This document shows, piece after piece, positions 1 through 64,000 of a stretch of 64,000 nt of DNA. The stretch is from Acidobacteriota bacterium. GTDB lineage: Bacteria > Acidobacteriota > Thermoanaerobaculia > Multivoradales > Multivoraceae. The stretch lies in the NCBI GenBank assembly GCA_029263415.1, contig JAJCXN010000048.1:139169-203168 (forward strand). Direction: 5' to 3'. The notes below the pieces were generated by a model that did not search any database, was not told the origin of the DNA, and worked only from the letters and a program-made list of their open reading frames with translations. Each line of letters starts with the position of its first letter. Positions within the stretch are counted from its first letter, which is position 1. Both the position numbers and the translations under genes were made by a program.

Positions 1-2
1 AC

Positions 3-2174
3 TACGTCATGGCCACGGGCTGCCTGTCGATGCCGAAGGCGCCTGAGATCAGCGGCGCAGAAAGGTTTGAGGGCGAGGTGTACTTCACCAGCCGCTGGCC
101 ACACGAAGGTGTCGACTTCACCGGCAAACGGGTTGCTGTGATCGGTACCGGATCCTCTGCCATCCAGTCGATCCCGATCATCGCGACACAGGCTGCCGAG
201 CTCACCATCTTTCAACGCACGCCAAACTTCTCGATGCCAGCCGGCAACGGCCCGATCTCCGACGACAAACGTGCCGAGATCGAGGCAGACCGCGCCGCTT
301 ACAGAGAAGCTGCACGCTGGTCTCAGGCGGGCGCACCCACCGCGATTCCGGAAGTGGGAGTGCTCCAATTGCCGGAGGACGAACGTCATCGAGAGTTCGA
401 GAAGGTGTGGGCTAGAGGCGAGTTGCTCGCCCCAGGCGAGGCGTTCAACGACCTGATCACCAACGCCGACTCGAACGAGGCTTGGTGCGAGTTCATTCGC
501 AGCAAGATCCGCGAAACGGTCAACGATCCAGCGACTGCCGAACTGCTGTGCCCGACGGACTACCCGTTCGGAACCAAGCGGCCGTGCCTCGACAGCGGCT
601 ACTTTGAAACCTTCAATCTGCCGCACGTGCGCCTAGTCGACTTGCGTTCGCAACCGATCTCCACCGTCACCGAAAGCGGCATCGTGTTCGGCGATGCAAC
701 GGAGACCTTTGACGCGATCGTCTATGCCACCGGCTTCGACGCCATGACCGGGGCACTGGTTGCAGTCGACATCCAAGGACAGGACAGAGTAACGCTCAAG
801 GAACAGTGGGCGGCAGGACCGAAGACTTACCTCGGCCTGACCTCGGTTGGCTTCCCCAACCTGTTCATGGTCACCGGCCCCGGCAGTCCCTCGGTGCTCT
901 CTAACATGGCAGTATCGATCGAGCAGCACGTGGATTGGATCGCCGACTGCCTTCGCGACCTGCGCGATCAGGGCTACACCCGCATTGCGCCGACCGAGAC
1001 AGCACAGCGAAGCTGGGGCATACACGTCAACGACTGCGCCGAGATCACCCTCTTCCCGCGAGCAGCGTCCTGGTACATGGGAGCCAACGTCCCAGGAAAA
1101 CCGCGGGTCTTCCTTCCCTACCTTGGCGGAGTTGGCACCTACCGAGAAGCGTGCGATCGGATCGTTGCCCAGGAGTACCTCGGGTTCCAGCTCTCGGGCC
1201 CCGATGGCGAACAGTGCAATGACGGCATCGTCAACCAGCTCCAACCGGACGTCGCCATGATGCTGCAGGTCATGGAGGAACTCAACCTTCCGCCCATCGA
1301 AACGCTTCCCCCGGAAGCCGGCAGACAGCTAATGAGCGACATGGCCGCACAAAGTCCGCCCGGCCCCGAAGTCGGCGAGATCAGCGACGGCACCTTTCCG
1401 GGCACAACAGGCGAGCTGGAGTATCGGCTATTCCGGCCCTCGAGCCCCGGTCCACACCAGGTGGTGCTCTACTTTCACGGAGGTGGCTGGGTACTCGGCG
1501 GACACGATTCCGATGACCCTTTCTGCCGCGATCTTTGTGTGCGGTCCAACGCACTGGTGGTCTCGGCTAACTACCGTCATGCACCGGAAGACCGCTTCCC
1601 CGCAGCTCCAGACGACGCCTGGGCCGCTCTCAAATGGGCGGCAAACAACGCCGCCGCACTGGGAGGTACCTCGGATCCGCTGGTCTTGGCTGGCTGGAGT
1701 GCCGGCGCCAACCTGGCCGCCGTCACCTGTCAACGCGCGCTCAACGAGGGCGGCCCCACCATCGCCGGCCAGCTCCTGGTCTGCCCAGTCACTGACTGCG
1801 ACTTCGAGAACCACTCGTACCGTCAAAACGCCGATGGTTTCGTCTTGACCAAGGAACTGATGCAGTGGTTCTGGAACCACTACGCTGATGAATCGCAGCG
1901 CAGCGACCCGCAGGCCTCCCCTCTCCGTGCTGAGTCACTCGAAGGGCTACCGTCAGCGGCAATCTTCACCTGCGAGTTCGACCCATTGCGTGACGAAGGA
2001 CAGGACTACGCTGCGGCTCTCAAGGCAGCGGGCGTCGATGTGCAGTATCACCCTTGCCGAGGCCATATTCATACCTCACTCACAGCGGTCGACGTCATCC
2101 TCTCGGGCGCACCGATCAGGGAGCGAATGGCGGTAGCGATTAGACGGTTCGTGCGCGCGGCAGTCCCGGTCTAG
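3..2174 (+). CDS. Flavin monooxygenase (Baeyer-Villiger type) fused to HSL-family esterase, 5' partial
   Basis: The gene runs off the left edge: the frame is open through codon 3 and the visible protein starts in the ATGCLS segment typical of flavin monooxygenases, so the N-terminal FAD Rossmann motif is missing. Numbering from nt 3, residues 1 to about 400 are the FMO/BVMO part, with the second Rossmann loop VAVIGTGSSA near 43-53. The BVMO fingerprint FxGxxxHxxxW is present at F22, G24 and W32, but the histidine position 28 is Phe. Residues from about 470 are an alpha/beta hydrolase of the hormone-sensitive-lipase group: oxyanion HGGG at 492-495, nucleophile S566 in GWSAG, D660 in EFDPLRDEG, and H688 in GHIH. 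A BVMO makes an ester and an esterase would cleave it, so the fusion suggests channelled ketone degradation. Families are clear; substrate is unknown. Confidence 0.88.
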   Translation, partial: YVMATGCLSMPKAPEISGAERFEGEVYFTSRWPHEGVDFTGKRVAVIGTGSSAIQSIPIIATQAAELTIFQRTPNFSMPAGNGPISDDKRAEIEADRAAYREAARWSQAGAPTAIPEVGVLQLPEDERHREFEKVWARGELLAPGEAFNDLITNADSNEAWCEFIRSKIRETVNDPATAELLCPTDYPFGTKRPCLDSGYFETFNLPHVRLVDLRSQPISTVTESGIVFGDATETFDAIVYATGFDAMTGALVAVDIQGQDRVTLKEQWAAGPKTYLGLTSVGFPNLFMVTGPGSPSVLSNMAVSIEQHVDWIADCLRDLRDQGYTRIAPTETAQRSWGIHVNDCAEITLFPRAASWYMGANVPGKPRVFLPYLGGVGTYREACDRIVAQEYLGFQLSGPDGEQCNDGIVNQLQPDVAMMLQVMEELNLPPIETLPPEAGRQLMSDMAAQSPPGPEVGEISDGTFPGTTGELEYRLFRPSSPGPHQVVLYFHGGGWVLGGHDSDDPFCRDLCVRSNALVVSANYRHAPEDRFPAAPDDAWAALKWAANNAAALGGTSDPLVLAGWSAGANLAAVTCQRALNEGGPTIAGQLLVCPVTDCDFENHSYRQNADGFVLTKELMQWFWNHYADESQRSDPQASPLRAESLEGLPSAAIFTCEFDPLRDEGQDYAAALKAAGVDVQYHPCRGHIHTSLTAVDVILSGAPIRERMAVAIRRFVRAAVPV

Positions 2175-2293
2175 CGGCAAGCGGACAGGCGCAGTATGAC
2201 TTCAGCGTGTCGCAGCCAGCCCCCTTGATGGAAGATGACATATCAGCAGGCAGGACAGCGGCGGCAAGCGTCCCCTTCTCGTAAACTCCGCCA

Positions 2294-3019
2294 ATGAACG
2301 ACTTTCGAATGCTGCGAGTCTTCAACGACGCATCGGTGCGCGGCTACGCCAGTGTTAAGGCGCGACTGGGCGAGAACTCGTTGGGCCACTTCGAAGGCGA
2401 TTCTTTAGCGGAGCGCGTAGTCCGAGAACTTGCGTACGAGCGCGCTCTGCCGGTCAAGGAAGTGGTCGAAGCGTTTGAGTTCTTCGCGGTGGTGCGAAAG
2501 TACCTTCGCCGGTCTCCCCACATCGTTGACCTTTGCAGTGGTCACGGGCTCGCTGGGATTCTGTTTGCGATCTACGAGCGGAGGACTGCCAGTGTCACGC
2601 TGTGTGACAAACGCAAACCGGAACGGTGGGATCACGTGTGGCGTGCGTGTGTCAAAGCCGCGCCTTGGATCGAGGGTCGGGTGCAGTACACGGAGGGGCG
2701 ATTGCAGGTCACTCGGGAGTCTCTGCCTCAAGGAGCTGCGTTCCTTGGCGTGCACGCCTGCGGCCAGCTATCGGACCTCTGCATCGACATTGCCACTGAG
2801 CGCGAGGGCCCTCTTGCCATCATGCCCTGCTGTCGCGCTCACGCACAGAACCCGGCGCCCAAAGGACTCCGACAAGCCCTCGGAGAGGACGTGGCCTACG
2901 ACGTAGATAGGACCTACGCGCTGGAGCGCAAGCGTTATCAGGTGCGCTGGCGAGAGATCGCCAACGCCATCACCCCAATGAACAGAGTACTGATCGCAGT
3001 GCCGAGGCCAGCGGCGTAG
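2294..3019 (+). CDS. SAM-dependent methyltransferase, GSTCD/Methyltransf_32-like
   Basis: This is a 241-residue soluble protein. A SAM-binding motif I is visible as DLCSGHGLAG (about residues 79-88), followed by a conserved HACGQLSD stretch near 154-161 and MPCCRAH near 177-183. The combination of a DxCxGxG loop, HACG and PCC is what I know from the Methyltransf_32 group, which includes the C-terminal domain of eukaryotic GSTCD and METTL25-like proteins. The substrate is not known for bacterial members. The gene lies 119 bp after the monooxygenase-esterase on the same strand, and its 3' end faces the PPOX gene. No signal peptide or membrane segment is visible. Class assignment is firm; precise function is not. 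Confidence 0.75.
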   Translation: MNDFRMLRVFNDASVRGYASVKARLGENSLGHFEGDSLAERVVRELAYERALPVKEVVEAFEFFAVVRKYLRRSPHIVDLCSGHGLAGILFAIYERRTASVTLCDKRKPERWDHVWRACVKAAPWIEGRVQYTEGRLQVTRESLPQGAAFLGVHACGQLSDLCIDIATEREGPLAIMPCCRAHAQNPAPKGLRQALGEDVAYDVDRTYALERKRYQVRWREIANAITPMNRVLIAVPRPAA

Positions 3020-3266
3020 CCCCCCTGGGAAGGAGGTACCGGTACTCGGAGTTGTGAGAGTAACTGTGCAGCTAGTGTGCGCTCTGCCTGGCAACGTCCT
3101 AGGGCTGAGATGAAACGCCCAGCTAACCGCCGACAGCCGCCTTCAGTCCCACCATCAGGCACAGATTCGCTGGCTCCTGGTACGGACTTGGCTGTACGAA
3201 CTAGGGACCGCAGATCTCAGATGTTCCTCTGAGCGGATTCCTTCGTCGGAAACACGCGTTCGAACG

Positions 3267-3638
3267 CTAGCTCTGAGTGATCCTCAAGTAGGCCCGCCTC
3301 TTGATACGACCAGTGATCCAGCCGAACAGGTCCGTAACGGCCATCTGAACCTTGTACTTGCGACGAAGAGCCAAGCGAGCTTCTTCTTGGTCCGCGGTTT
3401 GTCCGAGGATCACTGTCTCCGTGTCCAGCCACTGCCCGTGCACCTTGCCGCGTGCATCGCAGGCCGTAACCCTGGAGCGTGAGGAGTTACGCAGGCGCTT
3501 AATCTTTCCGGAGTTCGCCATGGTGAGCGCATAGGCGTTGCCGTCTTCGAGCGCGAACCAAATGGGAGTGGCGACCTCTTTGCCGGTCTTGCGGAAGGTC
3601 ACCAAGCTGAGGTAATTCTCTTTCTCTAGCGTCTGCAC
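3267..3638 (-). CDS. PPOX-class (F420/FMN split-barrel) oxidoreductase
   Basis: This 123-residue protein has the small split-barrel pattern of the pyridoxamine-5'-phosphate-oxidase-like superfamily: an N-terminal YLSLVTFRKTG...ATPIWFAL strand pair, GNAYALTMANSGKIKRLRN in the middle, and a C-terminal amphipathic region. It is closest in appearance to the Rv2061 group (PPOX class F420-dependent oxidoreductases, about 130 residues). In Actinobacteria these use F420; the cofactor here cannot be read from sequence and FMN is possible. The GTG start at 3638 has a GGAGG about 10 nt upstream. It is divergent from the cadherin-like gene with 238 bp between them. Confidence 0.75.
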   Translation of the reverse strand: MQTLEKENYLSLVTFRKTGKEVATPIWFALEDGNAYALTMANSGKIKRLRNSSRSRVTACDARGKVHGQWLDTETVILGQTADQEEARLALRRKYKVQMAVTDLFGWITGRIKRRAYLRITQS

Positions 3639-3876
3639 AGGGATCTAACCTCCGGTGGTGCGACCCGTGATCGGATGATCAAGGGTTTGATAAGCGTCAA
3701 GGGCTGGACCCTTACGGAGCATTCCATCGTAGTACCCAGCCCCGTAGCAACATACAAGAGGACGGAGGCCCTGCGAAACCGCCTAGGACTATTTTGATCC
3801 CTCTCGGAGAGTTTTCGCGTGGATAGAGAGCAGACCGATCTCACCCACCCTCCACTCACTCCCGAGAGCCATTTTC

Positions 3877-6573
3877 ATGCCGTACTTAGCTATCGACCCG
3901 ACCTCGCCCCCCCAGCACTCTCTCCGCCTCCGCCTCCAGGCGCTCGCAACGTCACCCGTGTGTCTCGGGCTGCTGACGCTCTCTTTGTGCGCAGCTGCCG
4001 GGCGAGGCGCGGAGAACATCCTGCCGCCCAGCGAAGTTGTCGGACAGGCGATCTACAACCCGGACGGTCCTGGCTTCATTCAAGTGGGCGACGTCGACGT
4101 GCCAGGTGATTGCGGTTCGAGCAATCTGGACCTGGACTATCCCGGCAACAATCCCACCACCTGGACGGTCACGAGTTCCGTTGGATCAGGCTCGACGGTT
4201 CACGTGGGCAGGTCCTGGACGGTGCGCGCCGAGATCAATAGCTTTCCCGCAACCATCGGAGCAAACGACGGCATCGACCCGCTCTATGTGCGCCTGCCAC
4301 CTATCGGACCTGCTATGGCTGGGGCGCTTCCGTCGGGGGACATTCTTGGCGGGTCGTTCTACTACCGTGGAGACGACCCGATCGCCCTGATTGGCACCCT
4401 GGGCCAGTGGGGCTTTACCTACGACGTGAACTCGGAACCGACGATCTTCGACCAAAACCAATCCTCGGACGGCCTCTGGGTCATCCTCGAGGTGACGGTT
4501 CTCGCAACCGCGCCTGGAACGATTGCGATACCGCTGGTGACGGTAGAGGGCTATGACAATTCGGTGCTCGAGGGGGAAGTCGATTGCATGATGGACGTCG
4601 GTTTTCAGTGGACGGTGGTGGACCCGGACCCGACCGCGGTTGGGCCCGACCAGGCTACAACTGACTCGACCTATGCCAACGTCAACACAGGCGATGCAAA
4701 CGCCGGCCCCCATGCTTTGAACATCGACGTCTTAGCGAACGACGACGACCCGAACGTGCTTGGTGGTCCGGGAGACCTCACCCAGGTGCGCATTCAAAGC
4801 TGGGACCAGACTTCGGCACAAGGAGGATCGGTATCCTGCGGATCGCCGGGACAACAGAACCCTCCGGCGTCAGTGCCTCTGAGCGAGCTATCGCCAGGAC
4901 CGTGCGTGTATACGCCCCCCGTCGGTCTGAGCGGGACCGACAGCTTCGGATATCGAGCACGTGCAGCGACGGACGCAGATTCCAGTTCAGTCGGCGTGGT
5001 GACCATCGCACTGGAAGCGAACAATCGGCCCATTCCCGGCGTTCCCAGCTTCGGAACGGCAAGCGGCGAAGACAAGGTGCTCGATCTTGAGCCCTATATC
5101 TTCGACGGCAACTCTGATCCGTTGACCTGCTTTCCCGCCGGTGCGCCAATACCCAATAGTGTCGGCAGCGCGACGGTCAACGCGGACTGCACCGTCACTT
5201 GGGACAACACCAACCCGGGGTTCACCGGAAACGTCACTTTTCCTTTCCGCGTGTGCGACACACACCCAACCCTGGATGGTGGCGAGCTTGGTAGCAATGT
5301 TGATCGCGCACCCGGATACTCGGCCGGAGACTTGAGCGTGTCCACTAGCCGCCGCTGTGAATCAGAAGAGGCAACAATCTCGATCTTGACCGGGCTGAAG
5401 CTGCCGCCGACGGGTGTTTCCGACAGCGACATCGTCGACGCAGGGTACGCAATCGACGGAATCGGGTCCTTTCATCTGCGCATTCCCGTTCTCGACAACG
5501 ACACCGATGGAAACGGGCCTAATCCCAGCATGCCTTCGGCTGCGCCCGCAGTCCTGCTGCCTCCCGATATCACCCAGGGCACAGCCAGCTTCGACGCCGA
5601 GGGCAACCTGCTCTTCACTCCCACGGATGGTTACAGCGGAGGCGTTTCGTTGACCTACCGAGTCTGCGAAGACCCTGCATTGCAGGCGCCACCATACGAG
5701 GACGACCCGAACACACCACTCATCAACGAGGGCCTTCCCATCTGTGGAGTCGGAGCAGTCAACATTCAGGTCATCGGAAACGCGCCGCCAATCGCAGGAC
5801 CGGACCAGGCATCCATAGCGCACGATGCCCTGTTGTTCGGGTTCGACGTGGGAGCCAACGATGCCGATCCTGAAGGCGGCGCCTTGGCTTGCACACCGGA
5901 AAGCCTGACGGCATCTGACCCAGCTCTGGTCGAACTCGCCTCACTCACCGCGACCTGCAACCTGAGCGTCAATCCCACCGACGGAGCGATGGGAACAGTG
6001 GTCTTCACCTACGAGGTCTGCGACATGCACGCACTCGCGAGCCCCGCCCATCCAGCAGCCCTCTACGGTGATGATGGCCGCGCTCCGGGCGATGCCGCTC
6101 CTCGTTGCAGCGTGGGCGAAACCACCATCGACGTCGTCATGCAGGACGGTGACGGTGAGCCGGACCCGCACGCCGGCGATCCACCGCCAGTATGCATCAC
6201 TGATACGGCGTTCACTTTCGCCGGGCAGCCGATCAGCATCCCAGTGCTCGACAACGATTCGGACTTTGATGCTGACGAGAACCCCGGTTCGGTAATCCTG
6301 ACGGGGCCTCAATCCGAAGAACCGACGACGACCGCGCTGGGGGGTTCTGCGGCGAAGGATGGACCAACGACGATCTTGTACACGCCGCCGGACGACTTCG
6401 TTGGGACGGACACATTCGAGTACTTTGCGCGCGATGAAATCGGGCAGGGGTGCGTCGGCACGGTGCTCGTGCATGGACCAACGATAGTGCCGACACTATC
6501 CGTATGGGCGATGATCCTCCTGAGTGGAGTGCTGGCGATCTTCGGCGTCTTTGCCCTGGGCACGCGCCCGTAA
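3877..6573 (+). CDS. Secreted cadherin/Big_9-like multidomain protein with IPTL-CTERM sorting tail
   Basis: An 898-residue surface or exported protein. An N-terminal hydrophobic segment (about 27-41, ending ...LCAAAGRGAE) is a signal peptide, preceded by an unusually long n-region. About 230 residues of unrecognised beta-rich sequence follow, then roughly five tandem Ig/cadherin-like domains of the VLANDDD...YTPP..G.DSF.Y type, with landmarks near residues 285, 390, 520, 640 and 785. Aspartate-rich loops suggest calcium binding. The C-terminus is the IPTL-CTERM pattern: VPTLSVW, a single hydrophobic helix, then a short basic GTRP tail. In known systems such tails are processed by an exosortase (XrtH); none is in this window. 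Likely role: cell-surface or matrix adhesion. Confidence 0.85.
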   Translation: MPYLAIDPTSPPQHSLRLRLQALATSPVCLGLLTLSLCAAAGRGAENILPPSEVVGQAIYNPDGPGFIQVGDVDVPGDCGSSNLDLDYPGNNPTTWTVTSSVGSGSTVHVGRSWTVRAEINSFPATIGANDGIDPLYVRLPPIGPAMAGALPSGDILGGSFYYRGDDPIALIGTLGQWGFTYDVNSEPTIFDQNQSSDGLWVILEVTVLATAPGTIAIPLVTVEGYDNSVLEGEVDCMMDVGFQWTVVDPDPTAVGPDQATTDSTYANVNTGDANAGPHALNIDVLANDDDPNVLGGPGDLTQVRIQSWDQTSAQGGSVSCGSPGQQNPPASVPLSELSPGPCVYTPPVGLSGTDSFGYRARAATDADSSSVGVVTIALEANNRPIPGVPSFGTASGEDKVLDLEPYIFDGNSDPLTCFPAGAPIPNSVGSATVNADCTVTWDNTNPGFTGNVTFPFRVCDTHPTLDGGELGSNVDRAPGYSAGDLSVSTSRRCESEEATISILTGLKLPPTGVSDSDIVDAGYAIDGIGSFHLRIPVLDNDTDGNGPNPSMPSAAPAVLLPPDITQGTASFDAEGNLLFTPTDGYSGGVSLTYRVCEDPALQAPPYEDDPNTPLINEGLPICGVGAVNIQVIGNAPPIAGPDQASIAHDALLFGFDVGANDADPEGGALACTPESLTASDPALVELASLTATCNLSVNPTDGAMGTVVFTYEVCDMHALASPAHPAALYGDDGRAPGDAAPRCSVGETTIDVVMQDGDGEPDPHAGDPPPVCITDTAFTFAGQPISIPVLDNDSDFDADENPGSVILTGPQSEEPTTTALGGSAAKDGPTTILYTPPDDFVGTDTFEYFARDEIGQGCVGTVLVHGPTIVPTLSVWAMILLSGVLAIFGVFALGTRP

Positions 6574-6637
6574 ACGGCGAGAGGGCACTAGCACGATACT
6601 CGTCCTGTACTAACTACCCGCTCAGTCTGGGATCGAC

Positions 6638-6664
6638 CCAACCGGCGCAAACAACGTCGGTTGG
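6638..6664. terminator. Hairpin between convergent genes, possible terminator
   Basis: Perfect 7-bp arms CCAACCG (6638-6644) and CGGTTGG (6658-6664) with a 13-nt loop lie in the 109-bp gap between two convergent genes. There is no clear T tract on either side, so a rho-independent role is only a possibility. Confidence 0.3.
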
Positions 6665-6682
6665 CGGCGAGGACCGATGTGC

Positions 6683-9600
6683 CTAGTTGCCTGGAAGTGC
6701 TTCGACATCGCCGACGCTTGCGAGTTGGCCAGCAATGTTGGTGTAGGTCTTCGTGTTGCCAGTCACTGTGTCCTCAATAGTGATCGTGTACTCGACATCG
6801 GACAGGGCTCCATAGAACACCCAGAACTTGTTGTTGATCACGCGCGCGTCGAGCACCTTGATCATGAGTTCGATATTCGCGGCATTGAAGAACCAAAAGT
6901 ACCCAGTGTCACTGGTGACGAGTTCGGCGATACCGACACCGCTGTCGCTGCCCGCGGCCCACGCCACGTTGACGCGGAAACGGCCCTCGTTCAAACAAAG
7001 ATTGGTAGCGGAGGCCGTGCACACTCCGCTTCCATCTGCGCTGCCCTCAAGCTTGAAGGCCAGATCCCAGAAGCCAAGAGAATCAAGACAATTCCCCAGA
7101 AGATCCCAGGTCGGGCACCCGAAGAACCCACCAGGGTTCTGGAACTGCGCTGGTATTCCGAAGGTTCCACTGCGGGTTCTCCAAAACCATTGGCCGTGGG
7201 TGTCGAGGATCTGGTTACTCTGAACTTCCACCCAGTAGCGACCTGCAGGCAAGGTGCAGCGACTCGGCAAAGGCACCCTGAAGTTAGGATCTGCCAGGCC
7301 GGCCGGCTGCAGATCCGTGTATTGACAACGAATCGTTCCTGGAGTGTTGAAGGCGTTGTTGTAAAAACGTACGTCGATCGACGAAGCAGGACCGGCGGCG
7401 GCTTGGCCAGACGCGCTGAAGAAACCTCGAACCTCGACGAGATCGACTTCCCAGGTCGCACCAGGAGGCACCTCAAAGTCGTCTGCTGCTTGAGTGTGGA
7501 ACTGAGAAGACCCGTTGACGAAGAACTGGCTGCTCACGCCTTGCGATCTACCGTTGTTGAGCTGATCGTGGAGGACGGTCTGCGCAAAGGCCTCTCCCAC
7601 AATCGAGGCTGCGCCAACGCTAGTTGTCGCATCTCTATCCGGTGCAGTTCCGTTCCGCATGGGCCAACTCAGTTCAGACCCGCGCAGCTCAGGCAGGTGC
7701 AACTCAGGCCTGTTCACTGCATCCCCTGAGTGCTCAGGTGGTGTCGGAGCCAATGCAATCGGCGTGACCAGCGGGTCGGAGAAAGCACTCCGATCGGCGC
7801 TGGGGATCCTTCGGGTCGCCTCTGCCAAAGCGGGTTCGCTTGAGGGCCTCAACTCGCTGGTCGTGATCGGTAACTGCCCCTCGGGTATAACCGGTGCAAA
7901 GAACTGAACATCCGCACGGCTTGCCTGCACACCCTGCGGGTTGAAATAGGCCTTCGTGGCACCAGTTTGAGTATCGGTCACGTAGAGCGTGTACTCGACG
8001 TCGGACAAGGCTCCATAGAAGAACCAGAAGAAGCCGTTGATGAAGCGAGCATCCAGAACCTTGCCGACCAGCTCGACGTTGGCGGGGTCAAAGAACCAGA
8101 AGTACCCGGTGTCGGGGGTCAGCCGCACTGCGGTTGCGTACTCAGCATTGCCTTGGACTCGGTGAATCGCCTGGACCATGAAACGGTCCCCGGCCAAACA
8201 GAGGGTGCGAGAGTCGCTCTGGCAGGGAAAGGGCGCAAACGGAGACACCACTGAAAACCGCTGGTCCGACTTGTCGGATCTGCCGGTCGCGAGTTCCGTG
8301 ACGACAGCCCGATACTGGCTAGTAGCAGGCATTGATCGAATGTCGATCACCTGCTCACCGTCGTTGGCTGTGTTCGGGAGGTAGCGAAGCTCCGTGCCGT
8401 CGAACAATGCTATTGAGACTTCGTTCCGACAATTGCCACCTTGGGTTCGCCAGCGAATGGTCTGCGGCTCGTCCTTGAGCCAGACCTCATTTCCGTTCGG
8501 AGACTCCACAGTGACGTTGCAGCCGCCTTGGATCGGTTGGCACGGAGTATCAATCAAGCGGAACGAAGTTGTTTCTCGGTCGGAGTCATCGCCGTCTCGC
8601 ACAATGACCTCGAGATCGAGCAAGGACGGGTCGGCGAATTCCGTGAGCCAGGTGATGATGTAGAAATTGTTGATCTGTTCACTGATCAGCTTCAGGATTC
8701 TCTCAAGATCTGCGGCGGAAGGACTCCTGAAGTACTGGCCCTTCGTTTCCCTAGAGATGCGGTCGAGTACACCGTCGTTGGCGTTGCCGAAGCCGGCTGA
8801 GTAGACCGGCGCTTCCGCGATCTGAGCGGCTTGAATGGCGTCGTCTATGCTGAAGTTCGGAACTGAATTCGACCCATCTGTCATCAACACGATCGCTTTG
8901 CGGCCCTCGAGTCCATCCAAGGTCAGAGCAGCTTCGGCGATGGCAGCATAAAGAGCGGTGCTGCCACTCGCGCGCAACGTATCGATGGCAGCCAGTGCAG
9001 CGCCTCGGTTGGTGCTGAAATCGAGAACCCTCGACACGGTGCTGTTGAAGATGTAGATCGCCAGCCGATCGCTACTTTGCAGGCCTGCAACAAAGGTACG
9101 AGCGGCCTGCTTCTCGGCGTCGATATCGGCCTGTGACAACGACGAGCTACCGTCAAGAAGGAGCGCGATGTTGCGCTCGGTGTCGTCCAGTTCTCCAGGA
9201 GCAACCACAATGTCTCGCTCGGCCCCGTTCTCGAACAACGTAAAGTGCGACGTCGACAGATCAGCAACCGGATCACCCTGGCTGTCGACGACAGAGACGA
9301 GCAACTCCAAGCTCGGGCAGCGATCAGTAACCTCGCTGAGAATCGAAAGATCAAAACCTGCTCGATCTTGAGGCTCCCAACGGAGCCACTCTAAAAGCAG
9401 AGCCTCGTTGTCACTCGTGAATCGAGCCCCACTGTTGCTGGTTGCTGGCGCTGCTTCACCGGAGGAATGCAAGCCGATCGCGCGGTGCTGCCCGTTGCGC
9501 ACGATCATGATCGGACTACCACTATTCCCCGAGGAGGTGTCGACCGTATACCTCAGCACGCGGCCTTGAACCGCTGAAACGTTGCCGGTGTGAGTGTATT

Positions 9601-10711
9601 GTGCATGGGTGGGTTGGCTGCGCACAGAACCCGGGTACCCGGCGATCTCTACCGTCGAGCCTGGAGTAGGAACCACATTGATGAAGATGGGCATGGTGGT
9701 GTTGATGCCCTGAAACGGATTGTCGAAGAACATGGCGCCATAGTCGAACTGCACTTGTTCGGTCTTCGTATAGGCGCTGCTCACTGCATAACGGCTCACC
9801 GAGCGCACGCCGAACGGCGCTGTTGGACCTGCAGAGTCAACGAACACTCCTGGGATCACACGGGCATCTTCCACGAAGCGTTGCTGAACCTCGTCCCACA
9901 CCACATGAGCGTTGGTTAGAACTGCATGGGGACTGATCAAGAAGCCGGTGGCGCGTCCTATTCCAGGTCCAAAGGACTGCGTGTTCGGATTGAAGAACGT
10001 CGTCTCCGCGTCGACAAAGGCAATATGCCGATACGGAACCACGCGCGAGTCAGCAACGATCTGCCGTTGATCAGAGCCGATGACAGACGGCAGAACTTGG
10101 GTCGAGAAATCATCAATGGAGCGATGCGGCAACGGTCCGCGCAGCAGCTCGTCAAGCGCCTCGTCGGTCGGTTCGCCGCGTGTTGAATAGCCGACTCGAG
10201 ACAGCTCCACGAGGCCCTCGGCGCCGGCGGTGCTCAGGAAGGGAGGGTGAACAAACTCCTCGATGGGACGGGTCTCGGGCCGCAGCCGAAGGACCTCCTG
10301 AGTGACGCCGACAAGCTGGTCCTGCCAGCGACCGGAGGCGGTCAGTAGCACCCGCGCCTCCGATTGGCTGAGTTGCCTGGGTTCCGGATCGATCATCTGA
10401 AGGCAGGTGTTTCCGTCAGCAAGATCGTGCTCGTCCCAACGGTAGAAGGTGCCCTCGATCCACTGAAGTCCACGACGTGAGGCTCGCGGCAACTCGGAGT
10501 TGCCTGGGCAATCGGAGACTCCCAGCGTTGGAGCACTCAGAACGTCCCCGTCTAGATGCTGCTCAAGATTTTGCCAGGACACGGACTCCAGCGTTTCCGC
10601 GGTTGCTTGGGACGAGAGAAGAACTAGAAGGATCAAGGCCAAGCGGGCGCCGGGGCCCGATGCGACTATCCGATAGGGCACGATGGGGGACTCCATGAGA
10701 TGTTCGAGCAC
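6683..10711 (-). CDS. Secreted trypsin-like protease with VWA domain and duplicated C-terminal GYFWFF module
   Basis: This 1342-residue protein has an N-terminal signal peptide (hydrophobic ALILLVLLSSQATA). The trypsin-like domain spans about 225-425, with triad candidates H269 in TNAHVV, D323 in FDYGAM and S397 in GNSGSP. A von Willebrand A domain follows at about 514-690, with the MIDAS DGSSS beginning at D520. The C-terminal half holds two copies of a roughly 95-residue module, at about 830-930 and 1248-1342. Each begins with CL..RF, contains DTGYFWFF.AANIEL-like and FFYGALSDVEYT-like cores, and ends in a TG..K.Y.N strand. Between the copies is a probable beta-sandwich region. The start may be GTG 10711 or ATG 10696. 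Likely an exported or surface protease; it could interact with the cadherin-like neighbour, but nothing proves it. Confidence 0.88.
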   Translation of the reverse strand: MLEHLMESPIVPYRIVASGPGARLALILLVLLSSQATAETLESVSWQNLEQHLDGDVLSAPTLGVSDCPGNSELPRASRRGLQWIEGTFYRWDEHDLADGNTCLQMIDPEPRQLSQSEARVLLTASGRWQDQLVGVTQEVLRLRPETRPIEEFVHPPFLSTAGAEGLVELSRVGYSTRGEPTDEALDELLRGPLPHRSIDDFSTQVLPSVIGSDQRQIVADSRVVPYRHIAFVDAETTFFNPNTQSFGPGIGRATGFLISPHAVLTNAHVVWDEVQQRFVEDARVIPGVFVDSAGPTAPFGVRSVSRYAVSSAYTKTEQVQFDYGAMFFDNPFQGINTTMPIFINVVPTPGSTVEIAGYPGSVRSQPTHAQYTHTGNVSAVQGRVLRYTVDTSSGNSGSPIMIVRNGQHRAIGLHSSGEAAPATSNSGARFTSDNEALLLEWLRWEPQDRAGFDLSILSEVTDRCPSLELLVSVVDSQGDPVADLSTSHFTLFENGAERDIVVAPGELDDTERNIALLLDGSSSLSQADIDAEKQAARTFVAGLQSSDRLAIYIFNSTVSRVLDFSTNRGAALAAIDTLRASGSTALYAAIAEAALTLDGLEGRKAIVLMTDGSNSVPNFSIDDAIQAAQIAEAPVYSAGFGNANDGVLDRISRETKGQYFRSPSAADLERILKLISEQINNFYIITWLTEFADPSLLDLEVIVRDGDDSDRETTSFRLIDTPCQPIQGGCNVTVESPNGNEVWLKDEPQTIRWRTQGGNCRNEVSIALFDGTELRYLPNTANDGEQVIDIRSMPATSQYRAVVTELATGRSDKSDQRFSVVSPFAPFPCQSDSRTLCLAGDRFMVQAIHRVQGNAEYATAVRLTPDTGYFWFFDPANVELVGKVLDARFINGFFWFFYGALSDVEYTLYVTDTQTGATKAYFNPQGVQASRADVQFFAPVIPEGQLPITTSELRPSSEPALAEATRRIPSADRSAFSDPLVTPIALAPTPPEHSGDAVNRPELHLPELRGSELSWPMRNGTAPDRDATTSVGAASIVGEAFAQTVLHDQLNNGRSQGVSSQFFVNGSSQFHTQAADDFEVPPGATWEVDLVEVRGFFSASGQAAAGPASSIDVRFYNNAFNTPGTIRCQYTDLQPAGLADPNFRVPLPSRCTLPAGRYWVEVQSNQILDTHGQWFWRTRSGTFGIPAQFQNPGGFFGCPTWDLLGNCLDSLGFWDLAFKLEGSADGSGVCTASATNLCLNEGRFRVNVAWAAGSDSGVGIAELVTSDTGYFWFFNAANIELMIKVLDARVINNKFWVFYGALSDVEYTITIEDTVTGNTKTYTNIAGQLASVGDVEALPGN

Positions 10712-10954
10712 CCTAAGCCTACGTAGCAGGCACAGCCCTGCCTATGACACGTTCGTGTCATTTCGAGGCTGCCCGAACACGGGAATGCCTAGAAGGGCTA
10801 ACCAGGGGGCCCAACACCACACAAAGAAATGGAGCTGCGCTACCTCAACTTTAGGATCAGCTTCACTGGGCGCCTGACTCCGTTCAGGAGTTGCCACCGA
10901 CCATCACCGAGAACATGGAGTGGAACACGGCGGAGAACATCCGCGCAGCCTCGC

Positions 10955-13900
10955 TCAGGCGAGAGCGCCGCGAACAACGCGGGCAAGGTCTTCCGCGCTG
11001 TATGGCTTGTGCAGCATGGGCGAGCCGGCTGGGAAGGGTGTTCCCTGAGTATCCGGATGGCCAGAGTAGCCAGAGACGAACACCACGGGCACGTCTCTCA
11101 ACTCTTGCACCTTTGCCGCTAGCTCGAAGCCACCAACCTTGGGCAGCACCACGTCGGTGAGCAGTATCGCAAACTGAAGACCCTCCTCGGTGATCAGCCT
11201 GAGCGCTTCTTCAGCGTCCTTCGCCGACACCACGGAGTAGCCGAAACTTCTCAGCCCAGCTTCGCCGAACTCGCGTACTGCGTCTTGATCTTCGACCAAT
11301 AGGACGGTCTCCGAGCCTTCGAGTTTAGTGGCGGCTTCCGCCGGTTTGCTCGGCGGCATAAGACCCTTCGAGCAAGGCAAGTAGGCCTTGAACGTGGTTC
11401 CGCGACCAGGCTCACTGTAGACCACGATATCCCCGTCGTGCTGCTTGACGATGCCGTACACGGTCGCAAGACCGAGGCCAGTGCCCTTGCCCACGTCCTT
11501 AGTGGTGAAGAACGGTTCGAAGATCTTCTTTGTCGTTTGGCGATCCATGCCGCAACCATCGTCGCTGACCGAGAGCACCACGTAGAGACCAGGTGCCAGT
11601 TGAAGGTCCGGCGGCGGCTGTTCCTTGGGAATGTTGGCGATACTGGTCTCGATCACCACGCGCCCACGGCCGTCTAAGGCTTCGCCAGCGTTGATCGCGA
11701 GATTGAGCAGGATCTGATGAAGTTGTGTCGGGTCGGCATCCACCGCTGGAGCGGCTTGATCCAACACCAGCTCCAACTCGACCTGATCGCCGAGGATTCG
11801 GTCGAACAGTACCTCGGCCTTCGCGATGACGGTGTTTAGGCTGATCGCTGTCTTCTGCACCATTTCGCCGCGGCTGAAGCGCAGGAGCTGGCTCGCCAGC
11901 TCGGCAGCTCTGTTGCCGGCGTTCTTTATGTTGCGGACTTTGGATCGCCGATCCTCGTCGTCATCTAGTTCGAGGAGCAAGTCGCAGTAGCCAACGATAG
12001 GAGTCAGCCAATTGTTGAAGTCGTGGGCGACGCCTCCCGCCAGCCGCCCCAGCGCTTCCATCTTCTGCGACTCCTGCAGTTGATTGATCAGCCGTCGTCT
12101 GACGGTAACGTCGATACCGGACCAGAAGATGCAAGACCGTTGGCCCAGACTAACGACTTCTGCTGACAGCAGGAGGTGTAGATTGCTCCCGTCCTTTCGA
12201 CGAAGTACTGTCTCTTGAGCGGTCACCGAGCCATTGGCGGTAAGCTCCGTCGTGAATCTCTCGCGATCAGCTGGATCGCTCCAGGTCTGAAGGTCGGTGG
12301 CGTTCTTTCCGATCATTTCTTCCTTTGACCAACCGGTGACTGCGAGTATCGAGTCGTTCACGTCGATGAAGCAGCCGTCTTCGACGTTGGTAATCGCCAT
12401 GGCGCACGGATTTGCCTGGAAGATCTGAAAAAACTTCCGCTCCGACTCCCGAAGAACTCGTTCAGCTTCTTTTCGTTCGGTGATGTCGGTGGAGGCGATC
12501 AAAAGGCAGTCCGTCTCGCTCGCGCGAATGGGCTCCATTGCAATGAGGAACGTACGGATGGAGTCGTCGCTGACGTGGAAATCCACCTCCTCATGCCGCA
12601 CCTTGCCCTGCTCTGCAAGGACTTTGAGTAGGCGTCCTCGGTCCTCCGGTTCGGCCCAGGTGCCGACGTCCGCCGCGGTGCGCCCAACTACCTGATCACG
12701 CTCGTAGCCGAAGGTCTCAAGGAAACTGTCGTTGACGTTGAGAATTGTTCCATCGTCGATTCGGCTCACACTCATGGGGTGAGGGTTGGCGTTGAATGCA
12801 ACGGCAAACCGCTGTTCGGATGCCCGCAGGTCCAGCTCGGCCTCTTTGAAGTTCGTGATGTTCTGCGAGACGCCGGTGATCTGAGTCGGTTGCCCACTCC
12901 CGTCTCGCTCAACGCGAGCAGTGACCTCGATCCAACGGACTCCGGGATCAGTATCGGCCAAGCGATACTGACATCGTTGAAGTCCGCCGTCCTCGACTAG
13001 CCCACGCACCCATTTCCGAACTGACCCGATATCTTCCGGGTGAATCAGATCAAAACCGAAGTTGACGTAGCCTGCGGAGGTGGAACGGTGAACCTCGTAC
13101 AGGTTCTCCTGCCAGATCATCTTGTTGTTCCGTACATCCCAAACCCAAAGTCCAACATCCGCGGCCTCCACCGCGAGCTTGAGTCGTTGGCCTGCGGCTT
13201 CTAGAGCAGAGACCATGTTCTGCCGTTCACTGATGTCGCGGTAGCTCATGACCACTCCTGCGACGTTGGGGTCGTCCACCAGGTTGGTGGCGTTTAGACT
13301 CATGGTGCGCCAGTCCCCTGACTTGTGGCGCATCCGAAGAACCAGCGCTACCCGTTTTCCTGGCTCTTGGAGCGTTTGAGCGAACCGACGCTTCACCTCT
13401 TCCACATCGTCAGGGTGCACTAGGTCAAACGCGCTGTTTTCTGTTCTTTCCGTTTGGTCGTAGCCGAGAACGTTGACGATGGAGGGGCTCACGTACTGCA
13501 CCGTCGCGTCTGGGTTGAGCACCAAGATCACTTCCGAAATATTCTCGATCAAGGCGCGAAATCTGCCCTGCTGCTGGTCGAGCGCTTGGCCGCTTGTTCG
13601 CAAAGCAAGCATCCTGGTACGCAAGTTAGAAGCTTGTACTTGCACCACCACCGCGAGCAACGCCGTGACCACAGCCATGACCAGGAACTCCTTCCAGTCA
13701 CTCTCCGAGGTGAGGCTACTAACGATGACGTCGGCCCTATGTGCCGCAGTGACGGAGGCCATCGAGGCGATGGCTGTTCCGGTGAGCAGGACGAACATCC
13801 ACGACCGTAAGTAGAGCCCGCCGAGTGTGATCACCGCCGGATAGGCGATCAAGGTAACTTCGTGCAGGGACCCTGCCCACCACATCTGGAGGTGGACAAT

Positions 13901-14158
13901 GCCGAGCAGCATAAACAGCGTTGCCGCTCCCGCGGCCCGCGGCCAGCCGCGGTGCGAAAGCTTCAGAAAGATCCAGGCCGCGATGGTTGAGGCGCCCAGC
14001 AAGATTGACGTCTGGCGCCATCCGGAGACGAAGGCAAGCGCAAAGAAGCTGGAGAGAGCAACCAGCACAACCCAGTAGCCCCTCGAGAGCAGGCGGGCAT
14101 CTGCCTCATCAAGTTTGGGTTCGGCTCCTAGCCATTTGACCCATCGTTTCGGCCGCAT
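10955..14158 (-). CDS. Membrane hybrid sensor histidine kinase with four PAS domains and receiver
   Basis: A 1067-residue signalling protein. The N-terminal 180 residues hold about six hydrophobic segments. Four PAS-type domains begin near residues 198, 326, 448 and 574. The dimerisation/phosphoacceptor motif GGVAHDFNN puts the phosphorylated histidine at H712; an HATPase domain with DDGCGMD and GTGLGLATVYGI follows. A C-terminal receiver (about 948-1065) has D1002 in LLTDVVLP as the acceptor aspartate. No separate response regulator lies next to it, so output may go through the fused receiver and an unlinked phosphotransfer partner. The ATG start has an AAGGGG about 10 nt upstream. The signal is unknown. 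Confidence 0.93.
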   Translation of the reverse strand: MRPKRWVKWLGAEPKLDEADARLLSRGYWVVLVALSSFFALAFVSGWRQTSILLGASTIAAWIFLKLSHRGWPRAAGAATLFMLLGIVHLQMWWAGSLHEVTLIAYPAVITLGGLYLRSWMFVLLTGTAIASMASVTAAHRADVIVSSLTSESDWKEFLVMAVVTALLAVVVQVQASNLRTRMLALRTSGQALDQQQGRFRALIENISEVILVLNPDATVQYVSPSIVNVLGYDQTERTENSAFDLVHPDDVEEVKRRFAQTLQEPGKRVALVLRMRHKSGDWRTMSLNATNLVDDPNVAGVVMSYRDISERQNMVSALEAAGQRLKLAVEAADVGLWVWDVRNNKMIWQENLYEVHRSTSAGYVNFGFDLIHPEDIGSVRKWVRGLVEDGGLQRCQYRLADTDPGVRWIEVTARVERDGSGQPTQITGVSQNITNFKEAELDLRASEQRFAVAFNANPHPMSVSRIDDGTILNVNDSFLETFGYERDQVVGRTAADVGTWAEPEDRGRLLKVLAEQGKVRHEEVDFHVSDDSIRTFLIAMEPIRASETDCLLIASTDITERKEAERVLRESERKFFQIFQANPCAMAITNVEDGCFIDVNDSILAVTGWSKEEMIGKNATDLQTWSDPADRERFTTELTANGSVTAQETVLRRKDGSNLHLLLSAEVVSLGQRSCIFWSGIDVTVRRRLINQLQESQKMEALGRLAGGVAHDFNNWLTPIVGYCDLLLELDDDEDRRSKVRNIKNAGNRAAELASQLLRFSRGEMVQKTAISLNTVIAKAEVLFDRILGDQVELELVLDQAAPAVDADPTQLHQILLNLAINAGEALDGRGRVVIETSIANIPKEQPPPDLQLAPGLYVVLSVSDDGCGMDRQTTKKIFEPFFTTKDVGKGTGLGLATVYGIVKQHDGDIVVYSEPGRGTTFKAYLPCSKGLMPPSKPAEAATKLEGSETVLLVEDQDAVREFGEAGLRSFGYSVVSAKDAEEALRLITEEGLQFAILLTDVVLPKVGGFELAAKVQELRDVPVVFVSGYSGHPDTQGTPFPAGSPMLHKPYSAEDLARVVRGALA

Positions 14159-14723
14159 CCTGTTTCGCCCCTTGGCTTCTCCCTTTCATTAGCCACGCTT
14201 GCACGTTCACTAGCCACGCTCGCATGGTCTTCGCAGTGAACCCAATGCCAACAGCGCCGCCGAGCGGCAATCGCCGATCAGGTCGACTGTCATCTCATGA
14301 CGGCAGTCATAGCAGCAGCTCATATGCTCTTTGAGCATAGCCGACTGCAGACCGCCCGTGTTTGGGCCGCAACGGTGACCAGCGTCAGTAGAGGCCGACG
14401 GAAAGAGCAACAAACCCGTCAGCTGCTGGTCCTGCCCATAGTCCGGCGTTCCCCGGCCCTGGTAGACGGCGTTAGCGGTCACCTCAATAGCAACCGGTGA
14501 TTGGTTCGCAGCGGGCAACTGAAAGCACGGCATGGTGCCGAGTCCGGCGGCAGATGTACTTGTTGTGAACGGCGCACAAGGAGTGCAGGACGGGGAAGAG
14601 CGGCGGTGCCTTGTTTCCTGCCCCTAAAGTCGGCGGGCACTTGACTTGAGAGGAGCGCTCGAGCGCTGACTGTTTCCGCCGCACCAGGTCGAACGACCGA
14701 CTGGGGTCAGCTACTATCGCCAG
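14159..14723. other. 565-bp divergent intergenic region with a 21-bp direct repeat
   Basis: This stretch separates the histidine kinase (minus) from the sigma factor (plus). The only structure I see is an imperfect 21-bp tandem repeat at 14187-14228 in which TAGCCACGCT recurs at 14190-14199 and 14211-14220, about 30 bp before the kinase start. Short ORFs here have no recognisable motif and look spurious. Confidence 0.5.
14187..14228. repeat. Two-copy 21-bp direct repeat upstream of histidine kinase
   Basis: TAGCCACGCT is repeated exactly with 21-bp periodicity and similar flanks (CATTAGCC... / CACTAGCC...). The two-turn spacing would put both copies on the same DNA face, as expected for a regulator site, but no regulator can be named. 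Confidence 0.5.
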
Positions 14724-15287
14724 GTGAGCGACTCCCAAAGCCCTCTACCCGCCGAGCCAGGCGCCGCAGCACCGGACGCCGCCGAACACTTTTCCGAGGT
14801 ATACGGGGAGCTCAAGCAGCTAGCCAGCCGGAAACTCAGGGGGCAAAGCAAAGACGCAACGCTCAACACGACCGGCTTGGTGCATGAGGTCTATTTGAAG
14901 CTGCGCTCAGGACGATCTCGCAGTATCGAGGACGACGGCCACTTCATGGCCCTGTGTGCCACTGCCATGCGACAGGTCATCGTTGATCATGCACGGGCGC
15001 GCTTGACCAAGAAGCGCGGGATTGAATGGAGCAAGGTGATCTTGGATCCCGATCTTGGGTCCCGCAATGTCGACGTCGAGTCCGAAGCTGCCTTTCTGCT
15101 CCAACTGGAAGGCGCCCTGAGTCAGCTCGAGGCGAATGATCAGCGTTTGGGTAAGCTCATCGAGTTGCGCTTCTTTGGTGGCTTTTCGGTGGCGGAAACC
15201 GCAGCGGTACTTGGTGTTTCCGAACCTACGGTAAAACGGGACAGTCGGGTTGCGAGGTCCTTCTTGATGAGGGAATTGACGGCCTAA
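14724..15287 (+). CDS. ECF RNA polymerase sigma factor, TIGR02999 type
   Basis: This 187-residue protein starts at GTG. Region 2 is seen in EVYGELKQLASRKLRG and LVHEVYLKLR, then MRQVIVDHARARLTKKRG, which is diagnostic for the TIGR02999/Sig-70_X6 group. Region 4 follows as IELRFFGGFSVAETAAVLGV and EPTVKRDSRVARSFL. In Acidobacteriota and Planctomycetota this group is usually found beside a Ser/Thr kinase, and here the kinase gene is directly downstream in convergent orientation, 166 bp away. A TACTAT box about 8 nt before the GTG, and the lack of a good Shine-Dalgarno sequence, allow a leaderless or very short leader. No anti-sigma gene is adjacent. Confidence 0.92.
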   Translation: MSDSQSPLPAEPGAAAPDAAEHFSEVYGELKQLASRKLRGQSKDATLNTTGLVHEVYLKLRSGRSRSIEDDGHFMALCATAMRQVIVDHARARLTKKRGIEWSKVILDPDLGSRNVDVESEAAFLLQLEGALSQLEANDQRLGKLIELRFFGGFSVAETAAVLGVSEPTVKRDSRVARSFLMRELTA

Positions 15288-15316
15288 CAGCGCATACGGC
15301 GACGACTCCCAGAGTC

Positions 15317-15386
15317 CTGCTCCCTGCTACCTGCTACCCGCTCCCTGCTACCCGCTACCTGCTACCTGCTACCTGCTACCTGCCGA
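15317..15386. repeat. Tandem 7-bp repeat, about ten units
   Basis: Heptamers run without interruption: CTGCTCC, CTGCTAC, CTGCTAC, CCGCTCC, CTGCTAC, CCGCTAC, three more CTGCTAC, then a degenerate CTGCCGA. The array fills most of the gap between the converging sigma factor and kinase genes. Heptamer arrays of this kind are common in intergenic DNA of several soil bacteria; their role is unknown and copy number may vary by slippage. Confidence 0.9.
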
Positions 15387-15453
15387 CACTCACTGCCGAC
15401 AGTCCCTTTCGGTATGTCCCTAATCGACGATCAGTCCTTATTCACACGAGGAG

Positions 15454-18135
15454 TCATGGAAGCCGGGGTCGGTTCGGTCCAGGCAAGGGCTGCTCCCCCA
15501 CGGTGCCGGCCGAGAGCGCCTCACGAACAGAGATCGCGAGCGGTGTCCTCACGCCCAGACTCTCTTCTAGGCTCTCGAGCGCTGCCTCCAATCTGCCAGT
15601 AGCTTGGGCGGCCGTGGTTGCACCGGACCAGAGTTCGCAAAGCCCCAGAGTGGCCTGCCCCCTGGCTACACGCCAATCGCCTTGCGGGTACGACGCAACG
15701 AGAACCTCAAGCGAACGGACCGCGAGGTCTAGGCCCAGCTGAAATTGCGAGTCCAAGCAAGCGACACCGCCAGCCACCCTCAACGCTTCCGCCTTCGCTA
15801 CTTGGCGGCTAACTCCCATGGAGTCGTAGATGGCCACTGCTCTCTCGACCGCCGACGCCGCTTCCGCCAGCCGCTCCTGAATCGATAGCGCTATCGCCAG
15901 TTGAACGAGGGCTTTGGCTGTGGCATGTGGTTCCGGACGCGTGCTTGCTTCAATCAGCACAAGAGCCCCACGGGCGTTAGCCTCGGCCTCGACACCTTGG
16001 CCGTCAGCGCTCAGCGCGGCCGCAAGATTGGCCATCGAGTTGGCCACCTCCACATCCGGCTCGCCGACTTCTCGGCGCATCGTCACGGCTTCTTGCAACT
16101 CTCGAATCGCCTCGTCCAGCCGTCCGTCAATATGGAGAGACCGCCCATGATCGTCCAACGCTCGAGCCAAACTGGCGGAAGGCGCACCGTTGCTACGTTG
16201 ACGCTCTAGCTCCAGAATTCGCGACCTCAACACGACCGTCTCTTTCGGCGTTCGCACCCCGACCAGATACGAGGTGTATCGGAGGGCTTCACGCAGCTCT
16301 ACGGAATCGGCGGTTAGATGCTCTTCAGCTATGCGTACCGACCGCTCCAACACAACCGCGGCCTCTGCGAAGCGGGCAGCCCTGATCAGGCAATAACCGT
16401 TGCGGTTGAGTACAAGCACCGTCTCGCGAGCCCGCGCCGGATTCATGGCGCGTTCAAACGTGCTTCCTGAAAGCTCGAGGTTCGAGGCCTGCAGCAGTGC
16501 AACAGCATCTTCGCTCACTTTCACGGCTCGATCGTAGAGGGCGACAGACAGATAGTGATTGCTGAGGAAACGCAGCAACTCCATGTGAACTTCTGGCTGG
16601 TCTGCTAGTTCTTGTTCCAGCCGTTGCTCTGCATCAATCAACAAGTCAGCGAGCGTTAACGGCGCGCCCTGTTGCAACGCGGGAGCTGAAGGAGTGAGAG
16701 CACTCTCAAGAAAGGCAAGAGCACCTCGAGAACGGGCTGCTTCTTCCATCGCCAGCTGCCTTTCGGCAACTACTCTACCGTTCGCTACAACGAGCATCAC
16801 CGCGGCCACAGCCACCGTGACCAGCACCAGGGCAACCGACCCAGTTAGGGCTGGGTTGCGCTGAGCAAACAGTCTGAAGTGGCCAAGCAGCGGCACCCGT
16901 CGCGCACGCACGGGACGCCGCTCTTGCCAACGCCTCAGGTCGTCGGCCAAGGCCGCTGCGGTCTGATACCGCTCGTCGCTGTGCTCAGCGGTACTGCGCA
17001 GAAGGATCGCGTCCAAATCGCCGCGGAGGGCACGCAACAACGCTTTGGGTTTGATGGATCGAGCTTGCGCCACCTGAGACAAACGGCCCTCGGAGTCGAC
17101 CGTCTTATCGATCTGATACAACGTTTGCGAGGGAGCGCAGACCGAAGATTGTGTTTCCCCTTCCGGTGTAACACCAGCCAAGAGTTGCCAGAGGATAACT
17201 CCCAGTGAATAGACGTCACTCGCCACACTGGCAGGCTGACCGCTGAGCTGCTCTGGACTGGCGTAGGTGGGTGTCAGCGGGCTGAGGCCTTCTGCCCTTG
17301 AATCTTCCGGGTCCCCAACGATTTTTGCGATCCCAAAATCCAACAGCTTGACCCGGCCGTCTTCATCAACGAGCACGTTGCTCGGTTTGAGATCACAGTG
17401 GATCACTAGGTGCCGATGCGCGAAGTCGACCGCAGAGCAGATGTCACAAAACAACGACACCCTTGCCTCGATGGCCAAGCCGTGCTGGTCGCAGTAATGG
17501 TCGACTCGGGTGCCCTTCACACGCTCCATGACCACGAAGGGGCGTCCATCTGCCGCCAAGCCAGCATCGATCAATCGAGCAATCGCGGGGTGCTCGAGGC
17601 GCGCCAAAGCGCGCCGCTCGGTCCGCATGCGATCCTCTATCGAAGAAGCCCCGTGTCGGGCTTGAGTGACCTTGAGAGCTCCAACCTGCGTAAACCCATC
17701 ACCAGGCCGCTCTGCAAGATAGACGGTTCCCATTCCTCCTCGGCCGAGTTGCAAGCCAATGTTCCAGCCATCGACACGCGGATCGGTCGGCACAATGTCA
17801 TCGGCGGATCCTCGACAGCTTTCCTCGGTTAATTTGGGCAAAAGTTCTCCGACCGGACGCTCTAGTACGCCCGCTTCGATCTCCCCAGCGAGCAGCAACG
17901 CCTCTAGCTCTTCGCCGAGTTCCGGCCTTGCGCTAGCGATGCGGGCAAGGGCCAGAGCCCGCTCCTCCTTTTCAAGATCCAGCAGAGTCGCCAGCGCATC
18001 GCGGGTCTGCTGCCAAGATGAGTAGGTCGTGCGCCCGCCCCGTAACTGCGTCGTCGGCTCACCAGAAAGCCCTCCTTGAGACGGAATCCGGTTTTCTGGC
18101 CGATCTGGGACCTTCACCTGCTGTGCCCCTGCCAT
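15454..18135 (-). CDS. Transmembrane Ser/Thr protein kinase with C-terminal TPR-like region
   Basis: The protein has 893 residues from ATG 18135; a TTG at 18183 is an alternative start. An N-terminal helical region of about 120 residues precedes the kinase: glycine loop LGRGGMGTVY near 130, lysine K155 in ALKVT, catalytic loop HCDLKPSN with D248, DFG D266, then TYASPEQL and DVYSLGVILW. The loop has HCD in place of HRD, so the arginine of RD kinases is absent. A transmembrane helix lies at about 424-446, and the remaining 440 residues are helical repeats of TPR type outside the kinase domain. It converges on the TIGR02999 sigma gene, a usual partner; phosphorylation-dependent control of that sigma factor is plausible but not shown. 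Confidence 0.93.
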   Translation of the reverse strand: MAGAQQVKVPDRPENRIPSQGGLSGEPTTQLRGGRTTYSSWQQTRDALATLLDLEKEERALALARIASARPELGEELEALLLAGEIEAGVLERPVGELLPKLTEESCRGSADDIVPTDPRVDGWNIGLQLGRGGMGTVYLAERPGDGFTQVGALKVTQARHGASSIEDRMRTERRALARLEHPAIARLIDAGLAADGRPFVVMERVKGTRVDHYCDQHGLAIEARVSLFCDICSAVDFAHRHLVIHCDLKPSNVLVDEDGRVKLLDFGIAKIVGDPEDSRAEGLSPLTPTYASPEQLSGQPASVASDVYSLGVILWQLLAGVTPEGETQSSVCAPSQTLYQIDKTVDSEGRLSQVAQARSIKPKALLRALRGDLDAILLRSTAEHSDERYQTAAALADDLRRWQERRPVRARRVPLLGHFRLFAQRNPALTGSVALVLVTVAVAAVMLVVANGRVVAERQLAMEEAARSRGALAFLESALTPSAPALQQGAPLTLADLLIDAEQRLEQELADQPEVHMELLRFLSNHYLSVALYDRAVKVSEDAVALLQASNLELSGSTFERAMNPARARETVLVLNRNGYCLIRAARFAEAAVVLERSVRIAEEHLTADSVELREALRYTSYLVGVRTPKETVVLRSRILELERQRSNGAPSASLARALDDHGRSLHIDGRLDEAIRELQEAVTMRREVGEPDVEVANSMANLAAALSADGQGVEAEANARGALVLIEASTRPEPHATAKALVQLAIALSIQERLAEAASAVERAVAIYDSMGVSRQVAKAEALRVAGGVACLDSQFQLGLDLAVRSLEVLVASYPQGDWRVARGQATLGLCELWSGATTAAQATGRLEAALESLEESLGVRTPLAISVREALSAGTVGEQPLPGPNRPRLP

Positions 18136-18604
18136 GAATACACTCTGCTTGGCAAAGGGACGCTGGTGCCTGCCGGTCGCCAAACTCTCAGTGCCGTCGT
18201 CTTCAATTGCTCACTTTCGGTCGGAATAGCGAAGGTACCGAGCTGCCCGCAAACTCATCCGTGCGGCATGCCGCCGGTTCCGTCAATCTCCTAGCGCCCA
18301 CGCTACCCAAGCTACTTGGCACAGATTGCCTTTGTTCGATCTCCCGGGCCCTTGGGGCGGTTCCGGTTCTGTGGGGGGAAAGGCCCTGGGCTCGACTGGC
18401 AGTAGCGCCACCTCTTCAAACCTCGTGCCCAATCCTACTCGTCGCGACCCGAAACGATCTGCTTACACACGGGACCAGCCACTGTTACTAGCGCAACACG
18501 AGGGCATGGCCCCGAGTGCCGCGGCCAAAGACTCTCTCCTCCGAGCAAAAGGCTCACCGGCGCTCGTTTCCAACTGATTGTCCGCTCGATGCTGCTACTG
18601 CAAG
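18136..18604. other. 469-bp intergenic region, no feature recognised
   Basis: This lies between the kinase start and the esterase stop, both on the minus strand. Short open frames show no domain motif, and I see no repeat or strong hairpin. Confidence 0.4.
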
Positions 18605-19600
18605 CTAAGGTCTAAGGTGGCTTTGCAGGAAGGCAAACATGCGCTCTTGTGCGTTGTATTGGGCCTTCCGATTCCCCTCTTCGGTGCCTCCACGGCGAGA
18701 CACATCCTCTGCTCGAACGGTCGAGATTAAGTGACCAGCGTCTGGGTAGGCAACATGCTCGTAGGCAAACCTGAAGTCGTTCTTCTTGAGGCGCTTCATT
18801 GCCATGTCAGAGAGCATCGTTGATGGCCAAAGATTGTCGTCTTGCCCACTCAGCAGAAGGATTGGACCGGCAATGCGCTCCACCGGGATGGTCGCCTGCT
18901 CCAGCACGGCGGTCTGGTCGACACCCGCACGATAGAGGTCGGCAATGTTCTTAGGTGAAGGTACCGAGCCGTAGGCGACGTACGGAAGTTCTTGTCCACC
19001 TAGGCTCCAAGAGGAGCTTTGGGGCCAGCCGTCGGCCACGCTCTGAAAGACCACCGCAGAAGGAACGAACGCAACCACCGCCCGGATCTCGGGTCGCCGA
19101 GAAGCAAGGACGAGTGCCAACTCACCGCCCTTCGAAACGCCGACAACGCCGATCCGATCTGAAGCAACGAAGGGTTGTAGCCGAAGCCAAGTGAGCGCGT
19201 GGTCGAAGTACTCAAGCGGAATGCGCTCGAGTTCCATCGGCAGCCCTTCCATTCCGAAGTACGCGAGCGCGAGGGCAGCGTACCCGCGCTTGGCCAGAAG
19301 CTCCGCCTGCTGCACCTGCCAGCCAATTCCGCCTCCGGACCCGCCCAGCAGAAGGACTGCGGAATGGGCTTTCCCGTCAGCTGGATAGAACGCCTTCGCG
19401 ACCAGGCCACCGCCAGGCTCGACAACAGAGATTTCAGGCTCCGCCATCGCCAGCGCGACGGCATTCGAACAAGTTGTGGCAACAACGAGCATGAGGACGA
19501 TCTGCGCGCCTGCGGTCAGCAACCGCGATACCGCGCACTCACCTTCGCGGACTTGTCCGCGGCTATCGAGGACCGACTTCGGAAACGGGAACAGTTTCAT
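18605..19600 (-). CDS. Exported alpha/beta hydrolase, BAAT/acyl-CoA thioester hydrolase C-terminal-like
   Basis: The protein has 331 residues when started at ATG 19600, which has AGGGAG about 9 nt upstream; the longer frame to 19657 is less likely. A hydrophobic segment ending TTCSNAVALA serves as signal peptide. The hydrolase core shows LLLGGSGGG (oxyanion region), the nucleophile elbow GVSKGGE, LLLSGQDDNLWPS with the acid residue, and DAGHL with the catalytic histidine. This arrangement matches the BAAT C-terminal/dienelactone-hydrolase-like group; the nucleophile is Ser where mammalian BAAT has Cys. It is divergent from a PaaX-type repressor with a 78-bp shared promoter region, so PaaX control is likely. 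Substrate unknown, possibly an ester or thioester of an aromatic or fatty acid. Confidence 0.82.
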   Translation of the reverse strand: MKLFPFPKSVLDSRGQVREGECAVSRLLTAGAQIVLMLVVATTCSNAVALAMAEPEISVVEPGGGLVAKAFYPADGKAHSAVLLLGGSGGGIGWQVQQAELLAKRGYAALALAYFGMEGLPMELERIPLEYFDHALTWLRLQPFVASDRIGVVGVSKGGELALVLASRRPEIRAVVAFVPSAVVFQSVADGWPQSSSWSLGGQELPYVAYGSVPSPKNIADLYRAGVDQTAVLEQATIPVERIAGPILLLSGQDDNLWPSTMLSDMAMKRLKKNDFRFAYEHVAYPDAGHLISTVRAEDVSRRGGTEEGNRKAQYNAQERMFAFLQSHLRP

Positions 19601-19632
19601 AGAGTTAACTCCCTGCAGCAATGGCTGTGTCT

Positions 19633-19649
19633 CATGCGCGTCTCGCATG
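19633..19649. promoter_or_regulatory. Inverted repeat in divergent promoter, candidate PaaX operator
   Basis: CATGCG (19633-19638) and CGCATG (19644-19649) form perfect 6-bp arms around CGTCT, midway between the divergent esterase and PaaX genes. A second perfect palindrome, GAGTTAACTC (19602-19611), covers the esterase ribosome-binding region. TATAAC at 19664-19669 is a plausible -10 for paaX, only 10 nt from its ATG. Confidence 0.45.
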
Positions 19650-19678
19650 CCCTTCAAGCATCGTATAACACTATCTCG

Positions 19679-20512
19679 ATGACCATCAATATACTGTCAT
19701 CCGTCAAAGATGCCACCACCTCCGACTTTGTGTATTCAGCACTCAGTTTCTACGGCCGTCACCGTGGAGGTTCGCTCTGCGGTTCATGGTTTGTTAGCGC
19801 CCTCGATCCGTTGGGGGTGAAACCAGGGGCAATTCGCCAGACGCTGTATCGAATGGAGCACTCGGGAGCGCTGGAGACGACGCGCGTCGGCCGAAACAAG
19901 TTCTACGCACCGTCTCCCACTACTCTGGCGATCATGGATGCAGGGCTTGAACGAATCTGGCAAGAGCCAGAGGAGTGGGACGGCCGCTGGACCCTGGTCC
20001 AGTTCAGTTTCGCAGCCGAAGACCGGACTGAGCGCGATCTTGCGCGAGAGGTGTTGCAAGCTGAAGGCTTCGGCGCTCTTGGCCCTGGCCTCTACCTACA
20101 CCCGCACGATCGGAGCCAGCGGATTCTCCAGGCGCTTCGCGCGATGAAGCTCGACCAGAATGTGACGAGCTTTCGCGCTCGACTTACCAACGGAGAGGAT
20201 TCCTCTCTCGCAGACCGAATCTGGGATACCAACGCCACCGCACACGCCTATAGGTGTTTTCTCGAGCGCTTTCAAGAATTCGCGGGTAAGGGTGTAACGG
20301 CGTGCACAGACGCTGAGGCCTTTGCGCTTCGCTTTGCGGTGGTCTTCAGTTTCCTACGCATTTCCTGGGAGGACCCCGAGCTGCCAGCAGCCTTGTCTGG
20401 CGAGGAACCCGTCGGTTCCCGCGCTCGGGCGCTCACAAAGAAGCTCTACGAAACCCTGACTGTCCCTGCCCTTCGTTATTGCGACCAGATCACGGCCTCT
20501 GTAGGCGGCTAG
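19679..20512 (+). CDS. PaaX-family transcriptional regulator
   Basis: The protein has 277 residues from ATG 19679. A much longer frame open from 19199 is only antisense to the esterase and is not used. The N-terminal winged helix is visible (FVYSALSFYGRHRGGSLCGSW...VKPGAIRQTLYRMEHSGALE), followed by the PaaX central WDGRWTLVQFSF core and the C-terminal domain with FRISWEDPELP-like sequence. PaaX represses phenylacetate genes and is released by phenylacetyl-CoA; this homologue has no phenylacetate catabolic genes nearby, so its ligand is probably a different acyl-CoA or ester product. The adjacent divergent thioesterase-like hydrolase is the likely target, together with autoregulation. Confidence 0.85.
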   Translation: MTINILSSVKDATTSDFVYSALSFYGRHRGGSLCGSWFVSALDPLGVKPGAIRQTLYRMEHSGALETTRVGRNKFYAPSPTTLAIMDAGLERIWQEPEEWDGRWTLVQFSFAAEDRTERDLAREVLQAEGFGALGPGLYLHPHDRSQRILQALRAMKLDQNVTSFRARLTNGEDSSLADRIWDTNATAHAYRCFLERFQEFAGKGVTACTDAEAFALRFAVVFSFLRISWEDPELPAALSGEEPVGSRARALTKKLYETLTVPALRYCDQITASVGG

Positions 20513-20721
20513 GTTGGCCGACAGAAGAGGGAAAGTCTTTTCTGCGAAACCTAAGCTCGATTCAGAGTTCTCTCAGCGGATCGTCGCCCTCTCGGCGGTC
20601 GACGTTCTCTCAGCAGGTCGTCGACGACGAAGTCTCCGCCACCGGAGTCGCTGCGGGCGTCTCCCCACGTTGCCTCCTCCAACTCCCGTCGATTGTCGAT
20701 CGGCCAGGATCCAGAAACTGG

Positions 20722-21213
20722 CTACGGGGATTCGCCGACCGGCGGAAAGGGACCGAAGAAGCCGACGATCAGCTTCAGGCGACCCTCTTCGTCGAGTTCA
20801 CCATAGTCCATGCCCGGAGAGAGCACAGTCTTGCCGTCAGGGCCCACCATCTTCCAAGCGAACCTCAAGTACTTGCCGTGATGCACGTCGACGCTACTGT
20901 CGATCTGGATCGATGGACCGTTACCGGCACTGCGTCCAGTCAAGAAGCCACCAATGTGCTGCACCAGAGCCTCACGTCCGTCGACGTACGCGGTTGGGTC
21001 GGTGTAAACGCCGTCCTCGGCCCAAGCCACTTCCAGAATGGCGCGTCGCTTGGCCTCGTCAGGCTCACTCCAAGCTGAGCCGTAGAGATCAACCGCCTCC
21101 TGGGCGTTCGCCGGTTGAGCGGTGAGCTCGGCGGGAGCGAACGTCAAAGCAGCGACGGAGCAGAGCAAGCCAGGATTGATGCGAAGTCGACCGATGGAAA
21201 CGGACTGGAACAC
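20722..21213 (-). CDS. Secreted NTF2/SnoaL-like protein
   Basis: The chosen start is GTG 21213 (163 residues) because AAGGAG lies 6 nt before it; the frame opens earlier at TTG 21237. A signal peptide ends near ELTAQPANA. The rest is a SnoaL/NTF2-like fold: AVDLYGSAWSEPDEAKRRAILE, AEDGVYTDPT, a glycine-rich turn, and alternating strands ending FGPFPPVG. Such small cone-fold proteins bind or isomerise small ligands, or have no enzymatic role. The gene is convergent with paaX and divergent from the reductive-dehalogenase-like gene. No catalytic residues can be assigned with confidence. Confidence 0.7.
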   Translation of the reverse strand: MFQSVSIGRLRINPGLLCSVAALTFAPAELTAQPANAQEAVDLYGSAWSEPDEAKRRAILEVAWAEDGVYTDPTAYVDGREALVQHIGGFLTGRSAGNGPSIQIDSSVDVHHGKYLRFAWKMVGPDGKTVLSPGMDYGELDEEGRLKLIVGFFGPFPPVGESP

Positions 21214-21455
21214 GTGGTTCTCCTTCAGGTTGTGCAATCGGAGCTCGCGGATCGAGAGCGCAGGTCGCAGTCTACTGGCTCAGAACAGCGGAGCCCTTCT
21301 CGACACAGCCAGAGCCAGAGCTGAAGCCAGAGCCACAACTACGGGGACTGAGGCTTTGAGCCGCAGTGCCCAGTAGAATCCAAGCCGACTCGGTCTACAG
21401 CGTCTCGGTCAACAAAGTCAGTGCCAACAGCGTCAGTCAACAGTAGGACACCCAT

Positions 21456-22646
21456 ATGTCGGTGAGTTCAAAGTGTCAGACCTGTCCTGGGCCGTGCGCG
21501 ACCGATGAAGAGGCGGGCTTTAGTGTCGCGCCCGACTACACTCGCTTCAGCCAGAAGCGAGACATCTTCTGTCGCTCGCAGTGGGATCCAGCTGTTCACA
21601 GCGCGGCCAGTGATCGGTTCTATGAGTCGTACCGTCGCCCGCTACCTCAATGGCGCAATGTGGACGGCTACTCGCAGCGAGACTTTGCGGTGCGCAATGC
21701 GGGTTGGCACGTCGCGGACATCTTTGCCGAACGGCTAGAGCCCGAACGGCGGGAAGGGTTTCTGGACTTCCTAAGCGCGCACCGAGAGGGTTCCCAGACC
21801 AAGTTTGAAGGGAGCGACGCCTCCGCTACAGCGCGCGAGATCAAAAAGGTCGCGAGGCTGTTTGGCGCGGACCTGGTCGGCATCGCACGGTACGACGAAC
21901 GCTGGGTGTACTCGCACAAGTATTCCGCCGTCGATTCGGACGAGACACCAATGGACCTAGAAGAGGACTACTCGTCGGTGATCGTGGTGTGCCACGAAAT
22001 GGACCATGACTTACTAACAACGGTACCTTCGGCGCTCAGCGGAGCGGCTACAGGAGTCGGTTACTCCAAGGACGTGGTGACGCTGCTGGCCCTCGCTCAG
22101 TACATCCGGAACTTGGGCTACCGCGCGACCGCGAGCATGAACGACACCGCTTCCAGCATTCCCTACGCGATCAAGGCGGGGCTGGGCGAGTACGGTCGAC
22201 ATGGCCTGCTAATCGCTCCCGGCCTGGGACCGCGGTTGCGGATTGGCAAGATCTTCACTGATCTTCCCTTGGCACACGATCGGCCAATCCGTTTCGGAGT
22301 CAAGGACTTCTGTGCAGTATGCCGCCGCTGCAGCGACGCTTGTCCGCCGGGAGCAATCGCTAAGGGCTCGCCGAGCGACTCAGTCCACAACATCTCAAAC
22401 GCTGAGGGACTAGTGAAATGGACCACCGATGCCGAGAAGTGCTTCGACTTTTGGGCAAAGCAAGTCACCGACTGCTCGATCTGCATTCGCGTCTGCCCTT
22501 ACAACCGCGACTATCCTAGGTGGCTCAACAGGATCCGGTTCAGACTGATGGGGAGCGTGCTCCGCCACGTCATGCTGTGGCTGGATAACGCGTTCGGCGG
22601 TGGCAAGAGGAGGCCGCCTAGGCGCTGGTGGCCGAACGCTACTTGA
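21456..22646 (+). CDS. Reductive-dehalogenase-like corrinoid/iron-sulfur protein, no Tat signal
   Basis: A 396-residue cytoplasmic-looking protein. Features of RdhA are present in order: an N-terminal YTRFSQKRDIFCRSQWDP block, a corrinoid-site core with GVGYSKDVV and NDTASSIPYAIKAGLGEYGR, LGPRLRIGKIFTDLPL, and two 4Fe-4S motifs. Cluster one is C286, C289, C292, C296; cluster two is C329, C340, C343, C347. An extra N-terminal Cys group (CQTCPGPC, about residues 7-14) is unusual. There is no twin-arginine signal and no RdhB anchor gene, so it is not a classic organohalide-respiring enzyme; a catabolic or housekeeping role is more likely. QueG shares the ferredoxin part but not the WDP block. 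The ATG start has AGGA 8 nt upstream. Confidence 0.85.
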   Translation: MSVSSKCQTCPGPCATDEEAGFSVAPDYTRFSQKRDIFCRSQWDPAVHSAASDRFYESYRRPLPQWRNVDGYSQRDFAVRNAGWHVADIFAERLEPERREGFLDFLSAHREGSQTKFEGSDASATAREIKKVARLFGADLVGIARYDERWVYSHKYSAVDSDETPMDLEEDYSSVIVVCHEMDHDLLTTVPSALSGAATGVGYSKDVVTLLALAQYIRNLGYRATASMNDTASSIPYAIKAGLGEYGRHGLLIAPGLGPRLRIGKIFTDLPLAHDRPIRFGVKDFCAVCRRCSDACPPGAIAKGSPSDSVHNISNAEGLVKWTTDAEKCFDFWAKQVTDCSICIRVCPYNRDYPRWLNRIRFRLMGSVLRHVMLWLDNAFGGGKRRPPRRWWPNAT

Positions 22647-22744
22647 GCTTGTGGGACTCAAAGGGCGCACAATGCCCAGGCAATTCCTTGCCGCTCGTTT
22701 ATCATCTGCGGAAGGGACCCCCACTGATGAGACCAGGAGACTCG

Positions 22745-23365
22745 ATGGATGATCGCGAACAGATCGGCAATCCCCGCCCGGCCGAGGACAACCAAGAGGC
22801 TGAGCCGGGCCCCGTCGTCCCGTCGCCGATCGAACCGTCACGGGTCGTCCCGCCACTGGTCGCCCCGGCCCTCGTCGACGGTGAGGAGCACCACGTCGAT
22901 CCGCGTACGGTGCGAGTCGGTCGCATCATCGGCTTCTTGGTAGTACTCCCCATATCCATGGTCCCGCTGATCCTCTTTACTATCGGCTGGGGTGTCGGAG
23001 GCATTCCGGGTTCGGTCTATCTTGGCATCCTTACGGCTTGGCTGTTGATCATCAGTTCGTTGTTGCTGTTGACCTACCGCTGGCCCGCGGCACGCTACAG
23101 GCACCTGCGTTACCTGGTCGAGGAAGACGGCCTACGCATCCGGCGCGGCGTCTTCTGGCGGAAAGTGATCTGGATTCCGATCACCCGAGTCCAGCACACT
23201 GATGTCTCGCAGGGACCGATTCAGCGAAAGTACAGCCTGGGAACGCTCACAGTTCACACCGCCGGCACCGCGGGGGCGTCTATCTCTGTGGAGGGACTTG
23301 AGCACGGGATTGCCTCACGCTTAAGCGATCACCTCCGACCCGCCCACGCCGCCGATGCAAACTGA
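22745..23365 (+). CDS. Bacterial PH-domain (bPH2) membrane protein, YdbS-like
   Basis: The start is set at ATG 22745 because AGGAG lies 5 nt upstream; this gives 206 residues. The N-terminus is Pro-rich and acidic, two transmembrane helices follow (IIGFLVVLPISMVPLILF and LLIISSLLLLTY), then one bPH2 domain whose core is RYLVEEDGLRIRRGVFWR...IPITRVQHTDVSQGPIQRKYSLGTLTVHTAGT. The stop overlaps the start of the next bPH2 gene by 11 bp, so translation is coupled. YdbS and YdbT homologues always travel together and act at the membrane; in Bacillus they affect resistance to antimicrobial peptides. Exact role here unknown. Confidence 0.85.
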   Translation: MDDREQIGNPRPAEDNQEAEPGPVVPSPIEPSRVVPPLVAPALVDGEEHHVDPRTVRVGRIIGFLVVLPISMVPLILFTIGWGVGGIPGSVYLGILTAWLLIISSLLLLTYRWPAARYRHLRYLVEEDGLRIRRGVFWRKVIWIPITRVQHTDVSQGPIQRKYSLGTLTVHTAGTAGASISVEGLEHGIASRLSDHLRPAHAADAN

Positions 23366-24482
23366 AGTCCGTCGGCTTCACCGCTGGTCTTGGCCGTTTA
23401 TTGCAGCGGGAACGATCCGGGCGCTGGCCGTTCCGGTGGTCGGCGCCGTTTTTGCCTCCCGCGGCGTCTTGTTGTCACGACTGGACCTGTTGTCCGTACT
23501 CGTCATCGTGTCAGCTTTGGTCTACGCGTTCATCAGACAGCGGGCTTACAACTATCGCTTCACGGATAACGAGCTGGTGGTACGCGACGGCCTGTTGACG
23601 AAGAACGTACGGCACATTGCCTACAAGCGCATCCACAACGTTGCGCTTGTGCGCAACCCGATCCACCGCATGCTGGGAGTCACCACCGCGCGGATCGAAA
23701 CCGCGGCGGGCGGAAAGCCCGAGGCATTATTGCGAGTGGTGTCGCTAGAGGCCGCCGAGGATTTGAGGCGCTACACGCTGGGCGAGAAGAGCAAGGCTGA
23801 CTCGCCAGACTCCCCACATACGGCCGGACCAGACACGGCAGTGGGACATGCGACAAGGGAGGCCGCCCCTCTCTTGCAGGTTCCGGATGGCGAGCTCTTG
23901 CGACTCGGCCTGATCAGCAACCGGGGCCTTCTGGTGGTCGCGGCGGCAATGGGTGTCGCATCCCAGGTGCAGTGGTGGGAACAGGACTGGTTCAAGGATC
24001 AGGACTGGTTGCGAATCTACGAGAGTGTCCGCGCAAACGCACCCGATTGGGCCAGCTGGTTGTTCGATTCGGGGCCTCTGATCGGTGGGTTGTTCGTTGG
24101 GCTGTCCGCGCTCCTGCTAGTGCTCGTCGTGCTCCGCGTGTTCTCGATGGCCTGGTATCTGGTGCGGTATCGGGGCTTCACCCTGCACCAGAAAGGCCAG
24201 GACCTGCGCGCGCAGTACGGGCTGTGGCCAGAGGTCTCGTCGCTGATACCGGTTCATCGGATTCAGCTTGTGACGGTCAGTGCCTCGCTGCTACATCGGT
24301 GGTTCGGTCGAGCTTCGATCGATCTTGAAACGGCCGGGGCCACTGATACCAACTCCGGGTTGGACGGCGCGACCGGCATCGCCAACACGAGGCAATGGCT
24401 GGCACCAATTCTAGAGGTCGATCGGGCGCATGCTTTGGTACGCGAGGTAATGCCCGAGGTCGACATCGACGGGGTGGAGTAG
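23355..24482 (+). CDS. YdbT-like membrane protein, first two bPH2 domains, ended by in-frame TAG
   Basis: A 375-residue product with two pairs of transmembrane helices and two bPH2 domains: YRFTDNELVVRDGLLTKN...IPYKRIHNV-like near residues 68-150, and FTLHQKGQDLRAQYGL..SSLIPVHRIQLVTVSASLLHR near 275-325. YdbT proteins normally have three bPH2 domains and about 490 residues. Here the frame stops at TAG 24480-24482, and the third domain continues in the same frame directly after it. The context VE-stop-KPIEARAVRR fits the usual W-x-P-x-x-x-R-A-V-R-R linker, so TAG may derive from TGG (Trp) by one change. It overlaps the YdbS gene by 11 bp. Confidence 0.85.
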   Translation: MQTEVRRLHRWSWPFIAAGTIRALAVPVVGAVFASRGVLLSRLDLLSVLVIVSALVYAFIRQRAYNYRFTDNELVVRDGLLTKNVRHIAYKRIHNVALVRNPIHRMLGVTTARIETAAGGKPEALLRVVSLEAAEDLRRYTLGEKSKADSPDSPHTAGPDTAVGHATREAAPLLQVPDGELLRLGLISNRGLLVVAAAMGVASQVQWWEQDWFKDQDWLRIYESVRANAPDWASWLFDSGPLIGGLFVGLSALLLVLVVLRVFSMAWYLVRYRGFTLHQKGQDLRAQYGLWPEVSSLIPVHRIQLVTVSASLLHRWFGRASIDLETAGATDTNSGLDGATGIANTRQWLAPILEVDRAHALVREVMPEVDIDGVE

Positions 24483-24944
24483 AAGCCGATCGAGGCGCGG
24501 GCGGTGCGACGGATCGTTAGTCGGTTCGCGATTGCGGTAACGCCGTTCACGGTCGCAATCGCGGCATTGTTTACGCTCGCTCCGATTCCATTGAGTGGAT
24601 GGCATGCGCTGTGGCTACCCTCGGTAGTGCTGAGCACGGCATGGCTGATCACTCGTCAATGGGTTCGGCGCACCGGCTATGCGCTCACCGAGAGCGCCAT
24701 CCTATTCCGCAGCGGCTGGATCGGCCGTCAGATCAGCGCCGTGCGCTTCGTCAATGCGCAAACCGTCTCCATGAGGCAATCACCGTTCGATCGTCGCAAG
24801 CGCATGGCCTCCGTTGCGGTGGATACCGCCGGGGCCGGAGGGTTGGGGCATCGGGTTCACATTCCGTTTTTGGATGTTGAGGTAGCCGAGGGGATTCTGC
24901 GACGGTTGTACGACGAGACCCGGGGCACCGAATTTCGCTGGTAG
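24483..24944 (+). pseudogene. Third bPH2 domain of the YdbT-like gene, after in-frame stop
   Basis: This is the same reading frame as the preceding gene, separated only by TAG. It encodes KPIEARAVRRIVSRF, two transmembrane helices and a complete bPH2 domain (GYALTESAILFRSGWIGRQ...VRFVNAQTVSMRQSPFDRRKRMASVAVDTAGAG), ending EFRW. No other frame damage is seen in the 153 codons, so the interruption is either very recent, a sequencing error, or tolerated by readthrough or reinitiation (an alternative start at 24504 has no strong ribosome site). Confidence 0.75.
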
Positions 24945-25493
24945 TGACGTAACTCCCTGTTCTTGTGTCTGGCCCCCGCTGATCAGGGCGCTGGAGGCCT
25001 CAAGTTGGCGGCGCTCGGCGCCGGGAGTCGCAATCATCTCGATCTGAACGTAGACATGATCGCCAAGCAGAACCGTGTTTCCGCATCGCTCCTGACTATC
25101 GAACGGGCCGATCAGAGCGGCCTGGTCCAAACGACCAATCGTTGGCCCCGGGGGGCGCACCACGCCATCATCGGTGCCGTTCGTCGCAGCACAACAGATG
25201 GCCTAAGGACGAACCTCACCGGGTGCTCAAACAGGGGCCACCCTCTTGTTACCTTTTGAGACGGAGGGTGCAGACCAGCTTCGAAGAGAGCTCCGGACAC
25301 CCCGGGTTCCCGGTCATGCAGTTCTGGCTGCAACTTTGTGGGCGATCGTCCAGCCCTCTGTGTTGCCTGACGCTTGCACCACTCTGGTACTGACAAAGTC
25401 GACAGCCGAGCCTCGGCCCCGGCTCAAGGTAAGTACCGTTGATCACCGCCATGGGTGTAGGGTGAGAGCACTCACTCCCCTGGAGAACCGGCT
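24945..25493. other. 549-bp intergenic region, no gene recognised
   Basis: This lies between the YdbT segment and the diguanylate cyclase, both plus strand. Several short open frames exist on both strands but none shows a family motif or a good ribosome site. Confidence 0.4.
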
Positions 25494-26651
25494 ATGACGA
25501 CGATCGAAACCGGTGCCGCCCACGCTGAGTTGGGAGCGGCCCCCGGAACTAAGGACCCACGCTCGGTCAAGCGGCAAGGGGTCCTTCTCGCCGCTGCTGG
25601 CTTCATGATTCCGTTCATTACGGCGCTTCCTTTCGTCGGAGGAGGCGTTACTCCAGTCACCTGGGGAGAATGGCTATTTGCCCTCTCGACAGTGCTCTTG
25701 ATGTGGAGCCTCATGTGGTGCATCCTTTTGCTGGGCTGGGACACCCGGCTGCACTTCGATCCTCATTTCTTGCTCGTGCCGGCGGCCGCTTGCGCGGTCC
25801 TCTTGTGCGTGTTCGTCTACCTGTTTCCCGAAGTAAGGCTGGGGGTCCTGCAGGGTTGGTACGTCGTGCTCTTGTTCGGCGCCGGCTCGTCTTCGTTCAG
25901 AGAGGTCCTAGCACTCAATGCATTGATGGCGGGCGGCTATGTCGGCACCATGGGCATCCTCGCGGCTCAAGGTGAGCCGGTCTCGTGGCCCTTCGAATTC
26001 GGCATCGTCATTCCCCCGTTCCTTCTCTTCACCTTCTTCTGCGCCACCGTGCTCGAGCGCCTCCGTCGCGAGAAGTCGGAGATGAAGGCACTCCGGAACC
26101 AGCTTTCTCATCTCGCCCGCACCGACCAACTCACGGACTTACCGAATCGTCGACACTTCGACGAGTACTTGCAACACCATTCCGCCCTATGTTCGCGGTC
26201 GGGCGCAACCTATGCCGTGGGACTGATCGATATCGACCACTTCAAAGTGATCAACGACAGTTCAGGCCATGGGGTCGGCGACCGTGTGCTGGTCGAAGTG
26301 GCAAACATCATCCGCAGCCAACTCCGGCAAAGCGATCTCGGCGCCCGCCTGGGTGGCGACGAATTTGCGGTCCTGATGGTCGAGACGAACCTGGCGGATG
26401 CAGGCGTAGTCCTCACCCGGATCCTTCGTTCTATTGCCAGTCATGACTTCTCAGCCAGTGGTTTTCGCAATCGTCAAGTGACGGTCAGCATCGGTGTGGC
26501 GGATTATGAAAGCGAAAAGACTCCCAGCGACGTCCTGCGACGCGCCGACGCTGAGCTCTACGCTGCCAAGCGCGAAGGACGGAACCGCTTGGCGGTAGGC
26601 GCCTCTAGAGGCCTTCCACGGGCCCAGGCCAGCGAGGAGCTACCCCCTTAG
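25494..26651 (+). CDS. Membrane diguanylate cyclase (GGDEF)
   Basis: A 385-residue protein whose first 180 residues contain about six transmembrane helices of an uncharacterised sensor. The GGDEF domain begins with RTDQLTDLPNRRHFD; metal-binding DIDHFK and the intact active-site GGDEF at residues 287-291 are present. An RxxD inhibitory site (RQSD) ends 5 residues before GGDEF, so product inhibition by c-di-GMP is expected. It should make c-di-GMP from two GTP. No EAL domain is fused and no effector gene is next to it. Start supported by GGAG upstream. Confidence 0.93.
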   Translation: MTTIETGAAHAELGAAPGTKDPRSVKRQGVLLAAAGFMIPFITALPFVGGGVTPVTWGEWLFALSTVLLMWSLMWCILLLGWDTRLHFDPHFLLVPAAACAVLLCVFVYLFPEVRLGVLQGWYVVLLFGAGSSSFREVLALNALMAGGYVGTMGILAAQGEPVSWPFEFGIVIPPFLLFTFFCATVLERLRREKSEMKALRNQLSHLARTDQLTDLPNRRHFDEYLQHHSALCSRSGATYAVGLIDIDHFKVINDSSGHGVGDRVLVEVANIIRSQLRQSDLGARLGGDEFAVLMVETNLADAGVVLTRILRSIASHDFSASGFRNRQVTVSIGVADYESEKTPSDVLRRADAELYAAKREGRNRLAVGASRGLPRAQASEELPP

Positions 26652-26681
26652 ATGAGATCGCGGCTCAGAGGAGGAAAATCT

Positions 26682-26738
26682 AAGGTCGTGAGCGCGGTAG
26701 ACATGGCCCATGCCGCCTTGTCCCAGCGTGCCGACGAA
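26682..26738 (-). pseudogene. Remnant of Ser/Thr kinase glycine-rich loop
   Basis: On the minus strand these bases read FVGTLGQGGMGHVYRAHDL, an almost perfect subdomain I of a bacterial Hanks-type kinase. Nothing upstream or downstream in any frame continues the kinase (no VALK lysine, no HRD), so it appears to be a leftover of a deleted gene in the 196-bp gap between the cyclase and the permease. Confidence 0.6.
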
Positions 26739-26847
26739 CGTGGCGATTAAAACAGTGCTTCAGAACGCCGCACCCGAACACGCCGAACGCCCTATCCGCG
26801 AGGTCCAGATCTGCCGCAAGAGGACGGTTCCACCGCAAAGCTCTCGA

Positions 26848-29511
26848 TCAAGCATCCGCCCGCAGTGCCTCGCTCGGCTCTGAACGAGACACTCGCCGTG
26901 CAGGGCGGTAGCAAGCAATCAAGGCGGACAACCCAAGTAGAACGGCCGCGACAAACGCTGACATCGGCACTAGCTCGGCCAACTCTGACAACTCACGCAT
27001 TCGCGAACCAAGCATTCGCTGCGCGCCCAAACAAACAGTCAATCCGATCGCAAGCCCGATTGCCGTCGCGCGAAGTCCTTCGTGCATGATGCGACGAACG
27101 ACTTGGTTGGCGGTGGCCCCAAGAGTGATGCGGATCGCCGCTTCGCGCCTTCGTTGCCTGGCAGCGATGGCCACCAGCCCGTACAGACCGAGAAGAGCCA
27201 AACCTAGGGCTGTCACGCCGAAGCCTCCCATTACGATCGACAACACCCGGGTCATGGCAAGCTCCTTAGCCAGAAGCTGACCCATTGTACGGGCGCCATA
27301 GATCGGCTGGTCGGGATCAACAGCGGCTACTCGCTTGCGCACCGAGTTGATGACCTGTTCCGGCGGTTGCTGCGATCGCACCGCCAGCCATTGCTGCCGT
27401 TGGTTGTACTGACTAGTGGGCACGAGCATCTCCGGGCTCACCCCGCGCCTGAGATCGGTTGATCTGACATCCGCAAACACTCCGACAATCTCCCGCGCTT
27501 CTCTCTCATCGGTGTGAATCCAGAGCTGCTCGCCAGCGACATTGACACTGCCAAAGAGTTGGCGGGCGAGGGTCTCGTTGATCAGGACTAGCGGTTCCTC
27601 GCTTCGGGCTTCGCGATCGGCGATCGGACGCCCGTCCACAATGTGAAGGCCCACAGCCGGAACATAACCAGGTGAAACCGCTACGAAGTTTGCATAGCTC
27701 ACTTGGTCTCTGGGCGGGGGCTCCTCTCCGAAGCGGACAACTCCACGCATTGTTGAGTTGCCGGAGAACGGAAGGTTGGTGGAGTACCCAACGTCAACGA
27801 TCCCAGGAAGCGATGCGATCTCCTCGCGCAAGTTATCCATGACTCTTGCGCGCGAGGCCGTATCCGGGTACTTGGCAGCGGGAAGATCCAGGCGAAGCGT
27901 GAGCAGCCCCTCCGGCTCAAAGCCTAGTTCGGCCGTGCGAGACTGTTGAAAGACCAAGAGGAAGGACAACGCCAGCACCAGCAAAGGCAAGGAGACCGAA
28001 ACCTGGCCAACAACAAGGGCAGACCGCGCACGGACCAGCCGGCGACCAGCCGACCCTGCTCCACCTCGAGAAAGGCCGCGGTCAAGACCAGCACGTGCTC
28101 CGAAGAGGGCTGGGCCGAGGCCGAAAAGGAATCCTACGATGACTGACAGAACCAACGTCGCCAGAAGGACAGCGGGACTCAGCTTCATCGACTCTATGGG
28201 CAGTTCCGAACCCACGCCCATTGCCACTAACCGCATACCAGCGAAGCCGAGGAAGGTGCCAACAACCCCAGCGAGCAAGGCAAACACTAGGTTCTCGATC
28301 AGCAGCTGCCGAACCAGACGCCCGTGTCCTGCGCCTAAGGCAAGCCGAACCGCGATCTCTCGCTCACGCTCGCTGGCTCGGGCGATAAAGAGACCCGCGA
28401 CATTGGCGCAAGCCAAAAGCAGGACCAGCCCTACTACAGACAGAAGGAGCACGAACAGCGGCGCTGCGTCCCGGGCATGTGCCGCGCGCAAGGGTGAGAG
28501 AACGGCGCTCCAGCCCTCGTTGGCAGCGGGATAGTCCATCTCTAGAGCCTTCGCAACATCGTTGAGCCTGGACTGTGCGGCCTTGTGTGAGACATCCGCG
28601 CGCAGGGCACCGTACACGGTGAGAAAGTGGTTCGTCCGCGCCAAGACCACCTCACTCTTAGCAAGCGGAACCCAGATGTCCGCGTCGGCATAGAGCGAAT
28701 GCCACGGCGCAACCCCGATCACCATGTGAGGTTCACCGTCGATTCTCACTGTACTGCCGACGAGTTCGGTGCCCGCACTTAGCTGTTCAGTCCAGAAGCT
28801 CTCACTGAGAATGACGACTCGCGGGGACCCAATGTCCTGATCACTTTCGACGAAACTACGACCCGCCTTAAGTGGCAAGCCGAAAACATCGAAGAATTCT
28901 GGCGACACAGCGACCGCCTTGAGGCGCCGCGGTGCGGCCAGCCCAGTCAGATTGCGGGTGGTCTCCGTGGCCACGGCGGCCTTTTCGAAGACGCCAGATC
29001 GCTCCACATAGTCTGAGTAGTTGGGAAATGAAACATTACTTTCATCTGCACCGACGCTCAGGTTGCGTTCATGGACCAGCACCAACCGGTCGATGTTGGC
29101 AAAAGATAGGCGGTCAAACAGTGCCTCATTGACAACTCCGAACACGGTGCTATTCGCGCCGATCCCCAGAGCGAGGACAAGAATGACGAACAAGCTGAAC
29201 GCGGGCCGTGACGCGATGAGTCTAAATGCGTGCCTGAGGTCGTGGGACAAACCAACCATCATCGGACTCCTCCCTTTCTTATGGGTGGTAGTAACTTCGC
29301 TTGCTCGTTCTCGTCTTTGAAGGACCCCTGAGGTCCTCCGCATCAAGGCGGAAACCAACTCTCGAGCCAGTGAAACCCTTGGAGAACCAGGGTTGTTGCG
29401 GTCCAGGAGTTCAAGGAGATCTCCAAGGAGCGCCTCGCGCTCGCGCGGTGGCGTTAGGACGCCGATGAGCCTAAGTAGAAAACCGGACCCACCAGTAGGA
29501 AGTCGCTTCAT
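26848..29511 (-). CDS. ADOP-family ABC transporter permease (MacB/FtsX-like, duplicated)
   Basis: The protein has 887 residues from ATG 29511, whose ATGA overlaps the PadR stop. The N-terminal cytoplasmic segment (LLRLIGVLTPPREREALLGDLLE) is typical of acidobacterial duplicated orphan permeases. It is followed by GLSHDLRHAFRLIASRPAFS and the first transmembrane helix, a MacB-like periplasmic core, three helices of the FtsX domain (FVLLLSVVGLVLLLACANVAGLF and ASEREREIAVRLALGAG), then a second core and FtsX set (GFGVTALGLALLGLYGLVAIAARQRRREAAIRITLGA). No ATPase gene accompanies it, as usual for this family. It probably exports a compound or works as a mechanotransmission partner; PadR coupling suggests inducible expression. 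Confidence 0.93.
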   Translation of the reverse strand: MKRLPTGGSGFLLRLIGVLTPPREREALLGDLLELLDRNNPGSPRVSLARELVSALMRRTSGVLQRRERASEVTTTHKKGRSPMMVGLSHDLRHAFRLIASRPAFSLFVILVLALGIGANSTVFGVVNEALFDRLSFANIDRLVLVHERNLSVGADESNVSFPNYSDYVERSGVFEKAAVATETTRNLTGLAAPRRLKAVAVSPEFFDVFGLPLKAGRSFVESDQDIGSPRVVILSESFWTEQLSAGTELVGSTVRIDGEPHMVIGVAPWHSLYADADIWVPLAKSEVVLARTNHFLTVYGALRADVSHKAAQSRLNDVAKALEMDYPAANEGWSAVLSPLRAAHARDAAPLFVLLLSVVGLVLLLACANVAGLFIARASEREREIAVRLALGAGHGRLVRQLLIENLVFALLAGVVGTFLGFAGMRLVAMGVGSELPIESMKLSPAVLLATLVLSVIVGFLFGLGPALFGARAGLDRGLSRGGAGSAGRRLVRARSALVVGQVSVSLPLLVLALSFLLVFQQSRTAELGFEPEGLLTLRLDLPAAKYPDTASRARVMDNLREEIASLPGIVDVGYSTNLPFSGNSTMRGVVRFGEEPPPRDQVSYANFVAVSPGYVPAVGLHIVDGRPIADREARSEEPLVLINETLARQLFGSVNVAGEQLWIHTDEREAREIVGVFADVRSTDLRRGVSPEMLVPTSQYNQRQQWLAVRSQQPPEQVINSVRKRVAAVDPDQPIYGARTMGQLLAKELAMTRVLSIVMGGFGVTALGLALLGLYGLVAIAARQRRREAAIRITLGATANQVVRRIMHEGLRATAIGLAIGLTVCLGAQRMLGSRMRELSELAELVPMSAFVAAVLLGLSALIACYRPARRVSRSEPSEALRADA

Positions 29512-29852
29512 CCCAATCGCCACCGGGGCTCAAGCTCTTGGCTCAAGGTACGAAGCCCGTTCAGCGATTGCTCCAGCGCGGCAGCGCCTTCAGCACGGAA
29601 CGAGTAGTAGGTGCGGCGGCGGCCGCCACGAACGCCGAGAGGATCACCGATTCGCGAAGACACCAACCTTTTCTGCTCGAGCCGTTCCAGCGACTTGTAT
29701 ATCGACCCTAAAGTGCGCACGTGCCCGGTCGCACGACCTATCTCGTCACGGATGGTGACACCGTAGGCGTTATCTTCGAGCCCCAAGATCGCCAGCATGA
29801 CAAGTTGTTCCAACTCTCCGAGAGTGGCTCTCTGTGGTCGTGACTTGGTCAT
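29508..29852 (-). CDS. PadR-family transcriptional regulator
   Basis: A 114-residue winged-helix protein: LGELEQLVMLAILGLEDNAYGVTIRDEI, then GSIYKSLERLEQKRLVSSR and the wing GGRRRTYYSFRAEG. It is the first gene of a two-gene operon with the ADOP permease, with a 4-bp ATGA overlap. This pairing is standard in Acidobacteriota, where PadR represses its own operon until a ligand binds. TTAGTACGTAA at 29859-29869, 7 bp before the start codon, is a possible operator or -10 region. Confidence 0.93.
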   Translation of the reverse strand: MTKSRPQRATLGELEQLVMLAILGLEDNAYGVTIRDEIGRATGHVRTLGSIYKSLERLEQKRLVSSRIGDPLGVRGGRRRTYYSFRAEGAAALEQSLNGLRTLSQELEPRWRLG

Positions 29853-30152
29853 GGGTCATTAGTACGTAAAAGGGGAAGATTGGTTTCAGTGACTCCTTAA
29901 TCCCACCGACCCACCGACCAAGCGACCAAGCGACCAAGCGACCAAGGAACCAAGCAACCGGCCGCACCGGCGCGGGACTCAGCCACGTCAGTCTGCCGCA
30001 ACCCGGCCACTCGAACTCACCGGGATCCAAAATGCTCGCCGCCGAGCAACGCTCCATTAGGCATAAAAACCAATAGAACAAGAAGGACGGGAGCGGGAGT
30101 CACATGATTCTCCGAACACCACGGCGCGACCCTCTTGCACCTCCGCCCCCGG
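29853..30152. other. 300-bp intergenic region holding the octamer repeat
   Basis: This lies between the PadR start and the stop of the second hybrid histidine kinase. Apart from the tandem octamers at 29903-29958 and a possible PadR site next to the start codon I see no feature. Confidence 0.45.
29903..29958. repeat. Tandem 8-bp repeat, seven units
   Basis: Octamers follow each other exactly: two CCACCGAC, three CAAGCGAC, then CAAGGAAC and CAAGCAAC. The array starts 51 bp upstream of the PadR start codon, so it lies in or near that operon's promoter region. Confidence 0.9.
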
Positions 30153-33038
30153 CTAGACATGCCGCGAGGCGACGCCGTTCGGACCAGAGCTCAGGACCCG
30201 CTCGAGACACCCAAGAAGGCTCTCTCTGTTGAACGGCTTTCGCAATAGTTCGCAGCCCTCCGGGATCCCCTGCTGTAGGACTTCATGGTCGTAGCCAGAG
30301 ATGAACAAAGTCGGAAGGTTCGGCCTGATTGCCAGAGCCCTCTCGAATAGTTGTCGCCCATTCAGTGCAGGAAGTACAACGTCCGTGATCATTGCTGAGA
30401 ACTGGCCGTTTTGTTCTTTGAGCAGCTCGATCGCGGACTCAGCACTATCGCAGGCCGTCACTTGACAGCCGCTCTTTTGCAGGTAAGCGCTGACCACCGC
30501 TCCAACGTCTGGATCGTCCTCAACAACCAGAATGTGAGAGCCCGCCAACTGCCCCCGCGAGGGCATCGCGACCTTCGCCTTGGGCGGTTTGGACTCACCC
30601 TCTGGGAGGTAGACATGGAATGAAGAACCCTCACCTGGAGTGCTCTCCAGCTCTACAAAGCCCCCGTGTTGGTGGGCGATACCGTGGACAGTGGCGAGGC
30701 CCAAGCCGCATCCTTTTCCCTCACTTTTGGTGGAGTAGAACGGCTCAAAGACCTTGCTCTGAAGATGGACCGGAATTCCTTGACCCTCGTCGTGCACAGA
30801 GATCCTTACGAATCGGCCCGGAGAATCGTTCGCCCCAGCACTCTGTTGTGAGTCGGCCGAATCAATCACCAGACGGATGGTTCCTCCGTCAGGCATTGCG
30901 TCCTGCGCGTTGAGTGCCAGGTTGAACAGGACCCGATGAAACTGCCCAGTGTCGACGAGTGCCGGAGCCAGGGCGACCGCGCGCTCTATTTCAAGGTGAA
31001 TGTTCTCGCGCAGAAGTGGGTGTAAGAGCGGACGGCAGTTTTCAAGCTCGACGATCAGATCCACCGATTCGATGTCCAGTACCTGCCGCCGTCCGAAGGC
31101 TAGGAGTTGGCCGGTCAGCTCGGTCGCCTTTTCGGCGGCACTGACGATTCTCCCGTAGTACGTAGCATCCCGGTCGTCGCGAGCACCTGCCAATCCCAGA
31201 TCCGCATAGCCGAGGATCGGCATCAACAGGTTGTTAAAATCGTGCGCAACTCCGCCAGCCAACAGACCTATCGCCTCCATCTTCTGAGCTTCGGCCAGTC
31301 GGACCTGAAGGTCCTCTTCGCGCTCGGCCGTCGCACTCCTCTGCGCGTGGAGGTACCGGTCTAGATCGACGAACCCTTCAACAAGTAGGGAAATCTCTAA
31401 CAGGTGCGAGGATTCGAGTTTGGCGAGCAGACCGGAATCAAGACGCCCCTGTCGCACCTGAAGAGCCGCCGTTGCCGCCGCGCGAACCGGAGCTGCGAGC
31501 CGGCGTGAGAAACCGCTAATGACAACAAAGGCGAGTATCGACATCAAAACCAGTCCACCCAGAACCCTCAAGACCGCCGGAAGGAGTTGAGCGTGCAACA
31601 CCATGGCTGGCAGGTCCACCAAGACTCCCCAGCGAGCTGACTTGATCGGTTGGAAGCGGGAATGAATCAAGTCCAACCCTAGCCTTGATTCCATAGTCTC
31701 AATCCCGGCCGGATAGTAGGAGAGTGTCTTCGCCCCCACGCCGACCTTCAGCCAGTTCGGAATTTCCGCTAGGGTTGCGGCGTGAAACAGGTCTTCGGAC
31801 TTGGTTCCCGGTGATCTGGTCGGGTCGGTGGAACTGAGAATTCTGCCCTCGGCGTCGATGAGCGTGACAAGACGACCACGGAGATCCTTTGGCGTTGCTG
31901 ACCTCTGAAGATCGACAAGGTCGAGCGTCCCTAGCAACGCGCCCTCAAACCTCCCAAGAGGGCCTAGTATCGGTTCTACGATGACCGCTCCAGTCTCCTT
32001 GCTCGGCGACCGCAGGGACACTTTCCCGATCACCAGATCAGAATAGATCGTTCGCAACTCGGTTTGCGCTTTTTGAAAGTACTCGCGGTCTGCAACGCTC
32101 AGTCCAATGATGTCCTGGCCAGCCGCGTCTTTGGCTGGCTGGGAACTGACTACTCGTCCATATTCGTCGACCACAGCAATGAGCAGCTGACGAGGGCGTG
32201 ATTCGAGATGCTCCAAGAGCAAGGCGCTCTTTTCGTCGTCGGTGCTAGCAACCGAGAGGCGTCGCGCGAGCGTACGAACACCTTGTCGCTGGCCATCCAG
32301 TTCTTCGAGCACCAGGTTGGCTGTGCTGAAGGCTAGCTCGCTATTGACGTGTTCAGCAGTGCGACGAACTTCTGAGAACTCAGCGCGAACATAGAAGACT
32401 CCACCAATCGCAAATGGAGTGACGGCGAGAACAACGAGACCACGAAATGCGTAGCCTTGGATGTCAATCGGGACAGGCTGCTCACCGCGAATCTGGGAGC
32501 AGAGCACGCGTAGCTTTCTGGTCGCTGCCAGATCGACAAGCGCGGCGTACACGATGCTGTTGAGCACCTGTTTGGCGAGCAGGATCGCAACGTACTCCGG
32601 CTCCAGGCCTACGCCGTAAACGTAGATTAAAAGGTCGAACAACCAACCAAACGTCACCCAAAAGAGGGTGGTGGCCATCACTACAGAACGGAGGCGCTTG
32701 AATATGAGGGCGACGAAAACAGCCTCGACCACATAGATCATTGCACCCATTCCGAGCGCAGGGTGCAATACCCAGGCAGCGGGGAGCTGCGGGCCCAATG
32801 CGATCAGCGCGCTCAGCAACCCAACCTTTGGACCGAACAGGACAAAGCAAAGAAGCACGGGCGCTTGCCATAAGGTGAACAGGGGCGATTCTTCGGTCAG
32901 AATCGGCACCTGCACCTGATAGAGAACTACGGCGAAAGCCCCAAGGAGAGCCGCTGCAAGCCATGCTAACCATGGAGCCCAACTCGATGGTTCATTCCTT
33001 GGTAGACGCATACCGCTTCCGGATCCACTATCAGTCAC
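30153..33038 (-). CDS. Membrane hybrid histidine kinase with Cache-like sensor and receiver
   Basis: A 961-residue protein. Residues 1-175 form a cluster of hydrophobic helices of MASE/5TM type, followed by another helix near 200. An extracytoplasmic Cache-like domain spans about 220-475 (VVDEYGRVVSSQ...DREYFQKAQ...VSLRSPSKETGAVIVEPIL), bounded by a transmembrane helix near 490-515. The kinase core has GGVAHDFNN with H599, an HATPase domain with GLGLATVHG, and a C-terminal receiver with acceptor D886 in MITDVVLP. No partner regulator is adjacent. The domain order suggests sensing of an external small molecule such as an amino or organic acid. Confidence 0.93.
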   Translation of the reverse strand: MTDSGSGSGMRLPRNEPSSWAPWLAWLAAALLGAFAVVLYQVQVPILTEESPLFTLWQAPVLLCFVLFGPKVGLLSALIALGPQLPAAWVLHPALGMGAMIYVVEAVFVALIFKRLRSVVMATTLFWVTFGWLFDLLIYVYGVGLEPEYVAILLAKQVLNSIVYAALVDLAATRKLRVLCSQIRGEQPVPIDIQGYAFRGLVVLAVTPFAIGGVFYVRAEFSEVRRTAEHVNSELAFSTANLVLEELDGQRQGVRTLARRLSVASTDDEKSALLLEHLESRPRQLLIAVVDEYGRVVSSQPAKDAAGQDIIGLSVADREYFQKAQTELRTIYSDLVIGKVSLRSPSKETGAVIVEPILGPLGRFEGALLGTLDLVDLQRSATPKDLRGRLVTLIDAEGRILSSTDPTRSPGTKSEDLFHAATLAEIPNWLKVGVGAKTLSYYPAGIETMESRLGLDLIHSRFQPIKSARWGVLVDLPAMVLHAQLLPAVLRVLGGLVLMSILAFVVISGFSRRLAAPVRAAATAALQVRQGRLDSGLLAKLESSHLLEISLLVEGFVDLDRYLHAQRSATAEREEDLQVRLAEAQKMEAIGLLAGGVAHDFNNLLMPILGYADLGLAGARDDRDATYYGRIVSAAEKATELTGQLLAFGRRQVLDIESVDLIVELENCRPLLHPLLRENIHLEIERAVALAPALVDTGQFHRVLFNLALNAQDAMPDGGTIRLVIDSADSQQSAGANDSPGRFVRISVHDEGQGIPVHLQSKVFEPFYSTKSEGKGCGLGLATVHGIAHQHGGFVELESTPGEGSSFHVYLPEGESKPPKAKVAMPSRGQLAGSHILVVEDDPDVGAVVSAYLQKSGCQVTACDSAESAIELLKEQNGQFSAMITDVVLPALNGRQLFERALAIRPNLPTLFISGYDHEVLQQGIPEGCELLRKPFNRESLLGCLERVLSSGPNGVASRHV

Positions 33039-33219
33039 AGTGATTTACTCCGTTCTCACAAAACTGAACTTCTTTGCCATCGGCCGGTCTACATCGGGTA
33101 CGGCAGTACGCTAGCTGGTTGGGCTGGGAGCAGTGGACGGCGACCAACACTGTATCGGAGATCTGTGGTCCACGCCGGACTCGGCCGTACGGGGAGCTTC
33201 CCAAAGTTCCCACCGGGTG

Positions 33220-33834
33220 CTACTGCCCCAAGGCTGAGGGCAGTCCTTGGTCGGATTCCAGATCAAGCTCCTTCTCCAAACGGCCAAGTTCCATGGCCTC
33301 TCGGGCAACCCTGCCCTGCAGAATGGTGGTTGCAACTACAAACGGAGCGAGCCATGCAGCGAGTGTCAGGCAGTTGCGCAAATAGCCGTCCGGCTGCGCT
33401 ATCGCGAACCAGACCACGAAGAACACGGAATGCAGGCCCATGAGCAACCAACCGAACCGTAGGCCTCGCCGCCGAATCTCTAGTTCATTTCGAGCCGCTG
33501 CGATGACCACAGCTGGCGACCCAAAGGACCCCAGGCTCTCGGTGTGTCGGTTGAGGATCCAGAACGCACACGCTACCCCGAAGGTGAGGGTGGCGTAGAA
33601 GGCGGCAATCCACCAGAGGGATTCTTGCCGTTCGAAAGCCAAGCCGACCGTAAAGAGGACCACGGATAGCGGCAGCACGACCTCGATGACTCGCCACCAT
33701 CGGCGACGTGCAGCTCGGCCTCGCATGCGCTGAGTCAGCCGTTGGATATGCAGTTCCTCTGGCCGACCGTCGGCAGACCATAGGGCCTCAAGGTCAGCCC
33801 ATTCATCTCCTGGTTCTTGAACTTCTTCAGTCAT
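33220..33834 (-). CDS. Four-helix membrane protein, candidate anti-sigma factor
   Basis: The protein has 204 residues from ATG 33834; an upstream start at 33849 is possible. The N-terminal 50 residues are hydrophilic and acidic (EWADLEALWSADG...), then a basic RRRWWR stretch and four transmembrane helices (about 50-70, 80-98, 128-145, 158-175). It overlaps the 3' end of the ECF sigma gene, the usual place for a membrane anti-sigma factor. There is no zinc-finger HxxxCxxC, so the assignment rests on position and layout only. Confidence 0.6.
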   Translation of the reverse strand: MTEEVQEPGDEWADLEALWSADGRPEELHIQRLTQRMRGRAARRRWWRVIEVVLPLSVVLFTVGLAFERQESLWWIAAFYATLTFGVACAFWILNRHTESLGSFGSPAVVIAAARNELEIRRRGLRFGWLLMGLHSVFFVVWFAIAQPDGYLRNCLTLAAWLAPFVVATTILQGRVAREAMELGRLEKELDLESDQGLPSALGQ

Positions 33835-34387
33835 GCCTGGAGGCTCCACAGTTATGTTTCGGCGATCCGCGAGTCACTAGCTGGAGGCGCAGTTTTTTTC
33901 GGGCACGGTGTAGCCGAACTGTCACGTTGTTCGGTGTCAGATCGAAAACTTCACCAATTTCTTTTACGGAGAGCCCTTCGAGCCTTAGAACCACAACCTG
34001 GCGTAGCGAATCAGGAAGATCGGCCACAGCTCTTTCTAGTTGATGCCGTTGGTCGAGTTCGAGGGCAAGGTGCTCGGGCGAATGTTGACGGTCGACCGCA
34101 GTATCGATGTGTTCATCAGACTGTGTCTGCACATGCTTTCTTGCCCGCTGTCTGCCTATGTGCCGAAGTGCACAGTTCTGCGCGATGCGGAAGAGATACG
34201 TCCTCGAACTTGCCTGGCCCTGGAATCTCGCAAGCGCTTCCCAGAACGCGAAAAGGATGTCTTGAACAAGGTCCTCGGCAAGCCCGGGGTCGCGTTCATA
34301 GGAGGCCGCAAGGCGCCGCAAGCCCCCCAGGTCGCGCGCCACCGCTTCTCCAAACAAGCGCTCGCGCACTTCATCGGAGACGTTCAA
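33827..34387 (-). CDS. ECF-family RNA polymerase sigma factor
   Basis: A 186-residue protein using TTG 34387 as the first in-frame start. Region 2 is seen in ASYERDPGLAEDLVQDILFAFWEAL and YLFRIAQNCALRHIGRQR; region 4 in LPDSLRQVVVLRLEGLSVKEIGEVF and NNVTVRLHRARKKL. It overlaps the end of the amidohydrolase gene by 17 bp and the next membrane protein by 8 bp, so all three are translationally coupled. The sigma gene sits inside an enzyme operon, which suggests the amidohydrolase is part of its own regulon or produces the signal. Confidence 0.92.
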   Translation of the reverse strand: MNVSDEVRERLFGEAVARDLGGLRRLAASYERDPGLAEDLVQDILFAFWEALARFQGQASSRTYLFRIAQNCALRHIGRQRARKHVQTQSDEHIDTAVDRQHSPEHLALELDQRHQLERAVADLPDSLRQVVVLRLEGLSVKEIGEVFDLTPNNVTVRLHRARKKLRLQLVTRGSPKHNCGASRHD

Positions 34388-35864
34388 GAAGCTCGCTCGG
34401 TCGATAACGAATACCCTCTTTCATCACCCACACAATAGAGCTGGTTGCACGAATGTCGGCGACGGGATCGCCGTCAAGCAAGATCAGGTCGGCGCGTTTT
34501 CCTTTCTCAATGGTGCCCACATCATCAAGGAGCCCAGCGACTTCTGCGCCATTACGAGTACCGATTCGTAAAACTTGGGCAGAAGGAATACCGGCCTGAA
34601 CCAAGAGCTGCAGCTCGCGATGGAAACTCGGACCGGGCACGGTCCACGGGTTGTTGGCGTCGGTGCCTGCAGACAGAAGTACCCCAGCCTCCCACAGTTG
34701 CCGCGTCAGACGAAGTACCTTCGGCCACGAACGTCGAGCCACGTCAAAGTCGGCTTCATTCCAACCAATATTGAAAGAGAAGAGCCTCTTCCAGTTGTCT
34801 ACCAGGGCCGGATGCGCAAGTTCGAGCCCCTCTGTAGCGGTGGTAAACCGAGTTGAGTCACCAAAGAATGCGTGCTCAAAAACAACCAGTGTCGGATCGA
34901 GATAGACGCGCTCGAGTGCCAACTTCCGGATCGTTTGCTTGACAGTTTCCGAATCTAGATCGACCCAGCTAAACCAGTGCGGAAAGCCGAGGGTGCCCGG
35001 TTTGGCCGCGTACGTCTCTCGCACGTCCGCTGGCAGCATCTCGCTCGAACCGGGAATGATGTGAACAATTCCGTCGAGGCCAAGTGTTGCGGCTTCTGAC
35101 CAGGTCGTCTCGTGTAGATGAGCGATCGCTTGACGACCGTGCAGATGAGCTTCGTCGATTCCGGCGGCCAACAGCTCTGGAGTTAGCGTTGCATACAGCT
35201 TAATGAGATCAACGCCTGCTTCAACTTGAAGCCTCACCGCCAATCTCACCTCGTCAGGAGTGGTCGCCTGATCAACTAGTCCCTCGAGATCGCTTTGATC
35301 AATCACACGACCGGCCACCACCGCGCGGGGTCCCAACAAGTCACCACGTTCGATGGCATCGCGCACAGCGACCAGCTGCTCCGTTGAGCCGCCAGGGTCT
35401 CGGATGGTGGTGATGCCGTGCGCCAATAGCGCAAGGAGAGTCCGTTCCGGGCCATCCGCTAGAACCTTCATGGACACTGTGGGCTTTCCGTCCGCCATCT
35501 CAAGCACCACCGGCCCTACGCTGAGGTGTGCGTGTGTGTCGACAAAGCCCGGCACCAAAACTCGGCCCTCGCCGTCGATCCTTTGCATTGCCGAGGGTAT
35601 AGACAGCGTGTCGGCGGGCCCGACCGCCGCAATTCGACCTGCTTCGACAAGCACCGTTGCATCCTTAATCGGCGGAGCGCCACTTCCGTCGATCACCGTG
35701 ACATTGGTGATCGCGATACCGTCGGCCAGGTTTTCTTGTGAAGACGCGGTGGCCGCAGTGCACAGCAGGCTGGTGCACTGCAGCACAGTGAAAAGGGCGG
35801 CATTACGGAGAACGAAGCGCCGAGATTGCGCGATCCGTCGGCTGGGTTCAGTTTGTCGTGACAT
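34371..35864 (-). CDS. Exported amidohydrolase, imidazolonepropionase/prolidase-like
   Basis: The protein has 497 residues from ATG 35864, chosen because GAGGAG lies 9-10 nt before it; the frame extends to TTG 35882. An N-terminal signal with SRRFVLRNAALF and a hydrophobic stretch ends in ATASSQ. The metal site includes H111 and H113 in DTHAHL, the lysine of LIKLYA that is often carboxylated, HLHE and VHIIPG histidines, and the aspartate of SAGTDANNP. The family hydrolyses cyclic amides or dipeptides; the substrate cannot be read here. First gene of an overlapping operon with an ECF sigma factor and a membrane protein. Confidence 0.88.
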   Translation of the reverse strand: MSRQTEPSRRIAQSRRFVLRNAALFTVLQCTSLLCTAATASSQENLADGIAITNVTVIDGSGAPPIKDATVLVEAGRIAAVGPADTLSIPSAMQRIDGEGRVLVPGFVDTHAHLSVGPVVLEMADGKPTVSMKVLADGPERTLLALLAHGITTIRDPGGSTEQLVAVRDAIERGDLLGPRAVVAGRVIDQSDLEGLVDQATTPDEVRLAVRLQVEAGVDLIKLYATLTPELLAAGIDEAHLHGRQAIAHLHETTWSEAATLGLDGIVHIIPGSSEMLPADVRETYAAKPGTLGFPHWFSWVDLDSETVKQTIRKLALERVYLDPTLVVFEHAFFGDSTRFTTATEGLELAHPALVDNWKRLFSFNIGWNEADFDVARRSWPKVLRLTRQLWEAGVLLSAGTDANNPWTVPGPSFHRELQLLVQAGIPSAQVLRIGTRNGAEVAGLLDDVGTIEKGKRADLILLDGDPVADIRATSSIVWVMKEGIRYRPSELLERLR

Positions 35865-36025
35865 CTCTTTGGGTCTCCTCAAGAAGTGGTTGCCTCCAAT
35901 AGTGTCTAGCGGAGGAAAACCCTTACAAGAAAACCCAAAGATCGAGAGACCCGAGAGACCAACCCACTAGAGAAAGGGCGAGAGGACAAGTCTCAGAGAC
36001 TCCCTGGCTCTCTTCCATCTCTCGT

Positions 36026-37480
36026 CTATCCCTTTACCAATGCCTCCCCTCGGAACAGGCCCCATCGCATCCCGGTGCTCGACGCTAGCTGGCGCAGCAA
36101 CATCATCACGAGAAAGATCATCATCACCCCGCCCACGGGTCCGGCCAGCCAGATCCCCGTCTCGCCGACGAAGAAGGGCAAGATCCATGTCAACGGCAAG
36201 GTCAAGGTGTAGGTCCGGGCCAATCCGAGCACGGCTGCGCGCCGTGCGTCTCCGATCGCCTGGAAGTAGCCACCCAAGATCATCATCGGTCCCACGGTCC
36301 AGTACGCTGCTGTTGCTATCGGCAGGATCCGTGCCGCTTCTAAGGAGATCGCGGCATCGTCAACAAAGAAGGTAGTAACGACGCTCCTGCCGAAGAACAA
36401 CAGCAACTGCGTTCCCGCGCAATACGCGAGAGCCACGCCGAGGGCCAAGCGCAAGCTGGCATCAGAACGAGCCCAGGCCTTGGCTCCAAAGTTGTTGCCA
36501 ACGATTGTTTGGAAAGCAAGGTTGATGCCCATCAATGGCATGAAAGCGAACGTCATGATGCGGGTGATCACGCCGTAGGCCCCGACCGTTGCTTCGTAGT
36601 CTCCTCCCGACCATTTGCCCAAGGACAGGATAACTGCAGCCGAGACCAACGAGATACCTAGGAAATTGAGGCACTGTGGTGCCCCGAGAGCTAGAAACTC
36701 TCCCCACCCAGTGCGCCACGAAGTACGCCACAGGCCGCGCAGGCGCCTGAATGCGAACGGCGAGTCCACTCGAGTGCGATACACCCAGATAGCGCCACAT
36801 ACTGCGGCTTGAGCCAGAACCGTTCCGGCCGCAGAGCCAGCTACTCCCCAACCGAGCAGCACGATTAGGAAGTAGTTGAGCGCCATATTGGCCAAGGACG
36901 ACGAGACAGCCACCAGCGCCATGATCTGGAGCTTTCCTTCGGAGCGCAGTGCGTCGCCCTGCAAGGACAGCACGAACAGCAGGGGCGAACAGAACACACT
37001 GATGGCGAGATACGTCCAGCCCATCTCAATCAAGATCACGGAACCGTTGGCAACCAGACTGATTACCTGCCGGCCGAACACCGCAAACAGTGCAACCAAG
37101 AGAGCGCAGACCAGTAGAACTAGGGCGTGAGCGCCCACAAAGCTTCTACTTGCCTGTTGCGCACGGCCGGCCCCTAGATGCCGCGCCAGGACACTGGCCA
37201 TTCCCAAGGAAACTAGGCTTGCCAGGGCAACGACAAGCATAGACAGAGGAAAGATCAACGTAACCGCCGCTAAAGCATCGGCACCTACGTATCGTCCAAG
37301 GAACGCGGCATCGACCACCGTGAAAAGCCCATTCATCGCCATGATCAAGACGATTGGGAAGGCGGTGCGAAGAAAGACCTTGGGCAGCGCTTCGGTCAGA
37401 AACGGATTCGCTGCGGCAGCCACCGCATGAGCGGCAGCCTGATGCTGCCGAGCCATGCGATTCATGTTCTCTTGACTCAC
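36026..37480 (-). CDS. MATE-family multidrug/metabolite exporter
   Basis: A 484-residue protein with about 12 transmembrane helices in two halves. MATE landmarks are GLFTVVDAAFLGRYVGADALAAVTL, SLGMASVLARHLGAG in the first half, and LMGINLAFQTIVGNNFGAKAWARSD in the second. Transport is probably driven by Na+ or H+. It starts at GTG 37480, which overlaps the stop of the upstream gene (GTGA), so the two are coupled. Specificity unknown. Confidence 0.93.
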   Translation of the reverse strand: MSQENMNRMARQHQAAAHAVAAAANPFLTEALPKVFLRTAFPIVLIMAMNGLFTVVDAAFLGRYVGADALAAVTLIFPLSMLVVALASLVSLGMASVLARHLGAGRAQQASRSFVGAHALVLLVCALLVALFAVFGRQVISLVANGSVILIEMGWTYLAISVFCSPLLFVLSLQGDALRSEGKLQIMALVAVSSSLANMALNYFLIVLLGWGVAGSAAGTVLAQAAVCGAIWVYRTRVDSPFAFRRLRGLWRTSWRTGWGEFLALGAPQCLNFLGISLVSAAVILSLGKWSGGDYEATVGAYGVITRIMTFAFMPLMGINLAFQTIVGNNFGAKAWARSDASLRLALGVALAYCAGTQLLLFFGRSVVTTFFVDDAAISLEAARILPIATAAYWTVGPMMILGGYFQAIGDARRAAVLGLARTYTLTLPLTWILPFFVGETGIWLAGPVGGVMMIFLVMMLLRQLASSTGMRWGLFRGEALVKG

Positions 37481-38010
37481 GATGCGCCGCCGTACAAAAC
37501 AAGCTGGGGAACTCCGCCAGAAATCTTCTCGTGCGTCACGCCTTCACGGTTCACAACGCCGCGAATGCGTCGCCGCTCCGCCGAGAACGCATCGGATGCC
37601 GCAACATCCACGCTTTCGTCTAGCTGTAGCGCCACGCGAAAATGATCCGTCGAGAGCAAGGAGAGTCCAACCAAGGTTGCGCGAAACGGATGGCCCAGGT
37701 ACTCGCCCGTCAAATTAGCACCTACCTGCCAGGGAGGCATCGCTTTCCCGGGCTCCCCCCTCCGCTCTGTTGCCCGGTAGATATCGCCGGAATCAGCCGC
37801 GGACCTGGCCACGAGCGTGTTCCAGTCCTTAGCACCGTGCACTGCAGCGATCACCTCTAGTGCTTGCGAATGCGTGAACCGATGGCCAAGCTGGGTACTT
37901 GCTTCTCGCAAGCGCCGAGCTTGGGACTTCAAGTCTTGGAGTGACCTCGGTGTCGTAGTTCGATCAGACGGAGCACGGCCTAAGCCGCGCGGTGATGGGT
38001 TCGTCTCCAT
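37477..38010 (-). CDS. Small protein with glyoxalase-superfamily N-terminal domain, coupled to MATE exporter
   Basis: A 177-residue protein. The segment LQDLKSQARRLREASTQLGHRF...SQALEVIAAVHGAKDWNTL matches a short conserved helical domain annotated as glyoxalase superfamily (Glyoxalase_8). The C-terminal half (GEYLGHPFRATLVGLSLLSTDHFRVALQLDESVDVAA...) is a beta-rich domain I do not recognise. It overlaps the MATE gene by 4 bp, so it may work in the same detoxification or resistance process. No signal peptide. Confidence 0.6.
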   Translation of the reverse strand: METNPSPRGLGRAPSDRTTTPRSLQDLKSQARRLREASTQLGHRFTHSQALEVIAAVHGAKDWNTLVARSAADSGDIYRATERRGEPGKAMPPWQVGANLTGEYLGHPFRATLVGLSLLSTDHFRVALQLDESVDVAASDAFSAERRRIRGVVNREGVTHEKISGGVPQLVLYGGAS

Positions 38011-38383
38011 TGGAGTTCACGCCTCATATGTCAATGCAGGCAGCAGCGCCAACGTGGCGGAGCTGTTCAGGGAAGGTGCCCGTATTGCCCAACATCTGCA
38101 TACAGTGATGTGGCTTGGAAACGAAACGAGAGAACTTCACCATCGGTGGTACCGAACGGGCGGCGGGCGTCTCATAGCCCTTGAGTCGTGACGCTATGCC
38201 TGGTAGTTGAGAGATGTCAAGGGACCGAGAGCGGGGTCGGACCAAGTGGGCTCTGAACAGCTGCGAGAGTGCCGTCGCACCTGGTCGCACCCTTCTACTA
38301 GGCGCGTTGTCATCGATTCTTGTTGTGGCTCCTATTGCGGTACGGTTCTCAGATCTGGAAAAAGAACAGGAAGGTGATTGAAC
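38011..38383. other. 373-bp divergent intergenic region, no feature recognised
   Basis: This lies between the glyoxalase-like gene and the S9 peptidase. It must hold both promoters, but no clear operator, repeat or RNA gene is visible. Confidence 0.4.
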
Positions 38384-40486
38384 ATGGATTCGATGCGCAT
38401 TGCTAGACCCTTGGTCGTCCTCTCGATTCTCCTCGGCTTGTGCAACCTCTCAGCCGCTGCCGTGCCCGAAAACGAGCGGCGCTCCTTCGAAACGGCCGAT
38501 GTCCACCGCCTCGAGAACGTTGGCAACCTAGCAATCTCACCAGACGGTGAGTGGGTCGCGTATACGGTGCAAACCACTGACATCGAAGAAGATCGGCGCA
38601 GTTCCGATCTCTTCATGGTCAATTGGGATGGCACAACCCGACTTCAGCTCACCCATACCGAAGAAGGTAGCGAAGGCAATCCACAGTTCAGTCCAGATGG
38701 TCGTTTCATTTCTTTTGTTGCGTCCAGAGGTGCTGGCGACGGCAAGGACAAGGATCCGAAGCACAAAAGCCAGGTCTGGTTGCTCAATCGAGCAGGCGGC
38801 GAGGCGCGGCGTCTGACCGAGTTCCCTGGTGGCGTTTCCAGCTATGAGTGGTCTCCTGACAGCGAGCAGATCGTTGTTGTCTCGAAAGATCCTGATCCGG
38901 AAGAGGTTGAGGACAGCCCTGCTGACGAAACCGAAAACGGTACACCAAAGGCTTCGAAGTCGAAGACCCCTCAGCCGATCGTTGTCGACCGATACCGCTT
39001 CAAACAAGACCGAGTGGGCTATGTGACCAACCGCTACGCGCGTCTCTATCTGTTCGACCTTTTGTCAAAAGAAGCCGTGCTGTTGACCCCGGGTCCCTTC
39101 GATAGCTCTCAGCCGGCATGGTCTCCGGATGGCACCTCGATCGCGTTCTCAAGCAAGCGACCAACCGAGGACCAGCCCGATCCAGACCGCACTCAGAACA
39201 GCGACATCTTCCTCGTCGAACCCAAAGAGGGCGCGCCGGCTCGCAAGCTCACCAACTGGAAAGGATCAGACTCCCAACCGGTGTTCAGCCCAGACGGCAC
39301 CAAGATTGCCTACGTCCAGGGTCCAACCGAGAAGTACGACTTTTATGATCCGTCGCAGCTCGCAATCGTTGCTATTGAAGGATCCGCTCCGGTGCTAGTT
39401 ACCCAAGCACTCGACCGATCCGTCGGCAACGTCCGCTGGTCGGCGGACGGCGAGAACGTCCACTTCAGTTTTGCCGACGACCGCGAACGTTTCCTAGGAA
39501 CAGTCCGCGCGAACGGAGGTGCAGTCGAGCGCCAATCTGTTGCCGGCCCTGAGCACGGAAAGGGCGTCGTCAGATCCTTCGAGGTAGGAGCGAAGGGAGT
39601 CGCCGTGCTCGCTACATTTCCCACTCGGCCAACGGAGATCTACCGCCTCGACGGTGGTCTCTCCTTGAGCGATCACAACCGCGAGCTGCGTGAGCAAATC
39701 AACTGGGGCAACGTGCGGGGCGTCGAGACCACAGGAAAGGACGGAGTCAAGATCGGCGCCATGTTGATCGAACCTCCAGGCTACGAACCCGGCAAGGCCT
39801 ACCCCACCATCGCCTACATCCACGGAGGCCCCGTCAGCCAGGACGGCTTCGAGTTCGATTGGATGGCCCAGGCCTTTGCAGCAAAAGGCTACTTGGTGGT
39901 GGAACCCAACTACCGAGGTAGCTCGGGTCGCGGCACGGACTTCTCTCGCGCGATCTATGGCAAATGGGGAAGCCTCGAGATCCAAGACATTCACACCATC
40001 ATGGACCATCTGGTGGACCAAGGGTTAGCCGACCCCGAGCGCCTCGGCATCGGAGGTTGGAGTTACGGAGGAATCAATACCAACTACTCCATCGCCACAG
40101 ATACTCGATTCAAAGCGGCCGTCAGTGGTGCCGGAATCGCCAACCTACTCACCGGTTACGGAACCGATCAGTACATCTGGCAGTACGAAGGGGAGATCGG
40201 CAAACCGTGGGAGCAAGAAAGCCTGGAACGCTATCTCGAACTCTCCTACCCCTTCCTCCACGCAGATCGCATCAAGACACCAACACTGTTCATGTGTGGT
40301 GAGAAGGATTTCAACGTGCCGCTCATCAACTCCGAGCAGATGTATCAAGCCCTCAGGAGCCTGGGAGTGCCGACTCAACTGGTGATCTATCCGGGACAAT
40401 TCCACGGCCTGTCTGTTCCAAGCTACCTACAAGATCGCGCCGAGCGGATGATCGGGTGGTACGACAAGTACTTGAAGTCGGAGTAG
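38384..40486 (+). CDS. Secreted S9-family (prolyl oligopeptidase/acylaminoacyl-peptidase-like) peptidase
   Basis: The protein has 700 residues from ATG 38384, with AGGAAGGT about 8 nt upstream; a TTG at 38378 is disfavoured. A signal peptide (ARPLVVLSILLGLCNLSAAA) precedes a beta-propeller of WD40/TolB-like blades with repeated SPDG motifs. The alpha/beta-hydrolase domain starts near 440 and carries S560 in GWSYGG, D642 in GEKDFNVP and H674 in GQFHGL. It should cleave short peptides in the periplasm or outside the cell. It stands alone on its strand. Confidence 0.95.
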   Translation: MDSMRIARPLVVLSILLGLCNLSAAAVPENERRSFETADVHRLENVGNLAISPDGEWVAYTVQTTDIEEDRRSSDLFMVNWDGTTRLQLTHTEEGSEGNPQFSPDGRFISFVASRGAGDGKDKDPKHKSQVWLLNRAGGEARRLTEFPGGVSSYEWSPDSEQIVVVSKDPDPEEVEDSPADETENGTPKASKSKTPQPIVVDRYRFKQDRVGYVTNRYARLYLFDLLSKEAVLLTPGPFDSSQPAWSPDGTSIAFSSKRPTEDQPDPDRTQNSDIFLVEPKEGAPARKLTNWKGSDSQPVFSPDGTKIAYVQGPTEKYDFYDPSQLAIVAIEGSAPVLVTQALDRSVGNVRWSADGENVHFSFADDRERFLGTVRANGGAVERQSVAGPEHGKGVVRSFEVGAKGVAVLATFPTRPTEIYRLDGGLSLSDHNRELREQINWGNVRGVETTGKDGVKIGAMLIEPPGYEPGKAYPTIAYIHGGPVSQDGFEFDWMAQAFAAKGYLVVEPNYRGSSGRGTDFSRAIYGKWGSLEIQDIHTIMDHLVDQGLADPERLGIGGWSYGGINTNYSIATDTRFKAAVSGAGIANLLTGYGTDQYIWQYEGEIGKPWEQESLERYLELSYPFLHADRIKTPTLFMCGEKDFNVPLINSEQMYQALRSLGVPTQLVIYPGQFHGLSVPSYLQDRAERMIGWYDKYLKSE

Positions 40487-40609
40487 GCCTCGTGGGCCAC
40501 ACATACGACTCGTATTGCGGAGTTACCAAGCGTCTGTTTCATCAACGAACTACACTGCCCCTACTCGCCCCCTTAGACGATGCACCCAGTTGTCTTGCCG
40601 TCCCATCGG

Positions 40610-42481
40610 TCATTCGATGGCTGCCCACCGCCACGACCAAGTGTCTACATCTTCCGCAGAGTGCTGCCTGACGTCTCGACCTGATGTCAGCTGTTGTAAC
40701 GTGCCAGGAGCGATCAGATGGGACTCGCGCAAATGGTTTGAAGAACAGCGATAGCCACCGTTGCGCAGCACGCTTTGGACAACAAGCGGCAAGAGCTGCA
40801 GGTGATATCCAGCCCATTTGAAGGCCTCTATTCCTGCTTGGTCCAGTTTAGGAATGCTTGTGGAGTAGCCCTCTGCGCGGTTCTGTCCGTCGAGCGCCTC
40901 AAGCACCGCGTTGTTGATTCCGAGCAAGAAATCCTCGCCAATCGGTGAGACCTCATGAGGCACGACCCAAAGCGGCGTCCTGCGCACCTTATGGCCAAGG
41001 GAAGCGAGGTGGTGAGCAACACTGTCGAGGAAGGCTTGCAGTCCGCTCTTCTGGCGATGGGACTCCAAGAGGGCGTCACGGATGGTTTGCACGGAGGCCT
41101 CGAGGCCGAGCCTCATAGCCCATTCGGCCAGCGCTTCGTCTGACACTGTTCCAAGCAGGGCGTTGCCAACGGTAACGCTGCCAACCAATGTCGATGGTAA
41201 GGAACCCATCTGGGGCAAGATCGTCACCAGGCTATCGAGATCATAGCCAGCACCGCCGCCCAAGCGCCACTCTGCCAGTTGGAGTTCGGATTCACTGCCA
41301 GAAGTCGGAAGCGGGTGTACGAATCGGACAGGTCGCCCGAACAGTACTTCGAGTTCCGCAGCGGCACTGCGGATAGCTCTCACATAGGTTTCGACTCCTA
41401 CAGCGCTAGTAAAAGTCCCCACTGGCACAGATTCAATGTCTAGGATCTGCAGAGCCCTGCGCTCGAGCGAATGAATGCTGATCCACGTCTCGCCGGCCCC
41501 GAAGAGAATCTGCCCGTTGTGAAAGGGAATCGGCGAACGCACCCAGCGCAGATTCCCTACAGCGGTCATCGTTTCGTCACCAACGGACTGCACCAGGGCT
41601 CTACCGAGTTCGGAGTCGATGGTGCGCCCAGTCTGTTCGTTAGGTCGCAAGAGCACCACTGATTCACCGCTATTTCTTCGAGCGAAAGTGAATGCGTCGC
41701 GTGGCCACGGCGAATAGTCTCGGCCGTAGGTATCGATCACCTCGACCCTGCTTCCGAGACAACAGGAACGCAGTGCTTCTAGGTTGGCGCCATCGGAGAA
41801 GGCCACAACACGCCGGTTCTTGTCCCACTCAACTACCCCGTCGAGCAAGTTGACAGCCTCTGAAGGTGTCACCAGGTAACTAGGCAAGCTGTAGACCGAT
41901 AGCCGAATATCGCTGTTGTCGTTAGGTTTGAGGACATCCAGATCAGCTGGGGCCAGCTCGAACTCTGCGCTCCCACGTTTGATCTGGTTCCATTCGAGTA
42001 GGAGAGACTCCAGCCATTCGAAGTTGGGATTGAGCTGCGCCACCAGTTGCGAAGTCAGTTGAGCCCTGAGTTGAGCAGAACCGTCTTGGCCTAGACGATA
42101 GATCACCGGTGTCAGGCGCTCTGCCAAGTGCGCGTCTGCTGAGAAGCTCTGACCCTCCGGGGTCAGCCACTGGAGGAGTCGATCCACCGCAAGGGTCCCT
42201 TGGGCGCCTGATTTGGTCGCCGCCAGCGTGCCGATCTCGCCGAAAAAATTTTGCAACGTCCTAACCAGATAGCCATCTTCTTCTTCGAGCAGTGCCCGCT
42301 TCAGCCCGTTCAGCACAGGATCTAATTCCGTACTCGGATCACCGTCGGCAAAGCGCTGAGCGATCAAGGATGGCGATTGAGCTGCCACCAGGTTCGGAAT
42401 GTCCTGGGCAAGGATCATCACCGGACTGCAGTTGACCACTATGGCCAGCACAAGCGAGAAGAAGAATGGTCTGTGCAGCAT
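40610..42481 (-). CDS. Secreted pentein-like (peptidylarginine-deiminase-like) protein
   Basis: The protein has 623 residues from ATG 42481; the frame runs to 42634 but the signal peptide (RPFFFSLVLAIVVNCSPVMILA) fits the later start. Residues 30-180 are helical and unrecognised. The C-terminal part resembles guanidine-modifying penteins: DYSPWPRDAF with D262 (compare WxRD of PAD-like enzymes), HNGQILFGAGETW, GGAGYDLDSLV, a GEDFLLGINNAVL strand, and NGGYRCSSN with C579 at the position of the catalytic cysteine. The usual HxD histidine seems replaced by Tyr. Activity is therefore uncertain; deiminase or hydrolase on arginine-like groups is a guess. Confidence 0.6.
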   Translation of the reverse strand: MLHRPFFFSLVLAIVVNCSPVMILAQDIPNLVAAQSPSLIAQRFADGDPSTELDPVLNGLKRALLEEEDGYLVRTLQNFFGEIGTLAATKSGAQGTLAVDRLLQWLTPEGQSFSADAHLAERLTPVIYRLGQDGSAQLRAQLTSQLVAQLNPNFEWLESLLLEWNQIKRGSAEFELAPADLDVLKPNDNSDIRLSVYSLPSYLVTPSEAVNLLDGVVEWDKNRRVVAFSDGANLEALRSCCLGSRVEVIDTYGRDYSPWPRDAFTFARRNSGESVVLLRPNEQTGRTIDSELGRALVQSVGDETMTAVGNLRWVRSPIPFHNGQILFGAGETWISIHSLERRALQILDIESVPVGTFTSAVGVETYVRAIRSAAAELEVLFGRPVRFVHPLPTSGSESELQLAEWRLGGGAGYDLDSLVTILPQMGSLPSTLVGSVTVGNALLGTVSDEALAEWAMRLGLEASVQTIRDALLESHRQKSGLQAFLDSVAHHLASLGHKVRRTPLWVVPHEVSPIGEDFLLGINNAVLEALDGQNRAEGYSTSIPKLDQAGIEAFKWAGYHLQLLPLVVQSVLRNGGYRCSSNHLRESHLIAPGTLQQLTSGRDVRQHSAEDVDTWSWRWAAIE

Positions 42482-43226
42482 GTCGTCCGGATTATCTTTC
42501 CTTGGAGCGCTGAACTCTCGGCGTGGAAGTAGTCCGGAATTCCGTGCCACAAGGGGCCACGCGCATATCACTTGCGGGTGCGCTGGAGCGGTCTCCGTGG
42601 CATCCCTGCTGTTCTGACTGGACTCAAGCAACACCGGGAGTGTTTCGAGAAGTGCGTAGAAGTTGCGGAAGGTTCGATCTAGACGTGGGAGCGGTTCTTC
42701 GAAGGCTGATATCGCCCCGGGGCACCTAAAGGATCGGACGATCCAAATCTGCCTGGCGATTGGTCAGGAATGGCTCCGCCCTTCACCACCAGAGTAGCGC
42801 GCCAGTTCGCAGGCTCAGTCAAGGCGACCGATTGCAAGTTCAAAGGCAGAGTGCTGGGTGTTTCCAGCATGGATCCAGCTCGGATCGTGGTGCGCAGCAG
42901 GATCTCGACTCGATTTAGACCGTGCTCGACACTGGACATCGATCGCGTTGACCGGACTGGTGCCGGAGCTTTGGTCCCCTTTGAGTTGAGTCCACCACCA
43001 AGTCATGCTTTGGAGCTAGCAGAAAGGCAGCCGCGCAGATTCTGCAGCACCAAGCGCTCTTACGTTTCGCGGTCCACCACTGGACCTGGCCTGAGATCTC
43101 CGTCCTGTCTGGGGTCTCACCCGTGGCATGAAATACATCATCGATAACCGATTATCGAAACTCGATGATCCATCCTGCGTACTGCACTCCTAGAAGTGAA
43201 CCAGCTCCGCTCAACAGAAGATCCAA
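42482..43226. other. 745-bp divergent intergenic region with one strong palindrome
   Basis: This lies between the pentein-like gene and a PadR gene. Open frames of 86 and 125 codons have no motif and atypical composition. The only clear structure is the nested inverted repeat at 43137-43169. Confidence 0.45.
43137..43169. promoter_or_regulatory. Nested inverted repeat, candidate PadR operator
   Basis: TCGATAA (43141-43147) and TTATCGA (43152-43158) are perfect arms around CCGA. An outer pair, ATCATCGA (43137-43144) and TCGATGAT (43162-43169), is also perfect. TCGA recurs three times. It lies 57 bp upstream of the padR start, fitting autoregulation. Confidence 0.55.
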
Positions 43227-43580
43227 ATGAATCGTAAGCCACCGCAGAAGCCGCTCCCCACATCAAGCCTCGAGATCTTGCTGACCCTCGCCGGTGGACC
43301 TCAGCATGGCTACGGAATCAAGCACGAAGTGGATCAACGCACTGAAGGCGCGGTGCAACTGGGAGCTGGGACTTTGTACGCAGCCCTGCAACGCCTCGAA
43401 GATGCAGGACTAATCGAGGAAACCGGCGACGCCAACGAGGCACAGGGAACGAGCCGCTGGCGATACTTCGCGATCACCAAGGTCGGGTTGTCTCGCCTGA
43501 CCGTCGAGCTGCGCCGGCTTCAAACCACTTTGGAGACTGCCAGCGCTCTTCAGTTACTGGTCCGAAGCCGAGATCAATAA
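43227..43580 (+). CDS. PadR-family transcriptional regulator
   Basis: A 117-residue winged-helix protein: SSLEILLTLAGGPQHGYGIKHEV, then GAGTLYAALQRLEDAGLIEE and a wing with TSRWRYFAITKVG, ending in a short dimerisation helix. No transporter follows it on the same strand; the next gene (UbiA) is convergent. Unlike the PadR at 29.5 kb it is therefore an orphan, and its targets are either itself or the divergent pentein-like gene. Confidence 0.92.
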   Translation: MNRKPPQKPLPTSSLEILLTLAGGPQHGYGIKHEVDQRTEGAVQLGAGTLYAALQRLEDAGLIEETGDANEAQGTSRWRYFAITKVGLSRLTVELRRLQTTLETASALQLLVRSRDQ

Positions 43581-43680
43581 CAGCGCTGGACATTGAGAGC
43601 AACGGCTCACGGCAACTGGTGCGAGAGGACAAGCAACGAAGCAGTCAACTTCTAGATGCCAGCACGTTCCAGCGCGCGGC

Positions 43681-44547
43681 CTACACTCCACTGCCGACAA
43701 ACAACCCGCTTTGCCAAACCCAGTACATGCTGGCGAACGCTGCAACATTCCAGCCGTACAGCAGTAGTTTCATCTCGCCCACAGTAAGGGTGGCTTCCTT
43801 CTTCACCACGGCATTCAGGAGAAAGGCAATCGCTCCCGCCGCCATGAACAACGTAATCGGTGGGGCGCCGAAAGCTACGTGAGCGAACAGGCTCTCCACC
43901 CCCAAGAGCACCGCCAGGAGTAGCTTGGCCCGAACCAAACCGATCACCACAGCAGTTGTGCGCCGACCTTTCACCTGATCGGGCACGTAGTCCATAATCT
44001 GACCGAGTAGATGTGAGTGCATGGCGAAGGCCGCGCCGAAGACAAACGCCTGCCATGGCAGTTGCGGCACTTGATTGATCCAGCTGCTGAGGATGAACAC
44101 CAAGAGGTAGCCAATTTGGTTCGCAAGATCGAGCCAAGGTCTGCCTTTGAAATTAAAGGCGCTTGAGTTGTAAAGAGCGTTCACCGCCAACGTCGCAGCA
44201 ACCCAAAGCAGGAACTTGGGCCCGATGATCAAAGTAAAGATCACCCAGAATGGCCCTTGCACCCAAGCTATCCGGGCAGGCAGGCCGCGCAGCTCCTGGT
44301 CGCTACTCTTTGCACCGAATAGCAAGTTCCCCTTCCGAGGATTGTGGCGATCCGTCTCGACATCCAGCAGGTCGTTCCACCCATAGAGAAGCAGGCCCAA
44401 GGGGAGCATCACGTAGGTCGCACCGATCCAGAAGGTCCATTCCTGCAGCAGTCGATACCCGCCTAGCGGAAGTAGGTAGAACCAGAGTTGGGTCGACCAG
44501 AACCCGGGTCTAGATACTGCGATCGTGTGGTAGAGGTGTCGAATCAT
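43681..44547 (-). CDS. UbiA-family prenyltransferase
   Basis: A 288-residue membrane protein with about eight helices. The first aspartate-rich motif NDLLDVETDRHNPRKGN starts at N58, and the second appears as MDYVPDQVKGRRT near residue 186. These bind the prenyl diphosphate through Mg2+. Family members attach isoprenoid chains to aromatic acceptors (quinones, hemes) or to sugars and lipids. No quinone or heme biosynthesis genes are adjacent, so the acceptor cannot be named. Confidence 0.9.
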   Translation of the reverse strand: MIRHLYHTIAVSRPGFWSTQLWFYLLPLGGYRLLQEWTFWIGATYVMLPLGLLLYGWNDLLDVETDRHNPRKGNLLFGAKSSDQELRGLPARIAWVQGPFWVIFTLIIGPKFLLWVAATLAVNALYNSSAFNFKGRPWLDLANQIGYLLVFILSSWINQVPQLPWQAFVFGAAFAMHSHLLGQIMDYVPDQVKGRRTTAVVIGLVRAKLLLAVLLGVESLFAHVAFGAPPITLFMAAGAIAFLLNAVVKKEATLTVGEMKLLLYGWNVAAFASMYWVWQSGLFVGSGV

Positions 44548-44627
44548 GATCTCTTGCGGCGCGCGGCGTTCGAGAACCAGCGACGGCCTAGCGACTCCAA
44601 CTCGTTCCGGTGACTGGGCGATTTAGT

Positions 44628-44919
44628 GAGATTCGGCGGCCTCCAGGTTCGGAGAAGCATATTGTCTTCTAGGAGGCGGCCGAGAGGGATCGGAACAGCC
44701 ATCGGCGAGCGCCCACTCACGTTTGCCTGTTCGAGTGGAGAGGGAGAGTGCCGCGGCGATCTCAGAGCTCTTGAGCCCGCCAAAGAACCGAAAGTTGACG
44801 ATCTGCTCCTGGCGTGGATCGAGACTTGCCGGCTGTTCTAAGGCCGCATCGAGTTGATCTAGGTGTGGGGGTGCTCTCGGCCATTTGTCGACCGAGTCGA
44901 ACGCCGTCAGTTGAGGGTC
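44628..44919 (-). pseudogene. Remnant of TIGR02999-type ECF sigma factor (region 4)
   Basis: An open frame without a start codon reads LDQLDAALEQPASLDPRQEQ, then IVNFRFFGGLKSSEIAAALS and STRTGKREWALADG. This is the helix-turn-helix region 4 of the same sigma group as the gene at 14.7 kb. Region 2 is absent and the frame is closed by a stop at 44920-44922, so the 5' half is lost. Its tail after REWA no longer matches. It sits in the 429-bp gap between asparagine synthetase and UbiA. Confidence 0.75.
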
Positions 44920-44976
44920 TCATCCGCCTCCCATCGCTTGCCCGAAGAAACGCGGCCAGCGCCAGAAAGCACAAAA

Positions 44977-46893
44977 TCACGCTAAACCAAAGCGCTCCTG
45001 CATGATGACCGTGCTCGCGATCCGCTGCAATACCCCTTCGGTGGCCATCCGTTCATCGGCCGCAGATTCCATCAATCCATCCAAGGCGACGCGGGCTTTG
45101 CAGATGTCATAGATGGGTTGTTCGTTTGCCGCTTTCGAGGCAAAAGTGTCTCGGTAGAACGTCATCATGGGATCGCTCTTGCTGCGGGTCGGGGGAGACG
45201 TAAACGGGTGCTTCTGCCGGTCGTAGACCTCAGGAATGAGCACCTCCTTGGCAGCCTCTCGTAGAACGTGTTTCTCGCGAATCCCCTTGATCTTCAAATC
45301 GATCGGGATCTGAGCCGCGGTTTCGGCAACGTGATGGTCGAGAAATGGCACACGCCCTTCGATTGAATGGGCCATCTCCATGCGATCACCAAGATAGTTC
45401 AGGATCATGTTCGGAAGGACGGTCTTGGAGTTGATGTAGAGAGCCTGATTGAGGTGATCGCGGCCAACGGTTCGCATGCCCAACGGCAAACGATCGAGTG
45501 CAGCCAGCATGGGTCGTGAATCTCGAGTCGCGTCCGCCATCTCGGTTCGAAAGAGAGGTTTCATGACATCGGTCATCGCCAGGAACGGGGCCACGGTCGC
45601 GGGGATCCAACCGAGCCGGTTCAGAAGGCCCTCCATCTCAGGACCTTCAACCCGTTCCGGCAACATGATTGCCCGGCTCGCCGCATTGGCTTCGAAGATC
45701 TCGTCAATGAAGGCTGCCTTCTGCTCGGCGCTAAGTCTTGGGTTGTGGTTGACCGCATCGACCCTGAAATAGGGATAGCCGCCCAGCATCTCATCGGCGC
45801 CCTCGCCGGTAAAGACCACCTTGATGCCCGCATCGCGAACCGCTTTGCTGAGTAGGAACTTGGCCACTCCGTGACCGTTGAACATTTGAGTTTCGCAATG
45901 CCAAACGGCGTCAGCAAACCCATCGGCAAGCTCTCGGCCGGTGATCGGAATGGGCTCGAACGATGAACCGACGTGCTTTGCCTGAGCTTCCGCGATCGAG
46001 GCTTCGTTGTAGAGCGCATCGTCAAAGGTCAGAGTGAAAGCCCGAATGGGCCGTTCCAGTTCTTGCTGCGCTAGGCCCAAGACGGCACAAGAATCAATCC
46101 CCCCGCTGAGGTAGCACGCCACCTCCACGTCTGCGACCAAGCGCTGCTGAACGCTCTCGCTGAGAACTTGCCTAAAGTCTGCAACAACCTCCGACTCTGA
46201 CCGCTCATCCTTGTCCAGTTCACGAGCAGTAGGAAGTTCCCAGTCCCAGTACGGATAGATGCTGACCGAGCCGTGTTCTGCGATCGCAAAGCAACCCTGA
46301 GGAACTGCTTTCACGCAAGCAAACTGGGTGCGCTCGTGGGACTGTCCAATGCCTGCGGAAACCGCTTCGAGATCCCATCTCGCTGGCACGCCGAGCGCCA
46401 GAAGGGCCTTGATCTCAGATGCAAAGTAGATCTCGCCGTCGACCACCGAATAGTAGAGAGGCTTGATCCCGAAACGGTCGCGAATGGCGATCATCCGATC
46501 TTCGCGTTGGTCGGCGATGATCACGGCGAACTCGCCTCGAAGCTCGGTCAACGCCTGCATGCCCTTTCTTCGATAGAGGTGCAGAGCGATCTCGCTATCG
46601 CTGTCGGTTGCAAAGGTGCAACCACCAGCTCGAAGCTGCTCACGGATCTCTTGGTAGCCGTAGAACTCGCCGTTCACCACCATGTGAAGAGCACCGTCTG
46701 CACTACTCATCGGCTGCTTGCCGTTATCGAGACCGATGATTGAGAGCCGCGTATGGCCGAGTGTGCTTAGGCCGTCTTCGGATGTCCACAGTCCGCAACC
46801 GTCAGGTCCTCGATGATGCAGTGACTCGAGCGCTCTCCGACAGCGGCCAGACGAGAGTTTCTGCCGCGTGACGGCCGCAAAAATCCCGCACAT
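44977..46893 (-). CDS. asnB: Asparagine synthase (glutamine-hydrolysing)
   Basis: The protein has 638 residues from ATG 46893, so that after Met removal the catalytic cysteine is N-terminal (MCGIF); the longer frame to 46962 would abolish activity. The glutaminase domain has HHRGPDGCG and GEFYGYQEIR; the synthetase domain has the ATP PP-loop SGGIDS near residue 262 and GEGADEMLGGYPYF. It makes asparagine, or amidates a carboxylate, from glutamine and ATP. It lies downstream of the sulfatase-like gene on the same strand but 387 bp away. AAAGG lies about 9 nt before the start. Confidence 0.93.
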   Translation of the reverse strand: MCGIFAAVTRQKLSSGRCRRALESLHHRGPDGCGLWTSEDGLSTLGHTRLSIIGLDNGKQPMSSADGALHMVVNGEFYGYQEIREQLRAGGCTFATDSDSEIALHLYRRKGMQALTELRGEFAVIIADQREDRMIAIRDRFGIKPLYYSVVDGEIYFASEIKALLALGVPARWDLEAVSAGIGQSHERTQFACVKAVPQGCFAIAEHGSVSIYPYWDWELPTARELDKDERSESEVVADFRQVLSESVQQRLVADVEVACYLSGGIDSCAVLGLAQQELERPIRAFTLTFDDALYNEASIAEAQAKHVGSSFEPIPITGRELADGFADAVWHCETQMFNGHGVAKFLLSKAVRDAGIKVVFTGEGADEMLGGYPYFRVDAVNHNPRLSAEQKAAFIDEIFEANAASRAIMLPERVEGPEMEGLLNRLGWIPATVAPFLAMTDVMKPLFRTEMADATRDSRPMLAALDRLPLGMRTVGRDHLNQALYINSKTVLPNMILNYLGDRMEMAHSIEGRVPFLDHHVAETAAQIPIDLKIKGIREKHVLREAAKEVLIPEVYDRQKHPFTSPPTRSKSDPMMTFYRDTFASKAANEQPIYDICKARVALDGLMESAADERMATEGVLQRIASTVIMQERFGLA

Positions 46894-47280
46894 GGAGCAA
46901 TACCTTTCTTGGCGGAGTCTCTGAACGATGGTGTTCTGGAGGCTCCTAAACCGTGAACTCAATCAACTATGACAGTGGCCGAGAGAGTACACCGGAATGC
47001 ACAGCAACCACATCGAGAACCAGAGCACAGCGTCCACGAGTCTCCGCGTGAGCCGCATCCTGGGTGCGTTTCACCAATCGCTCGACACGCTGTCCACCTC
47101 GTTCATTTCATCAACTACCCGATGGTTCTGGGCAGTAGTTTCATCGACATCGTCGCCGGATATGCGATCGCCAACGCGCCGGCCTCGACCTGCGATGCCG
47201 ACAGTGCTCGTTTCGCGGAAGGTGAGCACGGCAGCAACGTTCGATGTCAAGCACCTAGGGTCGATGGGCTCCCGGTCGCG
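46894..47280. other. 387-bp intergenic region, no feature recognised
   Basis: This separates asparagine synthase from the sulfatase-like gene on the same strand. The open frames on the plus strand look like chance frames. Confidence 0.4.
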
Positions 47281-48798
47281 TCACTGAATGTACCCGAGCG
47301 TGCGCAGCCTCTCCTCTTGCTCCTTGGTCAGGTCCACCCCAGGAAGGGACGCCCTCAAACTGGCGCGGGACTCCTCGAGCGAGCGAACATACTTCGTGAG
47401 GCCGCTTCTTAGCCGATTGACCACACCAGGACGACTAGCAACGAGATTCGTGGTCTCGCCGGGATCCTGTACCCAGTTGAATAGTTCCGGCTTCCCAGTC
47501 TCGTCATTGACGATGATCTTGAATCGCTCAAGGTGCAGTGAGGTCAACCCCTGGCCGTGGCGCGCTGTTCCCGTCCTTGCCAAAGAGCGACGGTGCTCGC
47601 CTGGGCTCCGCATCAGTGGAAGTAGTGACTCACCTGCGAAGCTCGGCGGCGCCGCTAGACCAGCGACAGCTAGGAGGGTCGGCGCGATGTCCACATTGCG
47701 GACTCTCTCGCTCACCACGTCTCGCCAGTCTGGCAATCTGCCGCCGGGCGGTTTGATCAGTAGCGGGACTCGCAAAACCTCGTCGTAGAGGGTGCGAATG
47801 TGATGCACCGAGTTGTGTTCTTGAAACTCTTCGCCATGATCGCTCAGCACTACGAACAGCGTGTCTTCCCAAAGCCCCTCTGCCTTCAAGAACTCGACAA
47901 AGCGACCGATCGCGTCGTCGGTATAGAGGATCTCTCCGTCGTACAGGTCCAGCAAATGCTGCAAGTCCTCCGGCGCCATCAGTTTGTCGCGAGGAATGAA
48001 CTGCTTAAGAAAGCTATAGGTCCCGTCAGCAGGGCCGGCGTAGTCGGGATCGGTGAACGCTCGATCAAACGGCGCTGGCGGATCGTAGTCCCAATGCGGA
48101 TCGAACAGGTGCACATAGAGAAAGAACGGCACCTCACGATGATGGTGGATCCAAGGTACAACGTGTCCCAGAACATCATCAGCTCGGAGTTGCTTGCCTT
48201 CCTTGAAGTTCCAGTCGATCGAAAGCTCGCGGAAATTCATGAACCCACTATCGAGGCCAAATAGCGACGACACGTAGATGTGGGTCACGAACCCGGCGGT
48301 CATCCAGCCCTGCGCCGCGAACGCGCCCGCCAGCGTCGGGATCTCCGGCGATAGACGCATCCCGCGATCTTCGACTCCATGCTGCGGTGGGAACAGCGAC
48401 GTGAAGACCGAGGTCATCGATGGCAGCGTCCAGGACGCTTGCGCGTAGGCACGCTCGAACCTCACTCCCTCCTCCTGCGCGATGCGATCGAGATTGGGCG
48501 CGGTTTCCCTAGCCGATCCGAACCCCTGTAGGTGATCTGCCCTGAGAGTGTCTATACCGAGCACAATCACCCGCTTGGGTCTTGGGCCTTCCCAGTCGGC
48601 AGCATCTCCTGAACCCCAGTCCGCCGTTGCCGGCGGCCACGGAAGCGCGAGGTCGTCAGGCATCGCTGCGACAAACGTCGCCTTGGCCTCGGACACCTTG
48701 TCGGAGCCGTCGGAACAGGCCCCCAAGGCACCACTCAATAGGACAGTGGCAGCCAAAAGCTGGCTCCTGCGACTCCAACCGCATGCACTCTTTGTCAC
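47281..48798 (-). CDS. Sulfatase-fold lipoprotein lacking the formylglycine cysteine
   Basis: GTG 48798 is preferred because GGAAGGA lies 6 nt before it, while ATG 48804 is directly abutted by it; this gives 505 residues. A lipobox (SGALGAC, C28) predicts a lipoprotein. Alkaline-phosphatase/sulfatase motifs are VLGIDTLRADHL (metal Asp), then SWTLPSMTS where the nucleophile is T124 instead of the Cys/Ser of CxPSR sulfatases, HLFDPHWDYDPP and LSDHGEEFQEH. A Thr nucleophile is known in LtaS-type and phosphoethanolamine transferases, so a phosphoryl transfer or hydrolase role is possible; true sulfatase activity is doubtful. Confidence 0.85.
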   Translation of the reverse strand: MTKSACGWSRRSQLLAATVLLSGALGACSDGSDKVSEAKATFVAAMPDDLALPWPPATADWGSGDAADWEGPRPKRVIVLGIDTLRADHLQGFGSARETAPNLDRIAQEEGVRFERAYAQASWTLPSMTSVFTSLFPPQHGVEDRGMRLSPEIPTLAGAFAAQGWMTAGFVTHIYVSSLFGLDSGFMNFRELSIDWNFKEGKQLRADDVLGHVVPWIHHHREVPFFLYVHLFDPHWDYDPPAPFDRAFTDPDYAGPADGTYSFLKQFIPRDKLMAPEDLQHLLDLYDGEILYTDDAIGRFVEFLKAEGLWEDTLFVVLSDHGEEFQEHNSVHHIRTLYDEVLRVPLLIKPPGGRLPDWRDVVSERVRNVDIAPTLLAVAGLAAPPSFAGESLLPLMRSPGEHRRSLARTGTARHGQGLTSLHLERFKIIVNDETGKPELFNWVQDPGETTNLVASRPGVVNRLRSGLTKYVRSLEESRASLRASLPGVDLTKEQEERLRTLGYIQ

Positions 48799-49235
48799 TC
48801 GCATTCCTTCCGTTGGACCCCTTGGATCCCTTGGATCACAGACAATATCGACCATTCAGCTGAACCCAACGCTCGCTCTTCTTCTCTCTACCAATCCGCC
48901 GGGTAGCGGCGCGGTATCGCGCACACGGTTGCAGGTTCGCAACTCAGCAACAGGCGGCGCTGGAGACTGTGAGGATCGGCCCCAGCCCAATCTTGCCACC
49001 GTTCGAGGAACGACAACCGGACAACCGCCAGTAGATTGAGGCCCACCACCGCCAGCCAAGTCTAGCCCGCACATCACACTGTGTTCCAATCGTCGAGCGT
49101 ACCGGTCGAAGTATCAGTCGGCCAGCAGCGCTGGGGTGCCTCTGCACATTGACCGCCACTGAAACCGAGCGCAGCAGTTGTCGGCACCTGGACCCCCAGG
49201 ACCTAGCCCAAGGCCATCGCCGCACCTCTTTCACC
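48799..49235. other. 437-bp intergenic region with three 9-bp repeats
   Basis: At 48810-48836 three 9-bp units occur (CCGTTGGAC, CCCTTGGAT, CCCTTGGAT) just before the sulfatase-like start. The rest, up to the stop of the XRE gene, shows no coding or RNA feature I can support. Confidence 0.45.
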
Positions 49236-49562
49236 TTAGTTCTGGACGAGCCGCACCTCAACTGCTACGCCCAAGGCTTCGCCCCAGCGGTTGATGAAGT
49301 TGAAAGTAGGGTTGCTCGTCCAGCGCTCGGCCTGAGAGATCGCTTGCTGACTGCAACCGAGCTGACTTGCAAGATCGGCCTGCGACAGGCGACGAGTCTC
49401 TCGAAGTTCTCTTAGTTGATAGCCGATCACAGACCGTTCTTGCGACGGCAGACGACCCCATCGCTTCAAGGCGACCCATTCTTCATAGCACCGGGGTCGC
49501 CGTCGTCGCAGTGCTGGCAGCGGAAACGGTAAGGAGACCGGCTCAGGCCTGAGTGTTCTCAT
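49236..49562 (-). CDS. XRE-family HTH protein, probable antitoxin
   Basis: The protein has 108 residues from ATG 49562, which overlaps the stop of the upstream nucleotidyltransferase gene (ATGA). The C-terminal half is a classical HTH_3: IGYQLRELRETRRLSQADLA, SQLGCSQQAISQAER, ending LGVAVEVRLVQN. The basic, proline-rich N-terminal half is not recognised. By gene order and HTH type it is likely the antitoxin and autoregulator of the pair; here it is the second gene, the reverse of the commoner order. Confidence 0.82.
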   Translation of the reverse strand: MRTLRPEPVSLPFPLPALRRRRPRCYEEWVALKRWGRLPSQERSVIGYQLRELRETRRLSQADLASQLGCSQQAISQAERWTSNPTFNFINRWGEALGVAVEVRLVQN

Positions 49563-50146
49563 GATCCTCGCGTTGCCCAACGTTGCAGCTGCTGCGCTTG
49601 CGCTGGCTTTCCGCCGCATGAGTCTCTGAACTGGGCGAGCGAATCCAAACTTTCGAGTACCTCGCGACTCTCAGCCAACTCTCGCAGACGCGCCGTCTTG
49701 ACCTGGTTCCCCTGCCAAATCAAGAACGCATTGACCCCATCCTGCTCCGAGTTCCAGAACTGCCAGGCCGCCAAACGATCTACGATCAACTCTTCTGGAC
49801 CCACCACCACGACACCAGCCTTGCCCACGATCAGCTTGACTGCGGTCTCACCAGACTGCAGCGAAGAACTCGGTAGCTCAATAAAGAGCTGGAACCGCTC
49901 GTGAGCCCAATGTCGACCGACTCGCTGAAAGCCTTCCTCCTGCAGAACCGCCCCAACCTGCGACGGGACCAGTCCTGCGAAATCAAGATCGCCGGTTTGG
50001 TAGGCGCCTCCCGTGTACAACTCAACCGCAGCTCCACCAACCAGAACGGGCACCCCTTCGGCGTCGAACAGACTCTGAAACCACTCGACGACTTGAGCAG
50101 TGCGATCCACACTCTCTGGAAGGTTCGCGATGTCTCCAAACTTCAC
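49559..50146 (-). CDS. Nucleotidyltransferase-fold protein, candidate toxin (MNT/AbiEii-like)
   Basis: A 195-residue protein starting at GTG 50146. The nucleotidyltransferase signature is VLVGGAAVELYTGG followed by TGDLDF (GG...DxD), and the C-terminal helices contain VGPEELIVDRLAAWQFW, seen in DUF6036/AbiEii-like proteins. It is the first gene of an operon with an XRE regulator (4-bp overlap). Such pairs act as toxin-antitoxin or phage-defence modules, where the NTase modifies tRNA or the partner. The start codon lies inside a palindrome. Confidence 0.78.
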   Translation of the reverse strand: MKFGDIANLPESVDRTAQVVEWFQSLFDAEGVPVLVGGAAVELYTGGAYQTGDLDFAGLVPSQVGAVLQEEGFQRVGRHWAHERFQLFIELPSSSLQSGETAVKLIVGKAGVVVVGPEELIVDRLAAWQFWNSEQDGVNAFLIWQGNQVKTARLRELAESREVLESLDSLAQFRDSCGGKPAQAQQLQRWATRGS

Positions 50147-50161
50147 AATATATGCATTGTG
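50144..50161. promoter_or_regulatory. Palindrome over the nucleotidyltransferase start codon
   Basis: CACAAT (50144-50149) and ATTGTG (50156-50161) form perfect arms around ATATGC. The GTG start codon is within the left arm. The likely ligand is the XRE protein of the same operon, giving autorepression. Confidence 0.55.
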
Positions 50162-50321
50162 TCACAGAGAGCGCGCCGACGATCCTTCTGGGCCGGTCAC
50201 AGGCCATGTTGAAGAGGACTTTCCCCCAAACCCCTCTTCCCGCCCCTTCACAAGTTGACGAAAACGAACTCGGCGCCACGCGCGATTCCAGACGCGCGAT
50301 TCCAAGCGGACAGTAGGCCGC

Positions 50322-51920
50322 CTACTCTTCCGGTTTGAGCGCTCGCAGCTGCTTCAGTTTCTCGACAGCACCCTCATTGTGCGGCTGCATCTCGAGCGAT
50401 CTCTCGTACTGGCTGATCGCTTCTGCAACGCGGCCAGCTTCCATCAAGCCCTCGCCCCAACTATCGTGGGCATTGGCTGACGTTGGGAACATCTCAGCGT
50501 TCAGCTTGAAGATCTCGACCGCCTCCCCCGATAAGTCGTGTTTCAGTAGCTCGTAGCCAAGAGCGTTGAGCTGCGACTCGGTGAAATCAAAGTCCTCTGG
50601 CCGCTCCCGCCGCAGCTTTCGATATAGCGCGATTGCGGCGTCGACTCCTTCGTGCATCAGCGGGCTGACAATGTGTTGGCCGATGGAAGGTTTGGTCTCC
50701 GCTTGCGGCTCTACTTCTAGCTCATGGCCGTTTTGAACTCTAAGACGGATACTTGAAAGCGCTGCCAGGTCCTTCAGAGGATCTTGGTCAAGCACGAGGA
50801 AGCTGGCCTCCGCACCACTCTTGAGGGTCCCAATGACTCGTTTCGGAAAGATCCATTGAGGCGTTGCCCTGGTTGCGAGATCAAGCACTCGAGCAGTGGA
50901 CATCGTACTCAGTCGTGCGAGCTCGGCAATCTCTCCAAGTAGCCCGCGCTCTCCATCAGTGCCCAGGACCATCGGAACGTCAAAGCGGCTCAAGAGGCTC
51001 AGATTGTGGCGGTGGACCTCGTCCAGATTCTCCACATGAGAAGACGGGCGATGGCTCACCAGAGTGGTCATGAAGACAACCCCACGCTCTGCCGCCTCTC
51101 GCGCGGTTGCCTCTGCGATGCGCTCGAGCGGCAGGTGGGCAATAGCGTCGGCGCCCGCCTTGACTGCCACGTCAACGTCCGCAGCACTACTGACGTGAAC
51201 AACAACGCGCAAGCCGGCACGGTGAGCACGCTCAATGACTGCTGGTAGCCAGCGCGGATCAAGTCCGCGTTTCCCAAAGTACTCCGAGTTGCCCGCGCGC
51301 ATCTCGTGCTCTTCGGAGTACTCGAGCATGACCTTCAGAAAGTCGGGCTCACCGGCAAGAACTATGGGCCACACGCGTTCGAGGTCTGCTTCGCTGTCGA
51401 TCACGAAGTACGCCTGCCCGTTCATGTCCTCCTTCGACCAGCCCGGGATCTGGCCAGCCATGCGATCGTAGATCTGAATTGGGTGCCCGCCGGGCCCTGT
51501 GATGCTGGCGTTGGAATAGGTAACAGCAACGCTGCCGGTCTTGTTGACGTAAGGGCGAACGTCCTTGGTCAACTTCAAGATGTTGTTGGGATTGGCGGTA
51601 TAGAAGATACCCTTGGCAAGGAAGCTGTTGACCTGTTGCTCAAACCCAGGGCCGCCCAGGCCATGGTTGTGGGCATCCGCCAGCGGAGGCACTACGAATC
51701 CACCTTCGAGGTTGATGGTCGTATCTGGCTCGCCGGCTACTGAGTCTTGGAATACGCCTTCCTTGGTGAAGACAGTGCGCGCTTCGAACTTTTCGCCATT
51801 CCACCACAGGCCCTTGTCGTAGCGGATAACACCGTGTGCAAACAAGGCCTGCGGGAGCGCTAGGAGCACGATCCATACTGCCGGAACGAGGCAACGTTGA
51901 AGTACTTGTGAGTGATGCAT
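50322..51920 (-). CDS. Secreted amidohydrolase with C-terminal TPR
   Basis: A 532-residue protein with signal peptide (VWIVLLALPQALFA). The amidohydrolase domain has HxH in LADAHNHGLG (about residue 82), a lysine in DFLKVMLEYSEEHE, VVVHVSS and AIAHLPLE histidines, and the aspartate of VLGTDGERGLLG. The final 100 residues are two to three TPR units (ALGYELLKHDLSGEAVEIFKLN..., SWGEGLMEAGRVAEAISQYERSLEM). It is the last gene after blaI and the M56 gene, but has its own ribosome site (AGGAG) and an operator-like palindrome 17-26 bp upstream, so it can be transcribed separately. Confidence 0.88.
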   Translation of the reverse strand: MHHSQVLQRCLVPAVWIVLLALPQALFAHGVIRYDKGLWWNGEKFEARTVFTKEGVFQDSVAGEPDTTINLEGGFVVPPLADAHNHGLGGPGFEQQVNSFLAKGIFYTANPNNILKLTKDVRPYVNKTGSVAVTYSNASITGPGGHPIQIYDRMAGQIPGWSKEDMNGQAYFVIDSEADLERVWPIVLAGEPDFLKVMLEYSEEHEMRAGNSEYFGKRGLDPRWLPAVIERAHRAGLRVVVHVSSAADVDVAVKAGADAIAHLPLERIAEATAREAAERGVVFMTTLVSHRPSSHVENLDEVHRHNLSLLSRFDVPMVLGTDGERGLLGEIAELARLSTMSTARVLDLATRATPQWIFPKRVIGTLKSGAEASFLVLDQDPLKDLAALSSIRLRVQNGHELEVEPQAETKPSIGQHIVSPLMHEGVDAAIALYRKLRRERPEDFDFTESQLNALGYELLKHDLSGEAVEIFKLNAEMFPTSANAHDSWGEGLMEAGRVAEAISQYERSLEMQPHNEGAVEKLKQLRALKPEE

Positions 51921-51936
51921 GGAGAGCTCCTAAGTT

Positions 51937-51946
51937 GACAATTGTC
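51937..51946. promoter_or_regulatory. GACAATTGTC palindrome, candidate BlaI operator
   Basis: A perfect 10-bp palindrome inside TTGACAATTGTCGA, just upstream of the amidohydrolase-TPR gene. A near-identical TTGACATTTGTCGA occurs at the blaI start, 1.6 kb away. Confidence 0.6.
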
Positions 51947-51989
51947 GATTTTCTGAACAGCTGTACACCGGCTCCGTCGCGACCGGTAG

Positions 51990-53114
51990 TCAATGTCTGG
52001 CTTGGTGAATCTGCTGGTGCTGCAAAGTCGAAGCACTGGACTCGTACTGATCGGTGAGGCGCTGATCAGCGAGGTACTGGCCCTCTGCGTGCACAAACAC
52101 CACGCGCTGGGTCACGGGCACATTTGCTTGAGTCCCAACACTGAGAACCAGCGCAAGACCGACAGCAAGTAATGCTGGGCCGAGTGGGCCTCGCGGCGCG
52201 ATGCCCAGCACCGGCAATGAGTGAAACCTGCTACCAACGATCCGTCGAATGCGGCGTTCCAGATGATGGCGACCAGCGAAGAAGCTGACCCCCACTGCGG
52301 TCCGTGCGCCGGGTACACAAACGGATGCGGCGCGAACTAGAGTGCGCGAGTAGCCATGCGGAGTCACTCGTAGGAACTGAATCACTGCGTCGTCGCAACG
52401 CTCCTCTGCCAGCCGACGCCAACAAGACACTGTGACGCGAAAGATTGGGTTGAACCACCACAAGGGTGCAAGCAGCGCAAGCAACCAACTGATCCAGACA
52501 TCACCCCTTTGAAGATGCACCAGCTCGTGAGCGAGCACATCTCTGATTTCCTTCTGGCTGAGTTGTGTGGTGAGAACCGCGGGCAGCACGATCACTGGCC
52601 GTACTACTCCGGCGACGAACGGTGCCTCGCACCGGGCCGAAGCGACCACCAGCGGAGTTCGGCGTAGTCGCAGCGTGTCAGCGATCTCGCCCGCAGCCCG
52701 CGCAACATCGCCGGTCAGTTCGTAGCTCTCTCGCTTCAATCTAGCGAGCCCGGCCACTCTGCCGCCAAGCCTAAGGTAGGCAAGCGTCACTCCGACAAGG
52801 TAGGCCAGCAGCAACCATCCGGGCCACGCAAGCGCGAACACCCCAGCTTCATTGGCCACCATGAGTTCCAGGCCTTGCTGCCGCGGACCGCTCAGATAGA
52901 CGGGCACGGCTTCAGCCCATGGCATGTTCGTCAGCGGAGGCAGCGCAAAACGGACAAAGGCAACCAGCAGCAACCATTCAGCGACGCCCGAGAAACGATC
53001 CTTCGTCAAAAAGGTGGCAATCACGATCACGGCGGCAAGCAGGCTGGCCTGCCAAAACCAGCGGACGGCAAGCCCGCCGCCGACCCCGACTAACTCAAGT
53101 AGCACCTGGGTCAC
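51990..53114 (-). CDS. M56-family (BlaR1/MecR1-like) membrane metallopeptidase
   Basis: A 374-residue protein. Transmembrane helices lie near residues 12-35, 35-55, 95-115 and about 305-330, with the zinc motif HELVH at H196-H200 in LAHELVHLQRGDVWISW. It has no C-terminal penicillin-binding domain, so unlike BlaR1 it does not sense beta-lactams by a fused sensor. It starts at GTG 53114 and overlaps the blaI stop (GTGA). In the family, the activated protease cleaves or triggers loss of the BlaI repressor. Confidence 0.9.
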   Translation of the reverse strand: MTQVLLELVGVGGGLAVRWFWQASLLAAVIVIATFLTKDRFSGVAEWLLLVAFVRFALPPLTNMPWAEAVPVYLSGPRQQGLELMVANEAGVFALAWPGWLLLAYLVGVTLAYLRLGGRVAGLARLKRESYELTGDVARAAGEIADTLRLRRTPLVVASARCEAPFVAGVVRPVIVLPAVLTTQLSQKEIRDVLAHELVHLQRGDVWISWLLALLAPLWWFNPIFRVTVSCWRRLAEERCDDAVIQFLRVTPHGYSRTLVRAASVCVPGARTAVGVSFFAGRHHLERRIRRIVGSRFHSLPVLGIAPRGPLGPALLAVGLALVLSVGTQANVPVTQRVVFVHAEGQYLADQRLTDQYESSASTLQHQQIHQARH

Positions 53115-53536
53115 TTGCCATCCTCGTGGTCGTCATCGAGACCGTCGATGAGGTCTTGGAGGCGTGTGAGCTGCTTTGCGGTCGGCTTCTTCGCGCCGAA
53201 CAAGGACGAGACCAAAGCCACCGGATCGTTGGCGAACACTCGCTCCATGAGCCGCCCCACTACGCTCTGGTAGGTCTCTTGAGCATGGCGAGTCGGGGAA
53301 TAGAGGAAAGCCTTGCCTACCTCCCCTTTACGGCGCGAGACGAGGCTCTTCGCTTCGAGTCGGCCTAAGAGGGTCATGACCGAGGCGTGGCTCAGCGGAC
53401 GAAGCGCCTCCATCTTGCGTCGAATCTCCGAGGCCTCGGCCTCGCCAAGCTCATGAAGCCTTGCCAGCACTTCAAGCTCCGCTTCGGGCAGAGGTGCGGC
53501 CGGTGTGTGTCCTCGACTCACTTTCAACCTTGACAT
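53111..53536 (-). CDS. BlaI/MecI/CopY-family transcriptional repressor
   Basis: The protein has 141 residues from ATG 53536; the frame extends to 53650 but the upstream part does not match. The winged helix is LPEAELEVLARLHELGEAEASEIRRKM...LSHASVMTLLGRLEAKSLVSRRKGEVGKAFLYSP, followed by the dimerisation part. It is coupled to the M56 gene. The start codon overlaps the GACATTTGTC motif; TATATC 6 nt before the ATG may be a -10 for a nearly leaderless transcript, so repressor binding would block initiation. Confidence 0.92.
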   Translation of the reverse strand: MSRLKVSRGHTPAAPLPEAELEVLARLHELGEAEASEIRRKMEALRPLSHASVMTLLGRLEAKSLVSRRKGEVGKAFLYSPTRHAQETYQSVVGRLMERVFANDPVALVSSLFGAKKPTAKQLTRLQDLIDGLDDDHEDGK

Positions 53537-53541
53537 TTGTC
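53532..53541. promoter_or_regulatory. GACATTTGTC motif at blaI start, candidate autoregulatory operator
   Basis: One mismatch from the GACAATTGTC palindrome upstream of the amidohydrolase gene; flanks TT and GA are the same. It overlaps the ATG. A separate perfect palindrome ACTTGCCGGCAAGT lies at 53554-53567, 13 bp further out. Confidence 0.55.
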
Positions 53542-53817
53542 GATATACGGGAGACTTGCCGGCAAGTTGCAGGAACTCTTGGTCTTTGCTTCTGATGGGA
53601 CCTCGGCGAAGGCGCCCTGCCGCGGCCAGGCCTATGAACGTGCTCGCCACAACAATCCAAACCGATCGCTAAGCGCAACTCGTCACTGCAAAACCGATCG
53701 GAGTCGTCTACCTCGATCCTGAAGAGGTTCTGAGAATCAGAAGCTGCCAGTGCAACATCCACCGGCAAATCAACTGTCCATTCACCGCGACCACACTTAA
53801 TTGACTCTGAGACTTCG

Positions 53818-55887
53818 CTAGTTGCTCCAGCTAGAGGTATCGCCGAGCTCAAAGCCGTCGGCAAAGATCAGGTCGCACAGTAGGCCCGATGGACCGTTGG
53901 ACAGGCTGACACCATCCACCCCTGCTTCGATCAGACTTACGTCGCCCAGATCGGAGGCCGTAAAGCGGATCTTGAATTGGTCCGTGAGCGTCACGAAGTC
54001 AGAGATGCGGAAGCTGCGATAGACCCACTCACCGGTGACGGTGGGGCCGACCGTCTCGAGGGTTGTCCACGAGGCACCATTGTCGTCTGAGACTTCCACG
54101 GTGAACACATCGTCACTGGTGCCAGCGTCATCCCACCAACGCCAGTAGTGGATGTGTGGATCGGACCCCGTGGCGTCGAGGGTCGGTGAGGTCAGGCGTG
54201 TAGCGCCAGCGTCGACATCCGTATTGCCGCCGGAGTTGAAGGTCAGATAGGCGCTACCCGAGGTATCGGCGTCCCAAGGCGGGTCCCCTCGCAGCCCGTA
54301 GCCGGCCGGAATGCCACGCTCCCAGGTCCCTGCGCCCAACGCTGGATCGTCGCCTACCGTCCAACCCTGATCCGTCTCGAAGTCGTCGCGGAAAGTCTCA
54401 TCCGTTCCAAACGCCACCGGACGGCGATAGGTGTTGCTCAATGTGTTGTCAGCAGAGAAAGGATGGTGAACTACTGTACCGCCCTGGTCCTCCGCTTCGA
54501 CACGGAACGTCACGTCCTGGCCGCAGGTCAAAGCGGGCAAGGTGCCAACATACATGCCGTCAGGGAGCCCTCTGAGGGCGGGTTGCAACATGGGAACGGA
54601 TTGCTCCCCGGAGCCGTCGTCATAGAACAGCGTGGCCGAAGCGAGACTTACCGGGTCAGCGTCGCGATCCGTGGCAATGATCGAGATGTCCATGCCCGCC
54701 GGCGGCATCAAGGTCGGCAACACGTTGTCGAGAGTCACCCGCAACAGCGGCGGACCGTCGATGCACACACCCATCGGAGCGGCAAGCACGTTCTGCAGCG
54801 CTGCCAAGTTGAGAGAGGTACCGTTGTTGGCGCCACCGCCCGCCGAGCAGCCGGCGTGGGTGTGGATGCCGATGGCCTCATCCGTGAGATGGTTGATCAC
54901 CGGCGAGCCGGAGTCGCCACCAGTGGTGTCCACGGCATACTGCAAGCTGCTCATAGACGCTCCGACAATCGGTCCGTTATGAGTGTGCTGCACCTGATTC
55001 CAGGTTTGCGGGGTGCCTTGGGTGCCGTCCACGCTGCCGTAACCGGTGATGCGGATGGTTTCACCGCCAGGGACCAGCGGTGGCGTCCCGAGTACGAAGG
55101 TTTGACCCTGGACTTCGAACGGTGTCATCTCCGTTTGGCTGTTGGGGAACGTGCCGTAGTAGGCGTAGTCATTGCCAACACCGCCGTTGGCGAATTGCAC
55201 CGATGACGGGTCTGCGGGATACTGATCCTCGGGACCGGGGTGATTCACTGAGCCGTTGCTGTTCGACAAGGGCACATTGAATTGCACCACGGAGAGATTG
55301 CCGTTGTTGCAATGGCCAGCGGTCAAGAAACAACTCTGTGCATCATTGATCAGCCAGGTGGTGCAACCCACGGGCATGATGCGCGCAACCCGCGGGTCGG
55401 CGCTCAAAACTCGGTCGTCTAGGGCTCCGCAAATGGATCTATCAGCCGTCGCAGGGTCCAAACGACCGGCGTCCAACTCGTGAATACGGATCCGGCTCGG
55501 CGCCGCACCAGGATCGGCGATCAGCTCCACGCGCACGGCATCACCGTTGAAGTAGGCGCTGGATCTCTGCCACTGCTCCATAGATTTGGCATCCAAGGTC
55601 TGCACCGCTCCATCCGCCAGTGAAGTGATGCGCACCGCAGCGGCCTGGCCGTTCTCGGGGGCGCCGCTGAGGTCCGCTTCAGAAAAGTAGAGCCGCAGCC
55701 AGGTGGCGTCCTCGACCGTGATGGTTTCGGAAAAGATCACACTCCGTTCGGATTCGCGATTGAACGTCAAACCGGAATCGACCAGATAGGCAACCTCGTC
55801 GGACGTCAGTGGTTGCTGGGCCATGCTAGCCAAGGCGCAGAGTCCACCAAGCAAGACCAGCGATACGGTTCTTCTGAGTTTCAACAT
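53818..55887 (-). CDS. Secreted trypsin-like serine protease with C-terminal beta-sandwich
   Basis: A 689-residue protein with signal peptide (VSLVLLGGLCALASMAQ). After a 130-residue N-terminal domain the trypsin-like domain has H192 in LTAGHC, D240 in GNDYAYYG and S326 in GGDSGSP. A linker domain (residues about 370-470) and a MAM/immune-inhibitor-A-like beta-sandwich (DDFETDQGWTVGDDP...WRWWDDAG...) follow. The last residues, LIFADGFELGDTSSWSN, carry a DGFExGDTxxWS motif found at the very C-terminus of many exported proteins; it may be a surface or secretion signal. It stands alone and is probably extracellular. Confidence 0.92.
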   Translation of the reverse strand: MLKLRRTVSLVLLGGLCALASMAQQPLTSDEVAYLVDSGLTFNRESERSVIFSETITVEDATWLRLYFSEADLSGAPENGQAAAVRITSLADGAVQTLDAKSMEQWQRSSAYFNGDAVRVELIADPGAAPSRIRIHELDAGRLDPATADRSICGALDDRVLSADPRVARIMPVGCTTWLINDAQSCFLTAGHCNNGNLSVVQFNVPLSNSNGSVNHPGPEDQYPADPSSVQFANGGVGNDYAYYGTFPNSQTEMTPFEVQGQTFVLGTPPLVPGGETIRITGYGSVDGTQGTPQTWNQVQHTHNGPIVGASMSSLQYAVDTTGGDSGSPVINHLTDEAIGIHTHAGCSAGGGANNGTSLNLAALQNVLAAPMGVCIDGPPLLRVTLDNVLPTLMPPAGMDISIIATDRDADPVSLASATLFYDDGSGEQSVPMLQPALRGLPDGMYVGTLPALTCGQDVTFRVEAEDQGGTVVHHPFSADNTLSNTYRRPVAFGTDETFRDDFETDQGWTVGDDPALGAGTWERGIPAGYGLRGDPPWDADTSGSAYLTFNSGGNTDVDAGATRLTSPTLDATGSDPHIHYWRWWDDAGTSDDVFTVEVSDDNGASWTTLETVGPTVTGEWVYRSFRISDFVTLTDQFKIRFTASDLGDVSLIEAGVDGVSLSNGPSGLLCDLIFADGFELGDTSSWSN

Positions 55888-56083
55888 GAAGGGCCCTAGG
55901 AGATTGGTTTAGGGGGAGGCGAAGGAGGATGTGACTGGCGAGTCAACGCCAGGACGAACCGATTCTGTGCCGCGCGACAAAGATCGCGATCCTAGCCGAT
56001 AGCTGCCGATACCGCCGCAAGACCGGCGGTGTCGTCGGCTTCGACATCGCTGGACAGCATGCCGCTGGGGGCAGTAGGAGCCC

Positions 56084-57445
56084 TTAGGTCGAACGCGGAT
56101 GTGCCTGAGGGTGCGATCGCGGGAAGATCAGAAGAGCGATTGTCCCCTGCCCGACCAGGCTCTCGATCGAAGCGCTCCCGCCATGCGCTTCGGCAATCGC
56201 CCGCGCTAGGCTCAGGCCCAAACCGACTCCACCACCATCCCGTCCGCGATCTGCAGCCACGCGATAGAACCGTCGAAAGATGTGTGGCAGGTCGGCAGCG
56301 GGGATGCCCGGGCCGTTGTCTTCAACCTTCACTGACCAAGACTGATCGGTGACGCCAAGAGATACTTCAATGCGCGGACCAGGGCTTCCTTCAAGGGCAG
56401 CCATTGCGTTTTCAATGAGGTTGCTGACCGCCTGGCCAAGCCGCTGAGGATCGCCGTAGATCTCGATCTCTTGCTGTGGTTGCTTCGAGGTCCATTCGAT
56501 CCGCCTAGAGTGCGCCTTGCGCTCTAAGCGATGCAGAATCTCTTGCGACCATTCGACCAGTTTGAACCGCTTCGGTTGAGTGATCGAGCCCGAAGAGTCG
56601 AACCGAGAGGTCTCAACCAGGTCACCAACAAGACGATCCAGCAGAGCGACCTCTTGGCCGATTCCAGAAACACACTCTTCAGTCTCGCTGGGTCGCAGCT
56701 CGATTGTTTCTGCCATCACCTGAATGCGACCGAGTGGCGACCGCAGCTCATGCGACACATCATGCAGTAGGCGCGTATTGAGTTTCTCGGCCTCCTCGAG
56801 TTTGCCTGACATGTCGTTGATCGCGTGCACTAAGGTGCCGAGTTCGTCGGCTCGTTCGATATCGAGAGTCCTGCCGAAGTGCCCTGAAGAAACTTGCTTT
56901 GCGATCTCGGTTAGCCGCTGCAATGTAGAGGTCATCGATCGCACCAGGGGATAGAAGACAGCTATGACCAGGCCGACTAGGATCACTGCCGTGGCCACCA
57001 GCTCCCAACGGAGACCCTGAGGAAAGGTTGGAGGTCGAGGCCGACTCACGGCTACCCACCCACCACCACTCAACTCTTCGACCCCTGCCAAGAAACTCTC
57101 GGAGCGCTGGTTCAGCAGCCCTGGCAATGCTGGCAAGGGCCGCTCTGGGTGCGAGTCTGCGAGCGGTTGGCCCGTAGCGCTGAAGAAGGTAAGCCGGATG
57201 GTCTCATGCGTCTTTCTCCAGGCGTTGGTGAAGAGTTCAGCACTCTCGTGCCCCATGTGTTGGTTGTCGCTTTCGATAATTGTGTGCAAACCAATCCAAT
57301 GCGCTTGCTCACGGAGATCATCGCGCCACTCATCCTCGATGATGCGCTGTTGGAATATGTGGGCCAAAAACAGAAAGAGCACAAAGGCAACTGCGAGGCT
57401 GACCAGGAAGCGCAAGAAGAAGCGGCGGAACAGATCACCACCCAT
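56084..57445 (-). CDS. Two-component sensor histidine kinase
   Basis: The protein has 453 residues from ATG 57445, the base-sharing TGATG junction with the regulator gene; a longer frame to 57478 overlaps it. Helices at about 7-30 and 165-185 flank a 130-residue periplasmic sensor. HAMP, then LLHDVSHELRSPLG with H232, an HATPase domain with VEDNGPGI and GVGLGLSLARAIAEAHGG. The close coupling shows it phosphorylates the preceding OmpR-type regulator. Signal unknown. Confidence 0.93.
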   Translation of the reverse strand: MGGDLFRRFFLRFLVSLAVAFVLFLFLAHIFQQRIIEDEWRDDLREQAHWIGLHTIIESDNQHMGHESAELFTNAWRKTHETIRLTFFSATGQPLADSHPERPLPALPGLLNQRSESFLAGVEELSGGGWVAVSRPRPPTFPQGLRWELVATAVILVGLVIAVFYPLVRSMTSTLQRLTEIAKQVSSGHFGRTLDIERADELGTLVHAINDMSGKLEEAEKLNTRLLHDVSHELRSPLGRIQVMAETIELRPSETEECVSGIGQEVALLDRLVGDLVETSRFDSSGSITQPKRFKLVEWSQEILHRLERKAHSRRIEWTSKQPQQEIEIYGDPQRLGQAVSNLIENAMAALEGSPGPRIEVSLGVTDQSWSVKVEDNGPGIPAADLPHIFRRFYRVAADRGRDGGGVGLGLSLARAIAEAHGGSASIESLVGQGTIALLIFPRSHPQAHPRST

Positions 57446-58131
57446 CAAGCACCGCCCCACCGGTAGCCAACGCCCCACACGGTCTTGATCAGTTCCGGCT
57501 GCTTGGGGTCGCTTTCAATCTTGGCCCTGAGATTGCTGATGTGGGAGTCCACCGCGCGATCAAAAGCTTCAGTCTCACCACCGCGGACTTCGTGCAAGAG
57601 GTCGTCTCGGGTGAAGACCTGCCCAGGGTTGCGCGTCAAGCGTTCCAAAATGTCGAACTCACTTCGAGTCAGCTCGATCGGCCCGCTCGCGTTCTCAAGA
57701 GTGCGGGCGGTCAGGTTGATCGTCATTGAGCCCAGTCTTCGAACCGTCTCCAGAGTTTGCTCGTGCGGTCGCGATCGCCGCAGAATGGCCCGCAAGCGAG
57801 CCATCAATTCGGGAAGGCCAAAAGGCTTGGTGAGATAGTCGTCGGCCCCGAGCTCAAGTCCGATGACTCGATCCGTTTCGTCGCCCTTGGCCGTCAAGAT
57901 CAGAATCCCGACCTCGCTTTCACCACGGATCTGGCGGCACAATGTCAATCCATCCTTCCCCGGAAGCATCAGATCCAAGATCACCAGATCGGGGTCGTGG
58001 CGCTTGAAGTCATCCCAGCCACGATCGCCGTCGTCGGCCCAGACCACTTCGAAGTGGTGGTCCTCAAGGAATCGCTTCACCAGAGGTGCAAGTTTCCGGT
58101 CGTCCTCGACCAACAGGATTTGGTTTCTCAT
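57445..58131 (-). CDS. OmpR/PhoB-family response regulator
   Basis: The protein has 228 residues from ATG 58131 (GTG 58143 also possible). The receiver has ILLVEDD, acceptor D53 in ILDLMLPGKDG, LTAKGDETDRVIGLELGADDYLTKPF; the C-terminal winged helix has LTRSEFDILERLTRNPGQVFTRDDLL and VDSHISNLRAKIE. It shares the TGATG junction with the kinase. It lies 54 bp after the DUF1552 gene on the same strand, so co-transcription with that operon is possible. Confidence 0.95.
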   Translation of the reverse strand: MRNQILLVEDDRKLAPLVKRFLEDHHFEVVWADDGDRGWDDFKRHDPDLVILDLMLPGKDGLTLCRQIRGESEVGILILTAKGDETDRVIGLELGADDYLTKPFGLPELMARLRAILRRSRPHEQTLETVRRLGSMTINLTARTLENASGPIELTRSEFDILERLTRNPGQVFTRDDLLHEVRGGETEAFDRAVDSHISNLRAKIESDPKQPELIKTVWGVGYRWGGA

Positions 58132-58184
58132 CTGAAGGTTCACTCTACGCTTGCTAGTGGTCGTCCCTTGGCAATTGTCCGCCG

Positions 58185-59561
58185 CTACGCCACCATTTCG
58201 CCAATTGATCCCAAGCTGTCACCAAAAGACTCGGTGTGCACGTCCATCTTGTGCAGCATGGTCAGTAGCAGGCTGTTGAGTCGTGCTCGTTCATCAACGG
58301 GCCTCAAACAGAGTTTGTAGTGCTCTTGTGGATTGGTCACATCGTACCGACCGACCTTCGGAAGGTTGTAGTCAAGGTGTTGCCCGTGACGTAGTCCCAG
58401 GCCCTTGCCACCCGCGAGAATCATGGGCAGGTTGGCGTTGCCGTGGCTATGACCGTAGGACATGCCGCTACCGTATAGGACCATTGTGCGATCGAGCAGC
58501 GACTCGCCTTGTTCCTCGATCGACTCCAACCGGTCCAGAAAGTACGAAAAGCGTTCCGTGAGAAAAGTGTCGCAACGGGTCAGGCGCCGCATCTGCTCCG
58601 GAACACCGTTGTGGTGTGAGAGTTCGTGTCGGGTCTGGGGAATGCCGATTTCAGGGATGGCTAGTGCACTGCTCTCGCTACCGCTCATGCAGGTAATGAC
58701 TCTCGTCATGTCAGTACGCAGGGCGAGAACCATGAGGTCGGCAACGGTGTCGTAGTACAGGCCGGCCTCGGTGTTCGGGATGTTGCGCCGGAGTCGCTTC
58801 CTAGTCTCCTGGTCGACCGCGGGCATCGGCACATCCAGCCAAGCGTCGGCTCGTTCGGTTCGCCCTTCGACGTCGCGGACCGCGCCAAGGTATTCGTCGA
58901 GCTTGAGCCGGTCCGCACCTCCGATGGATCGCCGCAATGAGCGCGCTTCGTCCAACACAAGATCCAAGATGCTCGCTCGCCGACGGAGGCCGTTCCGCCT
59001 CTGAGCGACACTTCCGGCCTCGACCCCGAACAGCCGCTCGAAGACCGCACTCGGTTTGCGCTCGGCTGGCAGCGGCACGCCGTCTCGCGACCACGCCAGG
59101 GTACCGCCTGTAATCGCAAGTTCGAGGGAAGGGTGTCGGGTGTGCATGCCCGCTACTTCTGCCATCAACTGGTCCGCTGAGACTGTGTTCTGAAACGAGC
59201 CGTTGGACTTTTCCAGACTCGCACCGGTAAGCCAAATCTGATCGCATTGGTGGTTGTGACCAAGACCATTCGGATGATGGAGTCCACTAATCGGAGTGAT
59301 GTTGTGGCGATGTTTCTCAAGCGACGCGAGGGGCTCGGTCAGTTCATAGTCAGCCCCGCTCTTCTGGATCTGCCAGGTGAGAGTGTTGACCCCGTTGGGC
59401 ACGTAGATAAAGACGCTTCTTTTCGGTTTAGTCTCGATTGCCGCAGCATCAGCACCGGCCGGGCGCATGCAATCGAGCAATGGCAGCGCAATCGAAGCAC
59501 CGAGCCCACGCAGCACGTGGCGCCGGCTCAGTTTCCATCTCTCGGTGTTGAAATTGCTCAT
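58185..59561 (-). CDS. DUF1552 protein with Tat signal
   Basis: A 458-residue protein. [20 protein letters not shown] is a twin-arginine signal. DUF1552 is recognised by [43 protein letters not shown]-like and [24 protein letters not shown]. The biochemical role of DUF1552 is unknown; it almost always lies beside a DUF1592-family cytochrome-like protein, as here, 33 bp away. Probably a periplasmic redox or hydrolytic partner. Confidence 0.92.
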
Positions 59562-59594
59562 CGTTGTGTCCCTAATCTCTTGAATGAATGGGAG

Positions 59595-62027
59595 CTAGCG
59601 TTGCCTGAACAGGTCGGAAAGAACAAGCGCCTGGACCAGGTCACGGAGCCGATAGTCGTGCTCCTTTGAGGCTGTTGCGATATCCGCTAGAGCGCCTCGA
59701 TCATTGACCGACGCCGTCCGGCGCAGTCCGTAAGAAGCGAGCTTCGCAACGAAAGCCGCATTGAACGTGTCGATGTCCTGAACCAGCAGCTTCTGGAACT
59801 CCAGCGGACCGTTGAAGGTTTGCCCGTCAGGCATCTTCCCGCTCGAGTCAACCTGGGGATTGGGACCAATACCACCTTCCACGATCTCTTCCGTGCGCCA
59901 GCGGCCGATGGCGTCGTAGTTGTCAAACGCAAAACCCAGCGGATCGATCTGACGGTGGCAGACGGCGCAGCTCGGATTGCTCCGATGGGCCTCGAGTCGC
60001 TGGCGGATTGTCGGCTTCGGTTTATCCGATGGACTGGCCGCGATCGGCTCGACATTGGCGGGTGGCGGTGGCGGAATCTTGCCCAGAATGGCCTCAGAAA
60101 CCCAGGCTCCTCGATGGACCGGACGGTGTCGACTCCCGTCCGATGTCAGCGACAGGATCGATGCCTGCGTCAGCAGGCCGCTGCGGTGATCATTCGGTCC
60201 GAGGGTGACGCGTTGGAAGCCGTCGTTGGTCACGCCGGGAATGCCGTAGTGCAGCGCGAGACGCGAATTCAACATCGTCCAGTCTGACCGGAGGAACTCC
60301 CGTAGTGAGAGATTGTCCGCAAGCACCTCGGCAAAGAAGGCAGTGGTCTCGCCGACCATGCTCCGCTCCAAGTACTTATCGTACTCGGGGTAAAGCTCAG
60401 AGTCTGGAGTGAACTGTCCGACTCGGCCCAGCTGTAGCCATTGACGAGAGAAGGAGTTTGCGAAGCGCTCGATCCTGGGGTCGTCCAACATCCTTACTAC
60501 CTCGGCCTCTAGGACCTCGGGGCGGCGCAGCTGGCCTTTTGCTGCTAGACGAGCGAGCCGCTGGTCGGGCATGGTGCTCCAGAGGAAGTAGGACAACCTT
60601 GACGCCAGTTCCCAATCGTCAAGTTCGTTAACGGTGCGCTCGCGGGAGCCCTCGACGAGATAGAGGAAGCCATGCGAGCAGAGGATTGCCTGCATGCTGG
60701 CTTTCATCGCAGACCGTGGATCGGCGCCGGTGGCGATCTCGGCGAAAGCGAGATCTACATACTGGTCAACCTCACCTGCGATTAGAGGACGTCGGAAAGC
60801 TTTGGTCGCGAAGGCCTCGAGCTTAGAGCGGATCTGGATCTGGGTGTCGGGCATGTAGATGGCACGCGTCGTATCGACCGGAGGTAGCGGACCTTCCCAT
60901 TCGATCCAATCCCAGATCAACAGTGGATACAGCGGGAGGTTGTTCTCGTCAATGAGCGGGATTTGCCACGGGATTCGTCCTTTCTCGAGACTAGAGAATT
61001 TTGCGCTCAAAGAGCGCCCTAGCCGCGTCAGGATCGTGGGGCCGGGAACGGCGTTGGCTACAGTGAACTGGAGGGGGCCAGCGGGTAGGTTCGCTTCAAA
61101 CTCGACGACGGTGGGCCCGCCTTCGGGCGCGAGCAGATCCTGTTCATGGAGTAGGCGATCCGACCCGGTGACCCCAAACTCGATATGTGGCGCCCGACCA
61201 CCCTCGGGTCGAAGACCGCTCATCTGAGCGCGAATCCGATACCGACCGGCGAACTCGAGACCGCCGCCAGCTGGTTCAACGCGGACCACCTGGCCTGGCC
61301 ACACGTCGAGACGAACGCTCGGCACGACGACCAACGAATCGTTGGGTTCGAGGCCCTGCTCGCCGGGTCCCAGGCGGCCGCCAAGAACGTCCAGAGCTGT
61401 TCGTCTGTCAGTCGACCGTGTTGCTGGTATGTCGGGGTAGGCATCCGAGAGAATTTGCTCGGCAGCGGCGAAGTACCTTTCGATGTGGGCCGCCGACAAC
61501 GAAAGAACGGAACCGATGCGTTCCAGGCCGCGCCAATCCTCATCCTCGAGAAGGGCCCCTGATTCAGAGGCTTCGAACTGGACTCCAAGCAGATCCCTGA
61601 TGGTGTTCGCGTACTCCTGGCGGGTGAGCCGATGAAAGGACGTCGACCCCGTCGCCGCGAGCCGGGTCGCCTCGCCCGCCGCAATGCGCTCACTGACCCA
61701 TGCGGCGATCGCCGAACTCTGCTCCTCTGTCGGACGATCTCGTTGACTCGGCGGAGGCATAAGACCACTGTTGAGCTTCTCGACCACTTCGAGCCATCGA
61801 CCGATCGACGGTCCGTCCACGAAGTCGGCCGACAGCCGACCGATGTCGAATCCTGCACTCGGTCTCTTACCGCTGTGGCAGCTCTCGCAGTGCTCAGCCA
61901 GGAAAGGCAAGACCTCCTCCGCAAAACCGACTTCGCCCGCTGCCTGTTGAGCCGTAACCGTAACCCCCAGTGCGAGTAGCGGCCCAACCGCGACTGACAG
62001 CAGCAGAATGCCCGGGCGCCGAATCAC
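59595..62027 (-). CDS. DUF1592/DUF1588/DUF1585 protein with c-type heme motifs
   Basis: An 810-residue exported protein starting at GTG 62027, which overlaps the stop of the upstream gene. A signal (LLLSVAVGPLLALGVTVTAQQ) precedes a heme-binding CESCH near residue 46 (PSCyt-like). DUF1587, DUF1595, DUF1592, DUF1588 and DUF1585 follow; landmarks are HRLTRQEYANTIRDLLG, AFRRPL, LASRLSYFLWSTMPD, HRGAWVSEAILGKIPPPPP, and a second CxxCH (CAVCH) near 687. Known only by domain; the family is thought to act in periplasmic oxidation of complex substrates with the neighbouring DUF1552 protein. Confidence 0.93.
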   Translation of the reverse strand: MIRRPGILLLSVAVGPLLALGVTVTAQQAAGEVGFAEEVLPFLAEHCESCHSGKRPSAGFDIGRLSADFVDGPSIGRWLEVVEKLNSGLMPPPSQRDRPTEEQSSAIAAWVSERIAAGEATRLAATGSTSFHRLTRQEYANTIRDLLGVQFEASESGALLEDEDWRGLERIGSVLSLSAAHIERYFAAAEQILSDAYPDIPATRSTDRRTALDVLGGRLGPGEQGLEPNDSLVVVPSVRLDVWPGQVVRVEPAGGGLEFAGRYRIRAQMSGLRPEGGRAPHIEFGVTGSDRLLHEQDLLAPEGGPTVVEFEANLPAGPLQFTVANAVPGPTILTRLGRSLSAKFSSLEKGRIPWQIPLIDENNLPLYPLLIWDWIEWEGPLPPVDTTRAIYMPDTQIQIRSKLEAFATKAFRRPLIAGEVDQYVDLAFAEIATGADPRSAMKASMQAILCSHGFLYLVEGSRERTVNELDDWELASRLSYFLWSTMPDQRLARLAAKGQLRRPEVLEAEVVRMLDDPRIERFANSFSRQWLQLGRVGQFTPDSELYPEYDKYLERSMVGETTAFFAEVLADNLSLREFLRSDWTMLNSRLALHYGIPGVTNDGFQRVTLGPNDHRSGLLTQASILSLTSDGSRHRPVHRGAWVSEAILGKIPPPPPANVEPIAASPSDKPKPTIRQRLEAHRSNPSCAVCHRQIDPLGFAFDNYDAIGRWRTEEIVEGGIGPNPQVDSSGKMPDGQTFNGPLEFQKLLVQDIDTFNAAFVAKLASYGLRRTASVNDRGALADIATASKEHDYRLRDLVQALVLSDLFRQR

Positions 62028-62857
62028 CGCTGGTGACCGTCCGGCGCCAGAAACAACGAATCCGGTACCACGACGTTATGTTGAATGGTCTGGTACACCC
62101 AGGTTTGCGTACTAACCAAACCCAGGGTTGGTGAAGTGAGCAAGTGCCGCCTCGTGGTAGGCAGCCACACTCCATCGAACTCTTTGTAGTTCTCGAAGAA
62201 CGCATCGTTATCGACCACGCCGACGTGATCTAGCTCGATCTGGCGGGTACTCTTCACCAACCAGGCACGCTCCTGGTCGTAGAACCTGGAGTACTGCTCC
62301 CCGCTCTTGGATGTGATTCGGATCTCGTAGGCAGGCCTACCCGCCACCTCCACGGCACCCAGGTTCTTGGCCTCGGCAACGCCTGCGCGCCAGTGCACAG
62401 CCGCATGTAACTGAGAGCCCTCTAGCGCACGCGTCCTTTCGACGCCTTCAAGCAAGCTTGTACTTCCGTCTCCAGCTATCTCTTCGTGGAGCGGGCTTTG
62501 CATCCATACCCAAGCCTGATCCAGGTTGTTGGCCTTGACCTGAAAGAAGAACTCTCCATCGACGACTACATGGCTGTAGCCCGGCGCCTTGACGTGCTGT
62601 TCGAACTTGGCCTCAAAGTCTTGCCCGGACTGCACGACAGCAAGGGTTCCGGTCGCCTTCCTACTCTCGAACGCGAGGTGTGCTGACTTGCCGCCGGTTG
62701 CTTCGATATGGCGGTCGAGAATCGACTCGGCCGACGGAACGGACTCGTCGTCAGATCCCGGCGCCGAGGCCCCGAGCACCACCGCCCCCATGAGCACAAG
62801 TCCTACCAATGCCTTGGCCGAATGCTGAATACTGAGCTGTCTGGATGAAGTTCTCAC
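62024..62857 (-). CDS. Exported LolA/outer-membrane-sorting-like protein
   Basis: The protein has 277 residues from GTG 62857, chosen because GGAGGAG lies 6 nt before it; the frame opens at 62884. A signal peptide ends near VVLGASAPG. The mature part (ESILDRHIEATGGKSAH..., then antiparallel strands with RPAYEIRITSKSG and DGVWLPTTRRHLL) matches the LolA-like beta half-barrel group. It is the first gene of the DUF1592-DUF1552 operon and may bind a lipid-like substrate or cofactor for it. Function inferred only from fold and context. Confidence 0.7.
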   Translation of the reverse strand: MRTSSRQLSIQHSAKALVGLVLMGAVVLGASAPGSDDESVPSAESILDRHIEATGGKSAHLAFESRKATGTLAVVQSGQDFEAKFEQHVKAPGYSHVVVDGEFFFQVKANNLDQAWVWMQSPLHEEIAGDGSTSLLEGVERTRALEGSQLHAAVHWRAGVAEAKNLGAVEVAGRPAYEIRITSKSGEQYSRFYDQERAWLVKSTRQIELDHVGVVDNDAFFENYKEFDGVWLPTTRRHLLTSPTLGLVSTQTWVYQTIQHNVVVPDSLFLAPDGHQR

Positions 62858-63387
62858 TTGGTGCTCCTCCGGGTTGTTTCGCACGAGTTGAGGAGGCGAC
62901 CGATTGGCGACTCCCTTTGTAGGTGCGAGTGAGTGTCAAGCAGGAGTTTGGGAGGAGTTCTGGGAAAGTGTCTGGAAACTTTGGTCTTTTGGAGAGCTAG
63001 GCCCTAAGTCGCTGCGTTATTGGTCGTTGCGCAGGCCCAGCAGACACCAGCTGGAGCGCCTAGCCGCAAGCTACCGAGCAATCGCGACCGATCCCCACCA
63101 CCGTTGGACCAGGAGAACCAGAAAAAGGACGATGCAATCCGTCGAACTCGTGACAGAGACGCCATACGAACTTGGCTCTAGCAGCACGTGGTGAAACTCC
63201 CGCGGGACTGAGCGCGGGGATCTGGACGGTTAGTTCGCGCCGTAGCGAGGAGGCGATGCTGGAGTATCGTTGCCGAGTCTCCGGTCCCACGGGAGGCTTG
63301 GGCTGGCCGTCCAAACCCCCCGCGCCCGTTGGGCTTGTGCGCCGTGGCCCCATCTGCAGCACGGCGTACGCTAAACGATGGCAGTGG
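62858..63387. other. 530-bp intergenic region, no gene recognised
   Basis: Upstream of the LolA-like operon and next to the 3' end of the group II intron fragment. Open frames of 74-100 codons on both strands show no motif. Confidence 0.4.
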
Positions 63388-63389
63388 TT

Positions 63390-63459
63390 GCGGTAGGGAC
63401 ACCGGTTATCCGGTGCCCCCCGCGCAGATCCCAGCGTACGCCGCTAACGCACTGGGCTC
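63390..63459 (-). ncRNA. Group II intron domains V and VI
   Basis: Domain V is the 33-nt hairpin at 63459-63427, with GAGCCCAGTGCG and CGTACGCTGGGATC arms closing a short loop. Domain VI follows at about 63424-63390: GGGGGGCACCGG paired to CCGGTGTCCC. Domain V starts directly after the maturase stop codon. Confidence 0.8.
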
Positions 63460-63914
63460 CTACCTTGGGTGGTTGACGAGAAGGCTCGGATCGGGCCAAG
63501 CATGTTGAATACGCGGGTCTGGAAGATACTTCTTCGCTAGGGCGCGAAAGCGAGGCCACGACATCCGGTGGCACTGGCTGCGGCGACGCAATGAATGCAT
63601 CCAGTGCCGCTCAGCCTCCGTTCGGAATGTGGGCAAGGCCGCGCTGTTGGTCGGGACAGCGTGGTAACCGAAGTAGCCACGAAGCATCGAGCCTAGCCAG
63701 CGCCCTTGTGCGGGGACCGGGAAATGACGGCGACGCTTAAGCGAAGCCTTCACCTCCATTAGCCTCCCGCGCATGCGAGATGAGCTCGTGTGGCGGCGCA
63801 AAAGCAACTTGCCTGCATGGCTCCGCTGAAGGCAACAGCAAAGTTGGCGCTGTAACCCAAAGAATTGACTCAAACCCGCAAACCGGGAGAAGTTGGTTTT
63901 TCGCCTGGTCCGCT
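63460..63914 (-). pseudogene. ltrA: Group II intron reverse transcriptase/maturase, C-terminal fragment
   Basis: The frame is open from just after a TAG at about 63915 to the stop at 63460-63462. The C-terminal 110 residues match group II maturases: GKLLLRRHTSSSRMR, then GYFGYHAVPTN, HSLRRRSQCHRMSWPRF and PDPRIQHAWPDP. The reverse transcriptase domain with its YADD box is absent, so the protein is not functional. No continuation is found in other frames up to 64000. Confidence 0.85.
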
Positions 63915-64000
63915 AGCTTCATGCATGGACAGACGAACTCTCAACGAGCCCTTGAAAAGGCTATCGGCAAACCTTAGCTGTGCTCGCGACAACCAACCAG

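Follow-up and report, generated by a model that had tools for sequence, protein, structure and literature searches.

The gene described here lies in a 64,000-nucleotide stretch of DNA from an Acidobacteriota bacterium (the window) and probably encodes a cytosolic, nonrespiratory reductive dehalogenase of the clade that Ros_A3X954 and T7RdhA fit by motif and position. At the level of sequence and structural model, the protein shows a dehalogenase fold, eight cluster cysteines, a PceA-like Tyr/Asn/Arg/Trp set, no export signal or anchor, and membership in this clade. By analogy with its kin, a halophenol-like class of substrate is suggested. Judging from its sequence, the protein would be a known kind of enzyme with a CxxCxxxC motif as a feature of its subclade; neither an N-terminal CxxCxxxC nor the acidobacterial and gemmatimonad clade as such was found described in the CC-licensed PMC literature, a collection that excludes subscription journals. 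The gene, its motifs, and its neighbors are listed in Table 1.

Table 1. Positions in the window of the putative dehalogenase gene, its motifs and candidate active-site residues, and its neighbors
Feature	Position	Strand	Basis
rdhA-like gene, putative stand-alone cytosolic reductive dehalogenase, 396 aa	21456..22646	+	ORF; TIGR02486; AF2 model; fold match
N-terminal CxxCxxxC, C7/C10/C14, subclade specific	21474..21497	+	8/79 family rows
Tyr203, proton donor candidate, equivalent to S. multivorans PceA Tyr246 and NpRdhA Tyr426	22062..22064	+	Alignment
Asn229, equivalent to PceA Asn272	22140..22142	+	Alignment; invariant 56/56
Arg262, equivalent to PceA Arg305 (Lys488 in NpRdhA)	22239..22241	+	Alignment; invariant 56/56
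FeS1 motif CxxCxxCxxxCP, C286-P297	22311..22346	+	Four Cys kept in 79/79 family rows
FeS2, C329 plus CxxCxxxCP C340-P348, Trp333 between	22440..22499	+	Four Cys kept in 79/79 family rows
Divergent upstream neighbor, weak SnoaL-like protein	20722..21237	-	21.2 bits, below cut-off
PaaX-like repressor, start inferred within longer ORF	19772..20512	+	PaaX_M 61.2 bits and PaaX_C 49.7 bits, above cut-off
Three codirectional bacterial PH-domain (bPH_2) genes directly downstream	22628..24944	+	Domain matches

The open reading frame starts with ATG and occupies exactly the interval given in the table. The nearest in-frame stop upstream is just three sense codons away from this ATG, so no signal peptide has been missed through a late start call. 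Differences at codon positions 1, 2, and 3 amount to 19, 17, and 57% against locus L002, 20, 19, and 51% against L003, and 28, 22, and 70% against L004, on which basis we consider this a real gene. No Rfam model matched anywhere in the window at gathering score. The original prediction, made from the DNA letters, held that the protein lacks both a twin-arginine (Tat) signal and a membrane anchor gene, and both points were borne out. There is no RRxFxK motif, the sole RR pair among the first 80 residues being at position 60, and a hydropathy scan of both strands within 5 kb of the gene found no RdhB-like ORF of 45 to 150 amino acids with at least two hydrophobic stretches. The protein itself has no transmembrane helix; no 19-residue stretch exceeds a hydropathy of 1.6 (maximum, 1.0).

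The NCBI reductive-dehalogenase model, TIGR02486, matched the protein at 180.8 bits, passing its curated cut-off of 160.35, and the Pfam Dehalogenase model, PF13486, matched residues 178 to 272 at 22.3 bits, narrowly below its gathering cut-off of 24.3. Among proteins of solved structure, tetrachloroethene reductive dehalogenases matched best by sequence (E values of 3.8e-55 and 9.5e-49), followed by NpRdhA and then QueG. The iron-sulfur and core landmarks of RdhA that had been claimed earlier are in place, with both [4Fe-4S] motifs found, FeS1 as C286-x2-C289-x2-C292-x3-C296-P297 and FeS2 as C329...C340-x2-C343-x3-C347-P348, and each of the 79 aligned family members has all eight cluster cysteines. 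In a 71-row core alignment, Tyr203, Asn229, and Arg262 occur in all 32 family rows, as in PceA, and Trp333 aligns with PceA Trp376 and T7RdhA W343; in the NpRdhA-type rows, Lys488 and Arg552 stand at the positions of Arg262 and Trp333. The PceA and NpRdhA residues are those given in the available parts of PMC5500849 and PMC10463259, the former also describing how S. multivorans PceA binds and debrominates bromophenols in its Tyr/Asn/Arg pocket. As aligned, the active site is that of a respiratory PceA-like enzyme, despite the absent export signal.

An AlphaFold2 model built with 56 family sequences (pLDDT, 88.2; pTM, 0.91) was compared with known structures by running VIA-align 2 on Foldseek candidates. 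The closest fold was that of the menaquinol:organohalide oxidoreductase 8q4h_A (Z, 40.3; rmsd, 2.4; 371 aligned), followed by S. multivorans PceA entries, several of which have halophenols bound (Z, 35 to 37), NpRdhA (Z, 31 to 33), and QueG (Z, 14 to 15). These respiratory enzymes share the fold over nearly the full length and have the same Tyr/Asn/Arg/Trp pocket. A lack of corrinoid-binding residues, named beforehand as evidence against a dehalogenase, was not what we found; the model has the dehalogenase fold, and published pocket residues are present in the sequence.

Two studied proteins, Ros_A3X954 and T7RdhA, are putative kin by motif and position, their full sequences standing outside our alignment and tree. 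The available text of PMC13101508 describes Ros_A3X954, from Roseobacter sp. MED193, as a Tat-less and highly oxygen-sensitive enzyme, with FeS1 (CDICTKCADACP) at residues 283 to 294 and FeS2 (CAICMRVCP) at 337 to 345, that converts 2,6-dibromophenol to 2-bromophenol with a kcat of 1.1 per s and a kcat/KM of 1.5e4 per M per s. According to that text, the screen also included an RDase from an actinomycete that was inactive on the compounds tested, a point against our main reading, and a Pararhodobacter aggregans enzyme, 72% identical to Ros_A3X954, is cited there as acting on 2,4,6-triiodophenol. In a family member from Sulfitobacter (L059), the two Ros_A3X954 motifs sit at precisely residues 283 and 337; the second of them, CAICMRVCP, is found at 18 loci among the matches listed, all of them rhodobacterial family members, and in no reference protein. 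Ros_A3X954 and the window protein are alike in the absence of a Tat signal, in the types and spacing of FeS1 and FeS2, and in the place of PF13486 (residues 174 to 269 in Ros_A3X954 and 178 to 272 in the window protein). The rhodobacterial members lack the N-terminal CxxCxxxC and are only about 44 to 51% identical to the window protein, so the substrate may differ, which counts against our main reading.

For T7RdhA, from Acidimicrobiaceae TMED77, the available portion of PMC10008544 names F47, F64, Y65, Y68, R89, W93, Y213, F340, and W343 as contacts of the cofactor or docked ligand. It further describes the expressed protein as PceA-like, with a corrinoid and two Fe-S clusters bound, the docking of T7RdhA with PFOA, and a partial relative, A6RdhA, that is 98% identical to T7RdhA (PMC10008544). 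All nine pocket residues coincide with residues of the window protein at offsets of -9 or -10; 36 other dehalogenase and QueG proteins have at most three of the first six at any offset. All nine are found in 59 of 88 family entries; the other 29, truncated entries among them, have fewer, which means that the pocket varies to some extent within the clade. The defluorination claim reportedly concerns A6RdhA and comes from separate work. By motif, position, and pocket, the window protein would fit with the cytosolic RdhA proteins of the Ros_A3X954/T7RdhA type.

The family loci are the best 80 of 101 matching stretches in a genome_contigs scan by close identity, which misses remote members, and the 79-row alignment holds full-length rows only, short or truncated members having been dropped. 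Among the matches listed are Acidobacteriota, Gemmatimonadota, Marinimicrobia, Gammaproteobacteria (including Halieaceae), and Alphaproteobacteria (Ruegeria, Sulfitobacter, and others). The gene is present in 22 of 72 genomes and 5 of 28 genera of the window's order, and in 22 of 148 genomes of its class. In the tree, the window copy falls in a subclade of acidobacterial and Marinimicrobia members, apart from the copies of genus g2 of its own taxonomic family, a placement that suggests transfer or old paralogy. None of eight pattern matches in viral_contigs was a relative, and none of 39 matching plasmid records covered 80% of the query, the annotated ones mostly being QueG or other types of reductive dehalogenase. 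Some individual records deserve comment. In Ruegeria sp. Alg231-54 (L080:7821-9133), the family gene lies in two overlapping ORFs, being either broken or affected by a sequencing error. Locus L002 (JAHZIX010000040.1) is titled Deltaproteobacteria, and its ORF equals in length and identity the one in G026, which is a genome from the same order as the window, so the title may be wrong. Two genomes of one acidobacterial family, G099 and G299 (loci L116 and L117), have 8 and 7 TIGR02486 matches, six above cut-off in each and some in tandem, and these organisms are possibly organohalide specialists within the Acidobacteriota. Reductive dehalogenases have also been reported for the acidobacterial Ca. 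Sulfomarinibacter in the available text of PMC8528874.

The SnoaL-like, PaaX-like, and bPH_2 neighbors of the window gene are common to no other family locus (within 4.5 kb, trimmed clustering), and no linked electron donor or degradative operon lies around it. If the GTG assigned as the start of the first bPH_2 gene is correct, this gene begins within the end of the dehalogenase gene. The PaaX-like protein matched TIGR02277 at 137.8 bits, below cut-off, and was rejected as a sign of phenylacetate or phenol catabolism, there being no PaaA_PaaC match in the genome. With no match to this paa oxygenase in the genome and no degradative operon at the gene, use of a halogenated substrate as a carbon source found no support. 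An apparent partner at 28 loci proved to be a cluster of mixed shadow ORFs and was gone after trimming. Elsewhere in the family, the dehalogenase gene is followed at acidobacterial loci by a molybdopterin protein of the sulfite-oxidase type (PF00174; cluster c0, 14 members; e.g., L055:9260-10354), an ABC exporter with membrane and ATPase domains lies upstream, mostly directly, at 10 Gemmatimonadota loci (cluster c3; e.g., L012:6024-7877), and DUF885 or DinB proteins recur, as do a pirin and a glyoxalase-like protein in roseobacters. Recurrent neighbors are thus bound to lineages, and we rejected them as functional partners or clues to substrate. The window gene looks like a solitary gene that has moved among settings, as would suit a self-contained activity served by general cytosolic electron carriers.

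Such a wide clade, kept in many lineages with differing neighborhoods, would also fit a general role, that of a corrinoid reductase of the dehalogenase fold whose natural substrate is free of halogen and whose relatives turn over halophenols as a side activity. The fold is common to QueG, which is not a dehalogenase and reduces an epoxide, and the assays of kin described in the available text of PMC13101508 used only chosen organohalide panels. We nevertheless regard a halogen-free substrate as unlikely, given a Tyr/Asn/Arg/Trp set equal to that of halophenol-binding PceA and the kcat/KM of the rhodobacterial relative with 2,6-dibromophenol; the patchy presence in genomes and genera of the order further argues against a core role.

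The phylogeny with respiratory RdhA, catabolic RdhA, and QueG that the original prediction had proposed puts the window protein outside both the QueG and the fused catabolic clades. The 32 family representatives fall on one side of a single branch (support, 96/100), and five QueG rows (100/100) and five fused catabolic rows of the NpRdhA/BhbA type (100/99) form separate clades. An AU test rejected a grouping of the family with the fused type (P = 0.00039, with groups named after seeing the tree); on which dehalogenase group is nearest to the QueG root, the AU test did not separate the candidates (P = 0.47). Some branches of the tree are long (L105, L139, and the QueG rows), forks at the dehalogenase base are open, and the order of the dehalogenase groups is not fixed. 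Like the window protein, NpRdhA, BhbA, and JtRdhA are Tat-less and have a corrinoid/Fe-S core, C-terminal in their case; unlike it, they have a duplicated cobalamin domain, and several have a fused reductase, as described in the available part of PMC10463259, and the NpRdhA-type active site is Tyr/Lys/Arg rather than Tyr/Asn/Arg. The hybrid RdhA proteins (PMC6797604) likewise lack a Tat signal and RdhB but differ in having N-terminal transmembrane helices. The original prediction had offered either a catabolic dehalogenase or a new B12-dependent reductase. What stands of this is a cytosolic, nonrespiratory dehalogenase. The new reductase falls away because enzymes already published fit this clade, and the NpRdhA/BhbA type because of the missing fused reductase, the PceA-type Tyr/Asn/Arg, and the AU result.

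In the best tree, the family is joined with the respiratory rows, though with a support of 64/0; this and the PceA-type active site speak for a respiratory RdhA whose signal has been lost or which takes another export route. We consider this very improbable. Respiratory RdhA proteins are Tat exported with RdhB, and here the Tat motif, a transmembrane helix, and RdhB are all absent; three COX1 cytochrome-oxidase genes in the genome also point to an oxygen-respiring host. A divergent QueG (epoxyqueuosine reductase), with which the protein shares the corrinoid and two-[4Fe-4S] core and a TIGR00276 match over residues 193 to 352, can be dismissed on the score of that match (61.3 bits; cut-off, 200), the lower fold score, the different pocket, and a tree in which the genome's own, separate QueG-like gene (G000:C9) falls in the QueG clade without the window protein.

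Our preferred reading, a cytosolic dehalogenase, calls for a supply of corrinoid. A check for uptake genes found a single cobalamin riboswitch in the window's genome (G000:C51:266037-266196), followed within less than 60 bases by a BtuB-like ORF that matched TIGR01779 over positions 11 to 608 of 614 at 311.9 bits, below the cut-off of 599.7. CobS and CobA/CobO/BtuR had no match in the genome. Together, these observations point to corrinoid salvage, with B12 imported by the host; the QueG-like gene product would need corrinoid too. The cobamide, imported via the riboswitch-controlled BtuB-like receptor, would bind in the base-off state, packed against the proximal [4Fe-4S] cluster. Because the protein has neither a fused nor a linked reductase, we propose that Co(II) would be reduced to Co(I) by low-potential electrons from a cytosolic donor of general use, either ferredoxin or flavodoxin. 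A phenol-like compound carrying bromine or iodine, the most likely substrate, would sit in the aromatic pocket beside Tyr203, which would donate a proton as the halide departs. In vivo, the reaction may serve detoxification or open natural organohalogens to further degradation, rather than respiration. The oxygen sensitivity reported for Ros_A3X954 is odd for an aerobe and counts against this reading, as do the absence of a linked electron donor, degradative gene, or paa oxygenase match and the below-cut-off score of the BtuB-like ORF.

The additional N-terminal cysteine group noticed at the outset was confirmed as C7-x2-C10-x3-C14. It is carried by 8 of 79 family members (the window protein, L002 to L007, and L018), which make up exactly one subclade (support, 99/92), and it lies ahead of the conserved domain, where the model is of low confidence (mean pLDDT of 58 for residues 1 to 10). 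A third metal site at this motif of the window protein is a conjecture. In its fuller form, for which we hold little expectation, the acidobacterial and Marinimicrobia subclade would have gained this site, for an Fe-S cluster or other ion, near the electron-entry face, and it would allow the stand-alone enzyme to accept electrons straight from a carrier in the cytosol, in place of the fused reductase of the NpRdhA type. The subclade offers a simple way to test how a stand-alone dehalogenase obtains its electrons.

Dehalogenases of this kind, single-domain and without a Tat signal but with an active site of the respiratory type, occur in many marine-type lineages, mostly uncultured, where the settings of their genes give no hint of function. 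If all of them act like Ros_A3X954, the dehalogenation of natural bromo- and iodo-organic compounds would be far more widespread among bacteria that respire oxygen than one would suppose from the specialists in organohalide respiration.

Follow-up and report, generated by a model that had tools for sequence, protein, structure and literature searches.

An acidobacterial locus in which genes for a BlaI-type repressor and an M56 protease adjoin a gene for a secreted amidohydrolase raises the question of what such a pair may control, and through which sites, when the antibiotic-sensing part of the switch is missing. The locus lies in a 64,000-nucleotide stretch of the genome of an Acidobacteriota bacterium (the window), and it is a relative of the staphylococcal penicillin-resistance switch from which that sensing part is absent. 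We consider it likely that the whole is a proteolytic switch of the BlaI/BlaR1 type, with an operator of its own and two co-induced units. In this model GACANNTGTC would be bound at two sites by BlaI dimers, which would there repress blaI together with the translationally coupled M56 gene and, from a separate promoter, the gene for the secreted amidohydrolase-TPR protein. An envelope signal may then activate the membrane-embedded M56 protease, which would cleave or otherwise inactivate BlaI, and the loss of BlaI would induce both units together. As the M56 protein has no penicillin-binding domain, the signal would not be read via one. That the repressor controls both itself and a peptidase-like secreted enzyme through two near-identical sites is very probable from the sequence comparisons described here, and the reality of the regulatory unit, all of whose genes lie on the minus strand (Table 1), is well supported.

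Table 1. Features of the proposed regulatory unit, in window coordinates
Feature	Positions	Strand	Description
Secreted amidohydrolase-TPR	50322..51920	-	532 aa; predicted N-terminal hydrophobic signal
Ribosome-binding site of amidohydrolase gene	51927..51931	-	AGGAG
Operator 2 (candidate site)	51937..51946	-	GACAATTGTC; gene strand 5'-AAAATC-GACAATTGTC-3'
M56 membrane metalloprotease (BlaR1-like)	51990..53114	-	374 aa; GTGA overlap with blaI
blaI	53111..53536	-	Penicillinase_R repressor; 141 aa when read from the operator 1 ATG
Operator 1 (candidate site)	53532..53541	-	GACATTTGTC; gene strand 5'-TATATC-GACAAATGTC-3'
Candidate -10 element	53542..53547	-	TATATC; abuts operator 1 upstream; kept in L145 and L261

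Repressor, protease and secreted hydrolase

The genes of the locus are as the original prediction had described them. The blaI product matches Pfam PF03965 (E 3.8e-20; 72.8 bits against a cut-off of 22.6) and has the Penicillinase_R winged helix and C-terminal dimerisation part of the BlaI/MecI family; a profile of its subfamily matches BlaI and MecI proteins in the PDB, including those of S. aureus, over nearly the whole length (E 5.6e-10). The start called by the open reading frame program (53650) was judged unlikely, and the ATG inside operator 1 was preferred over a downstream GTG at 53521, which is preceded by AAGG, because relatives keep the same ATG.

The M56 protein matches PF05569 (E 4.9e-31) and, beyond this, gives just a weak M48 match. 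Its zinc ligands (H196-E-x-x-H200...E237) have the spacing of H201, H205 and E242 in BlaR1 (PMC9834060), and its predicted model, of low confidence (pLDDT 62) and weak outside the protease core, has S. aureus BlaR1 as its best fold match (E 6e-7); phmmer found no match to the protein among PDB sequences. It scores 73.9 bits against the NCBIfam blaR1 model, the cut-off of which is 400. With a tail of about 45 residues beyond its last hydrophobic helix, the protein lacks the C-terminal penicillin-binding sensor, and both the Pfam matches and this short tail bear out the earlier description of a sensorless M56 protease. M56 proteins that adjoin blaI at other loci carry diverse C-terminal parts in the position of the BlaR1 sensor: HEAT repeats (L164:3934-5847), ankyrin-like repeats as judged by eye (L103:5737-7926) and carboxypeptidase-regulatory-like domains (L144:3306-5984).

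How BlaI might be released can be approached from S. aureus, in which BlaR1 directly cuts BlaI at N101|F102 (PMC9834060). This site aligns with L112|F113 of the window BlaI and, by analogy, cleavage may occur at the position of Phe113. The window M56 protein also has Ser277-Phe278 ten residues before Arg288, like the autocleavage loop of BlaR1, whereas the L150 protein has no such Ser-Phe. An alternate scenario, which concerns the release step alone and leaves the shared operator unaffected, is that a cytoplasmic ligand, such as a peptidoglycan dipeptide, frees BlaI and the M56 protein does not cut it. A peptidoglycan dipeptide has been proposed as a BlaI coactivator in B. licheniformis (PMC3305447), and a peptidase-like output could make or remove such peptides. 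However, the residues of the BlaR1 zinc site are all kept in the M56 protein, and with direct cutting established in S. aureus, ligand release appears unlikely, if still worth bearing in mind; proteolytic release is therefore retained as the preferred reading.

The third protein has the TIM barrel of the amidohydrolase superfamily and its HxH, Lys, His, His, Asp metal site (H84, H86, K196, H242, H262 and D322, invariant in 18 sequences), followed by TPR-like helices at residues 413-528. The structures nearest to its predicted model (pLDDT 92) are those of Xaa-Pro dipeptidases, carboxypeptidase Cc2672 and ochratoxinase, and on that basis the enzyme looks more like a peptidase (compare Xaa-Pro dipeptidase and arginine carboxypeptidase) than like a cyclic amidase. 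A like C-terminal TPR tail is found on unrelated secreted hydrolases, among them amidohydrolase, S41 peptidase and class C beta-lactamase-like proteins (L145:1011-2669, L145:5641-7350, L103:10470-12356 and the window protein), and proteins matching the tail alone occur in dozens of Acidobacteriota genomes. Three tandem genes of this amidohydrolase family lie in a Pyrinomonadaceae genome (L186:3108-7245).

The window holds further genes around the unit. The gene immediately upstream of blaI (53818-55887, same strand) encodes a secreted protease of the trypsin type that weakly matches choice-of-anchor J. At 49236-50146 a gene for a small HTH_31 protein overlaps one for a nucleotidyltransferase-like protein that has no Pfam match, in a toxin-antitoxin-like arrangement, and a gene pair at 58185-62027 encodes HXXSHH (DUF1552) and PSD2/PSD3/PSD4/PSD5/PSCyt3 domain proteins.

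Candidate operators in the window and the genome

Both palindromes of the original prediction are present where it had placed them. The gap between operator 2 and the amidohydrolase ATG at 51920 is 16 bp and not the 17 bp first given, and the palindrome said to overlap the blaI start in fact encloses the blaI ATG (53536-53534). Each is embedded in TTGACAWWTGTCGA, and operator 1, an ACA-N2-TGT-type palindrome at the gene's own promoter, is a putative operator. A simple sigma-70 scan found no good promoter at either site; TATATC, taken as a -10 element before the embedded ATG, would put the start of transcription at or adjoining that ATG, which suggests a leaderless blaI message in which operator, transcription start and start codon may coincide.

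The window evidence by itself proves nothing, as two exact copies of GACANNTGTC in 64 kb are at shuffle level (mean 1.49; 46 of 100 shuffles reach 2). A search of the entire genome (6,891,803 bases), proposed earlier as a check, gave a different picture, for the motif is not scattered: GACAWWTGTC occurs at four places, two of which are coding, one in clpX and one in a short-chain dehydrogenase (SDR) gene, such that the two window sites are the only copies outside coding DNA. They are likewise the only exact genomic matches to TTGACAWWTGTCGA and to WWATCGACANNTGTC, an extended motif derived from relatives. Allowing one mismatch in WWATCGACANNTGTC adds eight places against six in a reversed control; two of these precede genes for exported proteins (L269, L273), and neither is convincing as a further regulon member. 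A weaker site at 58170-58179 (GGCAATTGTC) had been put forward as a third target; its letters are real, but one-mismatch sites of this kind are many and no commoner than expected by chance (14 in the window against 29.7 in shuffles), and this one lacks the conserved flank. The original interpretation thus stands for the BlaI/M56 pair and for an operator shared by blaI and the amidohydrolase gene, and falls for this third site.

The genome encodes seven BlaI proteins, each adjoined by an M56 gene. Near the promoters of the six other blaI genes GACANNTGTC is absent, from which the GACA operator would appear to be private to this BlaI; several paralogues have other upstream dyads, e.g., GCTAAA...TTTAGC or CTACGAAG...CTTCGTAG, and one (L017) has TACAAGTGTG, a TACA-type half-match.

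Conservation of the layout in other genomes

Whole-genome searches bound the BlaI subfamily sharply, at 10 loci in 7 Acidobacteriota genomes (one locus, L148, has a broken frame). All 10 have a GAC-N4-GTC dyad in the 125 bp or so that precede the conserved domain, against 5 of 50 other BlaI with either orientation counted, a plain contrast at the level of sequence, for which the Fisher p of 4e-8 is too generous because the ten loci represent some five lineages of non-independent relatives. The fetched loci (310 kb) contain eight copies of the exact GACANNTGTC, always at promoters of subfamily blaI or output genes, and the other (amidohydrolase) loci, 908 kb in all, contain three. In L143, L144, L148 and L150 the sequence upstream of blaI carries GAC-N4-GTC dyads in tandem, some 29-33 bp apart. 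Of these, the downstream dyad seems to sit between the -10 and a TTGACA-like -35, and operator position varies in this way inside one subfamily.

The two-operator layout is repeated in two more genomes (G199, locus L145, and G485, locus L261), both of one genus, and so rests on two lineages, that of the window and this other genus. The first operator there, TATATCGACAGATGTC, encloses the blaI ATG as does TATATCGACAAATGTC in the window, with identical position and embedded codon. The second, AATATCGACANNTGTC, lies 17 and 20 bp before the start codon (ATG) of the gene that follows M56; this gene encodes not an amidohydrolase but an S41-peptidase-like protein with a signal and a TPR tail (assigned for L261 by sequence similarity). 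A simple calculation puts the chance of a random site within 60 bp of an output start at 0.0002-0.0009 per lineage, and as unconstrained DNA would diverge at 40-50% BlaI identity, the operator sites are probably under selection. Since the dyad follows the BlaI subfamily and two further genomes repeat the layout, the sequence case for assigning these sites as operators is strong. With outputs that are secreted and peptidase-like in both lineages, the most economical guess is that an envelope peptide, possibly derived from peptidoglycan, serves as signal or substrate.

The order BlaI-M56-amidohydrolase is found also in L150, L164 and L103, where the hydrolase gene follows closely behind M56, a second operator is not clear and the genes look like single operons. 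In L150, the closest relative with all three genes, GACANNTGTC is lacking and CAGACTARCGTCTG occurs twice upstream of blaI; its TPR-bearing hydrolase is 47% identical to that of the window and is probably encoded in the same transcript as blaI and M56. A close hydrolase homologue in L098 (49% identity) has neither BlaI nor M56 nearby. The relatives in genome contigs were found with an alignment query, as a single-sequence query gave none. The amidohydrolase without BlaI is widespread, and none of the 23 further genomes in the window's family has a full-length homologue; the cassette is hence patchy and may move between lineages.

It might be argued that the sites belong to another regulator, such as a copper repressor resembling CopY or the two-component system encoded nearby. 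The CopY/CopR operator consensus is KACANNTGTM (PMC7253601), operator 2 read on the plus strand fits 16 of 16 bases of the published form RNYKACANNTGTMRNY, and a one-mismatch copy precedes a response-regulator gene. However, the site tracks the BlaI subfamily, its exact form is absent from the 50 other BlaI loci, the window BlaI reaches 38.2 bits against a CopY/TcrY cut-off of 121.95, and the 58170 site lacks the flanks, all of which make such a regulator highly improbable. Marginally less credible still is that the palindromes are chance occurrences or parts of promoters, with the hydrolase co-transcribed with blaI-M56 or constitutive, for although the motif count in the window is at chance level and L103, L164 and L150 resemble single operons, the sole non-coding copies in 6.9 Mb both fall at this locus, and equivalent positions are conserved in spite of the low BlaI identity.

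With BlaI as the regulator of both sites, a wider generalization can be offered tentatively, as an idea about which we are slightly more doubtful than confident: the Acidobacteriota subfamily may constitute a portable, sensor-domain-free module, in which a short M56 protein, a private operator over a leaderless blaI start and an exchangeable secreted peptidase-TPR output with a second operator would respond to an envelope peptide signal unrelated to beta-lactams.

Relation to known BlaI systems

BlaI-M56 pairs are numerous in these bacteria; our literature search found nothing relevant on BlaI with an amidohydrolase or on BlaI-M56 in Acidobacteria. As cross-genome comparison ties operator, repressor subfamily and output together, the regulon and the signal become directly testable. 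CopY/CopR repressors share the winged-helix family and an operator that the present sites fit, but are paired with a copper pump where the window repressor is paired with a protease. In C. thermocellum, BlaI_0696 and BlaI_1845 have very small, self-including regulons with GACTAT/GTCTAT half-sites (PMC8457756), which resemble the ATAGAC...GTCTAT dyads of L140-L144; that organism differs in having several BlaR1 proteins and other targets. The output enzyme shares its fold and metal-ligand pattern, by the predicted model, with the Xaa-Pro dipeptidase, Cc2672 and ochratoxinase group, from whose solved members it differs in its added TPR tail and in an identity of about 14-20%.

The closest parallels are the BlaI-BlaR1-BlaZ systems of S. 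aureus and B. licheniformis and MecI-MecR1-MecA. These likewise have a BlaI repressor gene adjoining an M56 protease gene with identical HEXXH...E spacing, a short palindromic ACA-N2-TGT core, a repressor that also acts on its own operon, as proposed for the window BlaI, and a secreted output enzyme with its own operator. In contrast to them, the window M56 protein has no penicillin-binding sensor, the outer base of the operator is G/C and not T/A, the blaI ATG lies inside the operator, and the output is an amidohydrolase-TPR protein (an S41 peptidase in relatives) in place of a beta-lactamase or PBP2a. On this comparison, the switches of antibiotic resistance may be one specialised offshoot of a wider family whose members control envelope hydrolases.
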